Assembly (NCBI GenBank): GCA_947493955.1
Contig: CANLSQ010000001.1
Location: forward strand, 1,612,001 to 1,676,000
Length of the DNA stretch: 64,000 bases
Direction of reading: 5' to 3'
From: an uncultured Sphingomonadaceae bacterium
Lineage (GTDB): Bacteria; Pseudomonadota; Alphaproteobacteria; Sphingomonadales; Sphingomonadaceae
Positions 1 through 64,000 of the stretch are shown piece by piece. Position numbers and translations under genes: made by a program. The notes beneath the pieces were generated by a model, which had not been told where the DNA came from, did no database searches, and saw nothing but the letters and a program-made list of their open reading frames with translations. Positions within the stretch are counted from its first letter, which is position 1; every line of letters begins with the position of its first letter.

Positions 1-912
1 TCTTTGCTGGCGCTGCGGCTCGACCGGATCATGGGAATTGAAGACCGTCCGATAGACCCGATCCGCAAGCTCGCCAATGTCACAACCGAACGCCGCTTTG
101 CCGAACCCCTCACCCATGTTGATTTTGCGGTCAGTTGTCTGGAGGAGCTTTTTGTCGAAGCGGCGCGGCAGCTGGAAGAGCGCGGCCAAGGTGCACGGAT
201 GGTCCACATGATGCTGTTTCGCTGCGATGGTGACATCGCGCGTCTGGCGATCGAGACAGCGCCCGCCACCCGCGACCCCGCTTTGTTCAAACGCTTGCTG
301 AAGGAGCGGATCGAGGCTCTCAATGATCCACTGAATCCCGGCTTTGGTTACGATCTCATCCGGCTATCCATAGTCGCTACCGATGCGTTGGAGGTCGAAC
401 AATATCGCCTGGAAGGCGGTGAAGACAAACAAGGCAACCAAGCCGCATTGATCAGCCAGCTTAGCGTCCGGCTGGGACGAACACAAGTGCAGCATTTCAT
501 GCCGGCCGACAGCCATATTCCCGAACAGGGTCTGCTCGCCTTGCCCGCTCTCGATAGCGGCCCGCCCAGGGAATGGGACAAGCCCAAAGCCGGAGAGCCC
601 CCTTTGCGTCCCCTGCACATGTTTGATCCGCCACAGCATATTCAGGTCCTTGCCGAAGTGCCAGATGGCCCGCCCTATCGCTTTACCTGGCGGCGCAAGG
701 TTCACCGGGTCAGCCGCTATGAAGGCCCCGAGCGCATCGCTTCGGAATGGTGGCAAAGGCGCGATGGGCAACAGGCCGGAAAAGGTGGCCTGACCCGCGA
801 TTATTATCGGGTCGAGGATATCCGCGGGCGACGCTACTGGTTGTTCCGGCATGGCCTTTACGGATCGGAAAAAGCCAGTCCGGACTGGTATATTCATGGC
901 CTGTTCGCGTGA
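1..912 (+). CDS. imuB: ImuB, Y-family DNA polymerase-like mutasome protein (5' truncated)
   Basis: The reading frame is open from the first base, so this is the C-terminal ~303 residues of a longer gene that starts upstream. The end of the protein (WWQRRDG, then TRDYYRVEDIRGRRYWLFR, then WYIHGLFA) is the characteristic ImuB tail. ImuB is a catalytically inactive Y-family polymerase relative that bridges the beta clamp and DnaE2 in SOS mutagenesis. Its stop codon overlaps the GTG start of dnaE2 (GTGA at 909-912), the usual imuA-imuB-dnaE2 operon arrangement; imuA and any LexA box would lie outside the window. The identification is secure from tail plus context. The polymerase core is not visible here. 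Confidence 0.9.
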   Translation, partial: SLLALRLDRIMGIEDRPIDPIRKLANVTTERRFAEPLTHVDFAVSCLEELFVEAARQLEERGQGARMVHMMLFRCDGDIARLAIETAPATRDPALFKRLLKERIEALNDPLNPGFGYDLIRLSIVATDALEVEQYRLEGGEDKQGNQAALISQLSVRLGRTQVQHFMPADSHIPEQGLLALPALDSGPPREWDKPKAGEPPLRPLHMFDPPQHIQVLAEVPDGPPYRFTWRRKVHRVSRYEGPERIASEWWQRRDGQQAGKGGLTRDYYRVEDIRGRRYWLFRHGLYGSEKASPDWYIHGLFA

Positions 913-3900
913 CAGGCCCGTCCGAGCCCATTTTTGCCGAACTGTGCGCAGCAACCCACTACAGCTTTTTGCGTGGAGCCTCTTCCCCCGCTGATATGGT
1001 GGCACAGGCCATGCTGCTGGGCATGACCGGCATCGGTATTGCCGACCGGAACAGCGTCGCCGGCGTCGTCCGCGCCCATGTGGCCTTGCGCACCGCCTAT
1101 GAAGATGCCGCAGAGGAAGGCATCGCCCTCCCCGACTTTAAACTGGTCGTCGGTGCGCGGCTCGTCTTCACGGATGAAACCCCGGATATCATTGCCTACC
1201 CAACGACGCGCCATGGTTGGGGGCGGCTCTCACGCTTGCTCTCCACCGGCAATCTGCGCGCCGAAAAGGGCGATTGCTTCCTATATGAAACAGACCTGTT
1301 TGAATGGGTGGAAGACATGGTGCTGGTCGTCTTTCCGGAGCAAAGCGGGGCAGTGAATGATATCGGCCCAGATGATTTCTGGTTTCGACTCCGCGCCCTT
1401 ACTCCTCATCTATGGATCGGTGCTACCATGCCACGCACCGGATGCGACAAGCGCCGGCTGGATGAACTGCAAAATCTTTCGCAAGCCACTGACATCCCGT
1501 TATTAGCCACCAACGATCCACTTTATGCAACACCGACGCAACGCCCGCTTCATGACATCCTCACCTGCATTGCGGAAAAAACGACCATCGCCAAGGCAGG
1601 CCGCCTGCTCGCCGCCAATGCCGAGCGGCATCTGAAAAGCCCGCAAGAGATGATGCGGCTCTTTGCCGACTGTCCGGACGCGATAGCAGAAACCCAGAAA
1701 CTGCTGGCGTGCATTGACTTCACCCTGGACGAACTCAGCTATCATTATCCCGATGAACCCGTGCCCAAGGGCTGGACGCCGCAAGACTGGCTGGAACATC
1801 TCAGCTGGAGCGCGGCGCATGAAAAGCATCCTGAAGGTATTCCGAGCACGCTCCGCTCAAAAGTCGAAGACGAACTGCGCCTGATCCAGAAACTGCAATA
1901 TGCGCCCTATTTTCTGACCGTCCATGACATTGTCAAATATGCACGGTCTAAAGGCATATTATGTCAGGGACGCGGTTCGGCCGCCAATAGCGCCGTCTGT
2001 TTCCTGCTCGGCGTCACCTCGGTCGATCCGATGAAACATGACCTGCTCTTCTCCCGCTTCATATCGGAAGAGCGCAAGGAACCGCCCGATATTGATGTCG
2101 ATTTCGAACATGAACGCCGCGAAGAGGTGATCCAGTATATTTATGACCGCTATGGTCGCCACCGCGCCGGTATCGCCGCCACGGTCGTCCATTATCGCTC
2201 CCGCAGTGCGATCCGCGAAGTCGGCAAGGCACTGGATCTGTCCGAAGATATAACTGCACGGCTGTCGAGCACTGTATGGGGCAGCTACTCAAGCAAAGCC
2301 CCTGATAGCCGGTTCAAGGAAACAGGTCTTGACCCTGATAGTCCCGACATTGTTCGTCTGGGCGATCTGGTTCGCGATATCCTGCAATTCCCTCGACATC
2401 TGTCGCAGCATGTTGGCGGTTTTGTCCTTACCCAGGACCGGCTTGATGAAACCGTGCCGATCCATAATGCAGCGATGGAGGACCGCACATTCATTGAGTG
2501 GGACAAGGATGATATTGATGCGCTTGGCCTGATGAAGGTCGATGTGCTGGCGCTCGGTATGCTGACCTGCATCCGCAAGGCATTTGACATGATGCGCGAT
2601 CACAGTCTGGGCGATTATGCCCTTGCTACCATCCCGCAAGAGGATGAGGCGACCTATGATATGCTGTGCCAGGGCGACAGCATCGGCGTATTCCAGGTCG
2701 AAAGCCGCGCGCAGATCAACATGCTCCCCCGTCTGCGTCCACGCGAATTTTATGATCTTGTCATTCAGGTCGCAATTGTTCGGCCCGGTCCGATTGAAGG
2801 GGACATGGTGCACCCTTATCTACGGCGGCGGTCCGGTGTAGAAGCCATCACGCTCCCCTCCCCCAGGCCACCGCATGATCCGGATGAGCTACATTCGGTG
2901 CTCGGCAAGACCTGCGGCGTCCCGCTATTTCAGGAACAGGCGATGAAGCTCGCCATTGTGGCCGCGGATTTTTCAGCCGCTGATGCCAACAAGCTGCGCC
3001 GCGCCATGGCGACTTTTCGCAATGTCGGGACTATCCACCATTTTCAGGAAAAGATGATCGAAGGCATGGTCGCGCGCGGGTATGAGCGCGATTTTGCCGA
3101 ACGCTGCTATAATCAGATACAGGGCTTTGGCAGCTATGGCTTCCCTGAAAGTCATGCCCAGTCTTTCGCCATATTGGTCTACATCAGTTCCTGGATTAAG
3201 TGCCATCACCCGGCGGTCTTTGCTGCTGCCTTGCTCAACTCCCAGCCGATGGGTTTTTATGCACCCGCCCAGATTGTCCGTGATGCAAGAGAGCATGGCG
3301 TGGAGGTTCGGGGCGTCGATATCAACCATAGCGATTGGGATAATAGCCTGGAAGATGTGTCAAGCGGCGACCATCCCCACGCCCTGCGCATTGGTCTGCG
3401 CCAGATTGATGGTTTCCGGGAAGAATGGTCCAAGTTGATGGCCGCAACCCGTCCATTCCAGTCGATTGAGCAGCTGGCCCACCAAGCGAAACTGCCTGCC
3501 CGCGCGCTACGCTTGCTCGCGGATGCCGATGCCTGCCGCTCCATCGGCCTCGATCGGCGGCAGGCGCTTTGGGAAGTACGGCGTACGCCATCAAATACCC
3601 TGCCCTTATTCGAAGTGGCACAAGCACGCGAGCAGGCTGAAGAAGAGGATGCACGCTTGCCCGCCATGACCAAAAGCGAACATGTCGTCACCGACTATCA
3701 GAGCATCCGTCTGTCGCTGAAAGGTCATCCGATGGAGTTCCTGCGCGATAAATTCCGCACCATGGGTGTGATGAGCTGTGCCGAAATAGCCAAGGCCAAA
3801 AGCGGCAGCTTCGCTCAAGTCGCCGGCGTCGTCCTAATCCGTCAGCGACCCGGCAAGGGCAATGCAATTTTCATCACGCTGGAGGATGAGACCGGAATAT

Positions 3901-4247
3901 CCAATCTGCTGCTCTGGGCCAGCCGGTTCGAAGCCATGCGCCGGCCCGTCATGGCGGCACGATTGATGCTGGCATCCGGCGAGATCCAGCATAGCAAGGA
4001 GGGCGTGACTCATTTGATGGTCAGCAAAGTCGAGGACTGCACCACCATGCTCGATACAATTGCCGAGCATGAGCAAACACCTATATCCATGGCAAGAGCC
4101 GATGAAGTTAATCGCCCTGTCTATCGCAACGAGGACAGGCAGGCAGAACAGCACAAAGCAAGAGCGCTCCTGCCCAAACCCAAATATCCCCGCAGTGGCC
4201 ATCCGCGCAACGTCAGGATATTGCCCAAATCACGGGATTTTCATTAG
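909..4247 (+). CDS. dnaE2: DnaE2, error-prone DNA polymerase III alpha subunit
   Basis: A 1112-residue C-family DNA polymerase used for translesion synthesis and SOS mutagenesis with ImuA/ImuB. It has an N-terminal PHP domain (THYSFLRGASSP near residue 15) and the polymerase palm with the metal-binding run PPDIDVDFEHERREEV near residue 395. The C-terminal third carries an OB-fold region (VAGVVLIRQRPGKG). The length matches DnaE2 (about 1050-1150 aa). I chose GTG at 909 because it overlaps the imuB stop and gives the family N-terminus VTGPSEPIFAELCAATHYSF; the frame is open further upstream, but that part overlaps imuB and is not DnaE2-like. Co-transcription with imuB is expected. Nothing looks broken. 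Confidence 0.95.
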   Translation: MTGPSEPIFAELCAATHYSFLRGASSPADMVAQAMLLGMTGIGIADRNSVAGVVRAHVALRTAYEDAAEEGIALPDFKLVVGARLVFTDETPDIIAYPTTRHGWGRLSRLLSTGNLRAEKGDCFLYETDLFEWVEDMVLVVFPEQSGAVNDIGPDDFWFRLRALTPHLWIGATMPRTGCDKRRLDELQNLSQATDIPLLATNDPLYATPTQRPLHDILTCIAEKTTIAKAGRLLAANAERHLKSPQEMMRLFADCPDAIAETQKLLACIDFTLDELSYHYPDEPVPKGWTPQDWLEHLSWSAAHEKHPEGIPSTLRSKVEDELRLIQKLQYAPYFLTVHDIVKYARSKGILCQGRGSAANSAVCFLLGVTSVDPMKHDLLFSRFISEERKEPPDIDVDFEHERREEVIQYIYDRYGRHRAGIAATVVHYRSRSAIREVGKALDLSEDITARLSSTVWGSYSSKAPDSRFKETGLDPDSPDIVRLGDLVRDILQFPRHLSQHVGGFVLTQDRLDETVPIHNAAMEDRTFIEWDKDDIDALGLMKVDVLALGMLTCIRKAFDMMRDHSLGDYALATIPQEDEATYDMLCQGDSIGVFQVESRAQINMLPRLRPREFYDLVIQVAIVRPGPIEGDMVHPYLRRRSGVEAITLPSPRPPHDPDELHSVLGKTCGVPLFQEQAMKLAIVAADFSAADANKLRRAMATFRNVGTIHHFQEKMIEGMVARGYERDFAERCYNQIQGFGSYGFPESHAQSFAILVYISSWIKCHHPAVFAAALLNSQPMGFYAPAQIVRDAREHGVEVRGVDINHSDWDNSLEDVSSGDHPHALRIGLRQIDGFREEWSKLMAATRPFQSIEQLAHQAKLPARALRLLADADACRSIGLDRRQALWEVRRTPSNTLPLFEVAQAREQAEEEDARLPAMTKSEHVVTDYQSIRLSLKGHPMEFLRDKFRTMGVMSCAEIAKAKSGSFAQVAGVVLIRQRPGKGNAIFITLEDETGISNLLLWASRFEAMRRPVMAARLMLASGEIQHSKEGVTHLMVSKVEDCTTMLDTIAEHEQTPISMARADEVNRPVYRNEDRQAEQHKARALLPKPKYPRSGHPRNVRILPKSRDFH

Positions 4248-4450
4248 GCAATATAGTTATGCGAACCTGAAATCGATTCTCAAAACTGTAAAATACCCGA
4301 ACCCAAATCTCATCGAATCGGGTAGAACGCCTCTCGTTTCCGACGAGTTTCAGCCATTTTTCGCTTGAACGCGCTGGCTGGTCTGCTGAACGCTAACTTC
4401 TGGAATGTCGCCCGATAACCACCATTTTTTAATTAGGCAGGGGGTTAACG

Positions 4451-4747
4451 ATGGAGTTGAGTAAGATGAAAAAACTACCAATGATCGCGGCTGCCTTTGG
4501 CGCTGCAACTTTGATTGCCGCCCCAAGTTTTGCGCAAGATGCCGGTGCTGAAGCGCCGGAAGAAGGTGCAGCAGAAGCGGCTCCTGCCCCAGAGGCAGCA
4601 CCTGCAACCATTGATACCGATGGTGATGGCGTAATGGATGCCTGGGACCAACGTGGCGACGGTAAGCCTGATAGCTGGGACACCGATGGCGATGGTGCCC
4701 CGGATGCTTTTGACCAGGATGGTGACGGCGCGCCCGATCCTAAATAG
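4451..4747 (+). CDS. Small exported Asp-rich (calcium-binding-type) protein
   Basis: A 98-aa protein with a signal peptide (MKKLPMIAAAFGAATLIAAPSFAQ, cleavage after SFA). An Ala/Glu-rich linker follows, then an Asp-rich tail repeating DxDGDG units (DTDGDGVMDAWDQ, DTDGDGAPDAFDQ, DGDGAPDP). Such repeats resemble thrombospondin type-3 or EF-hand-like calcium loops, so periplasmic or extracellular Ca2+ binding is inferred. Two starts are possible: ATG 4451 with AGGGGG about 7 nt upstream, or ATG 4466 directly before the MKK signal peptide. It lies upstream of a small lipoprotein and a matrixin metalloprotease, a family that needs calcium. I do not recognise a named family. Confidence 0.75.
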   Translation: MELSKMKKLPMIAAAFGAATLIAAPSFAQDAGAEAPEEGAAEAAPAPEAAPATIDTDGDGVMDAWDQRGDGKPDSWDTDGDGAPDAFDQDGDGAPDPK

Positions 4748-4792
4748 TCAAAGCATATAAGGCCCAATCAGCCTAAACTGTGCCTAACGTGC

Positions 4793-4835
4793 GCGGCCAA
4801 CTTGAGCAATTCTCCCTCCCTGCTCGGTTGGCCGC
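4793..4835 (+). other. Strong hairpin between two small exported-protein genes
   Basis: Left arm GCGGCCAAC (4793-4801) pairs perfectly with GTTGGCCGC (4827-4835). A second short stem GAGC/GCTC (4804-4807/4822-4825) stacks inside across a small asymmetric bulge. There is no U-run after it, so it is not a classical intrinsic terminator. It may protect the 3' end of the upstream mRNA or structure the leader of the lipoprotein gene at 4864. Confidence 0.4.
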
Positions 4836-4863
4836 CATATATCTCTGACAAGGAAGAGAGCTC

Positions 4864-5190
4864 ATGAAAAAACTATTTAAACCAGCATTGATTTTGACGC
4901 CCGCAATATTTGCGCTTGCTGCTTGCGATGCACCGCCAGCAGAAGATCCGGCCGCTGATGGCCTGGAAGATGGCACGGGAATGGAAGCTTCACCAATGGA
5001 AGAGCCTGTGGACACGACACCTATGGATGATAGCGCGCCAGCAACTGGCGGTCTTGAAGGCGGTGCGACACCGGCGGACGAACTATTGCCGGAAGCAAGT
5101 GAAGCTATTCCTCCGGTTGGCGAAGACGGCGCAACTGATGATGCGACAGAATCTTCCACCGCTGAAAGCGAAACGGAGCAATCCGAATAA
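4864..5190 (+). CDS. Small acidic lipoprotein
   Basis: A 108-aa protein whose N-terminus MKKLFKPALILTPAIFALAAC is a lipoprotein signal ending in the lipobox LAAC, with Cys about residue 21 expected to be lipidated. The mature part is low-complexity and acidic (many E, D, A, P, T, S), with no catalytic motif. The start is supported by AAGGAAGAG about 6 nt upstream. It sits between the Asp-rich exported protein and the matrixin, all on the same strand. The function is unknown; a surface or periplasmic spacer lipoprotein is the most that can be said. Confidence 0.7.
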   Translation: MKKLFKPALILTPAIFALAACDAPPAEDPAADGLEDGTGMEASPMEEPVDTTPMDDSAPATGGLEGGATPADELLPEASEAIPPVGEDGATDDATESSTAESETEQSE

Positions 5191-5201
5191 GTCCGATGTA
5201 A

Positions 5202-5230
5202 CCGGGCATAGGGTCGCAACAAATGCCCGG
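5202..5230 (+). other. Hairpin after the lipoprotein gene
   Basis: Inverted repeat CCGGGCA (5202-5208) / TGCCCGG (5224-5230), starting 11 nt after the lipoprotein stop codon and followed by GGATATTTCG rather than a clean U-run. It is a possible weak terminator or mRNA-stabilising stem before the matrixin gene. Confidence 0.3.
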
Positions 5231-5284
5231 GGATATTTCGGGGGTGGAGAACAGCGCTAACACTCTTTCACAGAGGTAAGACCG

Positions 5285-6106
5285 ATGACAACACCCCCAA
5301 ATATCTCTCAAATGTCGCTCAACGATATGCTCTCACGTGACATGTCGGGCGACGAAATTCAGGGCATCCAATCGTACCTTCGGCACTATGGATATCTTCA
5401 GGATCGGTTTGGCACGCTGCATGACGGCGAATATGATGATGCCACCGAGAAAGCTATTCGGCTTTATCAATGTTGTTTCGGTTTGCCTGCGACCGGCAAA
5501 GTGGATCAGGCGACACTCTGCGAAATGGCGAAACCCCGTTGCGGGTTTGTAGATATCCCTCCGATGAGCGCGGCGTTTACAGCAGTTAGCCGGTGGGAAA
5601 ATTCAGACCTTACATATAGGTTCAACAGCTTTTCAACCAAGATGGCGCGAGCCGATATTGAGCGCGATGTCGCCGCCGCTTTTACCCTCTGGTCCGAACA
5701 GTGCGATCTTCGTTTCTCCGTCAGCACCGATGGAAATGTCGATATTGAAATCGAGTTCGCTACCGGGGAACATGGCGATGGAAGCCCCTTTGACGGAGCA
5801 TCCGGCGTATTGGCGCATGCCTATTTCCCGCCGCCCAATGGCGGACCACTGGCAGGCGATACGCATTTTGACGATGATGAAAACTGGACCTGCAATCTGA
5901 GCGACACTCAGGGCATCGATTTCCTGACTGTCGCCGCGCATGAATTTGGTCATGCCATTGGCCTGGGCCATAGCCGTCAGAGAGGAGCACTGATGTTCCC
6001 CAGCTATTCCGGCCCGCAGCGGTTTTTGGCTGCTGATGACATCGCGGGATGTCAATCACTCTATGGCCCGCCAACGACAGCTGGGACTTCCGATTGCCCT
6101 TCATAA
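5285..6106 (+). CDS. Matrixin (M10-like) metalloprotease with peptidoglycan-binding prodomain and cysteine-switch-like motif
   Basis: A 273-aa zinc metalloprotease built like a eukaryotic matrix metalloproteinase. Residues ~22-85 form a PG-binding-1 prodomain (IQSYLRHYGYLQDRFGTLHDG, then FGLPATGKVDQATL). PRCGFVD near residue 90 resembles the MMP cysteine switch PRCGxPD. The catalytic domain carries HEFGHAIGLGHS (HExxHxxGxxH zinc ligands) followed by a Met-turn region (ALMFPSY). No signal peptide is visible, so either export is non-classical or the start is elsewhere; GAGGTAAGACCG just upstream supports ATG 5285. It is presumably an extracellular protease kept latent by the Cys. It follows two small exported-protein genes on the same strand. 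Confidence 0.88.
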   Translation: MTTPPNISQMSLNDMLSRDMSGDEIQGIQSYLRHYGYLQDRFGTLHDGEYDDATEKAIRLYQCCFGLPATGKVDQATLCEMAKPRCGFVDIPPMSAAFTAVSRWENSDLTYRFNSFSTKMARADIERDVAAAFTLWSEQCDLRFSVSTDGNVDIEIEFATGEHGDGSPFDGASGVLAHAYFPPPNGGPLAGDTHFDDDENWTCNLSDTQGIDFLTVAAHEFGHAIGLGHSRQRGALMFPSYSGPQRFLAADDIAGCQSLYGPPTTAGTSDCPS

Positions 6107-6177
6107 TTGATCCGATGCATCAAGCTCTGGTCGCAGATTTAATCCCCTCACCTTGATTCTGTAACTTTCCGGCTCGA

Positions 6178-6204
6178 TTTGCCGAATAATGAACATTCGG
6201 CAAA
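6178..6204 (+). terminator. Hairpin upstream of the TPR gene, possible terminator of the matrixin gene
   Basis: Perfect 10-bp inverted repeat TTTGCCGAAT (6178-6187) / ATTCGGCAAA (6195-6204) with a 7-nt loop, followed by TTTCGC. It lies 72 nt after the matrixin stop and 59 nt before the TPR-protein start. The short U-stretch makes it a weak intrinsic terminator candidate. An operator role is the alternative. Confidence 0.4.
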
Positions 6205-6262
6205 TTTCGCGTCTGATGCATGTTTATGCTATTGGGGCAATCACAAGGTAGAAGGAAACAGC

Positions 6263-7186
6263 ATGCATATTTTCAAATCAGTCGCGATTCTGGGTGCAGC
6301 AACAACACTCGCATTTAATCCAGGATCGGCTATCGCCGCTGGTGGCGGAGGGGGTGGTGGATCAGCGCCCAGCAACAGCGCTCCGAAATATGACGCGTCG
6401 GCCGAATATCAAAAAGGTATTACTGCCCTAAAAGCCAAAGATCATAAAAAGGCAATCCGATCATTCAAACGTTCACTTAGCGTCGCGCCGCGCAACGCCA
6501 ATGCCCAATATCTGCTTGGCGTCAGTTATATTGGACAAGGCAACTACAAAAAAGCTCGCAAGCCACTGGAAAAAGCGGTCAAGTATAATAGCAATTTAAT
6601 CGAGGCGCATCGCGATCTCGCGATCACTTATCACAAGCTTGATATGGCCGACAAAGCACAGGCTTCTCTCGGTAAGCTGACAGCCAAAGACAGCGCCTGC
6701 GGCAATAGCTGCGCACAAAAGGCGGAACTGACCAAGGCAATTGCGAAAGTCAAAGCGACGATGAACGGCGGCGGTTCTGCCAGCTATCAACCGGCCGACA
6801 GTATTGAATTTGCCAGCACCGGTAACGGCGATCTGGCCTATATGGGCGCTGTCGCATTGATCAATGAAAAGAAATATGAAGCTGCCATCGCAGAGTTGCA
6901 GCTGGCATCGATGACCTTTGGCCCGCATCCGGACATCCTGACCTATCTCGGTTTCGCCAATCGCAAGCTGAAGAATTTCGACCTTGCTGAGCAATATTAT
7001 CAGACGGCATTGGCTGTTGCCCCCGAACATCGCGGAGCCACGGAATATTATGGCGAGCTGATGGTCGAACGCGGCGATCTTGCTGGTGCGAAAAAGAAAC
7101 TGGCCAGACTGGAAAGCCTGTGCAGTTTTGGATGCTATGAAGCAGAGGAATTGCGCCGGTGGATCGGCGACGCGTCCGTTTCTTAA
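6263..7186 (+). CDS. Exported TPR protein with paired CxxxC motifs
   Basis: A 307-aa periplasmic protein. The signal peptide MHIFKSVAILGAATTLAFNPGSAIA ends before a Gly-rich stretch. Tetratricopeptide repeats follow (QKGITALKAKDHKKAIRSF; AQYLLGVSYIGQGNYKKAR; later TYLGFANRKLKNFDLAEQYY). Two Cys pairs, CGNSC after the first TPR block and CSFGC near the C-terminus, could form disulfides or bind metal. ATG 6263 was chosen because it starts the signal peptide and follows AGAAGGAAACAGC; the frame is open further upstream without a good start. The 3' end overlaps the following cytochrome gene by 28 nt, so the two are probably co-translated and may work together in the periplasm. The exact role is unknown. 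Confidence 0.85.
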   Translation: MHIFKSVAILGAATTLAFNPGSAIAAGGGGGGGSAPSNSAPKYDASAEYQKGITALKAKDHKKAIRSFKRSLSVAPRNANAQYLLGVSYIGQGNYKKARKPLEKAVKYNSNLIEAHRDLAITYHKLDMADKAQASLGKLTAKDSACGNSCAQKAELTKAIAKVKATMNGGGSASYQPADSIEFASTGNGDLAYMGAVALINEKKYEAAIAELQLASMTFGPHPDILTYLGFANRKLKNFDLAEQYYQTALAVAPEHRGATEYYGELMVERGDLAGAKKKLARLESLCSFGCYEAEELRRWIGDASVS

Positions 7187-8091
7187 AATATAGCGCAGCG
7201 ATCAGTTTAACCTGTGCAGCGGTTGCGCATGCCGCTGATCGCCCGCTTATTCAGGCCATGGCATGGCTTGATCCGGCCCAGCATTTCATTGCGTTGACCA
7301 CTGAACCAGAGCGAGAAGCTTTGGCACAAGACGAGCAGATGCTGGCGGGTGAAGCCTTGTTTCACACACCGACATTGCTGGGCGGTCAGGCCGCCAAAGC
7401 AGGCTTGTCCTGCGCGAGTTGCCATGAAAATGGCCGTGACAACCCGGCTTTCCAGTTTCCCAACGTTTCCGGGGAACCTGGAACTGCAGATGTTACCAGC
7501 AGCTTTTTCAGTTCTCATCGCGGCAACGCAATATTCGATCCGGTAAAGATTCCGGATCTTACCGTTCCTGGGAAGATCTCTCGCGCCACGGATAGCAACG
7601 AGCTAGAAAAGTTCATCCGCGATCTCATCGTGGAGGAGTTCAATGGACAGGAGCCAACACCAGCGGTTCTTGCTGCTCTCGCCCATTATGTGCGTTCTTT
7701 ATCGACAGCATCGGCCAATAACCGGGTAGCATTAACAGTCGAAAGCCAACTGATGGCAGTGGACCGGGCCGTGCTCGCTGCAAAGGAAGCACACCAAAAG
7801 GGGCTCTTGAAGCTTTCCCATTTGCTGCTCGCTTCCGCACGCCATCGGTTGGGACTGATCCACGAACGCTATGCCGGTAAAAGGCTGAACAAAGAACGGG
7901 ATGCGCTTGTATCGTCCAGTCGGCAGCTTGGCACATTGCGGGATACCAAGAACAGCTCGGACTTCAACCAAGCCTTGCGTCAATGGGAAAACGGCTATCG
8001 AAAGACCAGAAAGCTGGTCGCCGATAAGCAACATCTGTCGCTATATGATCCAGAAATGCTCAAGGCTGCGTTGAAGAAAACGGCGAACTAG
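7159..8091 (+). CDS. Exported c-type cytochrome (single CxxCH)
   Basis: A 310-aa exported protein: basic N-terminus MDRRRVRFLKYSAAISLTC, signal peptide ending near AAVAHAAD, then one heme-c motif CASCH near residue 90. The segment after it (SSFFSSHRGNAIFDPVKIPDL) resembles parts of di-heme peroxidase/MauG-type cytochromes, but only one CxxCH is present. The C-terminal half is helical and carries no second heme. The start overlaps the TPR gene by 28 nt in another frame, which indicates translational coupling. It probably acts in periplasmic electron transfer or peroxide or cofactor chemistry with the TPR partner; the substrate is unknown. Confidence 0.8.
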   Translation: MDRRRVRFLKYSAAISLTCAAVAHAADRPLIQAMAWLDPAQHFIALTTEPEREALAQDEQMLAGEALFHTPTLLGGQAAKAGLSCASCHENGRDNPAFQFPNVSGEPGTADVTSSFFSSHRGNAIFDPVKIPDLTVPGKISRATDSNELEKFIRDLIVEEFNGQEPTPAVLAALAHYVRSLSTASANNRVALTVESQLMAVDRAVLAAKEAHQKGLLKLSHLLLASARHRLGLIHERYAGKRLNKERDALVSSSRQLGTLRDTKNSSDFNQALRQWENGYRKTRKLVADKQHLSLYDPEMLKAALKKTAN

Positions 8092-8110
8092 CGCAAGTCA
8101 TATTACAAAG

Positions 8111-8147
8111 AAAAACGGCCCGGAGATTTGATCCCCGGGCCGTTTTT
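8111..8147. terminator. Bidirectional intrinsic terminator between the cytochrome gene and aceA
   Basis: Left arm AAAAACGGCCCGG (8111-8123) and right arm CCGGGCCGTTTTT (8135-8147) form a perfect 13-bp stem around an 11-nt loop. A-run and T-run flank the GC stem, so it can terminate transcription from both sides. It sits between two convergent genes. Confidence 0.92.
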
Positions 8148-8168
8148 ATTCCGTCTGTAATCCAACGA

Positions 8169-9761
8169 TTAGCCAAACTGGTTCATCGTGTTGTCGGCGC
8201 CGCCCGCTTTCAGGGCCGCATCACCAGCGAAATATTCCTTGTGATCATCACCAATGTCGGAACCGGCCATGTTTTGATGCTTCACGCAGGCAATGCCCTG
8301 GCGAATTTCTTCACGCTGAACGTTGAGAACATAACCCAACATGCCTTGCTCACCGAAATATTCCTTCGCGAGATTATCGGTCGACAACGCAGCCGTGTGA
8401 TAGGTCGGCAATGTGATCAGGTGGTGGAAAATACCAGCCCGTTTTGCTCCATCAGCCTGGAATGTCCGGATACGCTCGTCGGCATCAGCAGCCAATTCGG
8501 TCGCATCATATTCCACGCTCATCAAGTTCGCACGATCATAAGCGCTAACGTCTTTGCCTTCGGCTGCCCATGCATCATAAACCTGCTGACGGAAATTCAG
8601 CGTCCAGTTGAATGATGGAGAGTTATTATAAACCAGCTTCGCATTCGGCATAACTTCACGAATCCGGTCAACCATGCCGGCAATCTGCTCAACATGTGGT
8701 TTCTCGGTTTCGATCCACAGCAAGTCAGCGCCGTGCTGCAGTGACGTAATGCAATCGAGCACACAGCGGTCTTCTCCGGTTCCGGCGCGGAACTGGAAGA
8801 GATTGCTTGGCAGACGCTTCGGACGCATCATCTTGCCATCACGGTTCAGGATAACATCGCCATTTTGCGCCGTCGCCGGGTCAATTTCCTCACAATCGAG
8901 GAAGCTGTTATATTGGTCGCCAAGATCACCAGGCTCATTGCTCACTGCAATCTGTTTGGTCAGGCCTGCGCCCAGAGAGTCCGTGCGCGTAACAATGATA
9001 CCATCTTCAACGCCCAGTTCCAGAAACGCATAACGACAGGCGCGAACCTTCGCGAGGAAGTCTTCGTGTGGCACCGTGACTTTACCGTCCTGGTGACCAC
9101 ATTGCTTTTCGTCAGACACTTGGTTTTCGATCTGAAGGGCGCAAGCTCCGGCTTCGATCATTTTCTTGGCGAGAAGATAGGTTGCTTCTGCATTACCAAA
9201 ACCGGCATCGATATCCGCAATGATCGGAACAACGTGGGTCTGATGGTTTTCGACTTCGTTCAGTAGCCGTTTTTCGTTGACCATGTCACCAGCTTCACGT
9301 GCCGCATCGATATCGCGGAACAGACCGCCCAGCTCACGGGCATCTGCCTGACGAAGGAAGGTGTAGAGCTCTTCGATCAGTGCAGGTACAGATGTTTTCT
9401 CATGCATGGATTGATCGGGAAGCGGACCAAATTCGCTGCGCAAAGCGGCAACCATCCAGCCGGACAGGTAGAGATAGCGGCGCTTGGTATTGCCAAAATG
9501 CTTCTTGATAGAAATCATCTTCTGCTGACCGATAAAGCCGTGCCAGCAACCCAGCGACTGGGTGTAGTTGGCCGGATCAGCATCATAAGCAGCCATATCT
9601 TCACGCATGATTTTTGCGGTATATTTGGCGATATCGAGGCCAGTGTGGAAACGGTTCTGCAAACGCATCCGGGCAACGGCTTCAGAGTCGATACCGTCCC
9701 ATGTTCCGTTCTGTTTCTGGATCAGCGCGTTCGTCTGATTGATATATTCTTGATATGACAT
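8169..9761 (-). CDS. aceA: Isocitrate lyase
   Basis: A 530-aa isocitrate lyase of the long proteobacterial subgroup. It cleaves isocitrate to glyoxylate and succinate, the first step of the glyoxylate shunt used on C2 and fatty-acid substrates. The active-site signature appears as KQCGH in SDEKQCGHQDGKVTVPH, with Cys as catalytic acid. The start is taken at 9761 (MSYQEYINQTNALI) because AAAGGAGC lies about 7 nt before it; an in-frame ATG six bases earlier is too close, and the open frame further upstream runs through an inverted repeat. It is monocistronic, ends at a strong terminator, and faces an XRE regulator gene that very likely controls it. Confidence 0.97.
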   Translation of the reverse strand: MSYQEYINQTNALIQKQNGTWDGIDSEAVARMRLQNRFHTGLDIAKYTAKIMREDMAAYDADPANYTQSLGCWHGFIGQQKMISIKKHFGNTKRRYLYLSGWMVAALRSEFGPLPDQSMHEKTSVPALIEELYTFLRQADARELGGLFRDIDAAREAGDMVNEKRLLNEVENHQTHVVPIIADIDAGFGNAEATYLLAKKMIEAGACALQIENQVSDEKQCGHQDGKVTVPHEDFLAKVRACRYAFLELGVEDGIIVTRTDSLGAGLTKQIAVSNEPGDLGDQYNSFLDCEEIDPATAQNGDVILNRDGKMMRPKRLPSNLFQFRAGTGEDRCVLDCITSLQHGADLLWIETEKPHVEQIAGMVDRIREVMPNAKLVYNNSPSFNWTLNFRQQVYDAWAAEGKDVSAYDRANLMSVEYDATELAADADERIRTFQADGAKRAGIFHHLITLPTYHTAALSTDNLAKEYFGEQGMLGYVLNVQREEIRQGIACVKHQNMAGSDIGDDHKEYFAGDAALKAGGADNTMNQFG

Positions 9762-9799
9762 GGTCATGCTCCTTTGAAAATTCGGTAATTCAAGCGGTG

Positions 9800-9821
9800 T
9801 TCGTGAATCGTTGTTCACGAA
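9800..9821. promoter_or_regulatory. Inverted repeat in the aceA leader/promoter
   Basis: Perfect 8-bp inverted repeat TTCGTGAA-N6-TTCACGAA, 39 nt upstream of the aceA start. It could be an operator or a leader hairpin; its position downstream of the likely promoter favours repression of aceA. Confidence 0.5.
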
Positions 9822-9878
9822 AGCTATGCCCCGTTGTACGCAGCGTAGGGCCGGTCACGAAGCGCTGTGAAGTTTAAC

Positions 9879-9924
9879 TGTAACGCTTTACAAAATATTG
9901 TTGTATAGTTGTAAGAACATTACA
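9879..9924. promoter_or_regulatory. Two TGTAA/TTACA inverted repeats between aceA and its divergent regulator
   Basis: TGTAA-CGCT-TTACA at 9879-9892 and TGTAA-GAACA-TTACA at 9910-9924. The centres are about 31-32 bp apart, roughly three helical turns, in the shared promoter region. Two copies of the same dyad next to a self-contained HTH gene suggest operators for the XRE/ScfR-like protein encoded at 9960. The binding specificity is inference. Confidence 0.55.
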
Positions 9925-9959
9925 AACAGTGCGAGTCGAATCTATGTGCAGAGCCCATC

Positions 9960-11381
9960 ATGTCCAGTGAACGCCCGGTCTATATGGGCCCCCGCCTGAA
10001 AAGGCTTCGTCGTGACCTTGGCCTCACGCAGGCGGACATGGCCGCCGATCTTGAGATATCAGCCTCCTATGTCGCCTTATTAGAGCGTAATCAACGTCCC
10101 TTTACGGCCGACATGCTGCTGCGCCTCGCGCGCACCTATAAAATCGATATGGCAGAGCTGGCGGGCGATGGCGGAGAGGAATATACCGCGCGGCTGGAGG
10201 CGGTCCTTAAAGACCCGATGTTCGCGGATATTGACTTTCCGCAGCTCGACACCGCGGATGTCGCGACCAGCTATCCTGGTTTTACCGAAGCGATGCTGCG
10301 CCTTTACACCGCCTATCGGGAAGAACAGTTGGCACTGGCTGACAAGGATACCAGCGCCCGTACAGACGGTAGCAGTGTCGATCCGGACGCTGCCGATCCA
10401 GTTGCACAGGCCCGCCGATTTCTTGCCGCTCGCCGCAATAGCTTTTCCAATATTGACGACGCCGCCGAACGCCTCGCCGAGACCGTAAACGGACAGGACA
10501 GCATGATAGCCCATCTGAAGGACAAGCACGGCCTGCAAGTACGCCGCCTCCCTTCGGATGTCATGATGGGCGCAACCCGGCGCCTCGACCGCCATCGACG
10601 TCAGATATTGATCGACGATCAGCTGGATAACGCCAGCCAGATGTTTCAACTGGCTCTGCAATTGTCCTATCTGGAGTTGAACGGCGAAATCGACGCAGTG
10701 CTGAAAGAGGGTAGCTTTACCACGGAAAGCGGTGAACGGCTGACCAGGCGCGCCCTCACCGGCTATGCCGCAGCGGCTTTACTCATGCCCTATTCCGCGT
10801 TCGCCAAAGCGGTCGAAACACGTCACTATGATGTTGAAGCCCTTGCCCGCCAATTCGGCACCAGTTTCGAACAGACCGCTCACCGTCTGACCACACTTCA
10901 AAAGCCCGGTCAGGAACGCGTGCCGTTTTTCTTCATTCGCGTGGATCCTGCCGGCAATGTTTCCAAACGATTGGACGGCGCCGGCTTTCCTTTTGCCCGT
11001 CACGGCGGAGCCTGTCCGCTGTGGTCGGTGCATCAGGCCTTTCGCAGCCCGCGACAGGTGATTACCCAGTGGCTGGAACTTCCTGATGGGGAGCGATTCT
11101 TTTCGATTGCCAGAACCGTGACTGCTGGCGGCGGCGCTTTTGGCACACAGCGTGTTGAACGCGCCATCGCGCTGGGCTGCGCGGCAGAACATGCTGACCG
11201 TCTGATCTACACTCGCGACCGACCAGACATCAGCCCGGAGAGCGCCACGCCCATAGGCGTCACCTGCCGGTTATGTCATCGCACAAAATGCCGAGCCCGC
11301 TCGGCACCGCCCATTGGCCGGCAGATTTTGTCCGATGACTATCGGCAAGCCAACACACCCTTTGGCTTTTCGCATAGTTGA
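9960..11381 (+). CDS. XRE-family regulator, short-chain acyl-responsive (ScfR/RamB/PccR-like)
   Basis: A 473-aa regulator. The N-terminal HTH_3 domain spans residues ~10-65 (LKRLRRDLGLTQADMAADL, then SYVALLERNQR). The central region is ImmA/IrrE-like (SQMFQLALQLSYLELNGE), and the C-terminal DUF2083-type domain contains Cys residues (GGACPLW; CRLCHRTKC). This architecture is that of RamB, ScfR and PccR, which control glyoxylate-shunt or propionyl-CoA genes in response to acyl-CoA-type ligands. Divergent placement from aceA, with repeats between, strongly suggests it controls aceA and itself. The ligand is not determinable from sequence. Confidence 0.88.
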   Translation: MSSERPVYMGPRLKRLRRDLGLTQADMAADLEISASYVALLERNQRPFTADMLLRLARTYKIDMAELAGDGGEEYTARLEAVLKDPMFADIDFPQLDTADVATSYPGFTEAMLRLYTAYREEQLALADKDTSARTDGSSVDPDAADPVAQARRFLAARRNSFSNIDDAAERLAETVNGQDSMIAHLKDKHGLQVRRLPSDVMMGATRRLDRHRRQILIDDQLDNASQMFQLALQLSYLELNGEIDAVLKEGSFTTESGERLTRRALTGYAAAALLMPYSAFAKAVETRHYDVEALARQFGTSFEQTAHRLTTLQKPGQERVPFFFIRVDPAGNVSKRLDGAGFPFARHGGACPLWSVHQAFRSPRQVITQWLELPDGERFFSIARTVTAGGGAFGTQRVERAIALGCAAEHADRLIYTRDRPDISPESATPIGVTCRLCHRTKCRARSAPPIGRQILSDDYRQANTPFGFSHS

Positions 11382-11396
11382 GTGGTCGGAAGAAAT

Positions 11397-11945
11397 CTAA
11401 GGTTGTATGATAATTACCGCCCCGTCGGGCACCACTTCCCAGATCTGTTCAATCTCTGCGTTGCTCAATGCGATACAGCCATCGGTCCAATCCGATTTCA
11501 TCGGCGGTCCGTCCCGGCCGTTGGGTTGACCGTGAATAAAAATATCACCGCCCGGTGATTTTCCTCTCGCTTCGGCATAAGCGCGGTCAGCCGTGTTGGG
11601 ATAGGATATGCGAAGGCTCAGATGATAGCTGCTGCCGGGGTTGCGACCATTGATGGTGTAGCGCCCTTCCGGCGTGCGCTCATCGCCCTCAAAGCGTTTA
11701 TGGCCATCCGGTGCATTACCAAAACGGATGCCTTCATAACGGGCGATTTCTTTTTGATCGCTGAACAGGACCAATGTTCGGTCGCTCTTGTCGATCAGGA
11801 TACTGTCTGCCTTGGTCCCGGCTGGAATGACCGGAAGCGTGATCGCGCTATCATCTGCCTGCTGCCCCCTATCCGCGTTTTCGGTGCCGGCAACACATCC
11901 CCCGATAGTCGCCAGTACCACAAGTAAGGCAAACCTAGTCTGCAA
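11397..11945 (-). CDS. L,D-transpeptidase (YkuD domain) lipoprotein
   Basis: A 182-aa protein with a lipoprotein-type N-terminus ([13 protein letters not shown]). The YkuD catalytic core has its His in IFIHGQPNG and the Cys-containing signature [14 protein letters not shown]-transpeptidases make 3-3 peptidoglycan crosslinks or attach proteins to peptidoglycan in the periplasm. Translation starts at TTG 11945 and overlaps the end of purA by 11 nt on the same strand, so expression is probably coupled to purA. The catalytic residues look intact. The family is certain; the exact cell-wall role is open. Confidence 0.87.
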
Positions 11946-13224
11946 AGGGATCGGTCACCAAAATCGTGTCTTCCCGCTCGGGAGAGGTGGAAACAAGCGC
12001 GACCGGGCACTGGATCAGTTCTTCCACGCGCTTGATATATTTGATTGCCTGCGCGGGAAGATCGGCCCAACTGCGCGCACCAGCGGTGGATTCACTCCAG
12101 CCGGGCATGCTTTCATATATCGGCGTCACCGCTTCCTGATCCTGATGATGCGGCGGCAGATAGTCATAGGTCACACCATTGAGATCATAACCAACGCAGA
12201 TTTTCAGCTCTTCAAAGCCGTCGAGAACATCCAGCTTGGTCAGTGCGATACCGCTGACCCCGGATACTGCCAGAGCCTGCCTGACCAGCACCGCATCAAA
12301 CCAGCCGCAACGCCGTTGCCGTCCGGTATTGGTGCCAAATTCATGGCCCCGCTCGCCGAGACGCTGACCGATGTCATCGGCCAATTCCGTTGGAAACGGG
12401 CCTGACCCGACACGCGTCGTGTAGGCCTTTACAATGCCAAGCACATAACCGGTTGCCGACGGCCCAATGCCAGATCCACCGGCGGCTGTGCCAGAGATAG
12501 TGTTGGAGCTGGTCACGAACGGATAGGTCCCATGGTCCACATCCAGCAACACGCCCTGTGCACCTTCGAACAATATCCGATCACCGCGTTTGCGCGCCTC
12601 GTTCAGCCGTTTCCAGACCGGTTGCGCATATTGCAGCACCGAGTCGGCAATCTCTCTCAGATCGGCCAGCAATCGTTCCCGGTCCACGGGCTGCTCGCCA
12701 AAACCGGCGCGCAAGGCATCGTGATGGGCGCAAAGTCGATCCAGTTGCGGCCCTAGATCATCAAGATAAGCGAGATCACATACCCGGATCGAACGACGCC
12801 CCACCTTGTCTTCATAGGCCGGCCCAATGCCGCGCTGGGTGGTACCAATTTTGCCCTTCCCGCTCGCATTTTCGCGCAGCGCGTCCAGATCGCGGTGGAT
12901 CGGCAAAATCAAAGGGCAGTTTTCTGCGATGCCAAAGTTATCGGCGTTAATCGCCACGCCCTGTTTGCGCAGCTTCTCAATTTCATCACGCAAGTGCCAG
13001 GGATCAAGAACCACACCATTGCCGATAATCGACAATGCCCCGCGGACAATACCAGAAGGCAACAGGGAAAGCTTATAGACCTCGCCATCCACAACCAATG
13101 TATGGCCCGCATTATGACCGCCCTGGAACCGGACCACGACATCCGCGCGTTCCGACAACCAGTCGACAATCTTGCCTTTGCCTTCATCACCCCATTGGGC
13201 ACCGATAACCGTTACATTGGCCAT
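11935..13224 (-). CDS. purA: Adenylosuccinate synthetase
   Basis: A 429-aa PurA that joins IMP and aspartate using GTP to form adenylosuccinate, the first committed step to AMP. The N-terminal GTP/IMP loop [11 protein letters not shown] and the segment [11 protein letters not shown] are both present, as is the central [13 protein letters not shown]. The length is typical. It lies 18 nt downstream of hisZ on the same strand and overlaps the L,D-transpeptidase gene, suggesting a hisZ-purA-ldt transcription unit. Confidence 0.97.
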
Positions 13225-13242
13225 ATCTGAACATTCTTCCTG

Positions 13243-14358
13243 TTAAATTGCCACCGGCTTTTTGCCATCCAAATGATGGGTACAACCCAAAGTAGCCGCA
13301 TCATCACTGTCTGAAAGGGCCGCAACCGTGCGCCATCCCTCAGCCCGCAAAGAGGCTGCAATTTCGATGTCATGCCCTAGCGGCAAGAACAAAATATCCC
13401 TCGGCTTTGCACTGAAGCCCGCATCAATCAGCGGGCTGGGATAGAGCGAAAAGCCAACCGCATTTTCAGTCCCACCATCAGATGCCGGTATTTCATAACT
13501 ACCACCGCGTCCCATCGCGCCGACAAAACCCTCTGCAAACAGCGTAAAGCCAAACCAGTTTTGATATTCAAAGCCGTGCCGCTCGGTCGGATCAAGAGTC
13601 AGATTTGCCTTGTCCTCGATATTCGCAGCAATAGCAGCGATGCCATCCAGCCGCGATGCCAACAGATTGTCGCTGTCAAAAGATCGCATCTTGGCCATGG
13701 CGTCGTCAAAAGGCCCTGTCGCTTCAATCAGTGGCAAGTAGCCGACGGCACCCAGCTCCGTGAGACCGCCAGCATCTTTCATATCCAGTTCGCTGCGCAC
13801 CTCGGCCGCTTGTGCAGCGCTGAGAGGCAAAGGCCCGGCAGACAGGATATCGACCAGATCCGGCATGGTGAAATCCACCGTAATGCCGGTCAGGCCAGCC
13901 CGGCTTAACGCCTCGATTGCGACCGATACAATTTCACTTGCCGCCGCGACGCTATCGGTTCCGATCAGTTCTGCACCGATTTGCAGGCGGCTACGCTCCG
14001 GGCGCAATTGACCAGAGCGCAGCTTGAGGACTTGCCCGCTGTAGCTGAGGCGCAATGGACGCGCCGCTTCCGACAGGCTGGTCGCCGCGATCCGCCCGAT
14101 CTGCATCGTCACATCGGGTCGCAGCGCCAAAGTCCGCTGCGAAATCGGATCAACAAAGCGCATCAGATCGCTTTTCGCCGATCCGGTCATCCGACCCGTC
14201 AGCACATCTTCATATTCGACCAAAGGCGGCGACACCCGCGCATAGCCATGGCTGGCCAACGTATCGAGTACATCACGTTCCAGCCGCGACCCTGCTTCGG
14301 CATGGGGCGGCAGGGAATCGTGAAAGCCTTCAGGCAGCAAGTTAGACAGCTTTTGCAT
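13243..14358 (-). CDS. hisZ: ATP phosphoribosyltransferase regulatory subunit HisZ
   Basis: A 371-aa paralogue of histidyl-tRNA synthetase lacking the anticodon-binding domain. HisZ forms a complex with short-form HisG and makes the first histidine-biosynthesis step sensitive to histidine. The class-II synthetase-like opening (LLPEGFHDSLPPHAEAGSRLE) and motif 2-like region (RFVDPISQRTLALRPDVTMQ) are visible. ATG 14358 (MQKLSNLLPEG) fits the family; the open frame nine codons further upstream begins at GTG without a good RBS. hisG itself is not in this window. Confidence 0.9.
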   Translation of the reverse strand: MQKLSNLLPEGFHDSLPPHAEAGSRLERDVLDTLASHGYARVSPPLVEYEDVLTGRMTGSAKSDLMRFVDPISQRTLALRPDVTMQIGRIAATSLSEAARPLRLSYSGQVLKLRSGQLRPERSRLQIGAELIGTDSVAAASEIVSVAIEALSRAGLTGITVDFTMPDLVDILSAGPLPLSAAQAAEVRSELDMKDAGGLTELGAVGYLPLIEATGPFDDAMAKMRSFDSDNLLASRLDGIAAIAANIEDKANLTLDPTERHGFEYQNWFGFTLFAEGFVGAMGRGGSYEIPASDGGTENAVGFSLYPSPLIDAGFSAKPRDILFLPLGHDIEIAASLRAEGWRTVAALSDSDDAATLGCTHHLDGKKPVAI

Positions 14359-14417
14359 AGACTTTCGTCTCCATAGCCTAAGCACGCGCTCAGGCCACCG
14401 GTTTTTTGCCCTTCTGT

Positions 14418-16001
14418 TTAGAAGCGCAGCGCTTTGACCGTTTTCACGCCTTCAAGCTGGCAAACGGCCCATAGTACAGGTTCTTCCACAGGCGAATCGA
14501 TGGAAAGCAGCAATACAGCTTCTCCTCCAGGTGCATCTGCACGGCGACCCAGATGGAAGGTGCCGATATTGACCCCTGCCTCGCCCAATGTGGAACCGAC
14601 GCTTCCGATGAAACCGGGTTGATCCTGATTGACGATATAGAGCATGTCGCCTTCCAGATCAGCCTCAACCTTGATGCCGAACATTTCGACAAGACGCGGA
14701 CCGGAAGAACCGAACAGCGTTCCTGCGACCGATTTTTCGCCTTCATCCGTGGTTACCGATACGCGCACCAACGTATGATAATCACCCTCGCGGTCATGCC
14801 TGACTTCACGGACATCAAGGCCGCGTTCTTTTGCGAGATAAGGTGCGTTCACCATGTTCACAGAATCACTATAGGCGGCCATCAGGCCAGCCAGAACAGC
14901 GGCAGTGATGGGTTTTGGATCGAGCTCGGCGGCTGCGCCTTCAACTTCTACCGAAATGCCTTTGAGAGAACTGCTGGACAGCTGGCCGATCAGAGACCCC
15001 AGCTGATTTGCGAGCACCATGTAAGGTTTGAGCTTCGGTGCCTGTTCTGCCGAGAGACTAGGCATATTTAGCGCATTTTCAACGCCCCCATTGACCAGAT
15101 AGTCGGCCATCTGCTCGGCCACCTGGATGGCTACATTAACCTGTGCCTCGCTGGTCGATGCGCCCAAATGTGGCGTACAAATAAGGTTCGGCGTTCCAAA
15201 GAGCGCATTTTCTTTTGCTGGTTCTTCCGCATAAACATCCAGTGCCGCGCCGGCGACATGGCCGGATTCCAAAGCCTCTTTCAGAGCCGCTTCATCAATC
15301 AAACCACCGCGGGCACAGTTGATGATCCGCACGCCCGGCTTGGTCTTGGCAATGGCTTCGGCCGACATGATATTGCGCGTCTGGTCCGTCAGCGGCGTGT
15401 GCATGGTGATAAAATCAGCACGTTCGAGCAGCTCGTCCAGCGTCACTTTCTCGATGCCGATCTCAACCGCGCGTTCCGCGGTCAAAAACGGATCATAGGC
15501 AACAACCTTCATGCGCAGACCAATGGCCCGCTCGGCGACGATCGAGCCGATATTGCCGGCACCAATCAAACCCAATGTCTTGTTGGTCAGCTCGACACCC
15601 ATGAACTTGGATTTCTCCCATTTGCCAGCCTGAGTAGAAGCATCGGCAGAAGGCAGTTGGCGGGCCAGTGCGAACATCATCGCAATCGCATGTTCAGCGG
15701 TTGTAATGCTATTACCAAATGGCGTGTTCATCACCACCACGCCTTTGGTCGATGCTGCGGGGATATCGACATTGTCGACACCTATACCGGCGCGACCAAC
15801 CACTTTCAGGTTGGTTGCAGCTTCCAATAGTTCTGGCGTCACTTTGGTCGAAGACCGGATGGCAAGACCATCATAGTCGCCGATAATCTGCATCAATTCT
15901 TCCGGCGTTTGACCGGTAATTTCGTCGACTTCAACACCCCGCTCACGGAAAATTTCGGCAGCTTTTGGATCCATTTTGTCGGAAATAAGTACTTTTGGCA
16001 T
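14418..16001 (-). CDS. serA: D-3-phosphoglycerate dehydrogenase
   Basis: A 527-aa SerA, the first enzyme of serine synthesis (3-phosphoglycerate to phosphohydroxypyruvate, NAD-dependent). The catalytic and NAD domain contains GAGNIGS, the Arg segment NCARGGLIDE and the His segment PHLGAST. It is followed by an intervening ASB domain and a C-terminal ACT domain (VNQDQPGFIGSVGSTLGEAG) that usually senses serine. The start is taken at 16001 (MPKVLISDKMDP). The ATG at 16028 lies inside a palindromic repeat and is rejected. It lies downstream of serC on the same strand. Confidence 0.96.
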   Translation of the reverse strand: MPKVLISDKMDPKAAEIFRERGVEVDEITGQTPEELMQIIGDYDGLAIRSSTKVTPELLEAATNLKVVGRAGIGVDNVDIPAASTKGVVVMNTPFGNSITTAEHAIAMMFALARQLPSADASTQAGKWEKSKFMGVELTNKTLGLIGAGNIGSIVAERAIGLRMKVVAYDPFLTAERAVEIGIEKVTLDELLERADFITMHTPLTDQTRNIMSAEAIAKTKPGVRIINCARGGLIDEAALKEALESGHVAGAALDVYAEEPAKENALFGTPNLICTPHLGASTSEAQVNVAIQVAEQMADYLVNGGVENALNMPSLSAEQAPKLKPYMVLANQLGSLIGQLSSSSLKGISVEVEGAAAELDPKPITAAVLAGLMAAYSDSVNMVNAPYLAKERGLDVREVRHDREGDYHTLVRVSVTTDEGEKSVAGTLFGSSGPRLVEMFGIKVEADLEGDMLYIVNQDQPGFIGSVGSTLGEAGVNIGTFHLGRRADAPGGEAVLLLSIDSPVEEPVLWAVCQLEGVKTVKALRF

Positions 16002-16021
16002 AGAAAATCTCTTTTTGATTT

Positions 16022-16103
16022 CCGTCATCCCGCAGAAGCCGGGATCTCCATTTTTTTGGCGCTGTTATACGAGGAGATTCCGGCTTCCGCTGGAATGACG
16101 CGA
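16022..16103. repeat. Palindromic intergenic repeat between serC and serA
   Basis: CGTCATCCCGCAGAAGCCGG and the rest of the left arm (about 16024-16050) are mirrored by GGAGATTCCGGCTTCCGCTG and the rest of the right arm (about 16074-16101). The arms, roughly 28 nt, are imperfect and separated by ~23 nt. The CGTCATTCC...GGAATGACG form is a dispersed repeat type seen in many alphaproteobacterial genomes. As RNA it would form a long stem between the two serine genes and may act as a terminator, attenuator or mRNA stabiliser. Confidence 0.75.
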
Positions 16104-16107
16104 TATA

Positions 16108-17277
16108 TTAAATCTCGGCTTTGACCTGTGCATAGGCCCACTCGATCCAGGGCAGCAGACGGCGGATATCTTCTTCCTCAACGGTCGACCCGCACCAGAT
16201 ACGCAAGCTTGGCGGCGCATCACGGTAACCGTTAAAGTCATAGCCGATATTCATTTCTTCGAGCAGACCGGCGATCTTCTTGGGCACGGCGGCTTTTTGG
16301 TCATCATTCAGACCATCATACCATTCACCCTGAAACATCATGCAAACGCCGGTATTGGTCCATTTTGCCGGATCACTGACCATGTTGCGGAGCCAAGGCG
16401 TGGCCTCGATCCAGTCATGAACGACTTTCGCATTGCGATCCGCCCGTGCATGCAATTCTGACAAACCGCCAATGGACTTCGCCCATTCCAGCGACGCAAT
16501 ATAATCTTCGGTCGCCAGCAAGGACGGCGTGTTAATCGTCGCACCTTCGAAGATTGAACGATTAAGCTTGTCGCCTTTTTTCACACGGAAAATTTTTGGC
16601 AGCGGCCAGCTTGGGCTGTAGCTTTCAATCCGTTCAATTGCTCGCGGACTGAGGATCAGCATGCCGTGACCGGCTTCCGATCCCATGACTTTCTGCCAGC
16701 TATAGGTGGTGGCATCGAGTTTCGCCCAGTCCATAGGCTGCGCAAACACGGCGCTGGTGGCGTCATTGATGGTGACACCATCACGATCGTCAGCAATCCA
16801 GTCGGTATCCGGAATTTTAGCGCCTGATGTCGTACCATTCCAGGTGAAGACAATATCATCACCCTTGTCGATCTGGGTCAGGTCGGGAATTTCACCATAA
16901 TCGGCTTCGAGGACCGTGAGGTCGGCTGGCTTCAATTGCTTGACCGCATCCTGAATCCAGACATTGCCGAAGCTTTCCCAAGCCGCGACCGTCACCGGAC
17001 GCGCACCGAGCATATTCCACATCGCCAGTTCAACCGCGCCGGTATCGGACGCAGGAACAATGCCGATCAGATAATCATCGGGAATACCCAGCAACTCGCG
17101 GCTGAGGTCGATGGCATATTTCAGTCGGCCTTTACCGGTAGCGGAACGATGCGAACGCCCCATGGCAACAGTATTCAGTTTGTCGAGAGACCAGCCGGGA
17201 AATTTGGCGGTAGGGCCCGAAGAAAAATTCGGGCAATCTGGACGCAATTCAGGCGTCGGAACGGTAGTATCTGTCAT
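16108..17277 (-). CDS. serC: Phosphoserine aminotransferase
   Basis: A 389-aa PLP-dependent class-V aminotransferase of the alphaproteobacterial SerC type. It converts phosphohydroxypyruvate and glutamate to phosphoserine. The expected PLP-Lys lies in TYSWQKVMGSEAGHG near residue 185; the N-terminal FSSGPTAKFPGW and the HRSATGK segment bind substrate and cofactor. ATG 17277 is supported by AAGGAG nine bases upstream. The open frame continues about 30 codons further but through a structured leader. It is probably transcribed with serA despite the repeat between them. Confidence 0.96.
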   Translation of the reverse strand: MTDTTVPTPELRPDCPNFSSGPTAKFPGWSLDKLNTVAMGRSHRSATGKGRLKYAIDLSRELLGIPDDYLIGIVPASDTGAVELAMWNMLGARPVTVAAWESFGNVWIQDAVKQLKPADLTVLEADYGEIPDLTQIDKGDDIVFTWNGTTSGAKIPDTDWIADDRDGVTINDATSAVFAQPMDWAKLDATTYSWQKVMGSEAGHGMLILSPRAIERIESYSPSWPLPKIFRVKKGDKLNRSIFEGATINTPSLLATEDYIASLEWAKSIGGLSELHARADRNAKVVHDWIEATPWLRNMVSDPAKWTNTGVCMMFQGEWYDGLNDDQKAAVPKKIAGLLEEMNIGYDFNGYRDAPPSLRIWCGSTVEEEDIRRLLPWIEWAYAQVKAEI

Positions 17278-17365
17278 TTCATGCTTCTCCTTACAGAGAG
17301 CTCGCGCGGCGTTGGGACCGCGTGGCCCGTCGCCGCAATGGTTGTTGCAGCGCAGCAAGTCAAGC
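17278..17365 (-). ncRNA. Candidate serC leader RNA (cis-regulatory)
   Basis: On the minus strand the serC 5' region folds into a GC-rich hairpin: GCGGCG (17336-17331) pairs with CGCCGC (17311-17306) around an inner GGGCC/GGTCCC stem, just upstream of the RBS. A serC RNA motif upstream of serC has been described in Alphaproteobacteria by comparative genomics, and position and structure fit. I could not compare with the published consensus, so this is a candidate. Confidence 0.5.
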
Positions 17366-17531
17366 GGCAATATTTAAGCTTTTATCAAAAACGGCATTTT
17401 TCAGATGATCCGGCCCGGACATCGGGAGAGAAAAATTCCGTTTGTCGCAAAACGCATCCTTTTTGGCTGAAAAACAGGTATAGCTAGGGATCTTCAGCTC
17501 TGATTTAGGATCGCGTCGTCAAGCAGTTCTT

Positions 17532-18194
17532 ATGAAAAAGCCATGTGTACAAGCGCCAGTTACGCGCAATTTTTTAATTCTGGGATTTCTGTCACTGGCG
17601 CTGAGCGCTTGTGGAATCCCGGACAGCAAGAGGCCGTCCGGCGGCGTCAAGATTGATCCCAGTCCCAGCGCCAGGCAATGCTACGGCGAGCTACGCAACG
17701 CCGGTGTCCGCTTTTCTCCCCTGCCCAACCAGAATTTCTCCGGCGGATGCAGCCAGATCGATGCCATCACCATGCTGGACGTTGGCCGCAGCACGGAGAT
17801 TTCAAACCTTGGTCCGGTGCGATGCGAGCTGGCCAACAAATTTGCCGCATGGACCGAATATGCGGTCAGACGGGCTGCACGCCAATATCTGGGTAGCGAA
17901 CTGGTGAGGATCGAAACCATGGGCAGCTACAGCTGCCGCCGTGTGGCGGGATCCAATCGTCTGTCCGAACACGGGCGGGCCAATGCCATAGATGTTTCGG
18001 GCTTTGTTCTGGCCGATGGTCGGCGCATTACACTTACCAAAAACTGGAACAATGGACGACAGGAGAAAAAGTTCCTGCGGGCAATCCACAAAAGCGCGTG
18101 CCGACGCTTCGGGACCGTGCTGAGCCCTGATTTTAATGCTGCACATTCCGACCATTTCCATTTCGACATGGGCGGCAACGGCTATTGCCGCTAA
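17532..18194 (+). CDS. Extensin-like C-terminal domain lipoprotein
   Basis: A 220-aa protein with a lipoprotein signal (LSLALSAC, Cys near residue 27). An extensin-like_C domain covers the rest: CYGELRNAGVRFSPLP, CRRVAGSNRLSEHGRANAIDVSGF and a C-terminal HSDHFHFDMG. The HxxxxAxD (SEHGRANAID) and HxDHFH motifs resemble the zinc site of LAS/VanY-type peptidoglycan peptidases, so a cell-wall role is a reasonable inference, though the family is functionally uncharacterised. Its conserved Cys residues suggest disulfides. It is divergent from serC. Confidence 0.85.
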   Translation: MKKPCVQAPVTRNFLILGFLSLALSACGIPDSKRPSGGVKIDPSPSARQCYGELRNAGVRFSPLPNQNFSGGCSQIDAITMLDVGRSTEISNLGPVRCELANKFAAWTEYAVRRAARQYLGSELVRIETMGSYSCRRVAGSNRLSEHGRANAIDVSGFVLADGRRITLTKNWNNGRQEKKFLRAIHKSACRRFGTVLSPDFNAAHSDHFHFDMGGNGYCR

Positions 18195-18261
18195 ACTGAT
18201 ATTTTTCGATAAACCATTAAGTTCATTGGCAAGTCACATTGCTATGCTCTAGGGCAGAGCT

Positions 18262-19131
18262 ATGACAAATAAAGATTTACACGACCGCCGCTTCTATCGT
18301 GCAAAACAGGAAGCAGATTTCGCCAAGCAACAGGCCCTAAGCACCCCCCAGACCGAAGACCCCGCCTATACACTCGCTTTTCAGGATAATGATTTCCTGC
18401 TGCGAGAGGAATTGCGCCCGGTTCGGTTCCAGTTGGAACTGCTCAAGCCTGAAATGCTGCTTGACGAGGCCGGTATCGGCTCGACGCTGGTCATGTATGG
18501 CTCCGCGCGCATCCCCGAACCCAGCAAGGCTGATGCTCTGGTTGAGGCAGCCAAAGATGAGGCCTCGCTAAAAACCGCCCAGCGGCTGAAAGAAAAATCG
18601 AAATATTATGATGAAGCGCGCAGACTGGGGCAGTTGGCCAGTGACTGCGGTATCGAGGAAAATGGCAAACGGGACTTTGTTGTCTGCTCCGGTGGTGGTC
18701 CCTCAATCATGGAAGCCGCCAATCGCGGTGCGACCGACGCGGGAAAGGAGTCCATTGGCCTTAACATCGTCCTGCCGCACGAGCAGGCACCCAATGAATA
18801 TGTGACTCCGTCTCTCAGTTTCCAGTTCCACTATTTCGCACTGCGCAAGATGCACTTTCTGCTACGTGCCAGAGCCGTTGCGGTATTCCCGGGAGGGTTC
18901 GGAACATTTGACGAGTTTTTCGAGCTGCTCACACTCGTTCAGACTGGCAAGATGGAGCCCCTGCCCATCATCCTGTTTGGCAAGGATTTTTGGCATCGGG
19001 TGATTAATTTTGACGCTTTGGCCGAAGAAGGCACGATTAGCGCCAAAGACCTCGACCTATTCCAGTTTGTCGAAACAGCTGATGAAGCCTGGCAGATTAT
19101 CCAGGATTTTTACGATCTCGACTGCGGCTAG
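18262..19131 (+). CDS. LOG-family Rossmann-fold protein (putative nucleotide 5'-monophosphate phosphoribohydrolase)
   Basis: A 289-aa protein with the LOG-family signatures GGGPSIMEAANRGA near residue 150 and PGGFGTFDEFFE near residue 210. Family members remove the ribose-phosphate from nucleotide monophosphates such as cytokinin nucleotides. The ~90-residue N-terminal extension before the Rossmann core is typical of the longer bacterial TIGR00730-like form. No membrane segment is present. It is apparently monocistronic and convergent with the cytochrome gene that follows. The physiological substrate is unknown. Confidence 0.88.
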   Translation: MTNKDLHDRRFYRAKQEADFAKQQALSTPQTEDPAYTLAFQDNDFLLREELRPVRFQLELLKPEMLLDEAGIGSTLVMYGSARIPEPSKADALVEAAKDEASLKTAQRLKEKSKYYDEARRLGQLASDCGIEENGKRDFVVCSGGGPSIMEAANRGATDAGKESIGLNIVLPHEQAPNEYVTPSLSFQFHYFALRKMHFLLRARAVAVFPGGFGTFDEFFELLTLVQTGKMEPLPIILFGKDFWHRVINFDALAEEGTISAKDLDLFQFVETADEAWQIIQDFYDLDCG

Positions 19132-19160
19132 TCGCTCACAGAAAACTTAACTGCAAAGGC

Positions 19161-19802
19161 TTATTCCGCAGCAGCTGCTTCGTCCGCCGCCACGGTTTCT
19201 TCCGCCACTTCGGTTGCGGCAGCATCGGCTTCGGCCTCGGCAACAGCTTCACCCTCTGCTGGTGCTTCTTCGGCGGCAGGTGGCTCAGGATAAGGCAGGT
19301 TTGAGCCTTGTGCATTCATATAGGCGATTACGTTGGCGCGATCTTCAGGCTTGCTGAGGCCGGCAAAGGTCATTTTCGTGCCGGGCGCATATTTCCGCGG
19401 GGAAATCAGCCAGGCATTCATATTGTCGAAATTCCAGTTACCTTCAACGGACGACAGAGCATCACTATAGGCAAAGCCGGCAACATGGCCGTGCGATTTG
19501 CCGAACGAGTTCCACAAATTTGGTCCAATGCCATTGGCACCGCCTTCATTGATTGTATGGCAGGCAACACATTTCCTGAATACGGCCTCGCCCGCTGCAA
19601 CGTCGGCCTTGGCGAGCATCATGCTCATCGGCACTTCTTCCGCACCGCCGTCTGACGATTCTACACCTTCAATTACGAAACCCATCGTTTCCGGACGCTC
19701 GTTCTTGTCAGCGTGGAAATATTTGCCGCTGAGGATCGAAAAACCAAGCGCTGCAATTCCGCCTGCCAATACCCAGCCAGCAATGGTGTTGTTATTGTCC
19801 AT
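19161..19802 (-). CDS. Membrane-anchored cytochrome c (CycM/c552-like)
   Basis: A 213-aa protein: uncleaved N-terminal anchor (AGWVLAGGIAALGFSILSG, residues ~8-26), a class-I cytochrome c domain with heme site CVACH near residue 78, and the axial Met expected in GTKMTFAGL. A long Ala/Glu tail (about residues 170-213) is low complexity. Membrane-bound class-I cytochromes of this size carry electrons from the bc1 complex to terminal oxidases in alphaproteobacteria. The acidic tail is unusual and could influence interaction with basic partners. It is divergent from pheA. Confidence 0.9.
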   Translation of the reverse strand: MDNNNTIAGWVLAGGIAALGFSILSGKYFHADKNERPETMGFVIEGVESSDGGAEEVPMSMMLAKADVAAGEAVFRKCVACHTINEGGANGIGPNLWNSFGKSHGHVAGFAYSDALSSVEGNWNFDNMNAWLISPRKYAPGTKMTFAGLSKPEDRANVIAYMNAQGSNLPYPEPPAAEEAPAEGEAVAEAEADAAATEVAEETVAADEAAAAE

Positions 19803-20022
19803 CTTGTCTAAAATCCCTGCGTTACCGACAGGAGCAGCCTGTCAAAACTTTGGGCTTTCTCTAATAAGACCGCCGGTTCAAAGCAAGACCTCAATTACAC
19901 GTATAGATGCTAATATTGTTGCGCCAGTTTCGCCAAGTGCGATCAGGTCTTGCGCAGACGCATTTTGTACGGCAATCGCGACCTTTGACAAACGGGTGCA
20001 TAAAACAGGAAATGATAGCGTC

Positions 20023-20925
20023 ATGAACAGCTTCCCGCGCAACGCCCTGGCCATGGTCGATAAAATGACCGCAACGGCAGCAGAGGCTCCTGCCAAGACG
20101 ATCGCGTTTCAAGGCGCACCAGGTGCCAATTCCCATCTGGCAGCCATGGAATATGCCCCGGATTGCTTGCCTCTGCCCTGTTTTTCATTTGAAGATGCAC
20201 TTGATGCGGTGAAGCAGGGCATAGCCGGATCCGCAATAATCCCTATTGAGAACAGCCTGCATGGAAGGGTTGCTGACATCCATTTCCTGCTGCCCGAATC
20301 GGGTCTGCATATTGTTGCGGAGCACTTCATGCGAATTCGCCACTGCCTGATGGCGAAATCCGAAGACGCAAAGATCAAAACTGCAATGAGTCATCCGCAA
20401 GCACTGGGTCAGTGCCGTCACTATCTGCGCGCCCGTGACATTATTCCCGTCGCCTACGCGGATACCGCCGCGGCCGCAGCTTATGTCGCGCAGCAGGAGG
20501 ACCCTCAAGCTGCCGCGATTGCCCCGCCGCTCGCTGCAGAGATTTACGGCCTGCAACCTATTGCCAATGCGATAGAGGATGAAGATCATAACATGACGCG
20601 CTTTGTCCTGCTCGCCTCTGATGCTGTAATGCCAGAGAGCAATGGTCCTGATGATTTTCAGTTAATGACCACCTTCATCTTTGAAGTAAAAAACATCCCC
20701 GCCGCACTCTACAAGGCGATGGGCGGCTTCGCGACCAATGGTGTCAACATGACAAAACTGGAAAGCTATCAGGAAGGTGGCAGTTTCTCAGCCTCGAAAT
20801 TCTACGCTGATATAGAAGGCGGTCCTGGTGACCCGGCAGTTGACCGGGCTCTGGAAGAATTGCATTTCCACTGCAACGAAGTCCGCCTGCTCGGTACCTA
20901 TCGACAGGGACGACCGCGCTCCTAG
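20023..20925 (+). CDS. pheA: Prephenate dehydratase
   Basis: A ~300-aa monofunctional prephenate dehydratase converting prephenate to phenylpyruvate for phenylalanine synthesis. The N-terminal motif IAFQGAPGANSHLAAM, the catalytic TRF (NMTRFVLLASD) and a C-terminal ACT domain (IPAALYKAMGGFATNGVNM, then ESYQEG) are all seen. The start is uncertain: ATG 20023, 20053 and 20065 are all in frame and none has a strong RBS. Longer upstream frames overlap the cytochrome gene and are not pheA-like. No chorismate mutase domain is fused. Confidence 0.92.
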   Translation: MNSFPRNALAMVDKMTATAAEAPAKTIAFQGAPGANSHLAAMEYAPDCLPLPCFSFEDALDAVKQGIAGSAIIPIENSLHGRVADIHFLLPESGLHIVAEHFMRIRHCLMAKSEDAKIKTAMSHPQALGQCRHYLRARDIIPVAYADTAAAAAYVAQQEDPQAAAIAPPLAAEIYGLQPIANAIEDEDHNMTRFVLLASDAVMPESNGPDDFQLMTTFIFEVKNIPAALYKAMGGFATNGVNMTKLESYQEGGSFSASKFYADIEGGPGDPAVDRALEELHFHCNEVRLLGTYRQGRPRS

Positions 20926-20990
20926 TATGACCGGTCACTACGCAGAGGAAGCGCAGACCGGTCTCTACATCTTATAAACGATCTGGAAAC

Positions 20991-21956
20991 CTAGTTCACA
21001 GAAGGGGCAGCGGCCCTGGCCATCAAACCGTTGGAATGGGCAACACCAGGAACAACCTTAACTCTCCAACCAAAGGGCAAGGCATATTCATCGGCCTTCT
21101 GTTTGCCGAATTCATGGTAAGATAGACCGCGAGCGAAACGATGCGGTCCCTGCTTCATGGCTTCCGGGCTCCGTCGCAGGCTTTTATGATTGGGATCATT
21201 GTCCTTATCCCCCAACAGCAGCAGGACGTTTTTGCTCAACGCCGCCTTTAATATCTCTTCAGAGATACCAGCCCCCGCCAGTCCATAAGGATATACTTCT
21301 GCCACATCGGGCCGCGTGTACCAGCCTGCATTGGCGGCGATATACTGTTTCACCGGCGCATCGGGTTTATAATAAAGATACCGGTGCACAAATTGTGCGC
21401 CGGCCGAGTGGCCGTAAATGCTATATTGCGTCTGCTGGCTTCCAACGGCCTGTTTCACACGATCGAAAATCGGCTCAATGGCGCTGAAGGACCAGATGGA
21501 TTCATCTTGCCGTCCTTCAGTTTCTTTCCGGAAGACATTGCCGAGATTATAGCCCGCGGATTTTGGAAAATCCCGCTGGGAAAATTCCGGCGCAACAACG
21601 ATCAGGCCGTTTTTCTGAGCAGGCTCTCGCCATTCCCTGAGATAGCGGTGAGGATCGCGCTTATTGCCGTGCATCATGAACAGGACAGGCGCGCGCGACA
21701 AATCAATGCCATCAGGCAAATATACCCAAACCGGCAAATCGGGGCCCGCCCACCTTGTGAAGACAAACCGGTTAATCTCTCCGGATTTCAGCGCAAGGGT
21801 TTGCGAAGTTCCGGTTGAGGTGACGCTGTGGAAAGGCTGCTCGGCTGGTCGCTCAGTAGCTTTGTTGCCGGACGGTGCGGCATCGGCAAAGGCAGAGAAG
21901 CCACCACCCGATATGACGAACAAACTGCTTACCAACGCAAGATATCGGACGTTCAT
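20991..21956 (-). CDS. Exported alpha/beta-hydrolase (PHB-depolymerase/esterase type)
   Basis: A 321-aa exported serine hydrolase with a signal peptide (MNVRYLALVSSLFVISGGGFSAFA). The nucleophile elbow is GHSAGA (YSIYGHSAGAQFVHRY), with an oxyanion segment LFMMHGNKRDPHRY and a late His in PGVAHSN. The fold resembles esterase/PHB-depolymerase-like hydrolases; the substrate is unknown. ATG 21956 was preferred over the ATG two codons upstream because AAAGGA then sits 7 nt away. It lies downstream of the TonB-receptor gene on the same strand, separated by a likely terminator. Confidence 0.82.
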   Translation of the reverse strand: MNVRYLALVSSLFVISGGGFSAFADAAPSGNKATERPAEQPFHSVTSTGTSQTLALKSGEINRFVFTRWAGPDLPVWVYLPDGIDLSRAPVLFMMHGNKRDPHRYLREWREPAQKNGLIVVAPEFSQRDFPKSAGYNLGNVFRKETEGRQDESIWSFSAIEPIFDRVKQAVGSQQTQYSIYGHSAGAQFVHRYLYYKPDAPVKQYIAANAGWYTRPDVAEVYPYGLAGAGISEEILKAALSKNVLLLLGDKDNDPNHKSLRRSPEAMKQGPHRFARGLSYHEFGKQKADEYALPFGWRVKVVPGVAHSNGLMARAAAPSVN

Positions 21957-21982
21957 CGGCATATCCTTTCCCGAAAAATTTT

Positions 21983-22022
21983 ATGACCTCCAAGCCCCTG
22001 AAGGATAAGGCCTGGAGGTCAT
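21983..22022 (-). terminator. Terminator after the TonB-receptor gene
   Basis: ATGACCTCCA (minus strand from 22022 to 22013) pairs perfectly with TGGAGGTCAT (21992-21983). It is followed on the minus strand by AAAATTTTT, about 50 nt downstream of the receptor stop codon. It fits a rho-independent terminator with a large internal loop. Confidence 0.6.
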
Positions 22023-22071
22023 GTCCGGCCATGATCGCCCCCGCAGACGGCCGGTCTGTTTGGTATCGCTA

Positions 22072-25000
22072 TCAGAAGCGAACGCTTGCACCGAGGAAAA
22101 ACTCACGGCCAACGGCATCATTCACGTCGTTCGTGATGTTGAGACTGCTGCCTGAATCAGTGCCTGTTGGTATGAGTGGACCGAAATTATTGAAGATATT
22201 ATTCACGCCGCCATAGATTGTATAACGGTCATCGGGACCGAAACGATAGCGTGCGTAAACATCATGAAAGGTTTCGTCACTCACGCGGAAGAAGCGATCG
22301 TCGTCAGGATTTGCAGCGTCATTACTGTCTATACCACCTGCTTCATAGTTGAGCGTGTAAGTCATTCGGAAACCACCGTTCCGATAACCCAAGCGCAAAC
22401 GAAGTTCGTCTTCACCATTATCGATTTCTCCCAATGGTGTATCCAACACCGTTACGCCGCCAATACCGGTGAACGTCGTTTGATCCTTGAAATAGTGGGA
22501 ATAGCGGAAGTCGATATCGAAACGGCCGGGGATAACCGGTAGTTCAATACGGCTCCACCGCATCGTGGCATCGATACCCTCGACCAGCTCGTTATTCAGG
22601 TTTTCTTGAAAGTTAATCACCTCATCAACACTGCCGTCCAGAGCGTTTCTGGTGATCACGTCGCAGAAACGGTTGTTCGGAAAATCGTCCGCAGCATAGC
22701 AAAGATCAACGGTATTTTGCGTGCTGACTGAACCAATCGCATCTTTGATGCTGATCCGGTAGTAGTCGGCCACAAAGGTAAAGTTTGGAATAGCCGACGG
22801 AGTGAGCACGAAACCGGCAGTAAATGTATTCGCGGTTTCTTCCTGAAGATTCTGGTTACCGGCATTTGGACCCTGCGTAGCACCTGGCGCATCAAAAGCA
22901 TCGGGCACACCGGCTGCATCCTGATTGTCGGGATCGGCAAAATAAGCCTGAATTCCAGCCTCAGTCAGACAGTTTTGTGCAATGGTAGCAAGGTTTGCAT
23001 TCTCTCCACCTGGACTTGATGGTGCTGAAATGCCGGTTCCATCCGGATTCAAACCCTCGCAAGGGTCCTGAAGATCATCGCCGTCAGGCCGCGCCGGCGA
23101 GAAAAACTCGGTAATGTTTGGCGCACGCTGAGATCGCGAAAATTGTGTGCGAAATCTTAGATCATCGTTCATCTGCCAAACAAGTCCGGCATTCAGGCTG
23201 AAAATCGTTCCGACGGTAGAATATTCAGCGATGCGAGCGGCACCGCTGACATTTATGGTTTCAAACAACGGAACATCAATTTCCACAAAACCTTCTACAA
23301 CGTCATAATTTGCCGTGATACTTGGAAAAGTAGAGTGGGTCGTAACGAAGACATCATTGGTTGTCGGATCACCATCGACACCGCCGACCAAATCACCATC
23401 ACGGTCCCCTCTCGTGCTTTGCGTTTCCCGGCGATACTCAACACCGGCAGCAAATTTCACATTGCGGTCATTTATAGAGAAAAGATCACCATTGATTGAC
23501 CCACCAGCCGTAAACTGGGTTCGTTTTTGCGAAGCGTCACCCGTGTAGCTGATATATTCTGCGGCTTCGGGAGATACACTTCCTTCGCCAAAAAGATTTA
23601 ACGGCACACAGCCATTTTGACGGGCGGCTGCATCGGCGCATTGAAAACCACCCGCACCATTATCTTCGATGTCCAGAGCAAAATCTACATTTTGAAGATT
23701 GATCTCACCCACATTAATTGCCCGTTGCTTCCATTCGCCATAGGTCGCGAAAGCGTTCCATCTGATTGCATCCGTCAACTGGCCATCCAGATCACCCATT
23801 AAGCGGATCGTTTCACGGCTGTTGATGCGTTGCTCTTCGCCAACTTCCGGAAAGGATCTGATCCACGATACGGTACCGCTTCGCGTAACCTCAACTTCCG
23901 GCGGGATGAATGGATGGTCCGAAGCCATTCGGCGAACATTGAATACGTCAGGCACACCGTTTAAAATGCCGTAAGATTCTCCACTGCCGGCATCTTCGAT
24001 GCCATTGCGACTGACTGTGTCTACATCGGAATAGAGTGCAGTCAGCGATGCAGTAACCACGTCGGAGAACTCATATTTTCCATGAAAACCAAGATTAAGT
24101 ATTTCGCGTTTCGAGCGCAGAGACTGGCCCAAACGATCATTGATACCATCAAAGTCTCCCAGGAAATCTTGTCCCGGCTCGCGATCAGCGGGCAGACGAC
24201 CAAAACCACTAGGATCATCACGCGCTACGTCATTAAACCACTGACCATCTCTGAACCAGGCATCACCTTCAAAAACACCACCTGGAAGATCGGAATCGAA
24301 CGAAGGTAAAATGCAATGGCGGTCAGTATTATCGGGATCACAACCCGGCGCATTTACTTCATTGGCGAAGGAATCCCGGGAAGCATCAGCTGGATCATCA
24401 AATTCCAGCGCAGCCGCAGCTAAAGGACGACTGGAATCGATCAAAATCTCATCCTCATCCCGATAGCTTGCACCGAGCAGAATATAACCACGGTCATCTG
24501 CAAATCTGGTGCCATAGAGACCTTCGAGGCGCAGCTCTTCGCCGCCGCTGGCATCGGGAGCCGAAAAGCGGACATCGAGATCGATGCCTTCAAAAGAGTC
24601 TTCGAGAATGAAGTTCGCAACACCTGCGATAGCATCAGAACCATAAATCGCGGATGCACCGCCGGTTGTAATTTCCGCACGCTTTACGAAGCCTGCTGGA
24701 ATAGTACCAAGGCTGACCCGATCACCATTGCCCGAGTTGGACACAGCCCGCTTACCGTTAATCAAGACAAGCGTTCTGTTATCTCCCAACCGCCGTAAAC
24801 TAATCGTGGAAAGGCCATTATTTTGGATAGAGTTGTTGCTGTTCTGAACCGAAACGCCATCACCTACACCAGGAAGCTGCGTGATGATTTCCGCCAGATC
24901 CGTCTTGCCTGTTTCTTCAATATCATCTGCGCTGAATACCTGTAGCGGGATAGACGATTCTTCGGCTCGCCGTTCGATACGCGACCCCGTAACAACAATC

Positions 25001-25122
25001 AGATCGTCGCCTGCGCTTGCCTCAGCCTGTTCCGTGTCCGGCACCTCTTGAGCCAGAGCCGGGATACTGGTTACCGCCACTAGTACGGTTGAACATTTTA
25101 GTATGTTACGTAACTTTATCAT
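22072..25122 (-). CDS. TonB-dependent receptor
   Basis: A 1016-aa outer-membrane receptor: signal peptide (MIKLRNILKCSTVLVAVTSIPALAQ), plug domain (VTGSRIERRAEESSIPLQVF through GASAIYGSDAIAGVANFI, residues ~45-175), and a beta-barrel ending in the outer-membrane C-terminus FFLGASVRF. It imports ligands with TonB/ExbBD energy. The sphingomonad-type plug with a very long barrel is common for receptors of peptides, oligosaccharides or plant compounds. The start at 25122 is preferred over 25158 because GAGGGGG lies upstream and it begins the signal peptide. It is divergent from a LysR gene and shares an operator-like element with the peptidase operon, so peptide-derived ligands are inferred. Confidence 0.93.
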   Translation of the reverse strand: MIKLRNILKCSTVLVAVTSIPALAQEVPDTEQAEASAGDDLIVVTGSRIERRAEESSIPLQVFSADDIEETGKTDLAEIITQLPGVGDGVSVQNSNNSIQNNGLSTISLRRLGDNRTLVLINGKRAVSNSGNGDRVSLGTIPAGFVKRAEITTGGASAIYGSDAIAGVANFILEDSFEGIDLDVRFSAPDASGGEELRLEGLYGTRFADDRGYILLGASYRDEDEILIDSSRPLAAAALEFDDPADASRDSFANEVNAPGCDPDNTDRHCILPSFDSDLPGGVFEGDAWFRDGQWFNDVARDDPSGFGRLPADREPGQDFLGDFDGINDRLGQSLRSKREILNLGFHGKYEFSDVVTASLTALYSDVDTVSRNGIEDAGSGESYGILNGVPDVFNVRRMASDHPFIPPEVEVTRSGTVSWIRSFPEVGEEQRINSRETIRLMGDLDGQLTDAIRWNAFATYGEWKQRAINVGEINLQNVDFALDIEDNGAGGFQCADAAARQNGCVPLNLFGEGSVSPEAAEYISYTGDASQKRTQFTAGGSINGDLFSINDRNVKFAAGVEYRRETQSTRGDRDGDLVGGVDGDPTTNDVFVTTHSTFPSITANYDVVEGFVEIDVPLFETINVSGAARIAEYSTVGTIFSLNAGLVWQMNDDLRFRTQFSRSQRAPNITEFFSPARPDGDDLQDPCEGLNPDGTGISAPSSPGGENANLATIAQNCLTEAGIQAYFADPDNQDAAGVPDAFDAPGATQGPNAGNQNLQEETANTFTAGFVLTPSAIPNFTFVADYYRISIKDAIGSVSTQNTVDLCYAADDFPNNRFCDVITRNALDGSVDEVINFQENLNNELVEGIDATMRWSRIELPVIPGRFDIDFRYSHYFKDQTTFTGIGGVTVLDTPLGEIDNGEDELRLRLGYRNGGFRMTYTLNYEAGGIDSNDAANPDDDRFFRVSDETFHDVYARYRFGPDDRYTIYGGVNNIFNNFGPLIPTGTDSGSSLNITNDVNDAVGREFFLGASVRF

Positions 25123-25221
25123 CTGATATATCCCCCTCGAGACAATTTTGTTGCACAATCCCAGCTGTTACTGAGCCATTGTTCCTCCGACCCCGGTCTG
25201 ACATCATAAAAAATGACTTCA

Positions 25222-25248
25222 AATTCATAATTGGAATGATACGATGCG
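25222..25248. promoter_or_regulatory. Putative LysR operator, copy 1 (TonB receptor / LysR intergenic region)
   Basis: AATTCATAATTGGAATG begins a 27-nt element; its core ATTC-N7-GAAT contains a T-N11-A LysR box (25224-25236). A second copy, 22 of 27 identical and in the same orientation, lies at 30352-30378 upstream of the S9 peptidase operon. The element is 34 nt before the LysR start and 100 nt before the receptor start, an appropriate place for divergent control. Confidence 0.7.
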
Positions 25249-25281
25249 AAAAACGCAAGATTCTGAAAAAGGACATTTTTC

Positions 25282-26178
25282 TTGGAACTAAAGTGGCTGG
25301 AAGATTTCATTAGTGTTGCCGAGAAGGGACACTTTGCCCATGCTGCAGAGGCACGGTTCGTTACTCAGTCCGCTTTAAGTCGTCGTATTCAGGCGCTGGA
25401 GTCGTGGATTGGTACACCTCTTTTCAACCGCTCAGCTCACCCCATCAAGCTGACACCCGCGGGGGAAGATTTTATCAATACCGCCAGAAATATTGTCGAT
25501 CAGTGTTACGAAGCGCGCGCGGTTGCGAATGAATATTCAAAAATCGGTAAAAACAGCATCACGATTTCCAGTCTGCATACTTTGGCGTTAAAATTTGTAC
25601 CGGAACTCATAAATTCCTGGCATGGGGTCACCTCGCCATTTTCTACCCTGATCATTGCCGAAACCCGTGCGGCCGAAGACTATCTGACCAGTCTTCACAA
25701 CGGGGCCAGTGATTTCTTCATCTCATATCATCATGACTCGATCTCGTTCGATTTCGATCCGGTACAATTCCCTAGTATCGAAATTGAACGCCACCACTTG
25801 CGTCCATATCAAAGCATCGATTCTGCTCCGATTGATCTAAGGGATGATGGTTTCGAATCCATCCCCTATGTGGCCTATTCCAACACGTCCTTCATGTCCC
25901 GCATTTTTGAGCAGTTGCTTGGCAAAGCGCGTTTTAGAAAGAGACTAAACATCGTGTATCGAGCAGCTTTGGTTGAAAGCATATTGGCGGCAACGCAAAA
26001 TGGATTCGGAATATCATGGTTGCCAGAAACCGTTGTTCCCGGAGATCCCGCGGAGCAAGGACTGCGTCTCGTGCCAAGTAATCATACGACAGACCTATCT
26101 ATTCGTATCTACTGTGCCGCGAGTAATGGAAACCCCATCGTTTCTGATATTTGGGAAAAGCTCAAGCAGCCGGACTGA
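25282..26178 (+). CDS. LysR-type transcriptional regulator
   Basis: A 298-aa LTTR: winged HTH at residues 2-60 (LEDFISVAEKGHFAHAAEAR, then TQSALSRRIQALE), followed by a substrate-binding domain (ISSLHTLALKFVPELI onward). The start is TTG 25282 with AAGGAC about 8 nt upstream; no ATG in frame would preserve the HTH. It is divergent from the TonB receptor, and an operator-like palindrome in the shared region recurs upstream of the S9-DUF819-S51 operon. It is therefore the likely regulator of all of them. The inducer is unknown; a peptide or amino acid is inferred. Confidence 0.92.
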   Translation: MELKWLEDFISVAEKGHFAHAAEARFVTQSALSRRIQALESWIGTPLFNRSAHPIKLTPAGEDFINTARNIVDQCYEARAVANEYSKIGKNSITISSLHTLALKFVPELINSWHGVTSPFSTLIIAETRAAEDYLTSLHNGASDFFISYHHDSISFDFDPVQFPSIEIERHHLRPYQSIDSAPIDLRDDGFESIPYVAYSNTSFMSRIFEQLLGKARFRKRLNIVYRAALVESILAATQNGFGISWLPETVVPGDPAEQGLRLVPSNHTTDLSIRIYCAASNGNPIVSDIWEKLKQPD

Positions 26179-26223
26179 CAAGCTTCATCACTCCGTTCCC
26201 GAAGAAGCGCTTTTTTTTGAACA

Positions 26224-26940
26224 TCAGCCGATGCGCTGAACGGTAAATCGCGAGGAAACAAGTGCGCCATTCTGTTTCGATATCTGTTGTAAACCGGCAG
26301 TATCACTGATGGAAACCACGGATCTGATATTTTCGTTTTCGAAATGAATGGCAACCTCCTCGTCAATCGCGAAGGCTGGAAAGACTGCCTCACTATTGGC
26401 TAAGAAATCTTGAAATATTGATTGCCGGCCAGGGTTTACATCATAATGCACACAAACACTGCCGTTCAAGAACCCGTACCCCTGTAGTGGAGCGAGCTCC
26501 GACTTCACCGAGTCCGTAATATTCCAATCAAACATGATATTGAGACCAGCGCTCGCACCGGCAATTATCACGCCTGCTTCATAAGCATCGCGCAAGGCAT
26601 CCACGACACCCCATTCCTCAAAAATCGCCATCAGATTACGGGTCGATCCTCCGTCTATAAAAACGATATCGACGCCGGCAAAAAACAAACTGGGATCACC
26701 CGTCGGGGGATTAAACAAACTGAGTACATGGGGCACTGCATCAATCCGCTCGGCCAGCGTGAGGAATTCAGTAATTCGATCCTGCCGGTCACCTTTCGCA
26801 GCGCCCACATAACAAACAACAGGATTTGTCTTTTTCGACAGAGAGACAAGTTTTTTCGCCATGGCGGGTTCGGCATCGTCCGCCACAAACAGCGACGCAG
26901 AATCGCTTATGCCAAAAAACTGTCGGGAAACAGCTGTCAT
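26224..26940 (-). CDS. Peptidase family S51 protein (peptidase E / cyanophycinase-like)
   Basis: A 238-aa S51 serine peptidase with the nucleophile in GASAG (VIIAGASAGLNIMFDWN, residues ~115-130) and the preceding FIDGGSTRNL. Family members cleave Asp-X dipeptides (peptidase E) or beta-aspartyl-arginine polymer (cyanophycinase). No signal peptide is seen, so it is cytoplasmic. ATG 26940 overlaps the DUF819 stop as ATGA, showing translational coupling in the S9-DUF819-S51 operon. It would finish cytoplasmic breakdown of imported Asp-containing dipeptides. The exact specificity cannot be read from sequence. Confidence 0.82.
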   Translation of the reverse strand: MTAVSRQFFGISDSASLFVADDAEPAMAKKLVSLSKKTNPVVCYVGAAKGDRQDRITEFLTLAERIDAVPHVLSLFNPPTGDPSLFFAGVDIVFIDGGSTRNLMAIFEEWGVVDALRDAYEAGVIIAGASAGLNIMFDWNITDSVKSELAPLQGYGFLNGSVCVHYDVNPGRQSIFQDFLANSEAVFPAFAIDEEVAIHFENENIRSVVSISDTAGLQQISKQNGALVSSRFTVQRIG

Positions 26941-28169
26941 GGAGCAACCGCCTGCATCAGCTGCGCGCACAAGATCGCGCCATAAGTGCCCAAAGCATAA
27001 CCAAGCACCGCGAGCAGGACCCCGACGGGGGCGAGCGCAGGATGAAAGGCCGCCGCAACTACAGGTGCCGACGCTGCACCACCGACATTCGCTTTGCTGC
27101 CCACCGCGACAAAGAAAAACGGAGCCCGGATCATCTTGGCGACCACGATCAACAATATGCTGTGGAACAACATCCAGATGAACCCGACGAGGAAGAGCAT
27201 CGGCGCATCAGCCATTTGGAAAATATCCATCTTGGTGCCGATAATGGCCACCAGCAGAAATATAAGAACAGTTCCGAACTTGGATGCACCCGCTCCTTCA
27301 AGGTCGCGCGCCTTGGTAAAGCTGAGTGCTACGCCCAAAGTGGTCGCAATCACCACTATCCAGAAGAATTTACCCGCCAGAAAACTGTCAGTAAAAGCAG
27401 GTATGGCTTCGAAAGCACCGGACAGAAATCCACCCAAGAGATGAGATAGACCGACCCCGCCAAAAGCCACCGCGAGCAACAGCATGATTTCCGATGTGGT
27501 AGACGTGCGTTCAACAGACAGGGTGAAATTCGCCATCTTGTCTCGCAAATTATCTATCGCACTAGAGTCTGCCTTTAGCCAGCGGTCCACTTTCTCAACA
27601 TTACCAGCACCATAAAGTAGAAATGCCATCCAGATATTGGCAATGACGATGTCGACAGCGACCATGGCGCCGTAACGCTCTGGATTATAGCCATAGACTT
27701 CCAGCATCGCTGTCTGATTGGCACCGCCGCCGATCCAGCTGCCGGCCAGTGTTGCAAGACCGCGCCATACCGCGTCAGCCCCTTCACCACCAACAGTCTC
27801 CGGACTGAACGAACCCACGATCAGGATCGCGATAGGCCCACCGATGATGATGCCGATCGTGGCGGTGAAAAACATGATGAGCGCCTTGGATCCAAGGCCC
27901 ATAATGGCTTTGAGGTCGATGCTCAATGTCATCAATATCAAAGCTGCGGGCAGAAAATAATCCTTGGCCACCTGCCACAAACCGTCATCGGCCGATGCCA
28001 CAATACCAAAGCTGCGAAGCAGTGAGGGGATCAGGTAGCAGAGCAATACGATGGGAATGAAAACGAAAAACCGATCCCAGAAACCACCCCGGTTTTTGAG
28101 AAAAAACAGGATACCCAATATAGCGCAAAGGACACCAAAGCTCGCGACATTATCCAGTGGCAATGTCAT
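26937..28169 (-). CDS. DUF819 (YjcL-type) integral membrane protein
   Basis: A 410-aa polytopic membrane protein with about 10-12 predicted segments (for example VASFGVLCAILGILFFL, ALIMFFTATIGIIIGGPIAILI, FGTVLIFLLVAIIG). The conserved GSWIGGGANQTAM and GGAASAPVVAA stretches are typical of DUF819. The family has no established substrate, but its fold class is transporter-like. Here it is sandwiched and translationally coupled (ATGA overlaps at both ends) between an exported S9 peptidase and a cytoplasmic S51 peptidase. This makes it a good candidate for the inner-membrane importer of the released di- or tripeptides. Confidence 0.85.
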   Translation of the reverse strand: MTLPLDNVASFGVLCAILGILFFLKNRGGFWDRFFVFIPIVLLCYLIPSLLRSFGIVASADDGLWQVAKDYFLPAALILMTLSIDLKAIMGLGSKALIMFFTATIGIIIGGPIAILIVGSFSPETVGGEGADAVWRGLATLAGSWIGGGANQTAMLEVYGYNPERYGAMVAVDIVIANIWMAFLLYGAGNVEKVDRWLKADSSAIDNLRDKMANFTLSVERTSTTSEIMLLLAVAFGGVGLSHLLGGFLSGAFEAIPAFTDSFLAGKFFWIVVIATTLGVALSFTKARDLEGAGASKFGTVLIFLLVAIIGTKMDIFQMADAPMLFLVGFIWMLFHSILLIVVAKMIRAPFFFVAVGSKANVGGAASAPVVAAAFHPALAPVGVLLAVLGYALGTYGAILCAQLMQAVAP

Positions 28170-30289
28170 TGAGCGGTCTCTTCACTAACCTTTTGTTCTT
28201 CCGGAACTTCCTGCTCCTCTTCTTCCTTGGTATCTTCTTCCTCTACCTCAGGCTCTATCGGTGGCAGAGCAGGTTGATAGTCTTTATCGAGGACATGTTT
28301 GGCATACCAGGCAAGTTCTGTATTGATCTTGAACAGCTGGTTAAAGGGCTTGCGAAAACCATGCGGCTCACCCTCGGCAACATAGAGGCTTGTCGGAGCA
28401 CCGGCCGCCCGGACGCCCCGGTACATCATGATCTGCTGGGTAGGCGGCACCCTTACGTCGTTGCCACCGTTGAAGAACAAGGTCGGTGTTTTCACTTTCC
28501 ACGCATCTTTCAATGGTGACTGGGCGATGTAACTATCCAGCGGCGCATTTTCCTGCCACGGGGCACCGCCAAACCAGGGCGTGCGATTGTGGCGTACGTC
28601 ACTCTCCCCGTACATGGATATCCAGCTTGATGCTCCCGCGCCGGATGATGCCGCCTTGAACCGGTCGGTAAAGGTGATCAGCTTGTTGGTCATATGGCCG
28701 CCGGCGCTCCAGCCCATCTTCACCAGCCGGTCTGGGTCAGCAATACCCTGTGTGACCAGGGCATCAATACCGTCCAGAACATCGAGATGCGAGTTGCGGA
28801 AATAGTTGCCGACCATGTCGCGCATGAAGGCATCGCCGTAGCCGGTTCCGCCTCGATGATTGGGCAGGAAAACCGCATATCCCTGCCCTGCGAGAACACT
28901 GGCATATCGTGAGGTATTCCAGGATCCAAATTGCGAGGATGAGCGCGGACCGCCGTGCGTGATTGTGACCAGCGGATATTGGTCATCGGCCCGGTAACCG
29001 ACTGGCGGTATCAATAAACCTTCAATCGGCGTGCCATCTCTTGCCGTCCATTGAAAAACCTGCTGGTCGGGAAGCCGGACATGTTTTGTCCATTCGTCAT
29101 GGATCCCGCTGACCTTTTCAAGCGGGCCACCTTTCCTCTTTATGTGAACTTCACCGGGACTCCGCGCATCCGTAAGCAGCATGATATGCGTGTCTGTTTC
29201 CGGATTGTAGCGCCAGTCTCCCAGCGCATGATCGCCCTCGGTAATCGGTATCAGCCGATTGCTGCGCAGATTCAGTCGAAACAGATTGGTGCGAACACCC
29301 GTATTTCCCAATATGAAGATCTCCGAACCTTCCCTGTTCCATGCGAAGTCCAGAACTTCCATGGGCTCGTTCGGCAGCAACAATTCCGGCTGTGATGATC
29401 CTATCGCCTGAACAAACAGGTTGTCTTCATAATAACCTTCACCCTTTTCATTGACGGTGGCGATGAAAGCGAAGCGGGTTCTATCAGGCGACAGCTGCGC
29501 TTCTGCCTCGTGATATCCATTATCGGTCAGACGGGTGTCGCTACCCGTCGCAACATCGCGCAGCCACAATTCCCGATGGTGGCTGGCATAGCCCGCCCCC
29601 TCTGGCATGCGGCTATAGATAATCTGGCTATCATCGGCCGACAGCGAAAAATGGCGAACGCTGAACGGGCCGGCCAGAACCGGCTCCGATATCTTCTCGT
29701 CCCTCTGGTAACGCCAGAGTTCCATCGGAATGGAAACATCATAAGGCGCTATTTCGCGCGCCTTGTCTTCCTTTGTTTTCTTTTCGTCACGTCGCATCCG
29801 AAAGTAAATCGTGCGACCATCATTCGTCCATTTGAAATCTGAGACATTCTCCGGATGCTCGAACAATTTGGTCAGGCTTTTGGTCTCGATATCGTAAAAA
29901 TAGGCGGCAGCCTTTTCATCATCTTCACGTTTCAACGTTGCCACGAAACCGGAACTGTCTGGGGCCCATTGTGCGGCCGACAGGCTATCATCCTCAATCT
30001 CGTTGCGCGGAATTACCTGCAAGTCTCCAGTTTCAACATCAATCAGGTTGTAAGCATCAACCCGCTCATTCTCTGCCCAATCCACCGCCGATTGGACCAT
30101 GATGATTTTCTTGCCGTCCGCAGAAAGCATGGGGTCATCCAGCCGCGGCATCTCGATAAACGCAACCGGACCTACCGTTGTTTTTTCAGATTTCTCGGCT
30201 GCCTGTAGCGGCGTTGAAACAGTCATGCCGACCCCCAACAAAAGAACTGCCGTGGAACTCGCAACGCGTAAGTTTCTGATGATCGCCAT
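28166..30289 (-). CDS. Exported S9 family prolyl-oligopeptidase-type peptidase
   Basis: A 707-aa peptidase with a signal peptide (ASSTAVLLLGVGMTVSTPLQA), a beta-propeller (repeats such as DPMLSADGKKI, SLSADDSQIIYSRM, QLSPDRTRFAFI), then an alpha/beta-hydrolase domain. Catalytic Ser lies in GWSAGG, Asp in GGNDVRVPP and His in EGEPHGFRKP. After the hydrolase domain comes an acidic Glu-rich tail (EVEEEDTKEEEEQEVPEEQ). ATG 30289 follows GAGGGG and is preferred to the GTG three codons before. First gene of a coupled S9-DUF819-S51 operon; likely a periplasmic dipeptidyl- or oligopeptidase. Confidence 0.93.
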   Translation of the reverse strand: MAIIRNLRVASSTAVLLLGVGMTVSTPLQAAEKSEKTTVGPVAFIEMPRLDDPMLSADGKKIIMVQSAVDWAENERVDAYNLIDVETGDLQVIPRNEIEDDSLSAAQWAPDSSGFVATLKREDDEKAAAYFYDIETKSLTKLFEHPENVSDFKWTNDGRTIYFRMRRDEKKTKEDKAREIAPYDVSIPMELWRYQRDEKISEPVLAGPFSVRHFSLSADDSQIIYSRMPEGAGYASHHRELWLRDVATGSDTRLTDNGYHEAEAQLSPDRTRFAFIATVNEKGEGYYEDNLFVQAIGSSQPELLLPNEPMEVLDFAWNREGSEIFILGNTGVRTNLFRLNLRSNRLIPITEGDHALGDWRYNPETDTHIMLLTDARSPGEVHIKRKGGPLEKVSGIHDEWTKHVRLPDQQVFQWTARDGTPIEGLLIPPVGYRADDQYPLVTITHGGPRSSSQFGSWNTSRYASVLAGQGYAVFLPNHRGGTGYGDAFMRDMVGNYFRNSHLDVLDGIDALVTQGIADPDRLVKMGWSAGGHMTNKLITFTDRFKAASSGAGASSWISMYGESDVRHNRTPWFGGAPWQENAPLDSYIAQSPLKDAWKVKTPTLFFNGGNDVRVPPTQQIMMYRGVRAAGAPTSLYVAEGEPHGFRKPFNQLFKINTELAWYAKHVLDKDYQPALPPIEPEVEEEDTKEEEEQEVPEEQKVSEETAQ

Positions 30290-30351
30290 GCCCCTCACCC
30301 TTCTTTATGTTCAAAGAATTGTCATGATGCATACAAATGCCACAGGTCGCC

Positions 30352-30378
30352 AATTCATAATTCGAATGTCATCATGCG
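30352..30378. promoter_or_regulatory. Putative LysR operator, copy 2 (S9 operon promoter)
   Basis: AATTCATAATTCGAATG and the following bases to ATGCG match copy 1 at 25222-25248 in 22 of 27 positions, in the same orientation relative to minus-strand transcription. It lies 62 nt upstream of the S9 peptidase start. The core ATTC-N7-GAAT dyad is fully conserved. It indicates shared control by the LysR protein encoded at 25282. Confidence 0.68.
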
Positions 30379-30413
30379 TTTTCGGCAAGATCAGACACTG
30401 GCGATGCCGCTAC

Positions 30414-32222
30414 TCAGTTGATTCTTGCCCGCAATAATACGGAAAATTCCGAAGTGGGTTGGGGACGTGCAAATACACCCTTGGGATTAATGCAAATATA
30501 TGTGACCGCCGGATCGTAGCCGCTCACGGGTTCATAGCCACAGTCCGCGAAAGATACCGGCATGGTCGGCTGATTGGAGAAAGCGACGTCATTATTGTAA
30601 TCAAGGCTTAATGTGCTGCCATTGTCGACAAACACGATCGGGTCACTGCCGGGGAAATTGTCCGGTCCGCCATTATCGATATCATCGTTCAGAAAAGCCA
30701 TCTGACTGGGCAACTGGTCGATGATGAAGACGCTATCTTCTCCACCCGGCCCGCCGCCGACATTCTGGACGACAATTGTGTAGATAATATCTTCGCCCGG
30801 TATGGAAAAGCCGCTGCTGGTGCCACTGCCCGTATAGACGGAAGAGGTTTTGATGACGTTCAACTTGGCCGGATCAATTGATGACGTACGCCCAAGTTCG
30901 GTAAAATTGCCCTGACAATTGCCTGGGCTGCCATCAGTCGCTCCCCAATTGGGATCACCAACATTGTTGCCCAGTACGCTCGTGCCGGCGGAGCCTCCAC
31001 TGACAACCGGTGTGATCGCAGCGCAGGTCGCACCAAATAGTCTGATTGCACCGCCGCCGCCACCGCCGCCGGTACCATGGGCGAATTGATCATTGGCTTC
31101 ATCACCGCCTTCGCCTCCGGCAACCCGGAAAACAGGAGATCCAGATATACCGGTAATTACGGAGAGTGCGATTGCCCCACCCGCGCCGCCGCCGTCCGAA
31201 CCATTGAAATTATCCGCAAGGGCCGACAGGCCGTCCGCAATCATCCGGCCGCCATTACCGACAAGCCGGTCCACCCGGACAAAGACAAGCCCACCACCGC
31301 TGCGATCGCCGCCGCTTTCGGCCTGCGATACTTCCGATCCCGATCCACCGCCGCCGCCCATGAAAAGTCGGTTGTTGGGTGAATAGTCCAGGGCTTGGCC
31401 GCCAAGGCCGCCAAAATTACCGTCATCGTCACACAGGTCCAGTTCACGACCACCCAGACCGCCGGCACCAATATTGCCGCCACCACCGCCGCCGGCATCG
31501 GTAATATTTCCGCCACCACCGCCATTGCCATTATGTCCGCGTCGGGCCTCATGAGCAGATGCGCCCGGCACGACACCTTCGCCCTTGTTGCCAGTCCCCG
31601 CCTGCATGACGCCGGTATAGTTGAATTGATCCGACCCGCAGCTGTCAAAAGGCGTTGATGTTGCGAGCGCACCGCCACGAAATCCCCGACCTGTCGCATT
31701 GATATCTGCGCCCAATGTCAAAGTCCCGACCACATCAAATGCTACCACACCGCCAATTCGTCCGTTCCAGGCCTGTGGCACGACCGCCTGGTTCAGGTTC
31801 AGGCTGTCAAAAACCGGCACGCTGACCATCTGTAAAGAGCCACCAGTGGAAAATGACACCGTTGGAGCATCCGATAGAGTGACCGTGTTTCCGGAAACCG
31901 AAACGATTTTGACATATTCGAAGCGCCCGGCGCTATTATATGCAGTAATATCGCCATGGGCGGCATCGTCAGTTCGCGTGACGGAGGTCCCTTTCATCTG
32001 CACTATCAGTGCCCGGCTATTTGCGGTGAAACCACTGCTGCTGGATAGCTGGACAGTTGTCGAAGAGATTGAGACCACCTGGGCATAGCTGTTTATCACG
32101 GTGCCGGAAGGAATATTGGTGGTCTGCGCAAAAGCCGCTGCATAAGGATGTACAAGAACCGCCAGCAGGCCGGTGATACATATTCTCCAGATCAATGCCC
32201 TGAGACTAAACAAGTCTTTCAA
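30414..32222 (-). CDS. Exported glycine-rich surface protein with C-terminal DUF11-like repeat domain
   Basis: A 602-aa exported protein. The signal peptide ends near HPYAAAFAQ, followed by a beta-rich region (INSYAQVVSISSTTVQLSS). A long Gly-rich section follows (clusters of GNGGGGGN, GGGGGN, GGGGSGSE, GTGGGGGGG, residues ~200-410). A C-terminal domain of the DUF11/conserved-repeat type (EDIIYTIVVQNVGGGPGGED, FIIDQLPSQMAFL) often occurs in surface adhesins. The Gly-rich insert probably forms an extended or polyGly-II-like shaft. It is monocistronic, and an extracellular or adhesive role is inferred. No sorting signal is evident at the C-terminus, which ends SEFSVLLRARIN. Confidence 0.72.
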   Translation of the reverse strand: MKDLFSLRALIWRICITGLLAVLVHPYAAAFAQTTNIPSGTVINSYAQVVSISSTTVQLSSSSGFTANSRALIVQMKGTSVTRTDDAAHGDITAYNSAGRFEYVKIVSVSGNTVTLSDAPTVSFSTGGSLQMVSVPVFDSLNLNQAVVPQAWNGRIGGVVAFDVVGTLTLGADINATGRGFRGGALATSTPFDSCGSDQFNYTGVMQAGTGNKGEGVVPGASAHEARRGHNGNGGGGGNITDAGGGGGGNIGAGGLGGRELDLCDDDGNFGGLGGQALDYSPNNRLFMGGGGGSGSEVSQAESGGDRSGGGLVFVRVDRLVGNGGRMIADGLSALADNFNGSDGGGAGGAIALSVITGISGSPVFRVAGGEGGDEANDQFAHGTGGGGGGGAIRLFGATCAAITPVVSGGSAGTSVLGNNVGDPNWGATDGSPGNCQGNFTELGRTSSIDPAKLNVIKTSSVYTGSGTSSGFSIPGEDIIYTIVVQNVGGGPGGEDSVFIIDQLPSQMAFLNDDIDNGGPDNFPGSDPIVFVDNGSTLSLDYNNDVAFSNQPTMPVSFADCGYEPVSGYDPAVTYICINPKGVFARPQPTSEFSVLLRARIN

Positions 32223-32363
32223 TCCCCCGTTACCAAATCTTCCTCAGAGAATCAGAAACGGTTGTTTCAAATCGAAATTAATCCAGATTTGGGCGATATA
32301 TGCAGTGGTAACACTGCGGACGTCCGGATTTTTTCAATCCGTCATACAGATTGCCGCCAAATT

Positions 32364-32897
32364 CTAGGCGCCGCGCTGTCCCAATACCTCGTTCTCCACT
32401 TTGATCCGGTGGCGCAGCAGAACCGCGTTCAGGATTGAGAATACAAGCGCTACCCAGGGCAGCCCCATAAGCAAGGGCACGATGGCGATTTCCAGCACCA
32501 CAACCAGATAGTTGGGGTGGCTGATATATTTATATGGGCCGCGCTTCACCCGATCAAAATGCGGTGCTGAGATGATCCGCGTTGTCCACCACCGGCCGAT
32601 AGAAGCCAATGTCCAGACGCGCAGAACCTGCGTGCCGACAAACAGCCCGAGCATGATCGGATTCAGATCTCGCAAGGGATCGACCAGCAAAAAGATGATC
32701 GCCAGCCATGCACTGTGGAGAAAGATGAACCAATGATAGTGATCAGCGCCAAATTCCTCCCCGCCTTCGAAGAGCAGCCGCTTGGTATTGCCATTTGCAT
32801 AGACCAATTCGGCAAGACGCTGCACAACAATGTAGATCAGAACCCATGTGACAAGGGTCGGGGGAGTCGTAAAAATTGCGCCTAAACCATCCATCAA
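32364..32897 (-). CDS. Isoprenylcysteine-carboxyl-methyltransferase-like membrane methyltransferase (BpsB-like)
   Basis: A 177-aa membrane protein with four to five hydrophobic segments and the ICMT-type SAM motif region (RVKRGPYKYISHPNYLVVVLE). Its ATG overlaps the type III polyketide synthase stop (ATGA at 32897-32894), so the two are translationally coupled. In Bacillus the pair BpsA-BpsB makes alkylpyrones and their methyl ethers; here the same job is inferred, O-methylation of a PKS-derived alkylpyrone or alkylresorcinol at the membrane. The catalytic region RGPYKYISHPNYL is intact. Confidence 0.85.
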   Translation of the reverse strand: MMDGLGAIFTTPPTLVTWVLIYIVVQRLAELVYANGNTKRLLFEGGEEFGADHYHWFIFLHSAWLAIIFLLVDPLRDLNPIMLGLFVGTQVLRVWTLASIGRWWTTRIISAPHFDRVKRGPYKYISHPNYLVVVLEIAIVPLLMGLPWVALVFSILNAVLLRHRIKVENEVLGQRGA

Positions 32898-33943
32898 TCT
32901 GATCCCGCCGGGTCCAATATTCCAAGCACGGATGTAAAGCCGGGACCAAGCGCTGTCATCAGGACAGGTTTCTGAGGATTATCCTCTAGCAATTTTTCGA
33001 GTACGAACAGCACCGTCGGCGATGACATATTGCCATGATGTTTCAGCACCTCGCGAGTCGCCAGAATGCCCGGCAGTTCCGGTGCGAAATAGTCTTCCAG
33101 AGCCTCCACGACGCGGCCGCCACCGGGATGACAGGCCGGCTCGCTCATTTCCGATTTTTCCAGACCATGTTCGCTGAGGAACTGATCGCAAAACGGCGTG
33201 AAATCCTTTGCCACAAAGGTTGGAATGTCGCGCGCCAGCACAAGGTCAAATCCGGTTTCACCAATCTCCCAACCCATCATGTCACGTGTATCCGGCCAGG
33301 TTTTCTGATCAAATGCGCGGAAAGACGGGTTCGCGCCCTGCCCGTTCCTTCCAGTCAGGACAGCCGCCGCACAACCGTCGGCAAACAGCGCTGTTGCAAT
33401 CATGTTCTTCTTGTCAAACTGGCTGTAGTCATATGACAGGCTGCAAAGCTCCAGTGAAATCAGCAAGACATTCTGGCCGCCATTGGCATCCGCCAGGTCA
33501 TTGGCCAGTCTTGTACCCAATATGCCGCCCGCACAGCCATAGCCGAAGACCGGCACGGTCTGCACCGACTGGCGAAAACCCATGGTCTCGATCAGCCGGC
33601 TTGGAATAGACGGCGTCATCGTGCCCGTCGTTGAAATCATGACGATCGCATTGATATCTGTCGGTTTCAGGGTCGCTTTTTCCAGGGCCGCCGCCGCCGA
33701 ACGCTCTGCCAGCGCCCTGCCCACTTTATCATAAATTTGCGCACGCTCAGGCCAACTGCGCTGCTCCAGATAATAATCCGGTTCCCGCGCAATGTAGCGA
33801 TGATCAATCCCGCTATTGCCGAGTATCTGCTTCAATCGGGTAGGCAAAGCCGATCCGCGCGCCTTGGCCAGCACGTCCAGAACATCCTCTTGGCTGATCC
33901 TGTGGTCTGGAAGGGCGGTCGCGATGGATTTCAGTTGGGACAT
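32894..33943 (-). CDS. Type III polyketide synthase
   Basis: A 349-aa chalcone-synthase-superfamily enzyme. The catalytic Cys lies in PVFGYGCAGGILG near residue 140, and the late catalytic pair is likely His in KHHGNMSSPTVLF (His/Asn) near residue 300. Bacterial enzymes of this length extend fatty acyl starters with malonyl-CoA to alkylpyrones or alkylresorcinols. It is first of a two-gene operon with an ICMT-like methyltransferase and divergent from a membrane AraC regulator that may control it. The starter unit cannot be read from sequence. Confidence 0.9.
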   Translation of the reverse strand: MSQLKSIATALPDHRISQEDVLDVLAKARGSALPTRLKQILGNSGIDHRYIAREPDYYLEQRSWPERAQIYDKVGRALAERSAAAALEKATLKPTDINAIVMISTTGTMTPSIPSRLIETMGFRQSVQTVPVFGYGCAGGILGTRLANDLADANGGQNVLLISLELCSLSYDYSQFDKKNMIATALFADGCAAAVLTGRNGQGANPSFRAFDQKTWPDTRDMMGWEIGETGFDLVLARDIPTFVAKDFTPFCDQFLSEHGLEKSEMSEPACHPGGGRVVEALEDYFAPELPGILATREVLKHHGNMSSPTVLFVLEKLLEDNPQKPVLMTALGPGFTSVLGILDPAGSD

Positions 33944-34072
33944 GGGACTAATTCGCGCTGCATGGATAAGCTGTTACACATGGCCGTTTCAGATACAAAA
34001 GAATAATCGGCATCCTGCCCGAACGGACGTATCAACGAAATTCCCGTTGCGAAGACAAGAAGATGGGCTAGC

Positions 34073-35143
34073 ATGGCAAAAACGGGGAAGGCTATGGCGA
34101 CCACCGGATTAGATTTGGCACTTGTCGATACGGTTTTGCGGTTGCTCACCATGGGTGGGCAGATCATGATCATTGCCGTGCTGCTGACAAGCCGGACCCG
34201 ATGGGACCTGAAAATATCGCTGTTGGGCGTGCTGATCAGCTCAATGGCTTATTTGATCAATTCATCAATTACACTGGCACCGCCCTTTCCATGGCGCAGA
34301 GCCATTGATTTTCTTTCGATATCGACAACTGTCTGGGCATGGATATTTGCGCATCAGCTGTTCGAGCGCCGCATTGCCAAGCCATTGCTGATCGCCGTAC
34401 CGATATTGCTTACGATATTGTGGATTATTGCGGTCAACATGCCGGACAAACAATGGTTCACTTTCTATGCGATCCGTTTCCTCTCCCTCGCACTCGTTGT
34501 TCAGTTGATCATCATTGCCCTGTCCGGGCGTGCCGATGACCTGATTGAAAAACGGCGACTAATCAGAATGTTTTTGCCCATATTTGTCGGGCTAGAGGTG
34601 GGAGGCGTCCTAACCTATGAACTTTTCTTCGGTCCTACGGACAATATACCAGCCGTCTCTGCCGCCAATGCCACGCTGATCCTGATCCTGGTTCTGGGAG
34701 CAGGTATGGCGGTGCTGGCTGCGGATGGAGATTTGTTTGCGAAGCTAGCCAGAGACAAGCAGCCGGTCCGTCCTGTTTTAAATCTCTCACCATCGGAAAC
34801 CGTCTTGCATGACAAGCTGATCAAAGCGATGGCAGAAGGACAGTATCGCGAGCCGTCGCTGACCATAGCAACATTGGCTTCCAAGTTGGATACACAGGAA
34901 CATCGGTTGCGCGCGCTGATCAACAAACAGCTCGGCCATCGCAATTTCTCTTCCTTTCTCAACGGCTATCGAATCACCGAAGCCAAGGAAAAACTGTCGG
35001 ATCGCAGGCATGTTGACCTGCCGATTCTCACAATCGCGATGGATTTGGGCTATGGATCGCTCGCACCGTTCAATCGGGCCTTTCGCTCTGAAACCGGCCA
35101 GACACCTAGTGATTTTCGCAAGGCAGCGATTGATCAAAACTGA
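34073..35143 (+). CDS. AraC-family regulator with N-terminal membrane domain
   Basis: A 356-aa protein with six or seven hydrophobic segments in the first ~220 residues (TMGGQIMIIAVLLTS, ISLLGVLISSMAYLIN, VPILLTILWIIAVNM, ATLILILVLGAGMAVLA). A C-terminal AraC HTH follows (residues ~245-350: TIATLASKLDTQEHRLRALI, ILTIAMDLGYGSLAPFNRAF, TGQTPSDFR). Membrane-bound AraC regulators are thought to sense membrane or lipid signals; divergent placement from the PKS operon suggests control of it. The start may be ATG 34073 or 34094 (the latter has GGGGAAGG close upstream). Confidence 0.88.
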   Translation: MAKTGKAMATTGLDLALVDTVLRLLTMGGQIMIIAVLLTSRTRWDLKISLLGVLISSMAYLINSSITLAPPFPWRRAIDFLSISTTVWAWIFAHQLFERRIAKPLLIAVPILLTILWIIAVNMPDKQWFTFYAIRFLSLALVVQLIIIALSGRADDLIEKRRLIRMFLPIFVGLEVGGVLTYELFFGPTDNIPAVSAANATLILILVLGAGMAVLAADGDLFAKLARDKQPVRPVLNLSPSETVLHDKLIKAMAEGQYREPSLTIATLASKLDTQEHRLRALINKQLGHRNFSSFLNGYRITEAKEKLSDRRHVDLPILTIAMDLGYGSLAPFNRAFRSETGQTPSDFRKAAIDQN

Positions 35144-35258
35144 AATAGTCTGATCATTTTCAAAATTGCACAGCATTTTTCAGCATTGCAGAGAGATGGA
35201 TCAGCCTTTCTGTCACTTTGCCTTCATCAAACAAACATTGCCTTTGATGGAGAATGAC

Positions 35259-36116
35259 ATGCCTGACCTATTTGACGCCATAGTAGACCATATGATTGGT
35301 GCCTTCACCTTTGACCTGGGGCGCTATCTGATCGCGGCGGGTACATTATCCTTGCTCCTGTGGGCTTTCAGCAAATGGAGTGCCGCCCGGCGTATTCAAA
35401 TCCGCAAGGCCGGCGTCGGGGACTACAAGCGCGAGTTTCTGTCATCGATGCGTACAGTCCTGGTTTTCGGGCTGACCACCATCAGCACGGTATTGCTGGA
35501 AGCCTCCGGCTGGATCTCGGTCATGACTGGCGAGATATTCTGGCCGCTTTTCATCGTGCAGCTTTTTGCGATGATTATTGCCCATGATGCCTATTTCTAT
35601 TGGATGCATCGCTGGCTGCATACGAAAACGATGTTCCGTTTCTCCCATTTGCATCATCACAAATCACGCACGCCAACACCATGGGCCGCCTATAGCTTCT
35701 CGTCATTCGAGGCGATGGCCGAGGCAGCCTTTGTACCCCTCTATCTGTTCCTGTTCTCACTCTTTTCCGCTGGCATGTATCCTTTTGCGATCTTCCTGTT
35801 CCTTGCCCATATGATCATCCGCAATGTCATGGGTCATGCAGGCGTCGAACTGTTCCCCGCGGGCTGGACGCGCAATAAATTTGTCGGCTGGATCACCACG
35901 ACCACCCATCATGACCTGCACCATAGTCAGGGCAGCAGCAATTTCGGCCTCTACTTCACCTGGTGGGACCGGATGATGGGCACCGAACATCCTGACTATG
36001 AAGCGCGCTTTGATGCCGTCGCCAAACCGGTCCGCCTTTCGGTCGGAGCTACCGCCAATATCTGTATCGCTGCCTTCTCGTTGCTCGCAGTGGCAACCAC
36101 GGCCAGTCTGATTTGA
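35259..36116 (+). CDS. Fatty acid hydroxylase / sterol desaturase family protein
   Basis: A 285-aa integral membrane di-iron oxygenase with the eight-His signature: HDAYFYWMHRWLH, FSHLHHHKSRTP and HHDLHHS. The hydrophobic segments (LIAAGTLSLLLWAF, FWPLFIVQLFAMII, FLFSLFSAGMYPFAIF) place it in the inner membrane. Such proteins hydroxylate or desaturate lipids, sterols or carotenoids; the substrate is unknown. The start at 35259 has GGAG six bases upstream; longer in-frame starts lack an RBS. It lies 115 nt after the AraC gene and near the PKS pair, so a membrane-lipid link is possible. Confidence 0.88.
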   Translation: MPDLFDAIVDHMIGAFTFDLGRYLIAAGTLSLLLWAFSKWSAARRIQIRKAGVGDYKREFLSSMRTVLVFGLTTISTVLLEASGWISVMTGEIFWPLFIVQLFAMIIAHDAYFYWMHRWLHTKTMFRFSHLHHHKSRTPTPWAAYSFSSFEAMAEAAFVPLYLFLFSLFSAGMYPFAIFLFLAHMIIRNVMGHAGVELFPAGWTRNKFVGWITTTTHHDLHHSQGSSNFGLYFTWWDRMMGTEHPDYEARFDAVAKPVRLSVGATANICIAAFSLLAVATTASLI

Positions 36117-36237
36117 TGTTGCAGGACAGCAAAGCCTATAATTTCCATGCCAATTTATAGGTTTTGCTGGTAGCCAGGTATTTAAAATTTCTCCTATACA
36201 ATTGTTATTATTACATTTTTATCAGTTTCTTGCATTT

Positions 36238-36301
36238 TTTGTGCACTGCAACATTTTTCCTTGACTTTAACGTAAGCCTTCCCTATTTGTGCACTGCAAC
36301 A
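36238..36301 (+). promoter_or_regulatory. Phasin promoter flanked by two identical PhaR-type operators
   Basis: The 16-mer TTTGTGCACTGCAACA occurs at 36238-36253 and again at 36286-36301. Between them is a promoter candidate TTGACT (36261-36266) - 17 nt - TATTTG (36284-36289). One box lies just upstream of -35, the other over -10/+1. TGC-N2-TGCA boxes are the type bound by the PHA-responsive repressor PhaR in alphaproteobacteria. Both boxes precede a phasin gene, so PhaR control is a strong inference. Confidence 0.72.
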
Positions 36302-36318
36302 AACAAATGGAAGCAAAG

Positions 36319-37209
36319 ATGGCTGATACGAAAACGACTGATACAAAGGCTGTTCCGGCTGCTAACAAGCCCGCCAGCCTCTCTGCTGAAGCGGCTTATG
36401 CTGCCGCTGCATCCGCAGAACCTGTAACCGCTGAAGAAGCGCCTGCTCCAAAAGCAGCCGCCACACCAGCACCAAAGACCGCAACAACAACCGCTCCGGC
36501 TCCTGCCGCGAAAAAGCCGGTTGCTGCTGCAACAAAAACAACGGCTTCAAAACCTGCTGCAAAGAAGCCTGCAGCAACCAAGGCGGCTCCTAAAAAGACT
36601 GTTACGAAGCGCAAAGCCGCTCCGAAACGCGCCGCAACAACCGCGAAAAAGACTGTTAAAAAAGGAACGACCAAAATGACAACCGCAAAGAAAACCACCG
36701 CAAAGAAAGCACCTGCGAAGAAAACCGTGAAAAAAGCTGCCCCAAAAGCAGCAACCACAAACAAGAAAGCTCTTCAGGACATGGCTGCTAAATTGCAGGC
36801 GCAGCTTGAAAAGCTGACCGCAACCGCTCAGGAACGCGCTAAAGAAGTTGCTGACCGCGCTGTTGAAGTTTCCAAAGACGCTGTTGAATTCAACCGTCTG
36901 AACGTTGAAACCCTGGTTGAAAGCGGCAAGATCACTGCTAAAGGCGCTCAGGAAATCGGTAAAACCAACGTTAAATATACTCGCGAAAACTTCGCGGAAG
37001 CCAGCAACGTTCTGAAAAGCTCTTTCAATGTTGCTACGCCAAAAGATTTCGTTGAAATGCAAGCTGACTTCATGCGCAGCAGCCTGGACCGGGTTATGGA
37101 CCAGACGTCAAACAACATGGATGCTGTGACCAAATTGGCCGGCAAAGCCTATCAGCCAATCGCTGATCGCGTCAGCACCATCCGTAAGGAAATTCAGAAA
37201 GCCGCTTAA
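36319..37209 (+). CDS. Phasin with histone H1-like N-terminal extension
   Basis: A 296-aa granule-associated protein. Residues ~1-150 are a low-complexity Ala/Lys/Pro/Thr region (AAKKP, KKTVKK and AKKAPAKK repeats) resembling histone H1/AlgP tails; residues ~155-296 are a phasin helical domain (LQAQLEKLTATAQERAKEVAD onward). Phasins coat polyhydroxyalkanoate granules; PhaF-type phasins also bind DNA through such repeats, but with the domains in the opposite order. GGAAG precedes ATG 36319. A second in-frame ATG at 36676, with AAAAGGAACG upstream, could give a 177-aa short form. PhaR-like boxes upstream and a terminator after. Confidence 0.85.
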   Translation: MADTKTTDTKAVPAANKPASLSAEAAYAAAASAEPVTAEEAPAPKAAATPAPKTATTTAPAPAAKKPVAAATKTTASKPAAKKPAATKAAPKKTVTKRKAAPKRAATTAKKTVKKGTTKMTTAKKTTAKKAPAKKTVKKAAPKAATTNKKALQDMAAKLQAQLEKLTATAQERAKEVADRAVEVSKDAVEFNRLNVETLVESGKITAKGAQEIGKTNVKYTRENFAEASNVLKSSFNVATPKDFVEMQADFMRSSLDRVMDQTSNNMDAVTKLAGKAYQPIADRVSTIRKEIQKAA

Positions 37210-37228
37210 GCCGCTTTCATCGTCATGC

Positions 37229-37259
37229 AAAAGGCCGTTCCCCCGGGAGCGGCCTTTTT
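37229..37259 (+). terminator. Intrinsic terminator after the phasin gene
   Basis: AAAAGGCCGTTCCC pairs with GGGAGCGGCCTTTT (one G-U), followed by TC and more T-rich sequence. It begins 20 nt after the phasin stop codon. Confidence 0.9.
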
Positions 37260-37355
37260 CTTTTGCTCGTCTCGGGTCGATTTATCGTAAAATCATCGCC
37301 AATTGATCAATCCGCCACTTGCCCTGAAGGGTGAAAATACCATATCCTGTTCGAC

Positions 37356-37796
37356 ATGACTGAAGTAGAGATTCTCTCCCCCACATCAATTGACGCCGCC
37401 GCCCTCTTTTTCAAAGGCAGCGAAGCGGCAAAATTGCGCGAGCAGATGGCCGGGGATGATGATGATGGCGCCGACAATAGCGGCACCGGTGACAGCGATG
37501 ACACCGATCTCGGCATCGCCACCAAAACACGGACCAAGACCAAGAAACCCAATCCCTACAAAGTCCTGCTGCTCAACGACGATTACACACCGATGGAATT
37601 TGTCGTGCTGGTACTCAAACGCTTTTTCCAGATGGATATTGATGAAGCGACCCGGGTTATGCTCCATGTCCACCAGAAAGGCGTCGGCATTTGTGGGACA
37701 TTCAGCTATGAAGTGGCGGAAACCAAGGTCACGCAAGTCATGGATTTCGCGCGCAAAAACCAGCACCCCTTGCAGTGCACTTTAGAAAAAGCCTGA
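37356..37796 (+). CDS. clpS: ATP-dependent Clp protease adaptor ClpS
   Basis: A 146-aa protein whose C-terminal ~85 residues are a ClpS domain ([33 protein letters not shown]). ClpS docks on ClpA and delivers N-degron substrates with bulky N-terminal residues. [10 protein letters not shown] and the HxxG region are intact. The ~60-residue N-terminal extension, rich in Asp and Lys, is longer than in Escherichia coli; an internal start is possible, but no better RBS is visible. clpA is not in the window. It is followed closely by a DsbA-family gene. Confidence 0.93.
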
Positions 37797-37825
37797 CCCG
37801 ACACCAATTATATAAGGAAATAGAT

Positions 37826-38485
37826 ATGTCAGAGACCCCGGTAATTACCGTAGATATTGTCTCGGACGTGGTCTGCCCTTGGTGTATCATTGGCTTTAAA
37901 AAGCTCGAACAGGCCATGCAACGCTTTGAGGGCAAAGCGGAATTCGCCCTCGCCTGGCATGCATTTGAACTCAACCCGAACATGCCGCCCGAGGGGCAGG
38001 ATATTAACGAACATATGGCGCAGAAATATGGCGCTACACCGGAGCAAAGCAAAGCCAATCGTGAGCGGTTGCGCAATGCTGGCAGCGATCTCGACTTTGA
38101 GTTCAGCTATCATGAAAATATGCGGATGGTGAACACATTTGACGCGCACCGCTTGCTCCACTGGGCTGGGGAAACCGGCAAGCAGACCGCGCTAAAACTG
38201 GCTTTGTTCAAGGCCCATTTCACCGACGGTAAAGACGTCAGCGATCATGAAATATTGACCGAAGTGGCTGTTGCCGTCGGTCTGGATGAAAAACGCGTCC
38301 GCAGCCTGTTGGCCAGTGATATGTATGCTGCCGATGTTCGCGCCGTCGAAGCGCAGTGGCAAGACCGTTTTATCTCCGGCGTTCCGGCGTTTATCTTCAA
38401 TAAGAAATTCATGGTCCCCGGCGCACAGGACAGCGACGTCTTTGCCCAGATTATCGAGAATAAAGTATTGGCGGCGGCAGCCTGA
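37826..38485 (+). CDS. DsbA-family oxidoreductase (FrnE-like)
   Basis: A 219-aa thioredoxin-fold protein with a CPWC motif near the N-terminus (DVVCPWCIIGFKKLEQA) and the inserted helical domain characteristic of DSBA/FrnE. There is no signal peptide, so it is cytoplasmic. FrnE-type proteins act as disulfide isomerases or oxidoreductases; 2-hydroxychromene-2-carboxylate isomerases share the fold but lack CPWC. ATG 37826 is supported by AAGGAAATAGAT immediately upstream; the longer open frame overlaps clpS. It is 29 nt after clpS and likely co-transcribed. Confidence 0.9.
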   Translation: MSETPVITVDIVSDVVCPWCIIGFKKLEQAMQRFEGKAEFALAWHAFELNPNMPPEGQDINEHMAQKYGATPEQSKANRERLRNAGSDLDFEFSYHENMRMVNTFDAHRLLHWAGETGKQTALKLALFKAHFTDGKDVSDHEILTEVAVAVGLDEKRVRSLLASDMYAADVRAVEAQWQDRFISGVPAFIFNKKFMVPGAQDSDVFAQIIENKVLAAAA

Positions 38486-38487
38486 AC

Positions 38488-39297
38488 CTACTTGTTCGGC
38501 AATCTCTTGGGCGGCAACGGAAAGAAACCAGACGTTCGCTCGATATAATCCACATAATCCGGCCGGTTCTTGCGCAGCGCATATTCCAGCATGGGCGCGC
38601 CGCTCCATTTGGTTAGCGTGAAGCTGAGGAACAAAGGCCCGATGATCGCTACCCACGCCGGCCAACCGACTTGCGCCGCGACCAGCCAGATGCCCCACCA
38701 GGTACAAAAGTCACCGAAATAATTAGGGTGCCGGGTATAACGCCAAAGCCCGGTATCCAGCACCTTGCCTTTGTTCGACGGATCCGCCTTGAACGCCTTG
38801 AGCTGCGCATCGCCGATCGTCTCGAAAGCGATACCGATGACCGCGAGCACTAGCCCGATTATCGCCAACGGCCCAAGGCCCTGATCACCCGATAGCAATA
38901 TCCCGATTTGAGCCGGCAAACAGACCATGAAAAGCAGCGGAATCTGCAATACCCACGCTTTTATCAAAGCGGTTTTTGCAAAGCTCCAACCCTTTTTCTT
39001 CATCGCCGTGCCGATGATCTTGGTGTAGCGCGGATCCTCGCCCTCCTTGCTCCAACGCAAGTAAAGATGCGTGCCCAGCCGCACGCCCCAGGTAACGGTC
39101 AAACCAAAGATCGTCCAACCCAACCAGCCTGTATTTCCCACTTGCCAAATCGATGCGCCCGCCATGATCGCCATGCCATAGGCCCAGAAGGCATCGATAA
39201 AGGACACATCACGGATTTTTATGGAAACCAGCCAGAGAATGATCATGACCGCGACCAGCAGAACAAGATTCAGGCCGAGGGCTGCAAGCAGCGTCAT
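38488..39297 (-). CDS. DUF1295 / steroid 5-alpha-reductase-like membrane protein
   Basis: A 269-aa polytopic membrane protein of the DUF1295 family (VSFIDAFWAYGMAIMAG; TGLWRYTRHPNYFGDFCTWW). The TRHPNYFGD motif is the C-terminal signature shared by 5-alpha-reductases and ICMT-type methyltransferases. The substrate is unknown. ATGA overlap with the upstream acyltransferase gene indicates a two-gene lipid operon. It is convergent with the DsbA gene, with only two bases between stop codons. Confidence 0.82.
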   Translation of the reverse strand: MTLLAALGLNLVLLVAVMIILWLVSIKIRDVSFIDAFWAYGMAIMAGASIWQVGNTGWLGWTIFGLTVTWGVRLGTHLYLRWSKEGEDPRYTKIIGTAMKKKGWSFAKTALIKAWVLQIPLLFMVCLPAQIGILLSGDQGLGPLAIIGLVLAVIGIAFETIGDAQLKAFKADPSNKGKVLDTGLWRYTRHPNYFGDFCTWWGIWLVAAQVGWPAWVAIIGPLFLSFTLTKWSGAPMLEYALRKNRPDYVDYIERTSGFFPLPPKRLPNK

Positions 39298-39932
39298 CCC
39301 TTTTCTCCCGGTTTCCCCGCGCCCGGCTCCGCGTCGGGATTGGTATGGACGATATCATCCATGGCTTTTTCCGGGAATTTCGGCGTGACGCTGTGATAAA
39401 AACTGCTGACCTTCGCCATGTCGGCTTCATAATCGCCAGTCACCTCAATCTGCGGCCCAAGCCCACCGGTTTTCTTGGCATAGTCCATCATCCCGATGAT
39501 CAGCGGCACCTTGGCCTTCAGCGCAATATAGTAGAAGCCCGTGCGCCATTGCCGGACGTTGCCGCGCGTCCCTTCCGGCGGAATGGTCAGTATGAAGTCA
39601 TCGCGCTTCTCAAACTCCGCGACCATCGCATCGACCATGTTGTTCGATTTGGACCGGTCGACCGGAATACCGCCCATTCGCCGCATCATGTCGCCGAATG
39701 GCCATTTGAACAGCGTATCCTTGCCGATCCAGTAGGACTGGATCTTCAGCTTGTTGGTCAGCCCGAAAAAGTAGATGAAGTCCCAGTTGCTGGTATGCGG
39801 CGCGGCAATGATCACGCATTTGCGCGGCGCCGGGTTTTCCTGAACGGCTGTCCACCCGGTAATAGTGTAGACGAACACGGAAAAGCGCCGGACAATCTCC
39901 GACAGCCAGTTTGGTTTGATTTTATTGTGCAC
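39294..39932 (-). CDS. Lysophospholipid (1-acylglycerol-3-phosphate) acyltransferase-like protein
   Basis: A 212-aa PlsC-family acyltransferase with catalytic HTSNWD (HX4D; AAPHTSNWDFIYFFGL) and the substrate motif PPEGTRGN. These enzymes acylate lysophosphatidic acid or related lipids on the inner membrane. GTG 39932 is used because GGGGGAAGC lies directly upstream and the longer open frame has no plausible start. It is translationally coupled to DUF1295 (ATGA). The exact acyl acceptor is unknown; sphingomonads have several paralogues. Confidence 0.85.
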   Translation of the reverse strand: MHNKIKPNWLSEIVRRFSVFVYTITGWTAVQENPAPRKCVIIAAPHTSNWDFIYFFGLTNKLKIQSYWIGKDTLFKWPFGDMMRRMGGIPVDRSKSNNMVDAMVAEFEKRDDFILTIPPEGTRGNVRQWRTGFYYIALKAKVPLIIGMMDYAKKTGGLGPQIEVTGDYEADMAKVSSFYHSVTPKFPEKAMDDIVHTNPDAEPGAGKPGEKG

Positions 39933-40093
39933 GCTTCCCCCGTTTGCGATCCCGCTCGCAGCTGTGAAATGACAATAGGTCCATTTCCCCCAAGCGCAAC
40001 GGCAGATGTGCCCCGCCAATTACCCGCGGTTCAGCTTTTGGCAATCCGAAATGTCTAGATTTTGCGTCTATGGCATCTGGAGGGACAGCATTC

Positions 40094-40687
40094 ATGAAAA
40101 TATCACCGCTATTGGCATCAGCCACAATCCTCTCAATACTCGCTATACAGCCCACTATAGCACAAACAGGGCAACCCGCTGAAACACCGCGCAATCCTCA
40201 GGTGGACTATGCAGGCTTTTTGCAACTCACCGAACAGCTATCCGAATATCGTACCGGCCGGCTGATCGATCTGGATCGTTTTAACATAGTGGCAAAGCAA
40301 CCAAACGCTGTCATTTTGGACACCCGTTCCGCCGCGGCCTTTGCGCAGGGTCATATTGACGGCGCGATCAATATTCCGTTCTCCGATTTCACCGAAGAAA
40401 AGCTGACCAAGATATTGGGCGACAAATCGCGGCCGATCTTGATCTACTGCAATAATAACTTTCGCGACAATGTTCCGCCGATCGTTCTCAAACGCGCACC
40501 ATTGGCGTTGAATATCCCAACTTTTATAAACCTTTACGGCTATGGCTATGAGAATATCTATGAACTGGACGGGGTGACCCATATTGCCGATCCGCGCGCG
40601 AATTGGACCGGAGAACCTTCTCCCTTCACGCTGGATGCACAATCTTTGCGCAGTCCTGCTACCTTGGATGCGACGCGCGCCAACTAG
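40094..40687 (+). CDS. Exported rhodanese-domain protein
   Basis: A 197-aa protein with a signal peptide (SPLLASATILSILAIQPTIAQ). The rhodanese fold spans residues ~45-150 (NAVILDTRSAAAFAQGHIDGAINIPF; PILIYCNNNFRDN). The active-site loop begins with Cys in IYCNNNFRDN, so persulfide chemistry is possible although the loop differs from the canonical CxxGxR. ATG 40094 follows GGAGGG; the ATG at 40070 precedes this RBS. It overlaps the convergent nuclease gene by 29 nt. The substrate is unknown. Confidence 0.82.
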   Translation: MKISPLLASATILSILAIQPTIAQTGQPAETPRNPQVDYAGFLQLTEQLSEYRTGRLIDLDRFNIVAKQPNAVILDTRSAAAFAQGHIDGAINIPFSDFTEEKLTKILGDKSRPILIYCNNNFRDNVPPIVLKRAPLALNIPTFINLYGYGYENIYELDGVTHIADPRANWTGEPSPFTLDAQSLRSPATLDATRAN

Positions 40688-41183
40688 ACGGTTTTTCAAA
40701 AGTGCCTTGCCAGATTCCGCGCTTGGCATCCTCCGCTTGCGCTTCTTCGGCCCCGTAAATGACCTGATCAAAGCTATCAGATGATATCGCGTGGCCTTCA
40801 GCAACCATGTGAGCACCAAGATCTTTGTCGTCGCTGACGCACGTTACAATCGTTCGCCCATATTGATCCCGGGCATGAACATCGCAGCTATACTCGCCCG
40901 CACCCAAGCTCTCTTCCAACGCCGCGCGTGCCTGTTTGCCGCAAGGCCAATCCTGCCCCGCGGCATTTTTGCATGATTGGCGATATTCCGGCGCATCAAT
41001 ACCGTAGATGCGATATTCCATATCAGCATCCCGGAAGCTGTCTCCGTCTATTACGCTAACCTGTTTGCCATTGATGATGATGATTTCCGCAGGATTGACC
41101 CAGCGCATCAGAACCCATGCGCCACCAATAACAGCCAGGAACAGCAATGTGGTTTTAAATTTACCGAAATATTTGCGAGCCAT
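40659..41183 (-). CDS. Membrane-anchored or exported SNase-like nuclease
   Basis: A 174-aa staphylococcal-nuclease-fold protein: N-terminal hydrophobic segment (TLLFLAVIGGAWVLMRW), then IDGDSFR and YRIYGIDAPEYRQ. Catalytic/binding residues are expected in GKQARAALEE and ARDQYGRTI. Cys residues (SCKNAAGQDWPCG) may form a disulfide. Such proteins are Ca2+-dependent nucleases outside the cytoplasm. Its 3' end overlaps the convergent rhodanese gene by 29 nt, which is compact but seen elsewhere. The active-site Arg/Glu set looks complete enough to predict activity. Confidence 0.85.
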   Translation of the reverse strand: MARKYFGKFKTTLLFLAVIGGAWVLMRWVNPAEIIIINGKQVSVIDGDSFRDADMEYRIYGIDAPEYRQSCKNAAGQDWPCGKQARAALEESLGAGEYSCDVHARDQYGRTIVTCVSDDKDLGAHMVAEGHAISSDSFDQVIYGAEEAQAEDAKRGIWQGTFEKPSSWRASHPR

Positions 41184-41235
41184 GCCTGCGAGACTAGCGA
41201 ATTGCCGAAGTCACGCAATGATGATCAGAGGGTGA

Positions 41236-41589
41236 TCAGGAAGCCGCCATTTTCAGCGTCGGATATTTCGATACGATATGATCGAATACGGCTGGATGCA
41301 GGGCCTGAACAAATTCGCAGCCATAATAATCACCCTCTACCCAGCAAATTTTGCTTTCTATCGCGGCAAAGGAGGGCAAGCCCATGAATATATTCTTCTC
41401 ACCGGTCAACCGGGTCATACAACGCATGCGAAACCCGGACAGCGACAGGTCGATAATCATCGCTTCAACCCGGCCCAATCCCGGTTCGCGGACTTCAGCA
41501 GAAATCTCAACCCCGGCACGCGTGGAAACCCGGTGATCACCGCGCTTGATACGCTTACTTGGCAGTCCTTTTACATTGCTGTCGCTCAT
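41236..41589 (-). CDS. PilZ domain protein (c-di-GMP receptor)
   Basis: A 117-aa stand-alone PilZ domain. The cyclic-di-GMP motifs are present: RxxxR as RGDHR near residue 20, and D/NxSxxG as DLSLSG near residue 48. It should bind c-di-GMP and modulate motility, surface polysaccharide or a partner protein. No partner is evident nearby. The start is plausible (MSDSNVKGLPSKRIKRGDHR), and an inverted repeat GACAAGATG/CATCTTGTC (41610-41618/41661-41669) lies just upstream. Confidence 0.85.
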   Translation of the reverse strand: MSDSNVKGLPSKRIKRGDHRVSTRAGVEISAEVREPGLGRVEAMIIDLSLSGFRMRCMTRLTGEKNIFMGLPSFAAIESKICWVEGDYYGCEFVQALHPAVFDHIVSKYPTLKMAAS

Positions 41590-42077
41590 GAAATTCCGAA
41601 CCTGAAAATGACAAGATGATATTGCTGTCGATGATGTCTCAGCTTTTTAAAACCAACGGACATCTTGTCTTATTCAAATACCAGCAGATGATTAGGCAAA
41701 GGTTAATAGCTTCCCTGTTTTGCATGGTTAACAGGTCCGCGCGATACTTGCGATATTTACCGGTCTTTCGAGGTTTTCGCCGTTAACCAGCACTGGCTTT
41801 TCAAAACCTATTTTGGAAATATCCGGGCCAAACCGCTTTCCTACACATGTTTTCATATGATAGATTTTGCTCGGCTCTTTCTCAATTCTGAATAAATTTC
41901 CGCTCCACAAAACGGGGTGTGAATTGTGTGAACTTTGAAGCAGGCCAAGACTTCTAGCCAAGCGATCGCGCCTATTCTGAGCGCTCGGGGGGAAAGCGAA
42001 AAAGGGCGTGTGACCTGTGTGAACTTTGGATCACCAACCGCACCGGTATTTGGCGGAAAGTCAACGAAACCATAGCA
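41590..42077. other. 488-bp intergenic stretch without a convincing gene
   Basis: It holds the GACAAGATG/CATCTTGTC inverted repeat (41610-41669), probably part of the PilZ promoter. It also holds a 24-nt direct repeat, GTGTGAATTGTGTGAACTTT... at 41917-41940 and GTGTGACCTGTGTGAACTTT... at 42008-42031, 91 bp apart. A 77-codon minus-strand frame at 41728-41961 has no clear RBS and no recognised domain, so it is not called. I see no tRNA or terminator. Confidence 0.5.
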
Positions 42078-43031
42078 TCAATCTGACCCGCAATCGGTTT
42101 GACAGAGATCAGCCTCTTCATCCTCCAGCTCGATCTGGATGGTGATATGGTGAATGGCGAACCGTTTTTTCATCGATGCCTGCACATCCGCCAGAAATCC
42201 TTTGCCAGGATGGCCTCCCGGAATGACCAGATGCGCTGTCATCGCTGTTTCACTGGTGCTCATCGGCCAGATGTGCAGATCATGAACAGTTTCTACACCG
42301 GGAAAATCTGACAGGGCATCAAAAACCTCTTCTACATCAATATCCCGCGGGACGCCCGCCAGGGACATACGCACGGCTTCCGATAGTAACCCCCAAGTGC
42401 TCCAAAAGATCAACGCAACGATGAACAGACTGATCAAGGGGTCGATCCAGTTAAATCCGGTATAGAAAATCGCAATCCCGCCAACGACGACACCGGCCGA
42501 AACACCCGCATCTGCCATCATATGCAGAAAAGCTCCTCGAATGTTGATGTCTTCTTTCTGCCCGCCCAGGAACAGCATCGCGGTTCCGAAATTGATAATG
42601 ATACCGATAGAGGCAACGATGATGACAGTCGTGGAGGCTACTTCGCTGGGGGCACTGAATCTTTCTATCGCTTCCCAGGCAATTGCGCCGCAAGCGACCA
42701 GCAGAAACAGTCCATTGAGTAAAGCGGCCAATATGGACGACCCACCAAGACCATAGGTAAACTGTCTGCTCGGCGGCCGCTTGGCAAGCTCCGCTCCAGC
42801 CCATGCAACAGCAAGTCCCAATACATCGGAAAGATTATGCCCGGCATCGGCCAGCAGCGCCATCGAGCCTGACAGCACCCCGTAGGTTACCTCGATTATG
42901 ATGTAGATAATATTGAGCGTAATGCCGAGTGCGAACGCGCGGCTAAAATTTGTCGGCATATGGCCGTGCGGACCATGGCGATCATGATGGCTGTGGAAGA
43001 TATGTCCGTGATGATGGTGATGGCCGGACAT
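42078..43031 (-). CDS. Cation diffusion facilitator (CzcD/ZitB-like Zn2+/Co2+ efflux protein)
   Basis: A 317-aa CDF transporter with a His-rich N-terminus (HHHHHGHIFHSHHDRHGPHGHM), six transmembrane segments with the metal site region LADAGHNLSDVLGLAVAWAG, and a cytoplasmic C-terminal domain (VEEVFDALSDFPGVETVHDLHIWPMS). These proteins export Zn2+, Cd2+ or Co2+ in exchange for protons. The start is ATG 43031. It is monocistronic; no metal-responsive regulator adjoins it. The Asp/His metal ligands in segments II and V look intact. Confidence 0.92.
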   Translation of the reverse strand: MSGHHHHHGHIFHSHHDRHGPHGHMPTNFSRAFALGITLNIIYIIIEVTYGVLSGSMALLADAGHNLSDVLGLAVAWAGAELAKRPPSRQFTYGLGGSSILAALLNGLFLLVACGAIAWEAIERFSAPSEVASTTVIIVASIGIIINFGTAMLFLGGQKEDINIRGAFLHMMADAGVSAGVVVGGIAIFYTGFNWIDPLISLFIVALIFWSTWGLLSEAVRMSLAGVPRDIDVEEVFDALSDFPGVETVHDLHIWPMSTSETAMTAHLVIPGGHPGKGFLADVQASMKKRFAIHHITIQIELEDEEADLCQTDCGSD

Positions 43032-43152
43032 CCGCGCTCCGATAAATTACTCAATGACTAGTCATTAAATACACGGATTTATCAGAGCGGTCTATGATTA
43101 TTATTCAATGTTTTCTGTATGTTATATCATATGAGCGATATGTTGTCTGCAA

Positions 43153-43416
43153 TTAGTCAACAATCAGGCCGATGGCGAGATAGATAATGATCGCAGAACC
43201 GAAGCCAAAGATCGTTGCGAGTACGAAGATGATACGCAGCAGATTGGCGTCCATGCCGCTCCAATTTGCAAGGCCGGAACATACGCCCATCAGCTTGCCA
43301 TTGGCCTTGTCGAGTTTCAGTTTATTTTTCACAGGATTATTCTTCCGTTTGTTTGATGAAATGGGTTCAGGCCAGCTGGTTGGCGTGGAACCGGTGGATT
43401 TGTTCTTGTCAGTCAT
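43153..43416 (-). CDS. pspC: PspC-domain membrane protein
   Basis: An 87-aa protein whose last ~55 residues are a PspC domain: GKLMGVCSGLANWSGMDANL then FVLATIFGFGSAIIIYLAIGLIV, a single membrane segment. PspC works in the phage-shock response to inner-membrane damage. Its ATG overlaps the stop codon of the upstream 39-aa gene (TGATG at 43418-43414), so translation is coupled. It is the third gene of a probable sigma-54-driven operon. The basic N-terminal part (SNKRKNNPVKNKLKLDKA) is not conserved that I know of. A PspA homologue is not seen in the window. Confidence 0.88.
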   Translation of the reverse strand: MTDKNKSTGSTPTSWPEPISSNKRKNNPVKNKLKLDKANGKLMGVCSGLANWSGMDANLLRIIFVLATIFGFGSAIIIYLAIGLIVD

Positions 43417-43535
43417 CAGATCACCATTGAACCGGCGTTGTTGATGGCTGGAGCGATGCTGGCGCTCACAAAAATCGCAGCTGAGAAAAGAGCGGCAAAG
43501 CCAGCAAGAAATTTATTTTGAAGTTCGTAGGTCAT
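43416..43535 (-). CDS. 39-aa membrane microprotein (tandem paralogue B)
   Basis: Too short for most gene callers. It translates as MTYELQNKFLAGFAALFSAA then IFVSASIAPAINNAGSMVI, with one hydrophobic segment followed by a short polar end. AAAGGAAATATC precedes the ATG. Its stop overlaps the PspC start (TGATG). It is clearly related to the 39-aa protein upstream at 43567: same length, and a C-terminus matching PAINNAGSxVI with similar preceding residues. The paralogy and coupling to pspC argue that it is real. A role in membrane-stress signalling is inferred. Confidence 0.75.
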   Translation of the reverse strand: MTYELQNKFLAGFAALFSAAIFVSASIAPAINNAGSMVI

Positions 43536-43566
43536 GATATTTCCTTTCAGGGGGTTTGGAGAAAAA

Positions 43567-43686
43567 TTAGATTACCAGAGAGCCGGCATTGTTGATCGCT
43601 GGTCCAACGCTGGCACCGATGAAGACGGCGGCAGAAACGAAAGCGGCGAAAGCGGCGGTGACATTGTTTGAGACATTGGTGAACAT
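43567..43686 (-). CDS. 39-aa membrane microprotein (tandem paralogue A)
   Basis: It translates as MFTNVSNNVTAAFAAFVSAA then VFIGASVGPAINNAGSLVI. It has a good RBS (AGAAGGAAATC) and the same length and C-terminal PAINNAGSLVI as the next gene downstream, evidence of tandem duplication. One transmembrane helix (residues ~10-30) is expected. It is the first gene of the sigma-54-type operon: the promoter candidate at 43751-43768 would put the transcript start about 55 nt upstream. No known family is recognised. Confidence 0.75.
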   Translation of the reverse strand: MFTNVSNNVTAAFAAFVSAAVFIGASVGPAINNAGSLVI

Positions 43687-43750
43687 TTTTGATTTCCTTC
43701 TAATTTAAAAACTGGGCTTCGCGGTTGTGTTAGCGAAGATGTCTCATACT

Positions 43751-43768
43751 CTGCACAGGCCGTGCCAG
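43751..43768 (-). promoter_or_regulatory. Sigma-54 (RpoN) promoter candidate for the microprotein-pspC operon
   Basis: On the minus strand the sequence is CTGGCACGGCCTGTGCAG. It matches the -24/-12 consensus YTGGCACGRNNNTTGCW with one mismatch (GTGC for TTGC) and the correct GG-N10-GC spacing. The psp operon of Escherichia coli is also sigma-54/PspF-dependent. The AT-rich region 43775-43890 upstream could hold activator and IHF sites. Confidence 0.7.
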
Positions 43769-43955
43769 TTTCATGTTATTCTATTTTTTCAGATACTTAT
43801 GTCGATTCACCACCCATTGTAAAATTGTCTAAAACCATTATTTGGTATTAATTACTAACTTTTAGCATTATATGAATAAGAAATGAACAAGCCTACCCCA
43901 GCTTGCGAATTTTCTTCTCATCATATCGCTGCACGGCTAGGAGTGACGTCCTGTC

Positions 43956-45029
43956 ATGACGATTTCCCGGCTCACCCTGCAAAATTTCAGAAACTATCCG
44001 CAGCTGCGCTTGGAGACTACGCCCGGCTTTGTCGTGCTGAGCGGGGAAAACGGGGCCGGCAAGACCAATATACTGGAAGCGGTATCGCTACTATCGCCGG
44101 GGCGTGGCTTACGCCGAGCGGCACTTAAAGACATCGCCTTTGAAGGCGGTGCTGGCGACTTCGCGGTAGCAGCCGAACTGGACGATGTTCAACTGGGCAC
44201 CGGCACCAGCGCCGAATATCCCGAACGCAGGAAAACGCGTGTCAATGGTGCCGCCGTACCCACTAATGATCTGGCGCAATGGCTATCGATATTATGGCTG
44301 ACCCCGGCAATGGATCGCCTGTTCATGGAAGGCGCCTCGGGACGGCGGAACTTTCTGGATCGCCTTGTTACTGCGCTGGAACCCGGTCATGCCCGTAACT
44401 GCACGCGCTATGATGCCGCGAGGCGCGAGCGTAATCGGTTGTTGGCCGACGAATATATGCCGGATGCGGAATGGCTGGACGCGCTGGATGGGCAGCTTGC
44501 GAATTTTGGCAGCGCTCTGGCAGAAGCCCGCTTTCGGATTACAGAGGCTTTGAACAAGGCCCTTGCGATGACCGATAACGGACTCTTCGCTGCAGCCCGA
44601 CTCAATCTGGATGATGACGAGTTGCGCAACCAGTCAGCTTTGTTGGAGGCACTGAGGGCAAGCCGCCAGGCAGACCGGGCCGCGGGGCGCACATTGAAAG
44701 GACCACACCGCGCTGACCTGACCGTCTTTCACCGAGCAAAGGACCAGGCGGCGGAAAAATGCTCAACCGGAGAGCAGAAAGCTCTGCTTTTCTCGATCAT
44801 ATTGGCACATGCCGACCTTATCACCGAACAAAGAGGAAGCCGTCCGATCCTGTTGCTCGACGAAGTGGCGGCCCATCTGGATCCCCGACGCCGCGCAACA
44901 CTGTTCGGGCAGCTTGCAGAGAAAGGCGGGCAAGTCTGGCTAACCGGCACCGAACCGGGTTTGTTTGAAGATGTGCCCGATCACGCCCTGCATTTCCAGG
45001 TCGCGGAGGGCAGAGTTACAAAGCGTTAA
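43956..45029 (+). CDS. recF: DNA replication and repair protein RecF
   Basis: A 357-aa SMC-like ATPase that helps load RecA at single-strand gaps with RecO and RecR. Walker [10 protein letters not shown] lies near residue 30, the signature region [19 protein letters not shown] near residue 275, and Walker [14 protein letters not shown] near residue 300. The start [17 protein letters not shown] is typical. It is not beside dnaA, dnaN or gyrB here; in sphingomonads a detached recF is normal. It is followed by the CHAP gene on the same strand. Confidence 0.96.
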
Positions 45030-45076
45030 CCAAGCATTTTAGCACGGAATTTGTGCCTTTCAGGTAGATCGGCTCC

Positions 45077-45820
45077 ATGCAGATCGCTGCCAAAAATATC
45101 ACGCCAGACACCCTGGTTGAGCTCCTCAAGAAACTGGGCGGTGCGATCATACCTATCTTGCTGGTGCTGCAGGCAATATTCTTCCCTGCCATGGCTCGTG
45201 CGGCTGACGGTTCGCAATCAGCATATTTGCAATGCGTTCCCTTCGCCCGCGAACAGAGCGGTATCCAGATCTACGGTGATGCCCATACGTGGTGGCGACA
45301 GGCGCGCTTTGCTTATGAGCGCGGCAATGCTCCTCGGCCCGGCGCGGTCCTCTCGCTCAAGAGCCACGGCAAAATGAAGCTCGGTCACGTCGCTGTAGTC
45401 AGCCGGATCATCGATGATCGCAATATCTTGCTGGACCACGCCAACTGGTCGCCGATTAACGGTCGCCGCGGGCAAATTGAGCGTAACGTGGCCGCTGTTG
45501 ATGTGTCAGAAAACGGCGACTGGAGCCGCGTCAAGATCTGGTATGCGCCGATTGGAGCGCTCGGTAAGACCGCCTATCCGGTAAATGGATTTATCTACCC
45601 GAATGAAAAACCGAGTGATTTTCGGAAAAATGCGGGCAGACAATGGGCTGCGACAACTGCCGTTCACCGGCCCAGGGCGCCCAATCGCAATCTTTTTGCC
45701 CGAAACATGAAGTCCGAACTGGAACAGCAGGCACAACGGGAACAGCTGGCAGAAAACCGGTTAGATGAGGCTCAGCCAACCGATCTCATCGGAGAATTGC
45801 TGGACAGAGTGGGCAGCTAA
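45077..45820 (+). CDS. Membrane-anchored CHAP-domain protein
   Basis: A 247-aa protein with a hydrophobic segment (PILLVLQAIFFPAMARA) near residues 26-43, either signal or anchor. A CHAP amidase/endopeptidase domain follows: expected catalytic Cys in LQCVPFAREQSG, His in KLGHVAVVSR, and a later polar residue in LLDHANW. CHAP enzymes cut peptidoglycan crosslinks or amide bonds. The C-terminal region is basic and Gln-rich without known motif. It is 47 nt after recF and 40 nt before mobA. The catalytic set is intact, so a peptidoglycan hydrolase is likely. Confidence 0.85.
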   Translation: MQIAAKNITPDTLVELLKKLGGAIIPILLVLQAIFFPAMARAADGSQSAYLQCVPFAREQSGIQIYGDAHTWWRQARFAYERGNAPRPGAVLSLKSHGKMKLGHVAVVSRIIDDRNILLDHANWSPINGRRGQIERNVAAVDVSENGDWSRVKIWYAPIGALGKTAYPVNGFIYPNEKPSDFRKNAGRQWAATTAVHRPRAPNRNLFARNMKSELEQQAQREQLAENRLDEAQPTDLIGELLDRVGS

Positions 45821-45860
45821 AGCCAGAACGGCTGCAGTGCCATCCGCGCTGGAGCAAAAG

Positions 45861-46439
45861 ATGAATGACAATCCCCCCATCTGCCTTATCATTTTAGCCG
45901 GCGGCATGTCTCGCCGTATGGGCCGGGAAAAAGCGACTATCCAACTTGACGGACAGCGGTTGATCGACCGGGCCATAGCACGATACCAGCCTTCGGTAGA
46001 CCGGATATGGCTATCAGCGCCCGATGATTTTCATACCGGCCTCGATATCATCTCGGATGATCCCGATATGCCGGGCGGCCCGGTTGGTGCAATTTTTACG
46101 ATCGCAGCGCAGTTGCCAATATTGTGCCCGGAAGCGACAGGCTTCGTCACAATACCGGTAGATGCACCTTTTGCGCCTGATGATATCATATCGCGACTAA
46201 GCTCGGTTTCCGGCTGCTCAGTTGCGCAAGGCCCTAGACGCCTGCACCCGGTTTTTGGCTACTGGCGCTGCGATATCGTCAATAGTGTGCGGGGAACACA
46301 TGATGTCGGCGAACGATCTCCATCGCTGCACTGGCTGGTCCGGCAATGTGATGCGAAGTTGGTAACATGGCATGATGAAGACGCATTTATCAACATCAAC
46401 ACGCCTGAGGATCTGGCTGCTGCGGAAACCCAAATATAA
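45861..46439 (+). CDS. mobA: Molybdenum cofactor guanylyltransferase
   Basis: A 192-aa MobA-type nucleotidyltransferase that converts molybdopterin to the MGD cofactor with GTP. It has the N-terminal signature LAGGMSRRMGREK and the metal-binding DAPF (VDAPFAPDDI). ATG 45861 has GGAG six bases upstream; the in-frame ATG at 45765 overlaps the CHAP gene and is rejected. The C-terminus INTPEDLAAAE is family-typical. No mobB or other moeA/moa genes are nearby. Confidence 0.9.
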   Translation: MNDNPPICLIILAGGMSRRMGREKATIQLDGQRLIDRAIARYQPSVDRIWLSAPDDFHTGLDIISDDPDMPGGPVGAIFTIAAQLPILCPEATGFVTIPVDAPFAPDDIISRLSSVSGCSVAQGPRRLHPVFGYWRCDIVNSVRGTHDVGERSPSLHWLVRQCDAKLVTWHDEDAFININTPEDLAAAETQI

Positions 46440-46470
46440 AAGCCGGCGCATGAGGGGGTGCGCCGGCTTT
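46439..46470. terminator. Bidirectional intrinsic terminator after mobA
   Basis: AAAGCCGGCGCA (46439-46450) pairs perfectly with TGCGCCGGCTTT (46459-46470), an 8-nt loop in between. It overlaps the mobA stop codon and lies between mobA and the convergent small exported-protein gene at 46515. The minus strand has a U-rich end from the paired AAA, so it may serve both. Confidence 0.88.
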
Positions 46471-46514
46471 CATTTTCACTGCCTGACAGAGGAACACTAT
46501 CCCTCTGCGACCCA

Positions 46515-46781
46515 TTATTTCAGGCGGCGAATTTCTTTTTTGGTCATTGATGTCATCAACTTGCCATCGGTTTTGGTCAGTGTTTCAGCCTGAACGCGGC
46601 GCACTTTGCCTTTGTAGATGACCAGTACATCGCCGTCATCAGCAACACGGTTGACCTTGGCAACGCTTGAACCCGAAGCATCATAGAGGCGATCATTACG
46701 TTCTGCGTCAGCGGCAAATGCTGCAGGAGCCGTCAGCGAAAGCGCGGCTGCTCCAAGGATGATAGAAGTAAATTTGTTCAT
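46515..46781 (-). CDS. Small exported protein of unknown function
   Basis: An 88-aa protein with a clear signal peptide (MNKFTSIILGAAALSLTAPAAFAAD, cleaved after AFA). The short mature part (YDASGSSVAKVNRVADDGD, then VLVIYKGKVRRVQAETLTKT) resembles small periplasmic proteins of the PRC-barrel-like type in size but matches no family I can name. The basic C-terminus MTKKEIRRLK is noteworthy. It is monocistronic, convergent with mobA, and its upstream region contains several TTGCA boxes. Confidence 0.7.
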   Translation of the reverse strand: MNKFTSIILGAAALSLTAPAAFAADAERNDRLYDASGSSVAKVNRVADDGDVLVIYKGKVRRVQAETLTKTDGKLMTSMTKKEIRRLK

Positions 46782-46841
46782 AGTGAATCTCCAATGAGAG
46801 TTAGGGAGGATGCAAAACCAGTATGCTTACATAAAAGTAAG

Positions 46842-46934
46842 TTGCAATGTGAAATGTTGCACCCGCGAGTTGCATTTTTGCAATTGACCTGCGTTTATTG
46901 CAAAAAGTGCGAGTCCCGTAATATTGTTGCGCAA
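46842..46934. promoter_or_regulatory. Cluster of TTGCA boxes between the small exported protein and the M20 gene
   Basis: TTGCA occurs at 46842, 46857, 46870, 46878 and 46898, plus TTGCGCAA at 46927. That is six related boxes in ~93 nt, in the divergent promoter region. A repeated operator or a protein-bound array is possible; no regulator is adjacent. Confidence 0.35.
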
Positions 46935-46984
46935 CTGGTCAATGTTGTGCCAACCTTCTGGCAATGATCACTATGGGGTATTTT

Positions 46985-48412
46985 ATGAAACGCTTGGTTT
47001 ATCTATTCGCGCTTGCCGCATTGCCGGCTTCGGTACACGCACAAGACAGCAAAGAAGCTGAAATCCTTATGGGAATTGATGCGCGTTATGATGAAACCGC
47101 GAGCGTGGCTCGACAGATCTGGGAATGGGCAGAAGTCGGCTATCAAGAAGAAAAAGCCAGCGGCCTGCTGCAACAAAGCCTGCGCGTGCAGGGATTTCAG
47201 ATTGAGGCGGGCGTGGCAGAAATCCCGACTGCCTTTGTTGCGGAATATGGCAATGGCGGTCCGATCATTGCCATCCTCGCTGAATTTGATGCCCTGCCCG
47301 GCATTAATCAGGACGCCGTTGCGACAAGATCACCTATCGCGGGCAAAGACGCTTCTCACGCTTGCGGTCATAATCTGTTCGGGGCAGGATCGGTGGAAGC
47401 CGCTATTGCCGTGAAGAAATGGCTCGACGAAACCGGGAATCCCGGAACGATTCGCCTATACGGAACGCCGGCTGAAGAAGGCGGTAGCGGAAAAGTCTAC
47501 ATGGTCAGAGCGGGCTTGTTCGACGATGTCGATTTCGCCCTCCACTGGCATGCTGATGACGAAAATTCGGCGGCTGCACGGACCACATTGGCCAATCGGT
47601 CTGCCAAATTCCGTTTCAAAGGCGTGTCTGCTCACGCGGCTGGTGCTCCGGAAAAAGCGAGATCTGCGCTGGACGGCGTCGAGGCATTCAACCTTATGAT
47701 CAACATGATGCGCGAGCATGTACCGCAGGATTCGCGTATCCACTATGTCATTACCGAGGGCGGAACTGCGCCCAACGTCGTACCCGATTTCGCCGAAGTC
47801 TTTTACTATGTCCGTCACCCCGATCCGGACGGCGTTGATGCGATATGGAAACGCCTGGAAGATGCCGCCCGCGGCGCTGCATTGGGCACTGGTACCAAAG
47901 TCGATTGGGAGGTAATTCACGGTAACAACCCGTTGCTTGTCAACGAACCGTTGGCCAAAATGGTGGATGCCAAATTACGGCAGATTGGCGGCATAACCTA
48001 TACGCCCGAAGAGCAAAAATTCGCCGAGCGCATACATGCAAGCTTTGACAATCCGAAACTGAAACTCGGCAGTGAGGCCGAGATACAGCCCTATGATGTG
48101 ACCCTTGGTTATGGCTCTACCGACGTAGGTGATGTGTCTTATGCCACCCCGACGGTCGGCCTGAGCACCGCAACCTGGGTTCCGGGAACCTCTGCCCATA
48201 GCTGGCAGTCGTCGGCAGCCAGCGGCATGTCGATCGGGTTCAAAGGCACACAGGTAGCCGCAAAAACACTGACCCTTGCCGCAATTGAGCTTTATACCAA
48301 TCCCGAATTGCGGACCGAAGCCAAGGCCGAATTCGATAAAGCACGGGGTCCGGACTATAAGTATAAGTCGCTGTTGGGTGACCGAAAACCACCGCTCGAT
48401 TATCGCAAGTAG
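46985..48412 (+). CDS. Exported M20-family amidohydrolase (AbgB-like)
   Basis: A 475-aa metallohydrolase with a signal peptide (KRLVYLFALAALPASVHAQD). Metal-binding residues are expected in EFDALPG and in SHACGHNLFGAGSV (the HACGH motif), and the catalytic Glu in EEGGSGK; a lid domain follows with SAHAAGAPEKARSA. It resembles AbgB-type subunits that split p-aminobenzoyl-glutamate or other aminoacyl amides. ATG 46985 begins the signal peptide; the ATG seven codons earlier extends it unnecessarily. Export to the periplasm suggests it hydrolyses external amides or peptides. Confidence 0.88.
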   Translation: MKRLVYLFALAALPASVHAQDSKEAEILMGIDARYDETASVARQIWEWAEVGYQEEKASGLLQQSLRVQGFQIEAGVAEIPTAFVAEYGNGGPIIAILAEFDALPGINQDAVATRSPIAGKDASHACGHNLFGAGSVEAAIAVKKWLDETGNPGTIRLYGTPAEEGGSGKVYMVRAGLFDDVDFALHWHADDENSAAARTTLANRSAKFRFKGVSAHAAGAPEKARSALDGVEAFNLMINMMREHVPQDSRIHYVITEGGTAPNVVPDFAEVFYYVRHPDPDGVDAIWKRLEDAARGAALGTGTKVDWEVIHGNNPLLVNEPLAKMVDAKLRQIGGITYTPEEQKFAERIHASFDNPKLKLGSEAEIQPYDVTLGYGSTDVGDVSYATPTVGLSTATWVPGTSAHSWQSSAASGMSIGFKGTQVAAKTLTLAAIELYTNPELRTEAKAEFDKARGPDYKYKSLLGDRKPPLDYRK

Positions 48413-48433
48413 GAAGCCGTAGAGTCGACTGCG

Positions 48434-48487
48434 CCCCTTCACCATAGATTCTATCGAGGTCGGTCAAATCCGAAGGGACGTGCTTTT
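48434..48487 (+). terminator. Weak terminator candidate after the M20 gene
   Basis: CCCTTC (48435-48440) pairs with GAAGGG (48472-48477) across a long loop that can form a second small stem, and TTTTTTT follows at 48484-48490. The structure is imperfect but stands 22 nt after the stop codon. Confidence 0.35.
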
Positions 48488-48559
48488 TTTGGGTTCTGAG
48501 ACCGCTCAACGGCCGGAAGACGAATTGGTTATCCAGCGTCTTCAGACTATTGTGGATCT

Positions 48560-49279
48560 ATGGCTTTGCCTGTCCCCCTTCGTCCATTGGCGCGGCGTAT
48601 ACGTAATCGCTTCAGCACCTATGGCCTTTCACAGCTTTCCCGGACGATATTACGGGAAGGGTTGACCTACCTTGCTCCGGCCAAGTTGATAAGGATCGAG
48701 GACGCGCTGAAATCAGTCAGCCGCGTCGAAGGAGACTTTGCCGAGTTTGGAGTGGCCTTGGGCGGCTCAGCCATTCTCATTGCCAGTCAGTGCGGAAATC
48801 GCCAGTTTCATGGCTTTGACGTTTTTGGCATGATCCCCGAACCGACCTCTGAGAAAGACGATCATAAATCGAAATCCCGGTACGAAACCATTAAATCAGG
48901 AACATCATGCGGTATCGATGGCGATTCCTACTATGGTTACAGGGACGATTTATTCTCGGACGTCAAAGACAGTTTTGCCCGCCATGGGCTAACGGTCGGT
49001 GAAAATGGTATTTTTCTGCATAAAGGCTTATTCGAAGATACATGGCCAGGCGTTAATGTGGACAGACTGGCCGTTGCGCATGTCGATTGCGACTGGTACG
49101 AACCTGTCGCCTATTGCCTGAAGTCTATCGCGGTGAAACTGGGTCCGGGCGGCGTGATTGTGATTGATGATTTTCACGATTACGGCGGCTGCCGGATAGC
49201 TGTTGAAGAATTCCTATCCCTCAACCCCCACTATGATTTTGAAGACGGCCCCAATCCGATTTTGCGGCGCCAAGCCTGA
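48560..49279 (+). CDS. TylF/MycF-type class I SAM-dependent methyltransferase
   Basis: A 239-aa methyltransferase. The TylF-family region runs from VEGDFAEFGVALGGSAILIA (SAM motif I) through VAHVDCDWYEPVAYCL and GGVIVIDDFHDYGG near the end. The founding members methylate macrolide sugars, but many bacterial members modify unknown sugars or metabolites. No signal peptide. There is a weak RBS. It is monocistronic between an M20 hydrolase and the PD40 amidohydrolase (convergent). No glycosylation or antibiotic cluster adjoins it, so an isolated modification role is likely. Confidence 0.8.
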   Translation: MALPVPLRPLARRIRNRFSTYGLSQLSRTILREGLTYLAPAKLIRIEDALKSVSRVEGDFAEFGVALGGSAILIASQCGNRQFHGFDVFGMIPEPTSEKDDHKSKSRYETIKSGTSCGIDGDSYYGYRDDLFSDVKDSFARHGLTVGENGIFLHKGLFEDTWPGVNVDRLAVAHVDCDWYEPVAYCLKSIAVKLGPGGVIVIDDFHDYGGCRIAVEEFLSLNPHYDFEDGPNPILRRQA

Positions 49280-49308
49280 CTCTGCAGATCGAATTGGGGC
49301 CGTCTAAT

Positions 49309-52300
49309 TTACTCCCACCAATAAGCTGACCGTTTCCGTGCTCCGGTCACGACTTCGTTCATAGTCACCGGATCGTACATCCGGCCATTGACCATGACGC
49401 GGTGGATTTTGTCACTGTTGCGGATATCGTCGGTCGGGTCGGCATCCAGCACAACCAGATCGGCCAGCTTACCGACTTCCAGCGATCCAATCTCATCCGC
49501 CATGCCAAGTGATTTGGCGGAATCAATCGTACCGGACCGCAGCGCCTGTAACGGCGACATGCCGCCACGAACGAAGGACCAAAGTTCCCAATGGGTCGCG
49601 ATACCGGCTTGTTGACCGTGCGCACCGATGGATACCAACACACCCTTGTCCGCCAGCTTCTTGGCTTCGCGGGCATTATCGTCATCGACAAAATCCTCTT
49701 CCGGTGCCTTGGTCCGGCGCACGTTAGAAGCGGCCAACTGTTTTGGCGGCGTGTGCGTTAGCAGCGGATGCTTGAACACATCGGTCGCCTGCCGCCAATA
49801 TGGGTCACCGGCGAGACCACCATAGCTGACCACTATTGTAGGCGTGTAGTTGGTCTGTGATTGCGAGAACATTTGGATGACATCGTCGTAGAAAATATCC
49901 AGCGGGATGTTATGTTCCAGCGTAGAGTTGCCGTCAGCAATCAATGCCATATCCATGCCATAGAGCGATCCGCCCTCTGCCACGACCAGCATGTTCTCCT
50001 GACGCGCGGCTTCGACAACCTGCTGGCGTTGTTCCCGGCGCGGCTGATTATAATTTTTGACGCTGCTGCCGCCCTGCGCCTTCAGCCGCCGGACATGGTC
50101 CAGCGCATCATCGAGATTGTTGATCTCTGCATAAACGCGCGGCGCTTTCGCTCCATATACAATCTCGCCGGTTGAGAAGATACGTGGCCCGATCAATTGC
50201 CCGGCCCGCTGCATTTCTGCTGCCACAAAAATCTCGCTCGCCCTGCTGGACGGGTCATGAATGGTCGTGGTGCCCAGTGCCAGATTCTGCATCAGTGACC
50301 AGTTTTGCTGCGGGACCAATTCATCCGTTCCCTGAGCGCCATGGGCGTGCGCATCGATATAGCCCGGCACAATGGTTTTGCCTGTGACATCAACCACGGT
50401 TGCCCCAGCTGGAACAGCAATATTGCCACGTCTCCCGATAGAGATGATCTTGTTGTCCTTGACGACAATCGTGCCATCCTCAACGACCCCGCCCTGATCA
50501 TCAGCCATCGTGATCAACCGCGCGCCGATCAAAGCGACCACCCCAGCGGGCTTGTCGGCGGCGACAGTTCGCTCCAGCGAGACGCCGCTGGTTGGCGGAG
50601 TGAATTTCGGTGCGTCTTTCCCTGCTGGCGCATTGGGAAAAAGAGCGCTGGTCTTCGCGGTAAAGACTTGCGGTCCAATGCTCCAATGGAGTTGCTGCCC
50701 GTTTTGCGACCAGTGTATGTAGTCTGCACCACCCTTGCTGACCCGGGTTACCGGCAGCGACTTGCTGTCCGGAGCAACTGCAACGGCCTGCGTACCGGGA
50801 AGCAAAGGCATGACAAACACTTCGTAATTCTGGCGGAAAGCGACATATTGCCCGTCTGGTGACACTATATAGTCATTAGCCAATTCGCCGGTTGCATGGG
50901 TACGCTTCGCTTCGCCTTTAAGGTCGCTGCTCATCAACACGCGTTTATTGTCTTTCTGCGCCATCATGAACACACGGTTGCTGCTCGCGCCATATTGGGG
51001 TCCTGCAGCCCCTTTTGCGACACGTTCGGGTGTGCCGCCCGATGCAGCGACACGGTACACGCCATCTTCGACCGAATAGTCGGGGGAGGTTAGATATCCG
51101 CCGCCCTGCATTTCGAAAATGATCGTGCGGCCATCAGGGGAGAAATGCGGCCGGGCGTAATGACCGGGCCGATTGGTCACGACACGAGCCGATCCGCCGG
51201 AAGCACTCACCGTCTTGATCCGACCAAGGTTGCTATCGGACCACTCGACAAAAACAATCGACCGGCCATCACGGGACCAGGACGGGAACAGCTCGCGTTG
51301 GCCATTGCTGCGGGTCAGGCGCCTTGCCGCGCCACCACCCATTGGCTTGATGTAAAGTTGCCCAAGGCTTTCAAACACAACCTGTCGGCCGTTAGGCGAA
51401 ACTTCAGCAAAGCGCGGCATCTTTGTGGTGAAGCTATCGGGCGCTACAGTAATTTTGGGATGCGGAGCATCTGCAATGCCGCGCGTGTCATTGATAGCAA
51501 ACGGGATGATCGATGCGCCGGAACCATCGGCGGCAACCTTGCGGATTTTTCCGCCGGCCCAGAAGACAATGCTACGACTGTCCGGTGTCCAATCCATGTT
51601 GGGATAAACCCCGGTGACAGCCCATGTCTCCTGCACATCCTGATCCAGATCGTTATAGACCTTGCGCTCTATTCCGGTGGCGAGGTCTTTTACATAAAGC
51701 TTGGACTTGGCCCGCTCACGCCGGACAAAAGCAATGCTCTTGCCATCTGGCGATGGTGTCGGCCGCACTGACCCACCGAGACCCGATACAGCGGTCGTAA
51801 TCTCACCGGTTTCCAAGTCATATTCCTCGATATTGAACAGGTCCGTATTGGAATCCTGCGCATAGATAAACTGACCACCAGGCGTGATATTGCGAGTATA
51901 ATAAAGCGACTTGCCATCGGGGGCATAAATGGGCTCGCCCAGCTCTTTTTGGTGCTGCTCATTAGGCTTTTTCACCAGAACAACCCCTGCTCCGCCCGAA
52001 ACATGGTAGACCCAGACTTCCCCGGTTCCGAGTGACCGGCCGGTGGTGAAATGTTTCTTGGCAATGATATACCGGCCGTCGGGGCTCCAGCTCGGCTGAT
52101 AGAGCAGGCGGAATTTCTCTTTTGTTACCTGCCGCTTTTCGCTACCATCGCGGTTCATAATCCAGATATTGTCACCGCCACCGCGGTCCGAGGTAAAGGC
52201 GATACGTTTCCCGTCAGGGGAGAAACGCGGCTGCACTTCCCACGCCAGCCCTTCAGCAATACGAGTGGGCGTTCCACCTGCAATCGGCATCGTATAAATA

Positions 52301-52518
52301 TCGCCAAGCAGCGCAAAAGCGATGCTATTGCCATCGGGACTGACATCAACATCAATCCAGCTGCCTTCATCGGTCTTGATCGGCACCTGTTTGATGGTCG
52401 CACCTTCCGGCGCATTGACGTCCCATTTGTCCTCTTTCGCTTTATCATCAGCAGGTTCGGCATAAGCCTGTCCTGCGAAAGAAATGGCGGCCAGCGCTGT
52501 GATCAGATGATATTTCAT
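49309..52518 (-). CDS. Exported TolB-like (PD40) beta-propeller fused to an amidohydrolase
   Basis: A 1069-aa exported enzyme: signal peptide (MKYHLITALAAISFAGQAYAEP), PD40/TolB-type propeller repeats (QPRFSPDGKRIAFTSDRGG; QPSWSPDGRYIIAK; TPSPDGKSIAFVRR) over residues ~40-620, then an amidohydrolase/imidazolonepropionase-like domain from ~680 (IVPGYIDAHAHG, HxH; DSAKSLGMADEIGSLEVGKLADLVVLD). Such fusions are seen in marine bacteria and probably hydrolyse peptides or cyclic amides in the periplasm. ATG 52518 (after GGGAG) replaces the TTG four codons upstream. The metal-binding His and Asp look complete. Confidence 0.87.
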   Translation of the reverse strand: MKYHLITALAAISFAGQAYAEPADDKAKEDKWDVNAPEGATIKQVPIKTDEGSWIDVDVSPDGNSIAFALLGDIYTMPIAGGTPTRIAEGLAWEVQPRFSPDGKRIAFTSDRGGGDNIWIMNRDGSEKRQVTKEKFRLLYQPSWSPDGRYIIAKKHFTTGRSLGTGEVWVYHVSGGAGVVLVKKPNEQHQKELGEPIYAPDGKSLYYTRNITPGGQFIYAQDSNTDLFNIEEYDLETGEITTAVSGLGGSVRPTPSPDGKSIAFVRRERAKSKLYVKDLATGIERKVYNDLDQDVQETWAVTGVYPNMDWTPDSRSIVFWAGGKIRKVAADGSGASIIPFAINDTRGIADAPHPKITVAPDSFTTKMPRFAEVSPNGRQVVFESLGQLYIKPMGGGAARRLTRSNGQRELFPSWSRDGRSIVFVEWSDSNLGRIKTVSASGGSARVVTNRPGHYARPHFSPDGRTIIFEMQGGGYLTSPDYSVEDGVYRVAASGGTPERVAKGAAGPQYGASSNRVFMMAQKDNKRVLMSSDLKGEAKRTHATGELANDYIVSPDGQYVAFRQNYEVFVMPLLPGTQAVAVAPDSKSLPVTRVSKGGADYIHWSQNGQQLHWSIGPQVFTAKTSALFPNAPAGKDAPKFTPPTSGVSLERTVAADKPAGVVALIGARLITMADDQGGVVEDGTIVVKDNKIISIGRRGNIAVPAGATVVDVTGKTIVPGYIDAHAHGAQGTDELVPQQNWSLMQNLALGTTTIHDPSSRASEIFVAAEMQRAGQLIGPRIFSTGEIVYGAKAPRVYAEINNLDDALDHVRRLKAQGGSSVKNYNQPRREQRQQVVEAARQENMLVVAEGGSLYGMDMALIADGNSTLEHNIPLDIFYDDVIQMFSQSQTNYTPTIVVSYGGLAGDPYWRQATDVFKHPLLTHTPPKQLAASNVRRTKAPEEDFVDDDNAREAKKLADKGVLVSIGAHGQQAGIATHWELWSFVRGGMSPLQALRSGTIDSAKSLGMADEIGSLEVGKLADLVVLDADPTDDIRNSDKIHRVMVNGRMYDPVTMNEVVTGARKRSAYWWE

Positions 52519-52605
52519 GAGGACTCCCAATGACTTTATTTTATGTCTTAGATAAACAACAAAATTATCCGGATGAACAGGGAAATATTGGCGGCAATAT
52601 CTGGA

Positions 52606-53532
52606 TCAGATACGACTATTCTCGTTTGCCATAGCCAGCATAGACAAGGCATGCCGCTTTGCGACTGCCATATGGTCCTGCCCATAGCCTCCGCCAAGAG
52701 TGCTAGCGACCGGGATACCGCGGCCCCGCGCTTGCCGAATGACATAGCGTTCACGCGCCACAAGCCCCTCGTCGGTTAGCGCCAGACGCCCCAGTCTGTC
52801 GTCCCTATGAGGATCAACGCCTGCTTGATAAAGAACCAGGTCTGGCCCAAAGTCACCGATCAGTGTCGGCAAATGGTCCGACAATATGTCAAGATATCGT
52901 ACATCGTCCGTACCATCTTCCAGTCCGATATCCAGAGTAGATCGGGCCTTGCGCACCGGGAAATTCCTTTCAGCATGGACAGACACGGTCATTATGTCAC
53001 TGCGCCCGGCCAAGAGTGAAGCCGTGCCGTCACCTTGATGCACATCCAGATCAAGGATCAATATCCGACCGGCGTCGCCCTCGGCGATCAGCCGGTTGGC
53101 ACTCACCGCCAGATCATTGAACACACAATAGCCAGCCCCGGTATCAGCAAGCGCATGATGACTGCCCCCTGCACTGTTGGCCGCATAGCCATAGTCCAGC
53201 GCCAGTTTCGCGGCCAGCCATGTCCCGCCAGAAGTATATCGCACCCGCTGTGCGATCTCTTGCGAAACCGGGAAACCGATCCGCCGTTCTTTCTCAAAGG
53301 GCACCGCAGCCGACAAAACCTGATCAACATATTCGGGATCATGTACGGCTTCGAGCCATTCACGTTCCATCGCATGCGGCGCGTAAACGGTGTGCCGGTC
53401 TGACAACTGTTTCACCGCGTCCATGACCAGCCGGTATTTGTCGAAAGCAAAACTGCCGCGTGTGGGTGCCGGCGCGACATAGTCACCATGATGAACGACA
53501 TGCAACATGCGGCATGTGTTAGAATAACGCAT
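52606..53532 (-). CDS. Histone deacetylase superfamily protein (class II/AcuC-like)
   Basis: A 308-aa zinc deacetylase. The HDAC core is visible: HHALADTGAGYCVFNDLAV, the zinc-binding Asp-His in LILDLDVHQGDGTA, and the late Tyr region in STLGGGYGQDHMAVAK. Bacterial members deacetylate acetylated lysines, polyamines or acetoin-pathway enzymes. The start could be ATG 53532 or ATG 53508 (MLHVVHHGDYVAP, closer to family starts); no strong RBS distinguishes them. It is divergent from the ABC1 kinase gene. Confidence 0.9.
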   Translation of the reverse strand: MRYSNTCRMLHVVHHGDYVAPAPTRGSFAFDKYRLVMDAVKQLSDRHTVYAPHAMEREWLEAVHDPEYVDQVLSAAVPFEKERRIGFPVSQEIAQRVRYTSGGTWLAAKLALDYGYAANSAGGSHHALADTGAGYCVFNDLAVSANRLIAEGDAGRILILDLDVHQGDGTASLLAGRSDIMTVSVHAERNFPVRKARSTLDIGLEDGTDDVRYLDILSDHLPTLIGDFGPDLVLYQAGVDPHRDDRLGRLALTDEGLVARERYVIRQARGRGIPVASTLGGGYGQDHMAVAKRHALSMLAMANENSRI

Positions 53533-53683
53533 GCAAAAATGACACTGTCCCTATCGGCGTATCGGGATTAAAGCCGAAATCACCTACGACATATCGACCG
53601 ACGTTTTCCAAAAATGAAAAGACACGATCATAGCCAGTAAGAGCAAATCGCCGGACAAAGGGCTCGCTGTACCCAGCGGACGC

Positions 53684-54955
53684 TTGTCGCGCTTTGCCCG
53701 CTTCGGGACGATGGCAACGGCAATTGGCGGAGGCATGTTGCTGGAGGGAGCCAAACGTCTGGCCGAAGGCGAACGTCCGAAGATCAGCGACATGCTGCTT
53801 ACGCCTGGCAACGCGATTAAGCTAACTAATCAACTCGCCAATCTACGCGGTGCGGCGATGAAGCTGGGGCAGATGCTGTCAATGGATGCCAGTGATTTCC
53901 TTCCGCCAGAACTTTCTGAAATTCTTGCCCGACTGCGCGCCGATGCGCAATATATGCCTCAAAAGCAGTTGCTTAAAGTGATATCCTCTCAATATGGATC
54001 AGATTGGCAAGACCGGTTTGAAGATTTCCAGATGAGGCCCGTTGCCGCCGCTTCCATCGGTCAGGTCCATCGCGCCACCACGGCTGATGGCCGCGATCTT
54101 GCCATCAAGGTGCAATATCCCGGTGTACGGGAAAGCATTGATAGCGACGTCGATAATGTCGCATCGCTTATCAACCTGTCCGGTGTCGTGCCCAAATCAC
54201 TCGACATCGCCCCGATGCTCTCGGAAGCCAAACTGCAGCTGCATCAGGAAGCCGATTATGAGCAGGAAGCGGCCTATCTCAAACGCTTTGGCAAACTGCT
54301 GAAAGATGCACCGGACTTTCAGGTACCGGCATTGCACAAAGATCTCACGACCGGTCATATCCTTGCCATGTCCTACATTGATAGCGCGCCTATCGAGTCC
54401 ATGGCGTCTGCATCTCAAAGAGAACGCAACCGGATAATCAAACTGCTATTCAGCCTGATGCTCCGCGAATTGTTTGAATTTCGGTTGATGCAAACCGATC
54501 CTAATTTTGCCAACTATCGCTATAATCACGAAACGCGGCAACTCGTGCTGCTAGACTTTGGTGCGACCCGAGCCGTGCCGAAACGTGTCGCCAATCAATA
54601 TCGCAAGCTGGTGATCGCCGGAATGGCGGGCGATCGCGAGGCAGCGCAGAAAGCAGCGATCAAAATCGGCTTGTTCGATGACAGTGCAGCGGACCATCAT
54701 CAGGAGGCCATCATGGACATGTTCGAGATGGCCATGGCGCCGTTGCGTAAAAAAGGTCCAATAGACTTTTCCGACAATGCAATCGCGCAGGATCTGCGCG
54801 ACGAAGGGATGCGTTTTGCCGCAGCGCGCGATTTCTGCCATGTCCCGCCGGTTGATACGGTTTTCATTCACCGCAAATTTGGCGGTATCTACATGCTGGC
54901 CAACCGTCTGAAAGCAAAAGTCGATGTCGGCGCGTTGCTGAAAGACTATCTCTAA
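53684..54955 (+). CDS. ABC1/AarF/UbiB-family kinase-like protein
   Basis: A 423-aa member of the atypical kinase-like UbiB/ABC1 family. The KxGQ motif appears as AAMKLGQMLSMD near residue 60, and the Ala-rich nucleotide loop as AAASIGQVHRA near residue 130, followed by IKVQYPGV. Bacterial members support ubiquinone or isoprenoid-lipid metabolism. The start is odd: TTG 53684 is the first usual start codon in frame, yet residues upstream in frame (KGLAVPSGR before LSRFARFG) look like a conserved N-terminus. The frame is open back to a TGA at 53615-53617 without an ATG, GTG or TTG. A rare start codon or a sequence error is possible. Confidence 0.88.
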   Translation: MSRFARFGTMATAIGGGMLLEGAKRLAEGERPKISDMLLTPGNAIKLTNQLANLRGAAMKLGQMLSMDASDFLPPELSEILARLRADAQYMPQKQLLKVISSQYGSDWQDRFEDFQMRPVAAASIGQVHRATTADGRDLAIKVQYPGVRESIDSDVDNVASLINLSGVVPKSLDIAPMLSEAKLQLHQEADYEQEAAYLKRFGKLLKDAPDFQVPALHKDLTTGHILAMSYIDSAPIESMASASQRERNRIIKLLFSLMLRELFEFRLMQTDPNFANYRYNHETRQLVLLDFGATRAVPKRVANQYRKLVIAGMAGDREAAQKAAIKIGLFDDSAADHHQEAIMDMFEMAMAPLRKKGPIDFSDNAIAQDLRDEGMRFAAARDFCHVPPVDTVFIHRKFGGIYMLANRLKAKVDVGALLKDYL

Positions 54956-54965
54956 GCAACGAGTA

Positions 54966-56717
54966 CTAGACTGGCATCAGGCGATAGATCGGATATGTCC
55001 CATAGCCTTTGGCAAACTCGACATTCCCGACATAGCGGCATTTGAACCGGTCAGACGCTTCCAGGATCAGGATCGCCGCGAAAGGTTCCGTCACAAACAC
55101 CGCGCCAGGCGGAGTAACCGGTTCAATCCGCGCGGCGCGTGAGACTTCAGTACCATAAAAGGTCGTATTTCCGGTGATCAGATCCTTAGTCTGATAGGCG
55201 GGGCCATAATGGACGCCGATCCTCATGCCGCTGCTCTCGGAAAGCCCCAGCAGGCCATAGTCAAAATCCTGCAAAGTTTCTTGCAGGGCCAACGCAATCT
55301 CGGCTGCAACCGGCGCATCCAGGGTGATTGCCAACACCGCATCTCCCCAGCTGTTTTTCGCCAGAACCTGGTCCGGATAATTGTCCAGCACTGCTCCCAT
55401 CCGTCCCATCACACCTTGCCAAAAGGCCGGTAGTGCCGCTTCCGCAAGTTTCGAGAAACCCGGAAAGTCGGTGAACAAAAACGCCGCCAGACCACGGCTC
55501 AGGTCATCTGTATCAGGTTGTTCGGGCCAGCTCAGATTGCGATCAATTGCGTCCGGTGCGATAACTGTAGTGACGCCGCCATAGTCACTCCAAGCCTTGA
55601 CATCGGCGCCGGTTCCGGCGGGTCCGTCAACCGCCACCCCATCCCACAAAGCCAATTGCTGCGGAGATGTACCGAGATAATCCGCCCGCAATTTCGCCAT
55701 GCCCATGGCGACTTTACTGGCATAACCAAATTGCGCCGGATCGCCGACATAGTTCATTTCGGTGGCGAAATGCACACTCGTCGCAGCGGACAGACAATTT
55801 TCAAATCGTGCGAGCCACCCCCTTCCGGCAGGCATTACCGACTGCTCGACAAAATCGTCTTTCAGAAATGGCAAGGTGAGATGCAGCTCCCCGCCACGTG
55901 CCAGTATCGCTTCGGCCACCAATATGTCCGCACCAGCCGCCAATGAGCCATAAGCAAAGTCGCCATTATGCTTGTCCAGAAATACATCAATCGGGTTTCG
56001 CAAAGCCGCCTCAGTTGCAGCATCTTCAAGAAACATATGGCCGCAATAATGAACCACGGTGGGCGGTGATATCGGGGCAAGCACGGCATTTTCCCGATCA
56101 GCATCCAGCCCCAATATGCGTGCAAGCAAAGCAAGCTGGCGATTGGTGCTCGACTTTGCGCCGCTATTGGCATCGGGCAACTGGCTCGCCATGTATAGTG
56201 CAGCGGCAGCCTCATCGACCCGCTCGTTGATCAACAGGGCTTCGGCCAGTGTCGCCGCATCATAATAGTCTTTCGGGTTCGATATTTCCCTGAGCGCAAT
56301 GATTGAGGAAGCCAGCGCTTGTGCCTGCTTCTTGCGCCCGCTTATCAGGGCAAGACTGGCGGCATTGATGCCTGGATAAGCGTCACCACTATCCTCATAA
56401 ATCTCTGCATAAGCCCGGTAGGCGGATGACAGCGCTTCATCACGATCATCACCATCCGGCATGACCAACGCCGCATCTTTCAATATCCGCGCCGCGATAG
56501 AACGATGATGGGCATTGGCCGAGCTATGCAGACCATATTCTTCATACAGTTCCATCGCCTGCTGCCCGTCGCCCATGCGAGCGAGTGTCAGGACCAACAA
56601 GTGTCGCAACTCTGCCGATGTGTCGCCATTTTCAATCGCCACCCTGGCGAGATCGTAAGCAAGCAACAAATTACCTTTGTCGATCGCTTTTTTGGTTTCC
56701 GTTACACTTGCCCCCAT
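54966..56717 (-). CDS. TPR protein with C-terminal class III nucleotide cyclase-like domain
   Basis: A 583-aa protein. The N-terminal half is helical TPR/DUF4071-like (KKAIDKGNLLLAYDLARVAI; SAYRAYAEIYEDSGDAYPG). The C-terminal ~180 residues form a class III cyclase domain: metal Asp in FTDFPGF, second Asp and Lys in AKNSWGDAVLA, the region MRIGVHYGPAYQ, and VSRAARIEPVTPPG. The usual catalytic Asn in VNxAAR is Ser here (VSRAAR); the Arg is present. It may make a cyclic nucleotide or have shifted chemistry. ATG 56717 has AGGAGGG upstream. It is divergent from the TIR protein. Confidence 0.82.
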   Translation of the reverse strand: MGASVTETKKAIDKGNLLLAYDLARVAIENGDTSAELRHLLVLTLARMGDGQQAMELYEEYGLHSSANAHHRSIAARILKDAALVMPDGDDRDEALSSAYRAYAEIYEDSGDAYPGINAASLALISGRKKQAQALASSIIALREISNPKDYYDAATLAEALLINERVDEAAAALYMASQLPDANSGAKSSTNRQLALLARILGLDADRENAVLAPISPPTVVHYCGHMFLEDAATEAALRNPIDVFLDKHNGDFAYGSLAAGADILVAEAILARGGELHLTLPFLKDDFVEQSVMPAGRGWLARFENCLSAATSVHFATEMNYVGDPAQFGYASKVAMGMAKLRADYLGTSPQQLALWDGVAVDGPAGTGADVKAWSDYGGVTTVIAPDAIDRNLSWPEQPDTDDLSRGLAAFLFTDFPGFSKLAEAALPAFWQGVMGRMGAVLDNYPDQVLAKNSWGDAVLAITLDAPVAAEIALALQETLQDFDYGLLGLSESSGMRIGVHYGPAYQTKDLITGNTTFYGTEVSRAARIEPVTPPGAVFVTEPFAAILILEASDRFKCRYVGNVEFAKGYGTYPIYRLMPV

Positions 56718-56840
56718 GCAATCCCTCCTAGTTAAGTTTTGCAAATGCCGCAAATTATGGCTTTAGTCATTATCTTGGGTATAAGGTCGGCTATGTGATT
56801 GGGAACGCATGACGGCTACGCCGGAGGGGAACGGGGAAAT

Positions 56841-57992
56841 ATGGGGCAAGAACCAGCGACTCAGCTGTTTATCAGCCATCATTCCAGTAAATTGCCTGTC
56901 GCGCTGGAACTCGAAAAATCTCTGGCCAAATATGGCGTGACCTGCTGGCTGGCCCCGCGCGATGTTGAACCCGGCGAGGCATTCGATATGGCAATAAAAC
57001 GCGCCATTGATGAAAGCTGTGCAACGCTGCTTCTCTTCTGCAGCAAGTCAGACAAAAGCCCGCATGTGAAGCGCGAGCTGATCCTGGCGGATTCGTCACG
57101 AAAGGCCATTATTCCCGTACGGCTCGAAGAACTTGCCCCGGATGAACTGGCTTATCATCTTGCCAGTTCGCAGTGGATCGACTGGCTGGAACAGCGCGAG
57201 AGCACAATTGAACGGGTTGCTGCCAAGGCGCATCAACTTGCTGGCACGGTCCAGAAAACCATGACTGTCGACGATCTGATCGAACATAGCGGCAATGAAG
57301 AGGCGGGCGAAGCCGAAGCTCCAGAGCCGGAACTGGAGCCGGAGCCCGAGCCGGTTTATGAAGACTATGATGATTGGGAACCTGAAAAGCCACAAACCAA
57401 TTGGCTGCCGATTGTCGGTATCGCCGGGCTTTTCGTGGCTTTAGTCGCTGGCTTCCTGATCTGGACCACTATGAGTGCAGACGAGCCTTTGCCGCCGGTT
57501 GATCCTGTCGAAAATCCCGCCGAACCGGTGGACGACGATAAGGCCGAAGAACCGGACCCTGAACCAGTAGCAAAACCGGTCACTCCAAAACCGCTGCCGC
57601 CCGACGGGCCGAGTTTCGATTGTGCCAAAGCGTCGCAGCGGATTGAATTTCTAATCTGCAACACCCCGGAACTTGCCAAGCTCGACCGGACCTTGTCGTC
57701 CGTTTACAAGAACGCAATGTCCGCTGCTGGTCCGAACGCTCCCAGGCTTCAAAGACAACAGCGCGCATGGCGCACCGAAACACGAGACACCTGTCCTGAC
57801 ACCGCTTGTGTAGCCACGATTGTTCGGGAACGGATCGCAATTTTGCGGGCCATTGCTGCTGGTAATCTGGACGTGCCGCGCGACCCGCCCAGGCCGGAAT
57901 ACAGGAGCGAGTTTAGCGATGCATTCAACAATGATGGTGAGCGCGCTTTTCAGGAAAATGTGGCCGTGCCTGTTGAACGAAGCCCTAATTAA
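56841..57992 (+). CDS. TIR-domain protein with transmembrane segment and LprI/DUF1311 C-terminus
   Basis: A 383-aa three-part protein: a TIR domain (residues ~5-120: LFISHHSSKLPVALELEKSL, WLAPRDVEPGEAF, HVKRELILAD with the likely catalytic Glu), a Pro/Glu linker, one transmembrane helix (WLPIVGIAGLFVALVAGFLIW), a second Pro-rich linker, and a periplasmic LprI/DUF1311 domain (DCAKASQRIEFLICNTPELA; CPDTACVATIVRERI). TIR domains in defence systems cleave NAD; LprI binds lysozyme in mycobacteria. The fusion suggests envelope sensing tied to a TIR effector. ATG 56841 follows GGGGAAAT. Divergent from the nucleotide cyclase, with 123 bp between. Confidence 0.82.
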   Translation: MGQEPATQLFISHHSSKLPVALELEKSLAKYGVTCWLAPRDVEPGEAFDMAIKRAIDESCATLLLFCSKSDKSPHVKRELILADSSRKAIIPVRLEELAPDELAYHLASSQWIDWLEQRESTIERVAAKAHQLAGTVQKTMTVDDLIEHSGNEEAGEAEAPEPELEPEPEPVYEDYDDWEPEKPQTNWLPIVGIAGLFVALVAGFLIWTTMSADEPLPPVDPVENPAEPVDDDKAEEPDPEPVAKPVTPKPLPPDGPSFDCAKASQRIEFLICNTPELAKLDRTLSSVYKNAMSAAGPNAPRLQRQQRAWRTETRDTCPDTACVATIVRERIAILRAIAAGNLDVPRDPPRPEYRSEFSDAFNNDGERAFQENVAVPVERSPN

Positions 57993-58019
57993 ACAAAGGG
58001 TGTCTCCAAACGCCATCAC

Positions 58020-59321
58020 ATGTCAAACAGACAGGCAATGGCAGGACTAGAAACCACCGCAGCAACCGGCACAACGACATCCAGTCGTTATCCGAATTAC
58101 GTGCTGGGTGTATTGTTCATTGTCACCATGCTCAACTTCCTTGATCGTCAGATTATTTCCATTTTAGCTGAACCAGTAAAGCGGGATCTAGGTCTAAGCG
58201 ATACGCAAATCGGGCTGATGACCGGACTCTCATTTGCCATTTTTTATACCACTCTCGCCATCCCGGTGGCTGCTCTGGCCGACAAGTGGAACCGCAGCCG
58301 GATCATAGCCATTGCCATTGCAATATGGTCCGCCATGACCGTTGCCTGCGGCCTCGCGACCAATTTCATTCAGCTTTTTCTGGCCCGTGTCGGAGTCGGC
58401 ATCGGTGAAGCGGGTTCGGCGCCCGCTTCCCATTCGCTGATTGCCGATCTGTTCCCGCCTGAACGTCGCGCGGGCGCTCTGGGCATATTGGGCATGTCGG
58501 TGCCAATCGGTGCATTTATCGCTTATGCGGGCGGCGGCTGGATTGCCGAAAATTTCAGCTGGCGCGTAGCATTTTTGATGGCCGGGTTGCCGGGGATCAT
58601 TATTGCGGTGGTGATTTGGTTTACGGTTCCCGATCCCCGCGGCAACGTTTCGCTGGCCGCAGCTTTCAAACCTGACCCAAGCAAAACCAAATTGAAGGAC
58701 GCATTGATCGAACTGTCCTCAAAGCCGGCCTACTGGCATCTGGTTGCGGCTGGTGTGCTGGTGCAGTTTGTCTCTTATGGACTGGCAAGCTTCTATGGCG
58801 GTCTGTTCGTCCGGGTCCATGAAATTGGTTATGGCGAACTGGGTTGGAAACTTGGCGTCATGGTTGGTATATCAGGCGGGTTCGGGGCATGGCTCGGCGG
58901 CCGCGCTGGTGACTATTTTGGCAAGCTGCGCCCGACGCTACCGCTGCTCGTCGCAGCGTTGGTCATGGTGGTTTCAGCTCCTGGGATGATTTGGGCCATA
59001 TATGGACCAAGCGCCAATGTCGCAGTGGTGCTGCTGGCTATCCCTACTTTTGCTGCGACCTTTTACTATGGTCCCAATTTTGCAGCGCTGCAAAAACTGG
59101 CCAGCGACGAAACCCGCGCAATGGCCGTTGCGATCTATCTGCTTATCGCGGGTATTATCGGTCTAGGCGTTGGGCCGGTATTTGTCGGCATGTTATCAGA
59201 CATGTTTGCCAGCGAACTCGGTGAGGCCGCCGCCCTGCAACGCGCCCTAGCGATCCTGGCGCTTTTCAATATTTGGGCAGGCTTTCATTTCTGGCGTGCC
59301 ACCCGCACTATGCCTGACTGA
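58020..59321 (+). CDS. MFS transporter, spinster-like
   Basis: A 433-aa 12-helix MFS permease with the motif-A region LADKWNRSRI and the spinster-type opening (YVLGVLFIVTMLNFLDRQII). It has a second signature GEAGSAPASHSLIADLF. Spinster-family members of proteobacteria transport lysophospholipids, sugars or small organics; the substrate is unknown. It lies 27 nt after the TIR gene on the same strand and may be co-transcribed, but nothing in the sequence links them functionally. Confidence 0.9.
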   Translation: MSNRQAMAGLETTAATGTTTSSRYPNYVLGVLFIVTMLNFLDRQIISILAEPVKRDLGLSDTQIGLMTGLSFAIFYTTLAIPVAALADKWNRSRIIAIAIAIWSAMTVACGLATNFIQLFLARVGVGIGEAGSAPASHSLIADLFPPERRAGALGILGMSVPIGAFIAYAGGGWIAENFSWRVAFLMAGLPGIIIAVVIWFTVPDPRGNVSLAAAFKPDPSKTKLKDALIELSSKPAYWHLVAAGVLVQFVSYGLASFYGGLFVRVHEIGYGELGWKLGVMVGISGGFGAWLGGRAGDYFGKLRPTLPLLVAALVMVVSAPGMIWAIYGPSANVAVVLLAIPTFAATFYYGPNFAALQKLASDETRAMAVAIYLLIAGIIGLGVGPVFVGMLSDMFASELGEAAALQRALAILALFNIWAGFHFWRATRTMPD

Positions 59322-59411
59322 TTATCTCGGGAAGGCACAGTCCCCAGAACAAAATCGGTCATTCCCACTTTAACGGTTTCACTTCTCCGATACGCTGGGT
59401 AGGAAAGCCGG

Positions 59412-61199
59412 ATGCTCGAGAATCTGCTCCCGCTCCTGAAATCAACCTTTGGATTTACCGCGTTTCGCGGCGTACAGGATCACGTCCTGGCACGGGTGAT
59501 GGAACGCAAGAATACGCTCGCGGTAATGCCAACCGGCGCGGGCAAGTCGCTATGCTATCAACTGCCGGCAATAGCCAATGATGGCACGGTTGTAGTTATC
59601 TCTCCGCTTATTGCCCTGATGCACGACCAGTTGCGCAGCGCAGAAGCGGTCGGCATTCGCGCCGCGACGCTCACCTCGGCCGATGACAATCGCGCAGAGA
59701 CCATCGCGCGGTTGAAGGCGGGTGAACTTGATCTTCTCTATGCCGCACCGGAACGCGCATCTGGCGAGCATTTCAGAAACTTGCTCGAACAGACGAAGAT
59801 TTCGCTTTTTGCGATTGATGAAGCGCATTGTGTCTCGGAATGGGGACATGATTTTCGGCCCGATTACCGCTTGCTGCGACCTTTACTCGATCATTTCGCT
59901 GATGTTCCGCGCCTCGCGCTGACCGCCACGGCAGACAAACACACCCGCGATGACATTTTGGTGCAGCTTGGCATCGAGCAAGATGGCCTGATCATTGCCG
60001 GTTTTGACCGACCCAATATCCGTTACAGTATTTCTCCGCGGAAAGGACTTACGCGCCAGATCACTGGTCTTGTCGAGCGCCTTCCCGGCCCCGGTATCAT
60101 TTACGCGCAGACCCGCAATGCTACGGAAAAAATGGCGGATCAGATTGCGAGAACGGGTCGCAGCGCCCGGGCTTATCATGCAGGTCTGCCGCCAGAGGTG
60201 CGTCAGCGCAATCAGGCCGATTTTGTCGCTTCGGAAGATATGGTGATGGTCGCGACCATTGCCTTCGGAATGGGTATCGACAAACCCGATGTACGCTTTG
60301 TCGCCCATGCTGGTTTGCCCAAATCCATCGAAGCCTATTATCAGGAAACTGGTCGCGCGGGCCGCGACGGTGATCCGGCTGAGGCACATATGTTCTGGGG
60401 AGCAGAAGATTTCGCCAAGGCGCGGCAAAGACTGACGGAAGTGGACGAACAGCGCCTGAACAGCGAACGCACAAGGCTATCGGCGCTTGGCGGCTTGGTG
60501 GAAGCGGCGGGATGTCGCCGCGCCATCCTCTTAAAACATTTTGGAGAGGAGCCGCCGCAAAGCTGTGGCAATTGCGACAATTGCCTGAACGCGCCAATCA
60601 CGCGCAACGTCACCGAGCTGGCACGCAAATTTCTGTCTGCGGTCTATCGTACAGGCCAGAGCTTCGGGGTTGGCCATCTCGAGGCCGTATTGACCGGCAG
60701 GCAGGAAGACAAAGTGCTGTCCCGCGGCCATGACCAACTTTCGGTTTTCGACATTGTTGATACCGAGGAAGCACTGTTGATCAAACCGGTCTCAAGATCG
60801 CTACTGCTGCGCGACGCCCTGCGCAACACCGAGCATGGCGGGTTGATGTTCGGACCGGAGGCCCGCGCAATATTAAAAGGCGAAACTGAGGTTGCGATTG
60901 TCGAGCCACCAAAACGCGAACGCAAGAAACGGCGCAGCGGTTCTTCTCCCAATCCAGTGGGCGATCCGTTGTTCGATGCCCTCCGCGCCAAACGCATGGA
61001 ATTGGCCAAGGATCAAGGCGTTCCACCTTATGTTATTTTCCATGACAGCGTGCTGCGTGATATGACCGGCTTCAAACCACGCAGCCTCTCCGCGCTGGGC
61101 GAGCTGCCCGGCATCGGTGCGGCGAAGCTTGAAAAATATGGGGAAGACTTTCTGAATGTGATAAGAGAGGTATCTGAAGCACAAGAGGAAAGCGTGTGA
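59412..61199 (+). CDS. recQ: ATP-dependent DNA helicase RecQ
   Basis: A 595-aa RecQ. Walker A PTGAGKSLCYQLPA lies near residue 40, Walker B/DEAH in IDEAHCVSEWGHDFRPDY, and helicase motif VI in YYQETGRAGRDG. The zinc-binding CRRAILLKHFGEEPPQSC..CDNC is followed by a winged helix. HRDC is at the C-terminus (VPPYVIFHDSVLRDM, then LGELPGIGAAKLEKYG). The length is typical. The stop overlaps the next gene's GTG by 4 nt. Confidence 0.97.
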   Translation: MLENLLPLLKSTFGFTAFRGVQDHVLARVMERKNTLAVMPTGAGKSLCYQLPAIANDGTVVVISPLIALMHDQLRSAEAVGIRAATLTSADDNRAETIARLKAGELDLLYAAPERASGEHFRNLLEQTKISLFAIDEAHCVSEWGHDFRPDYRLLRPLLDHFADVPRLALTATADKHTRDDILVQLGIEQDGLIIAGFDRPNIRYSISPRKGLTRQITGLVERLPGPGIIYAQTRNATEKMADQIARTGRSARAYHAGLPPEVRQRNQADFVASEDMVMVATIAFGMGIDKPDVRFVAHAGLPKSIEAYYQETGRAGRDGDPAEAHMFWGAEDFAKARQRLTEVDEQRLNSERTRLSALGGLVEAAGCRRAILLKHFGEEPPQSCGNCDNCLNAPITRNVTELARKFLSAVYRTGQSFGVGHLEAVLTGRQEDKVLSRGHDQLSVFDIVDTEEALLIKPVSRSLLLRDALRNTEHGGLMFGPEARAILKGETEVAIVEPPKRERKKRRSGSSPNPVGDPLFDALRAKRMELAKDQGVPPYVIFHDSVLRDMTGFKPRSLSALGELPGIGAAKLEKYGEDFLNVIREVSEAQEESV

Positions 61200-61747
61200 A
61201 AAAGGTTATCGTCTCATTGACAATCGGCGGTCTGTTGCTCGGCAGCGCGGTGCTGGGATATTCCACCAGCTTCGCGGAAGAAAACTCCTCTGTTCCTTTA
61301 GAAAAGGTTGAAAACATGTTCCGGAAAATAAACGATAAAGTCAGTGTCTCACCGCAAATCAGCTTGGAAGATATTGCGGCCGCCAAGGCCGAAGGCGTAC
61401 GCTTGATCGTTAACAATCGCCCCGATGGCGAGGAACCGACAGCGCCCCAGAGCACCGATATCGAAGCCGCCGCGAAGGCGGCTGGAATCGACTATATCGC
61501 TATCCCGATTACACATAGCGGGTTTTCCGGACCGCAAGTCGATGCAATGATCGCGGCTCTTGATGGAGCCGAAGGCAAGACACTCGCCTATTGCCGGTCG
61601 GGGACACGCTCCACTTTGCTATGGTCATTGGCACAGGCCAAACAGGGCGTCTCACCAGACGAGATTGCACGGCTTGCCGGAAATGCCGGATATGACATCA
61701 CCCCGATACGCGCAATGGTTGATGCCTTGGCTGGCGGCGCGAGTTGA
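61196..61747 (+). CDS. Exported DUF442/TIGR01244-type sulfur transferase-phosphatase-like protein
   Basis: A 183-aa protein with a signal peptide or anchor (KVIVSLTIGGLLLGSAVLG). A PTP-like DUF442 domain follows with the active-site loop YCRSGTRS near residue 130; the earlier motif LIVNNRPDGEEP is the expected family feature. Bacterial members are linked to sulfide or persulfide handling (Blh-like). The GTG start overlaps the recQ stop (4 nt), showing translational coupling, unusual partners that are probably only co-transcribed. The Cys-Arg catalytic pair is intact. Confidence 0.83.
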   Translation: MKKVIVSLTIGGLLLGSAVLGYSTSFAEENSSVPLEKVENMFRKINDKVSVSPQISLEDIAAAKAEGVRLIVNNRPDGEEPTAPQSTDIEAAAKAAGIDYIAIPITHSGFSGPQVDAMIAALDGAEGKTLAYCRSGTRSTLLWSLAQAKQGVSPDEIARLAGNAGYDITPIRAMVDALAGGAS

Positions 61748-61795
61748 TCCTAGAAATCGTCAATCATTGTCCTATGGATCGGGTATTCAATAGCG

Positions 61796-63133
61796 ATGCA
61801 TAAGGCGATACTTAAAATCGCAATCTGCAGCATTGCTATGCTGTTATTTGTCGGCGCACCTGCTGCGGTTTCTTCCTCGATGCCAATTGCGATTACCGTT
61901 GAGGAACCGACACAAAGGAAAGAAAAAAATCTATCCCATAAATGTGCAAAGGCGCTGGCAAACAAGAGACGATTTCTCTCACAGGTCAAACGCCAAAAAT
62001 ATTCCAGTGAACTTGTTGGTGAGTATTTCACCGGTTTTTACAGCGGCCAATATGGCTGTTCAAAGAATTTTAAATTCGCCCATGAGATTCTAGATAGTCA
62101 TGTCGGCTATCCAATACGGAAATATGTTTCTCCAAACTACCTTGATTTACTGCTTTCCAACCATCGAGAAGAACTTGCAAAACAACGAGTGAAAGATCTG
62201 GAAGGTGCGCTTTTTATCAGAACCTACGTTGGCGCCGATGAAGTGCCTGAGTATTGGAAAATCGAAGAAATTGAGGAACTGCTGCTCTCGAACGACAACT
62301 GGAAACTGGCTGCAAATATACTTTTCAGTGATAAGGATTCGGTTCGAAATCAGCTAAGAGACGACTTGCTGATTAAAAACCTTATCGACCCAAAATCCTC
62401 CATCTACGACCTTGAAAAAGCAATACAGTTGGTGTCGCATTCGTCGCGTCATAGCTATAGAATGCGCGTGGCTGAACAACTCGCAAAACGGAACAGCGAT
62501 GTTACTGACGTGCGCACCGCTTTCGAATTGATGCAATGGTACTCACCATTTGTACATCGGGACATTCCGCAAAAGGACGTGAATGCTGCTGAGCCGGTCT
62601 TAACAGATATTTTGCGCCTAATGGCTGAAAGCGATGACGCCGAATTGCGGGCCAAAAGCAAAGCTATTAGGCAAACTGACAATCCTCATGCAGAAACTGG
62701 CCAGCAATCAGTGGGCGTAGAAAAAAATCTCAAAAAACCCTTTGTGACAATAACCTGGCCAGATCGATTTGGCGATTTCCGAACAATTCGTTCGCCTGAT
62801 AGTTATCCTTCACGAGCATTGCGTGAGCGTGCAGGTGGACGGGTTCAAGCTGCTGCTTTGTTCAATCCGAATGGCTCTTACGATGGAATGATCATAATAT
62901 CATCAAGTGGCCGGGCTGATCTTGATAGAGCTACGATGAGAAATCTAGAACGATATAACCGACTGAAATCAAAAACACTCTCAGGCTTTGAAGGGAAATA
63001 CGTTAAAATTCCAATGCCAGATGTTGAATGGCACTTGCTGGACGAGAAAACAGTTGGCGAAAGCGGTGTATTTATCTCGGATAATACAACTAAAGTGGTT
63101 GCGAGAGTTTTTACGCCAACCATAGTCTACTAA
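61796..63133 (+). CDS. Exported protein with C-terminal TonB-like domain
   Basis: A 445-aa protein with a signal peptide (ILKIAICSIAMLLFVGAPAA). The middle is helical (residues ~45-330) with no recognised motif. A C-terminal TonB-C-type domain follows (YPSRALRERAGGRVQAAALF, then DGMIIISSSGRADLDRATMR). It lacks the Pro-rich linker of true TonB, so it is not an energy transducer. Base composition looks more AT-rich than the genes around it (many AAA, ATT codons), suggestive of later acquisition. The function is unknown. Confidence 0.72.
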   Translation: MHKAILKIAICSIAMLLFVGAPAAVSSSMPIAITVEEPTQRKEKNLSHKCAKALANKRRFLSQVKRQKYSSELVGEYFTGFYSGQYGCSKNFKFAHEILDSHVGYPIRKYVSPNYLDLLLSNHREELAKQRVKDLEGALFIRTYVGADEVPEYWKIEEIEELLLSNDNWKLAANILFSDKDSVRNQLRDDLLIKNLIDPKSSIYDLEKAIQLVSHSSRHSYRMRVAEQLAKRNSDVTDVRTAFELMQWYSPFVHRDIPQKDVNAAEPVLTDILRLMAESDDAELRAKSKAIRQTDNPHAETGQQSVGVEKNLKKPFVTITWPDRFGDFRTIRSPDSYPSRALRERAGGRVQAAALFNPNGSYDGMIIISSSGRADLDRATMRNLERYNRLKSKTLSGFEGKYVKIPMPDVEWHLLDEKTVGESGVFISDNTTKVVARVFTPTIVY

Positions 63134-63208
63134 TTCTTTGTTCCTCAAAGCAGACGAAATTCAAAACGACACTCGACAGCAACTTACATTCATGTAAATA
63201 CTTGGTTT

Positions 63209-64000
63209 ATGGAAAGCCTTCCCGACCCGACCCTTTATGCGATTCCGTTTTTTGTCGTGACGGTGGCGATCGAATTTTTTATGAGCCGGTATCGCGATGA
63301 TATCAAATATGATGTCAAAGACATGGCGACGTCACTGACACTGGGAACAGGTAGTGTGGTCGCTGGGATATTGACCGGCGGGCTCGCTGTAGCGGCGATA
63401 TATTGGGTCTATCAATTTAGATTATTCGACGTCCCGTTCACCTGGTGGGCTTGGGTCCTCGCGATATTCGTTGATGATTTCTTCTACTATATCTTCCACC
63501 GCGGTGCGCATCGCATCCGATGGGTCTGGGCTGCCCATGTCAATCATCACAGCAGCGAACATTATAATCTCTCGACCGCATTACGCCAGCCGTGGACCAG
63601 CACCTTCGCGCTGACCTGGATATTCTCGCTGCCGATGTTTCTGATCGGCTTCCACCCGGCAATGATCGCCTTTGTTGGCGGGGTTAACCTACTCTATCAA
63701 TATTGGATCCATACCGAAGCGATTGACCGGATGCCGCGCTGGTTTGAGGCGGTGATGAACACCCCGTCTCATCACCGGGTCCACCACGCCACCAATCCGC
63801 GCTATCTCGACAAAAACTATGCCGGTATTTTCATCATCTGGGACAAGATGTTCGGCACGTTTGAAGAAGAGCGTAGTGATGAGCAAATCCAATATGGCAT
63901 CATCAAAAATCTCAATAGCTATAATGTCTTATGGGCCGTATTTCATGAATGGGTCGGCATGGCTAAAGACTTGTGGACAGCGCCCTGGCGCTACAAGCTA
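63209..64000 (+). CDS. Fatty acid hydroxylase / sterol desaturase family protein (3' truncated by the window)
   Basis: An open frame of 264 codons from ATG 63209 to the window edge. It carries the di-iron His motifs FHRGAHR (first), HVNHHSSEH (second) and HHRVHHATN (third). Hydrophobic segments (AIPFFVVTVAIEFF, TGSVVAGILTGGLAVAAIYW, LTWIFSLPMFLIGF) place it in the membrane. The substrate cannot be told; it is related to the one at 35259 but not a close duplicate. The C-terminus lies outside. Confidence 0.85.
   Translation, partial: MESLPDPTLYAIPFFVVTVAIEFFMSRYRDDIKYDVKDMATSLTLGTGSVVAGILTGGLAVAAIYWVYQFRLFDVPFTWWAWVLAIFVDDFFYYIFHRGAHRIRWVWAAHVNHHSSEHYNLSTALRQPWTSTFALTWIFSLPMFLIGFHPAMIAFVGGVNLLYQYWIHTEAIDRMPRWFEAVMNTPSHHRVHHATNPRYLDKNYAGIFIIWDKMFGTFEEERSDEQIQYGIIKNLNSYNVLWAVFHEWVGMAKDLWTAPWRYKL

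Follow-up and report, generated by a model that had tools for sequence, protein, structure and literature searches.

Within the window (the whole 64,000-nucleotide stretch analysed here), the genes of a TonB-dependent receptor and a LysR-type regulator are divergently arranged, and beyond the regulator lie genes for an S51 peptidase, a DUF819 membrane protein and an S9 peptidase. Pfam matches bear out the identities that the initial annotation had given to all five. The S9, DUF819 and S51 genes overlap end to start and are therefore likely to form one operon, and the S9 product has an N-terminus that resembles a signal peptide by eye. The initial annotation also reported a 27-nt element shared by the two units, and by counting we confirmed its two copies at 25222–25248 and 30352–30378, in one absolute orientation and identical at 22 of 27 positions. 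The features, in window coordinates, are as follows.

22072–25158, minus strand: TonB-dependent receptor, first putative target (Pfam PF00593, PF07715; likely ATG at 25122, by eye)
25217–25267, minus strand: putative operator copy 1, covering 51 columns of model R1, with the TonB receptor and LysR genes on either side and directed toward the TonB receptor
25224–25236, minus strand: second dyad of copy 1, TTC-N7-GAA (T-N11-A), activation-site-like (columns 32–44 of alignment A1)
25245–25257, minus strand: recognition-type dyad of copy 1, TGCG-N5-CGCA (T-N11-A; columns 11–23 of A1)
25282–26178, plus strand: LysR-type regulator that probably binds the element (Pfam PF00126, PF03466; co-occurrence with the element)
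26224–26970, minus strand: S51 peptidase, operon partner (Pfam PF03575)
26937–28169, minus strand: DUF819 membrane protein, operon partner (Pfam PF05684)
28166–30298, minus strand: S9 peptidase, second putative target (Pfam PF00326; likely ATG at 30289, by eye)
30347–30397, minus strand: putative operator copy 2, ahead of the S9-DUF819-S51 operon and directed toward S9
30354–30366, minus strand: second dyad of copy 2, TTC-N7-GAA
30375–30387, minus strand: recognition-type dyad of copy 2, TGCCGAAAACGCA (T-N11-A)

Given that both copies share one absolute orientation and both target genes lie on the minus strand, the element is directed to the receptor and S9 genes and away from LysR. Each copy does lie upstream of a transcription unit, as had been proposed, the promoters concerned being those of the receptor and S9 by orientation. 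Copy 1, described earlier as sitting directly before the LysR gene, does adjoin it but is oriented to the receptor promoter.

Two copies of one element in the host genome

A degenerate pattern of the element (≤3 mismatches) matched the window twice against 0.01 matches expected, and none of 100 shuffles gave two matches. A search of all 3,405,287 bases of the genome for the 17-nt core (≤2 mismatches) returned three matches, both copies with 0 mismatches and C1:479745 with 2, and the reversed-pattern control returned none. A position weight matrix (PWM) built from 15 copies of other species gave the two window copies its highest scores, 57.3 for copy 1 and 23.0 for copy 2, against 5.5 for the next best match in the window. 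Model R1, a gapless model of 25 copies of other species, likewise ranked them first and second in their own genome, copy 1 at 25218–25267 (E = 1.4e-10) and copy 2 at 30349–30390 (E = 5.7e-4), with the next best match at E = 0.14. Copy 2 is modest by itself, its E-value lying above the 1e-4 cut used for family genomes, and the TTTCA stretch present in most copies is missing from it.

A two-part element next to a LysR-type regulator

The two 27-nt copies are real, but the conserved element is longer, at about 45–50 bp (~25217–25267 and ~30347–30397), and comprises in order a TTGC-N7-GCA dyad (T-N11-A), an 8-bp gap, a TTC-N7-GAA-like dyad and a TTG/TGG triplet. In alignment A1 (25 copies, gapless, 51 columns), the 8-bp gap is fixed and the dyad centres lie 21 bp apart. 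The ATTC-N7-GAAT dyad with its T-N11-A box, on which the initial annotation rested, is present but represents only the second, degenerate half; the upstream TGC-N7-GCA dyad is the best conserved part and falls mostly beyond the 27 nt, with T11, G12 and A23 invariant in all 25 copies. In the second dyad, C34, G42 and A43 reach at least 90% and A44 is invariant, the left half is degenerate and pairing occurs in just 46% of cells; T46 and G48, which follow it, are again invariant. Covariation of half-sites was rejected as proof of a dyad, given that none was seen beyond shuffles.

This layout resembles that of LysR-type regulators, for which PMC8407307 describes a recognition site (RBS, T-N11-A) near -65 and an activation site (ABS) near -35. 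In keeping with that description, the window combines HTH_1 and LysR_substrate domains with a gene divergent from its putative target, and its element of ~50 bp holds two T-N11-A dyads spaced by two helical turns. If TTG/TGG is read as a -35 box, the recognition site would come to lie near -65; a -10 box at 16–18 bp, the expected spacing, gave no signal (2.57 matches vs 2.40 in shuffles, fraction 0.19). The putative targets here differ, one being a TonB receptor and the other an operon of peptidases and a putative transporter.

The regulator itself matches PF00126 at 75.5 bits (cut-off 26.6) and PF03466 at 42.5 bits (cut-off 28), and residues T28, Q29, S30, A31, S33, R34 and R35 of its helix-turn-helix are invariant among 21 orthologues. 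Its best NCBIfam model, HypT (PRK10082), scored 94.6 bits and missed the cut-off of 301. The nearest solved chains were VV2_1132 (5y9s, 133.7 bits), 7dwn (112 bits) and 5ydw (86.5 bits), the last titled 'cell density-dependent motility repressor'; we take 7dwn to be the Vibrio fischeri D-aspartate responder DarR and 5ydw to be HypT.

Distribution of the element among relatives

The association of the element with the LysR gene and the module genes extends across related genomes. In a leave-one-locus-out scan of 1.82 Mb in 97 sequences, some of them redundant, every one of the 38 matches scoring >17 lies ahead of a gene for a receptor, S9 or DUF819, the best other match reaching 16.3 and the reversed control 14.8. 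With R1 on 57 genomes, 30 matches at E ≤ 1e-5 all fell within the 21 LysR-bearing genomes, 18 of which had contributed to the model, and none in the 36 without LysR. In 397 family genomes, the same window-free model found sites in 16/16 genomes with a LysR orthologue (≥41% identity; six unused in model building) vs 0/381 others, at a cut of E ≤ 2e-5 chosen afterwards. In these surveys, absence of LysR was called from the 5–9 best first-look candidates per genome. The element thus marks orthologues of these genes in relatives, as the initial annotation had suggested checking: 20 of the 21 family-genome sites precede a receptor or S9 gene, or an operon headed by one, and the other (G564 C16:71133) adjoins a truncated LysR copy.

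Module genes separated from LysR have their own element copy in most cases. Two such cases are unlinked: the S9-DUF819 pair of P. marina (L016) has a copy ~355 kb from LysR, and S9 of G547 (L147) has one on a different contig; the receptor-LysR unit of P. marina shows a weak site only (15.9). Receptors split from LysR also have their own copy (L026 and L105 and, with a second receptor type, L029, L106 and L113). DUF819 homologues outside the module were free of the element in four LysR-positive genomes (G005, G018 and those of L027 and L028), and membership therefore follows the module rather than every DUF819. Together, the related genomes support the earlier proposal that the receptor, S9, DUF819 and S51 genes form one probable regulon.

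Is the adjacent LysR the protein that uses this operator? A different DNA-binding protein could use it, with LysR merely travelling with the module; binding by LysR is something we infer, and a few genomes that lack LysR contain weak look-alikes (G014, 1.9e-4; G002, 0.0019; G068, 5.2e-5; G459, 7.8e-5; G637, 8.1e-5), of which only that in G637 is explained, as a module relic. We consider this improbable given the co-occurrence in the 397 genomes, the two T-N11-A dyads at 21-bp spacing, and the position of the element, which in most divergent loci ends 10–14 bp ahead of the LysR match (exceptions L114, 22 bp, and L109, 199 bp). Moreover, only seven gene clusters recur in more than two of 23 loci, and LysR is the sole regulator among them.

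A slightly less probable alternative is that copy 1 is a LysR operator and copy 2 is functionless, its likeness arising from a small DNA duplication or chance. The gap between the two E-values would fit this, as would the lack of a sharp footprint among close relatives, where the surroundings downstream of copy 2 are conserved like the element itself (element 38/39, upstream 88/100, downstream 58 or 59/60). Against it, copies ahead of S9 are also found in L015, L045, L159, L016 and L147, with different letters at degenerate positions. The initial annotation had named a scattered repeat with no tie to LysR loci as the refuting outcome. The presence of two similar stretches might speak for it, but it can be dismissed, with only two copies in 3.4 Mb, no third core copy within 1 mismatch, no other R1 match below E = 0.14, and family-genome sites confined to the LysR-bearing genomes at E ≤ 2e-5.

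We therefore favour, with a probability of roughly 0.87 on the sequence comparisons, the reading that the element is a canonical operator of the adjacent LysR (25282–26178) and controls a probable peptide-utilisation module. The upstream TGC-N7-GCA dyad would serve as the recognition site, and the weaker TTC-N7-GAA-like activation site, 21 bp (two helical turns) downstream, would run directly into TTG/TGG, taken here to be the -35 region of the target's promoter. A LysR tetramer would occupy both sites and, together with a small ligand probably derived from peptide breakdown, would switch on the TonB receptor via copy 1 and the S9-DUF819-S51 operon via copy 2. The LysR start codon lies about 13 bp beyond the end of copy 1, so that bound LysR would also limit its own synthesis; the LysR gene itself would be autoregulated at most. 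The regulation is ordinary LysR architecture and a small new example of it. No earlier study of this regulon appears among the openly licensed papers listed in the searches. The operator provides a specific set of targets, open to testing, for what seems to be an unstudied group of LysR regulators.

A putative peptide-utilisation module

The products of the module would act in series, from outer-membrane uptake through periplasmic cleavage by S9 and inner-membrane import by DUF819 to cytoplasmic cleavage by S51. S9 peptidases stand alongside TonB receptors in lasso-peptide clusters of the AtxE2 family, an arrangement that the window shares; the lasso-peptide isopeptidase AtxE2 model scored 104.9 bits (cut-off 400 missed). 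Assignment of the S9 product as a Dpp5 dipeptidyl peptidase was rejected (175.7 bits, cut-off 900 missed). The S51 product shares the Pfam S51 match and a GASAG motif with its family, which includes cyanophycinase and dipeptidase PepE, and GASAG, H175 and D203 are invariant among 12 orthologues (alignment A2). A search of solved chains up to E = 0.1 matched cyanophycinase 7uqv alone (E = 2.1e-4), and neither cyanophycinase (TIGR02069, 31.1 bits vs cut-off 126.6) nor PepE (PRK05282, 23.9 bits vs cut-off 156) could be assigned.

PMC8396727 places DUF819 in the CPA/AT transporter clan, and PMC12671195 describes M15 peptidase-DUF819 pairs in Neisseria; the passages and listings consulted name no DUF819 substrate. 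Among the neighbours of DUF819 (78 of 80 loci, two being without an ORF), no recurrent peptidase besides the module S9 and S51 was seen by eye in the 25 largest clusters listed. Through the operator, the DUF819 membrane family becomes linked with a TonB receptor and both module peptidases, which gives a previously 'unknown membrane protein' a specific hypothetical role, namely dipeptide or short-peptide import.

An esterase-like gene downstream of the receptor (20991–21962 and orthologues) was considered as a possible separate regulon member. Neither the window nor L013 nor L015 has a site for it; near its probable start in L029 and L106 there is a sub-threshold stretch related to the element (best score 12.4 in one scan and 5.4 in another; control 14.8). 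As a tentative and rather speculative extension, the module may constitute a pathway that the literature searches did not reveal, in which DUF819 imports short aspartate-type peptides across the inner membrane, S51 cleaves them and LysR senses the product, with cyanophycin- or isoaspartyl-derived peptides as possible substrates. In L015, an aspartate ammonia-lyase gene (subfamily cut-off met) directly follows S51.

The element and its two copies in the window

The initial annotation described a 27-nt element occurring twice in the window, and both copies were located as stated (two occurrences versus 0.01 expected). Around them lie the genes for a TonB receptor and a LysR regulator, together with an S9-DUF819-S51 operon whose genes overlap:

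22072–25158 (−), TonB receptor (TBDR)
25217–25267 (−), copy 1 of the extended element (27-nt copy at 25222–25248)
25282–26178 (+), LysR regulator
26224–26970 (−), S51
26937–28169 (−), DUF819
28166–30298 (−), S9
30347–30397 (−), copy 2 of the extended element (27-nt copy at 30352–30378)

Across the whole genome, the 17-nt core of the element has no third copy at ≤1 mismatch and one two-mismatch match (C1:479745), while R1, a gapless sequence model of 25 copies, recovered copy 1 (E = 1.4e-10) and copy 2 (E = 5.7e-4), with the next-best match at 0.14. A gene for an AgmC-like gliding-motility protein (30414–32222, same strand; 218 bits, cut-off 275) ends just before copy 2, which therefore sits between this gene and S9.

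A longer common sequence was visible across the upstream regions of relatives, and 25 copies align gaplessly across 51 columns (duplicate loci and L104, with one extra base in dyad 1, were omitted beforehand), with T11, G12, A23, A44, T46 and G48 invariant. The element comprises two T-N11-A boxes with centres 21 bp apart and TTG/TGG after the second. In this alignment, the half-sites pair in 77.6% of cells in dyad 1 (TGC-N7-GCA, upstream and recognition-type) versus 46.4% in dyad 2 (TTC-N7-GAA-like), with no half-site covariation beyond shuffles. The ATTC-N7-GAAT dyad of the initial annotation is thus the less conserved half, and is well formed mainly in the window clade (the window and near-identical L013, L014 and L039) plus some relatives; the direction assigned to the element is likewise refined, with the regulon claim kept. 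The LysR layout described in PMC8407307 has its recognition site near −65 and its activation site at −35, and the element matches that description in its 21-bp spacing, two boxes and subsequent TTG/TGG. No −10 box was recognisable downstream, so we infer the promoter placement.

We consider the element a predicted LysR operator of textbook-like form that serves an uncharacterised module (probability roughly 0.87), a confidence trimmed slightly because close relatives show an unspecific footprint for copy 2 (identity 38/39 in the element, 88/100 upstream and 58 or 59 of 60 downstream). The regulon is a useful prediction for this module, not a new kind of system.

Occurrence of the element alongside LysR

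A DUF819 protein scan gave 80 loci, and LysR searches of family and order samples gave further ones (L115 and L116 repeat L015 and L045). The five module genes recur together in several orders, chiefly in Sphingomonadales records.

Gene orders at module loci
LysR<>TBDR, S9-DUF819-S51 beyond LysR on the far side: window, L013, L014, L039, L015, L045
LysR<>TBDR-S9-DUF819-S51: L018, L021, L103
LysR<>DUF819-S51-TBDR, without S9: L026, L105; L029, L106 with a second receptor type
LysR then TBDR-S9-DUF819-S51, single strand: L112
LysR and receptor only, with or without distant S9: L107–L111, L114
LysR, receptor, S9 and S51: L102
LysR, receptor and S51: L104

The complete Sphingomonadales-like module of L018 (DUF819 74% identical) stands in a record titled Opitutales, which probably reflects either misbinning of the contig or a transfer. 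In L105 (9053–9394), DUF819 is apparently truncated (113-aa frame) despite a strong site upstream.

A weight matrix seeded with 15 copies picked by eye from upstream regions, excluding the window and its near-identical relatives, placed the two copies of the window at the top (57.3 and 23.0; next 5.5). Leave-one-locus-out scanning of 97 sequences (1,816,126 bases, including redundancy) gave 38 matches above 17, each of them ahead of a gene for a receptor, S9 or DUF819; for three (L029:12023, L106:7401, L113:6487) this is the second receptor type, recognised by clustering. The highest match elsewhere scored 16.3, and the reversed control reached 14.8. Eleven of the 38 were non-seed (the second of L029, L102, L103, L104, two each in L105 and L106, L107, L109, L113), and eight matches of the window clade likewise lay outside the seed set. 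A sub-threshold stretch, TCATTCC...GGAATGG...CGAATTGC, common to L029:17939–17996 and L106 near 2916, lies close to where the esterase-like gene (20991–21962 in the window) probably begins and is perhaps a variant operator.

At E ≤ 1e-5, R1, which uses sequence only, made 30 matches in 57 chosen genomes. Each fell within one of the 21 that carry a LysR orthologue, and the other 36 gave none; LysR status came partly from scoring the best first-look candidates per genome. As 18 of these 21 had contributed to R1, a second test used 397 evenly drawn family genomes, 16 of which hold LysR at ≥41% identity. At E ≤ 2e-5, a cut set after the table was seen, sites occurred in the same 16/16 and in 0/381 others, uncorrected for species relatedness; the preset cut of 1e-4 adds three genomes (G068, G459, G637). 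Six of the 16 were untrained (G000, G549, G616, G564, G576, G591), although G549 and G616 share coordinates with G538 and G537 of the 57-genome set. A seventeenth LysR match (G360, 34% identity) had no R1 site. The element does mark orthologues of the module genes in relatives. A receptor or S9 gene follows 20 of the 21 sites that pass E ≤ 2e-5. The other, a strong one, adjoins a short truncated LysR copy (G564, L159:13133–13569; residues 1–67 match), which suggests a duplicated, decayed regulator. Weak sites of the common TTGC-N7-GCAACA form in G014, G002, G008 and G459 (L149, L150, L155, L164), which lack this LysR and show no module genes within the stretches examined, possibly belong to another regulator.

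Proposed regulon logic and accessory distribution

Where genes run colinearly after the receptor, a single site stands in front (L018, L021, L103, L112). Split units carry their own: in the window, L015, L045 and L159 this holds for S9, and in L026, L029, L105 and L106 for receptor and DUF819 separately. Most telling are two unlinked cases. Parasphingorhabdus marina (L016) has a strong site before an S9-DUF819 operon ~355 kb from LysR, its receptor-LysR unit having a weak site only (15.9), and G547 (L147) has a site (44.3) before an S9 orthologue on a contig other than that of either LysR. The probable regulon first proposed is supported. Four genomes with LysR (G005, G018 and the genomes of L027 and L028) have non-module DUF819 genes that lack the element, contradicting a blanket DUF819 rule.

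LysR occurs in 2/10 listed genomes of the window's genus, its own included, so the module is accessory. G637, of the same genus, is without LysR and DUF819 yet retains a site (27.8), preceding a hybrid frame (L162:9772–10840) with S9-like residues 1–246 and residues 240–323 like the window's esterase-like protein. The matched BLAST ends fall at positions 29592 and 21242 of the window, so G637 lacks the intervening stretch; the locus resembles a scar left by deletion of the entire module, with the operator retained.

Predicted functions

The function we favour, with low to moderate confidence, is peptide uptake with an aspartate bias. This prediction draws on an S9 product that looks secreted (signal-like N-terminus, by eye), an S51 that bears the GASAG motif as well as an invariant H and an invariant D, the placing of DUF819 in the CPA/AT transporter clan (PMC8396727) and an aspartate ammonia-lyase gene directly after S51 in L015. 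S51 falls short of the cyanophycinase and PepE model cut-offs. LysR resembles HypT and VV2_1132, although it misses the HypT model cut-off. In P. marina, an alanine-racemase-fold/D-serine-dehydratase-type protein (L016:11323–12489) adjoins the module, its nearest NCBIfam model being 3-hydroxy-D-aspartate aldolase (below cut-off); the N-terminus of L159:13743–14891 in G564 resembles it by eye.
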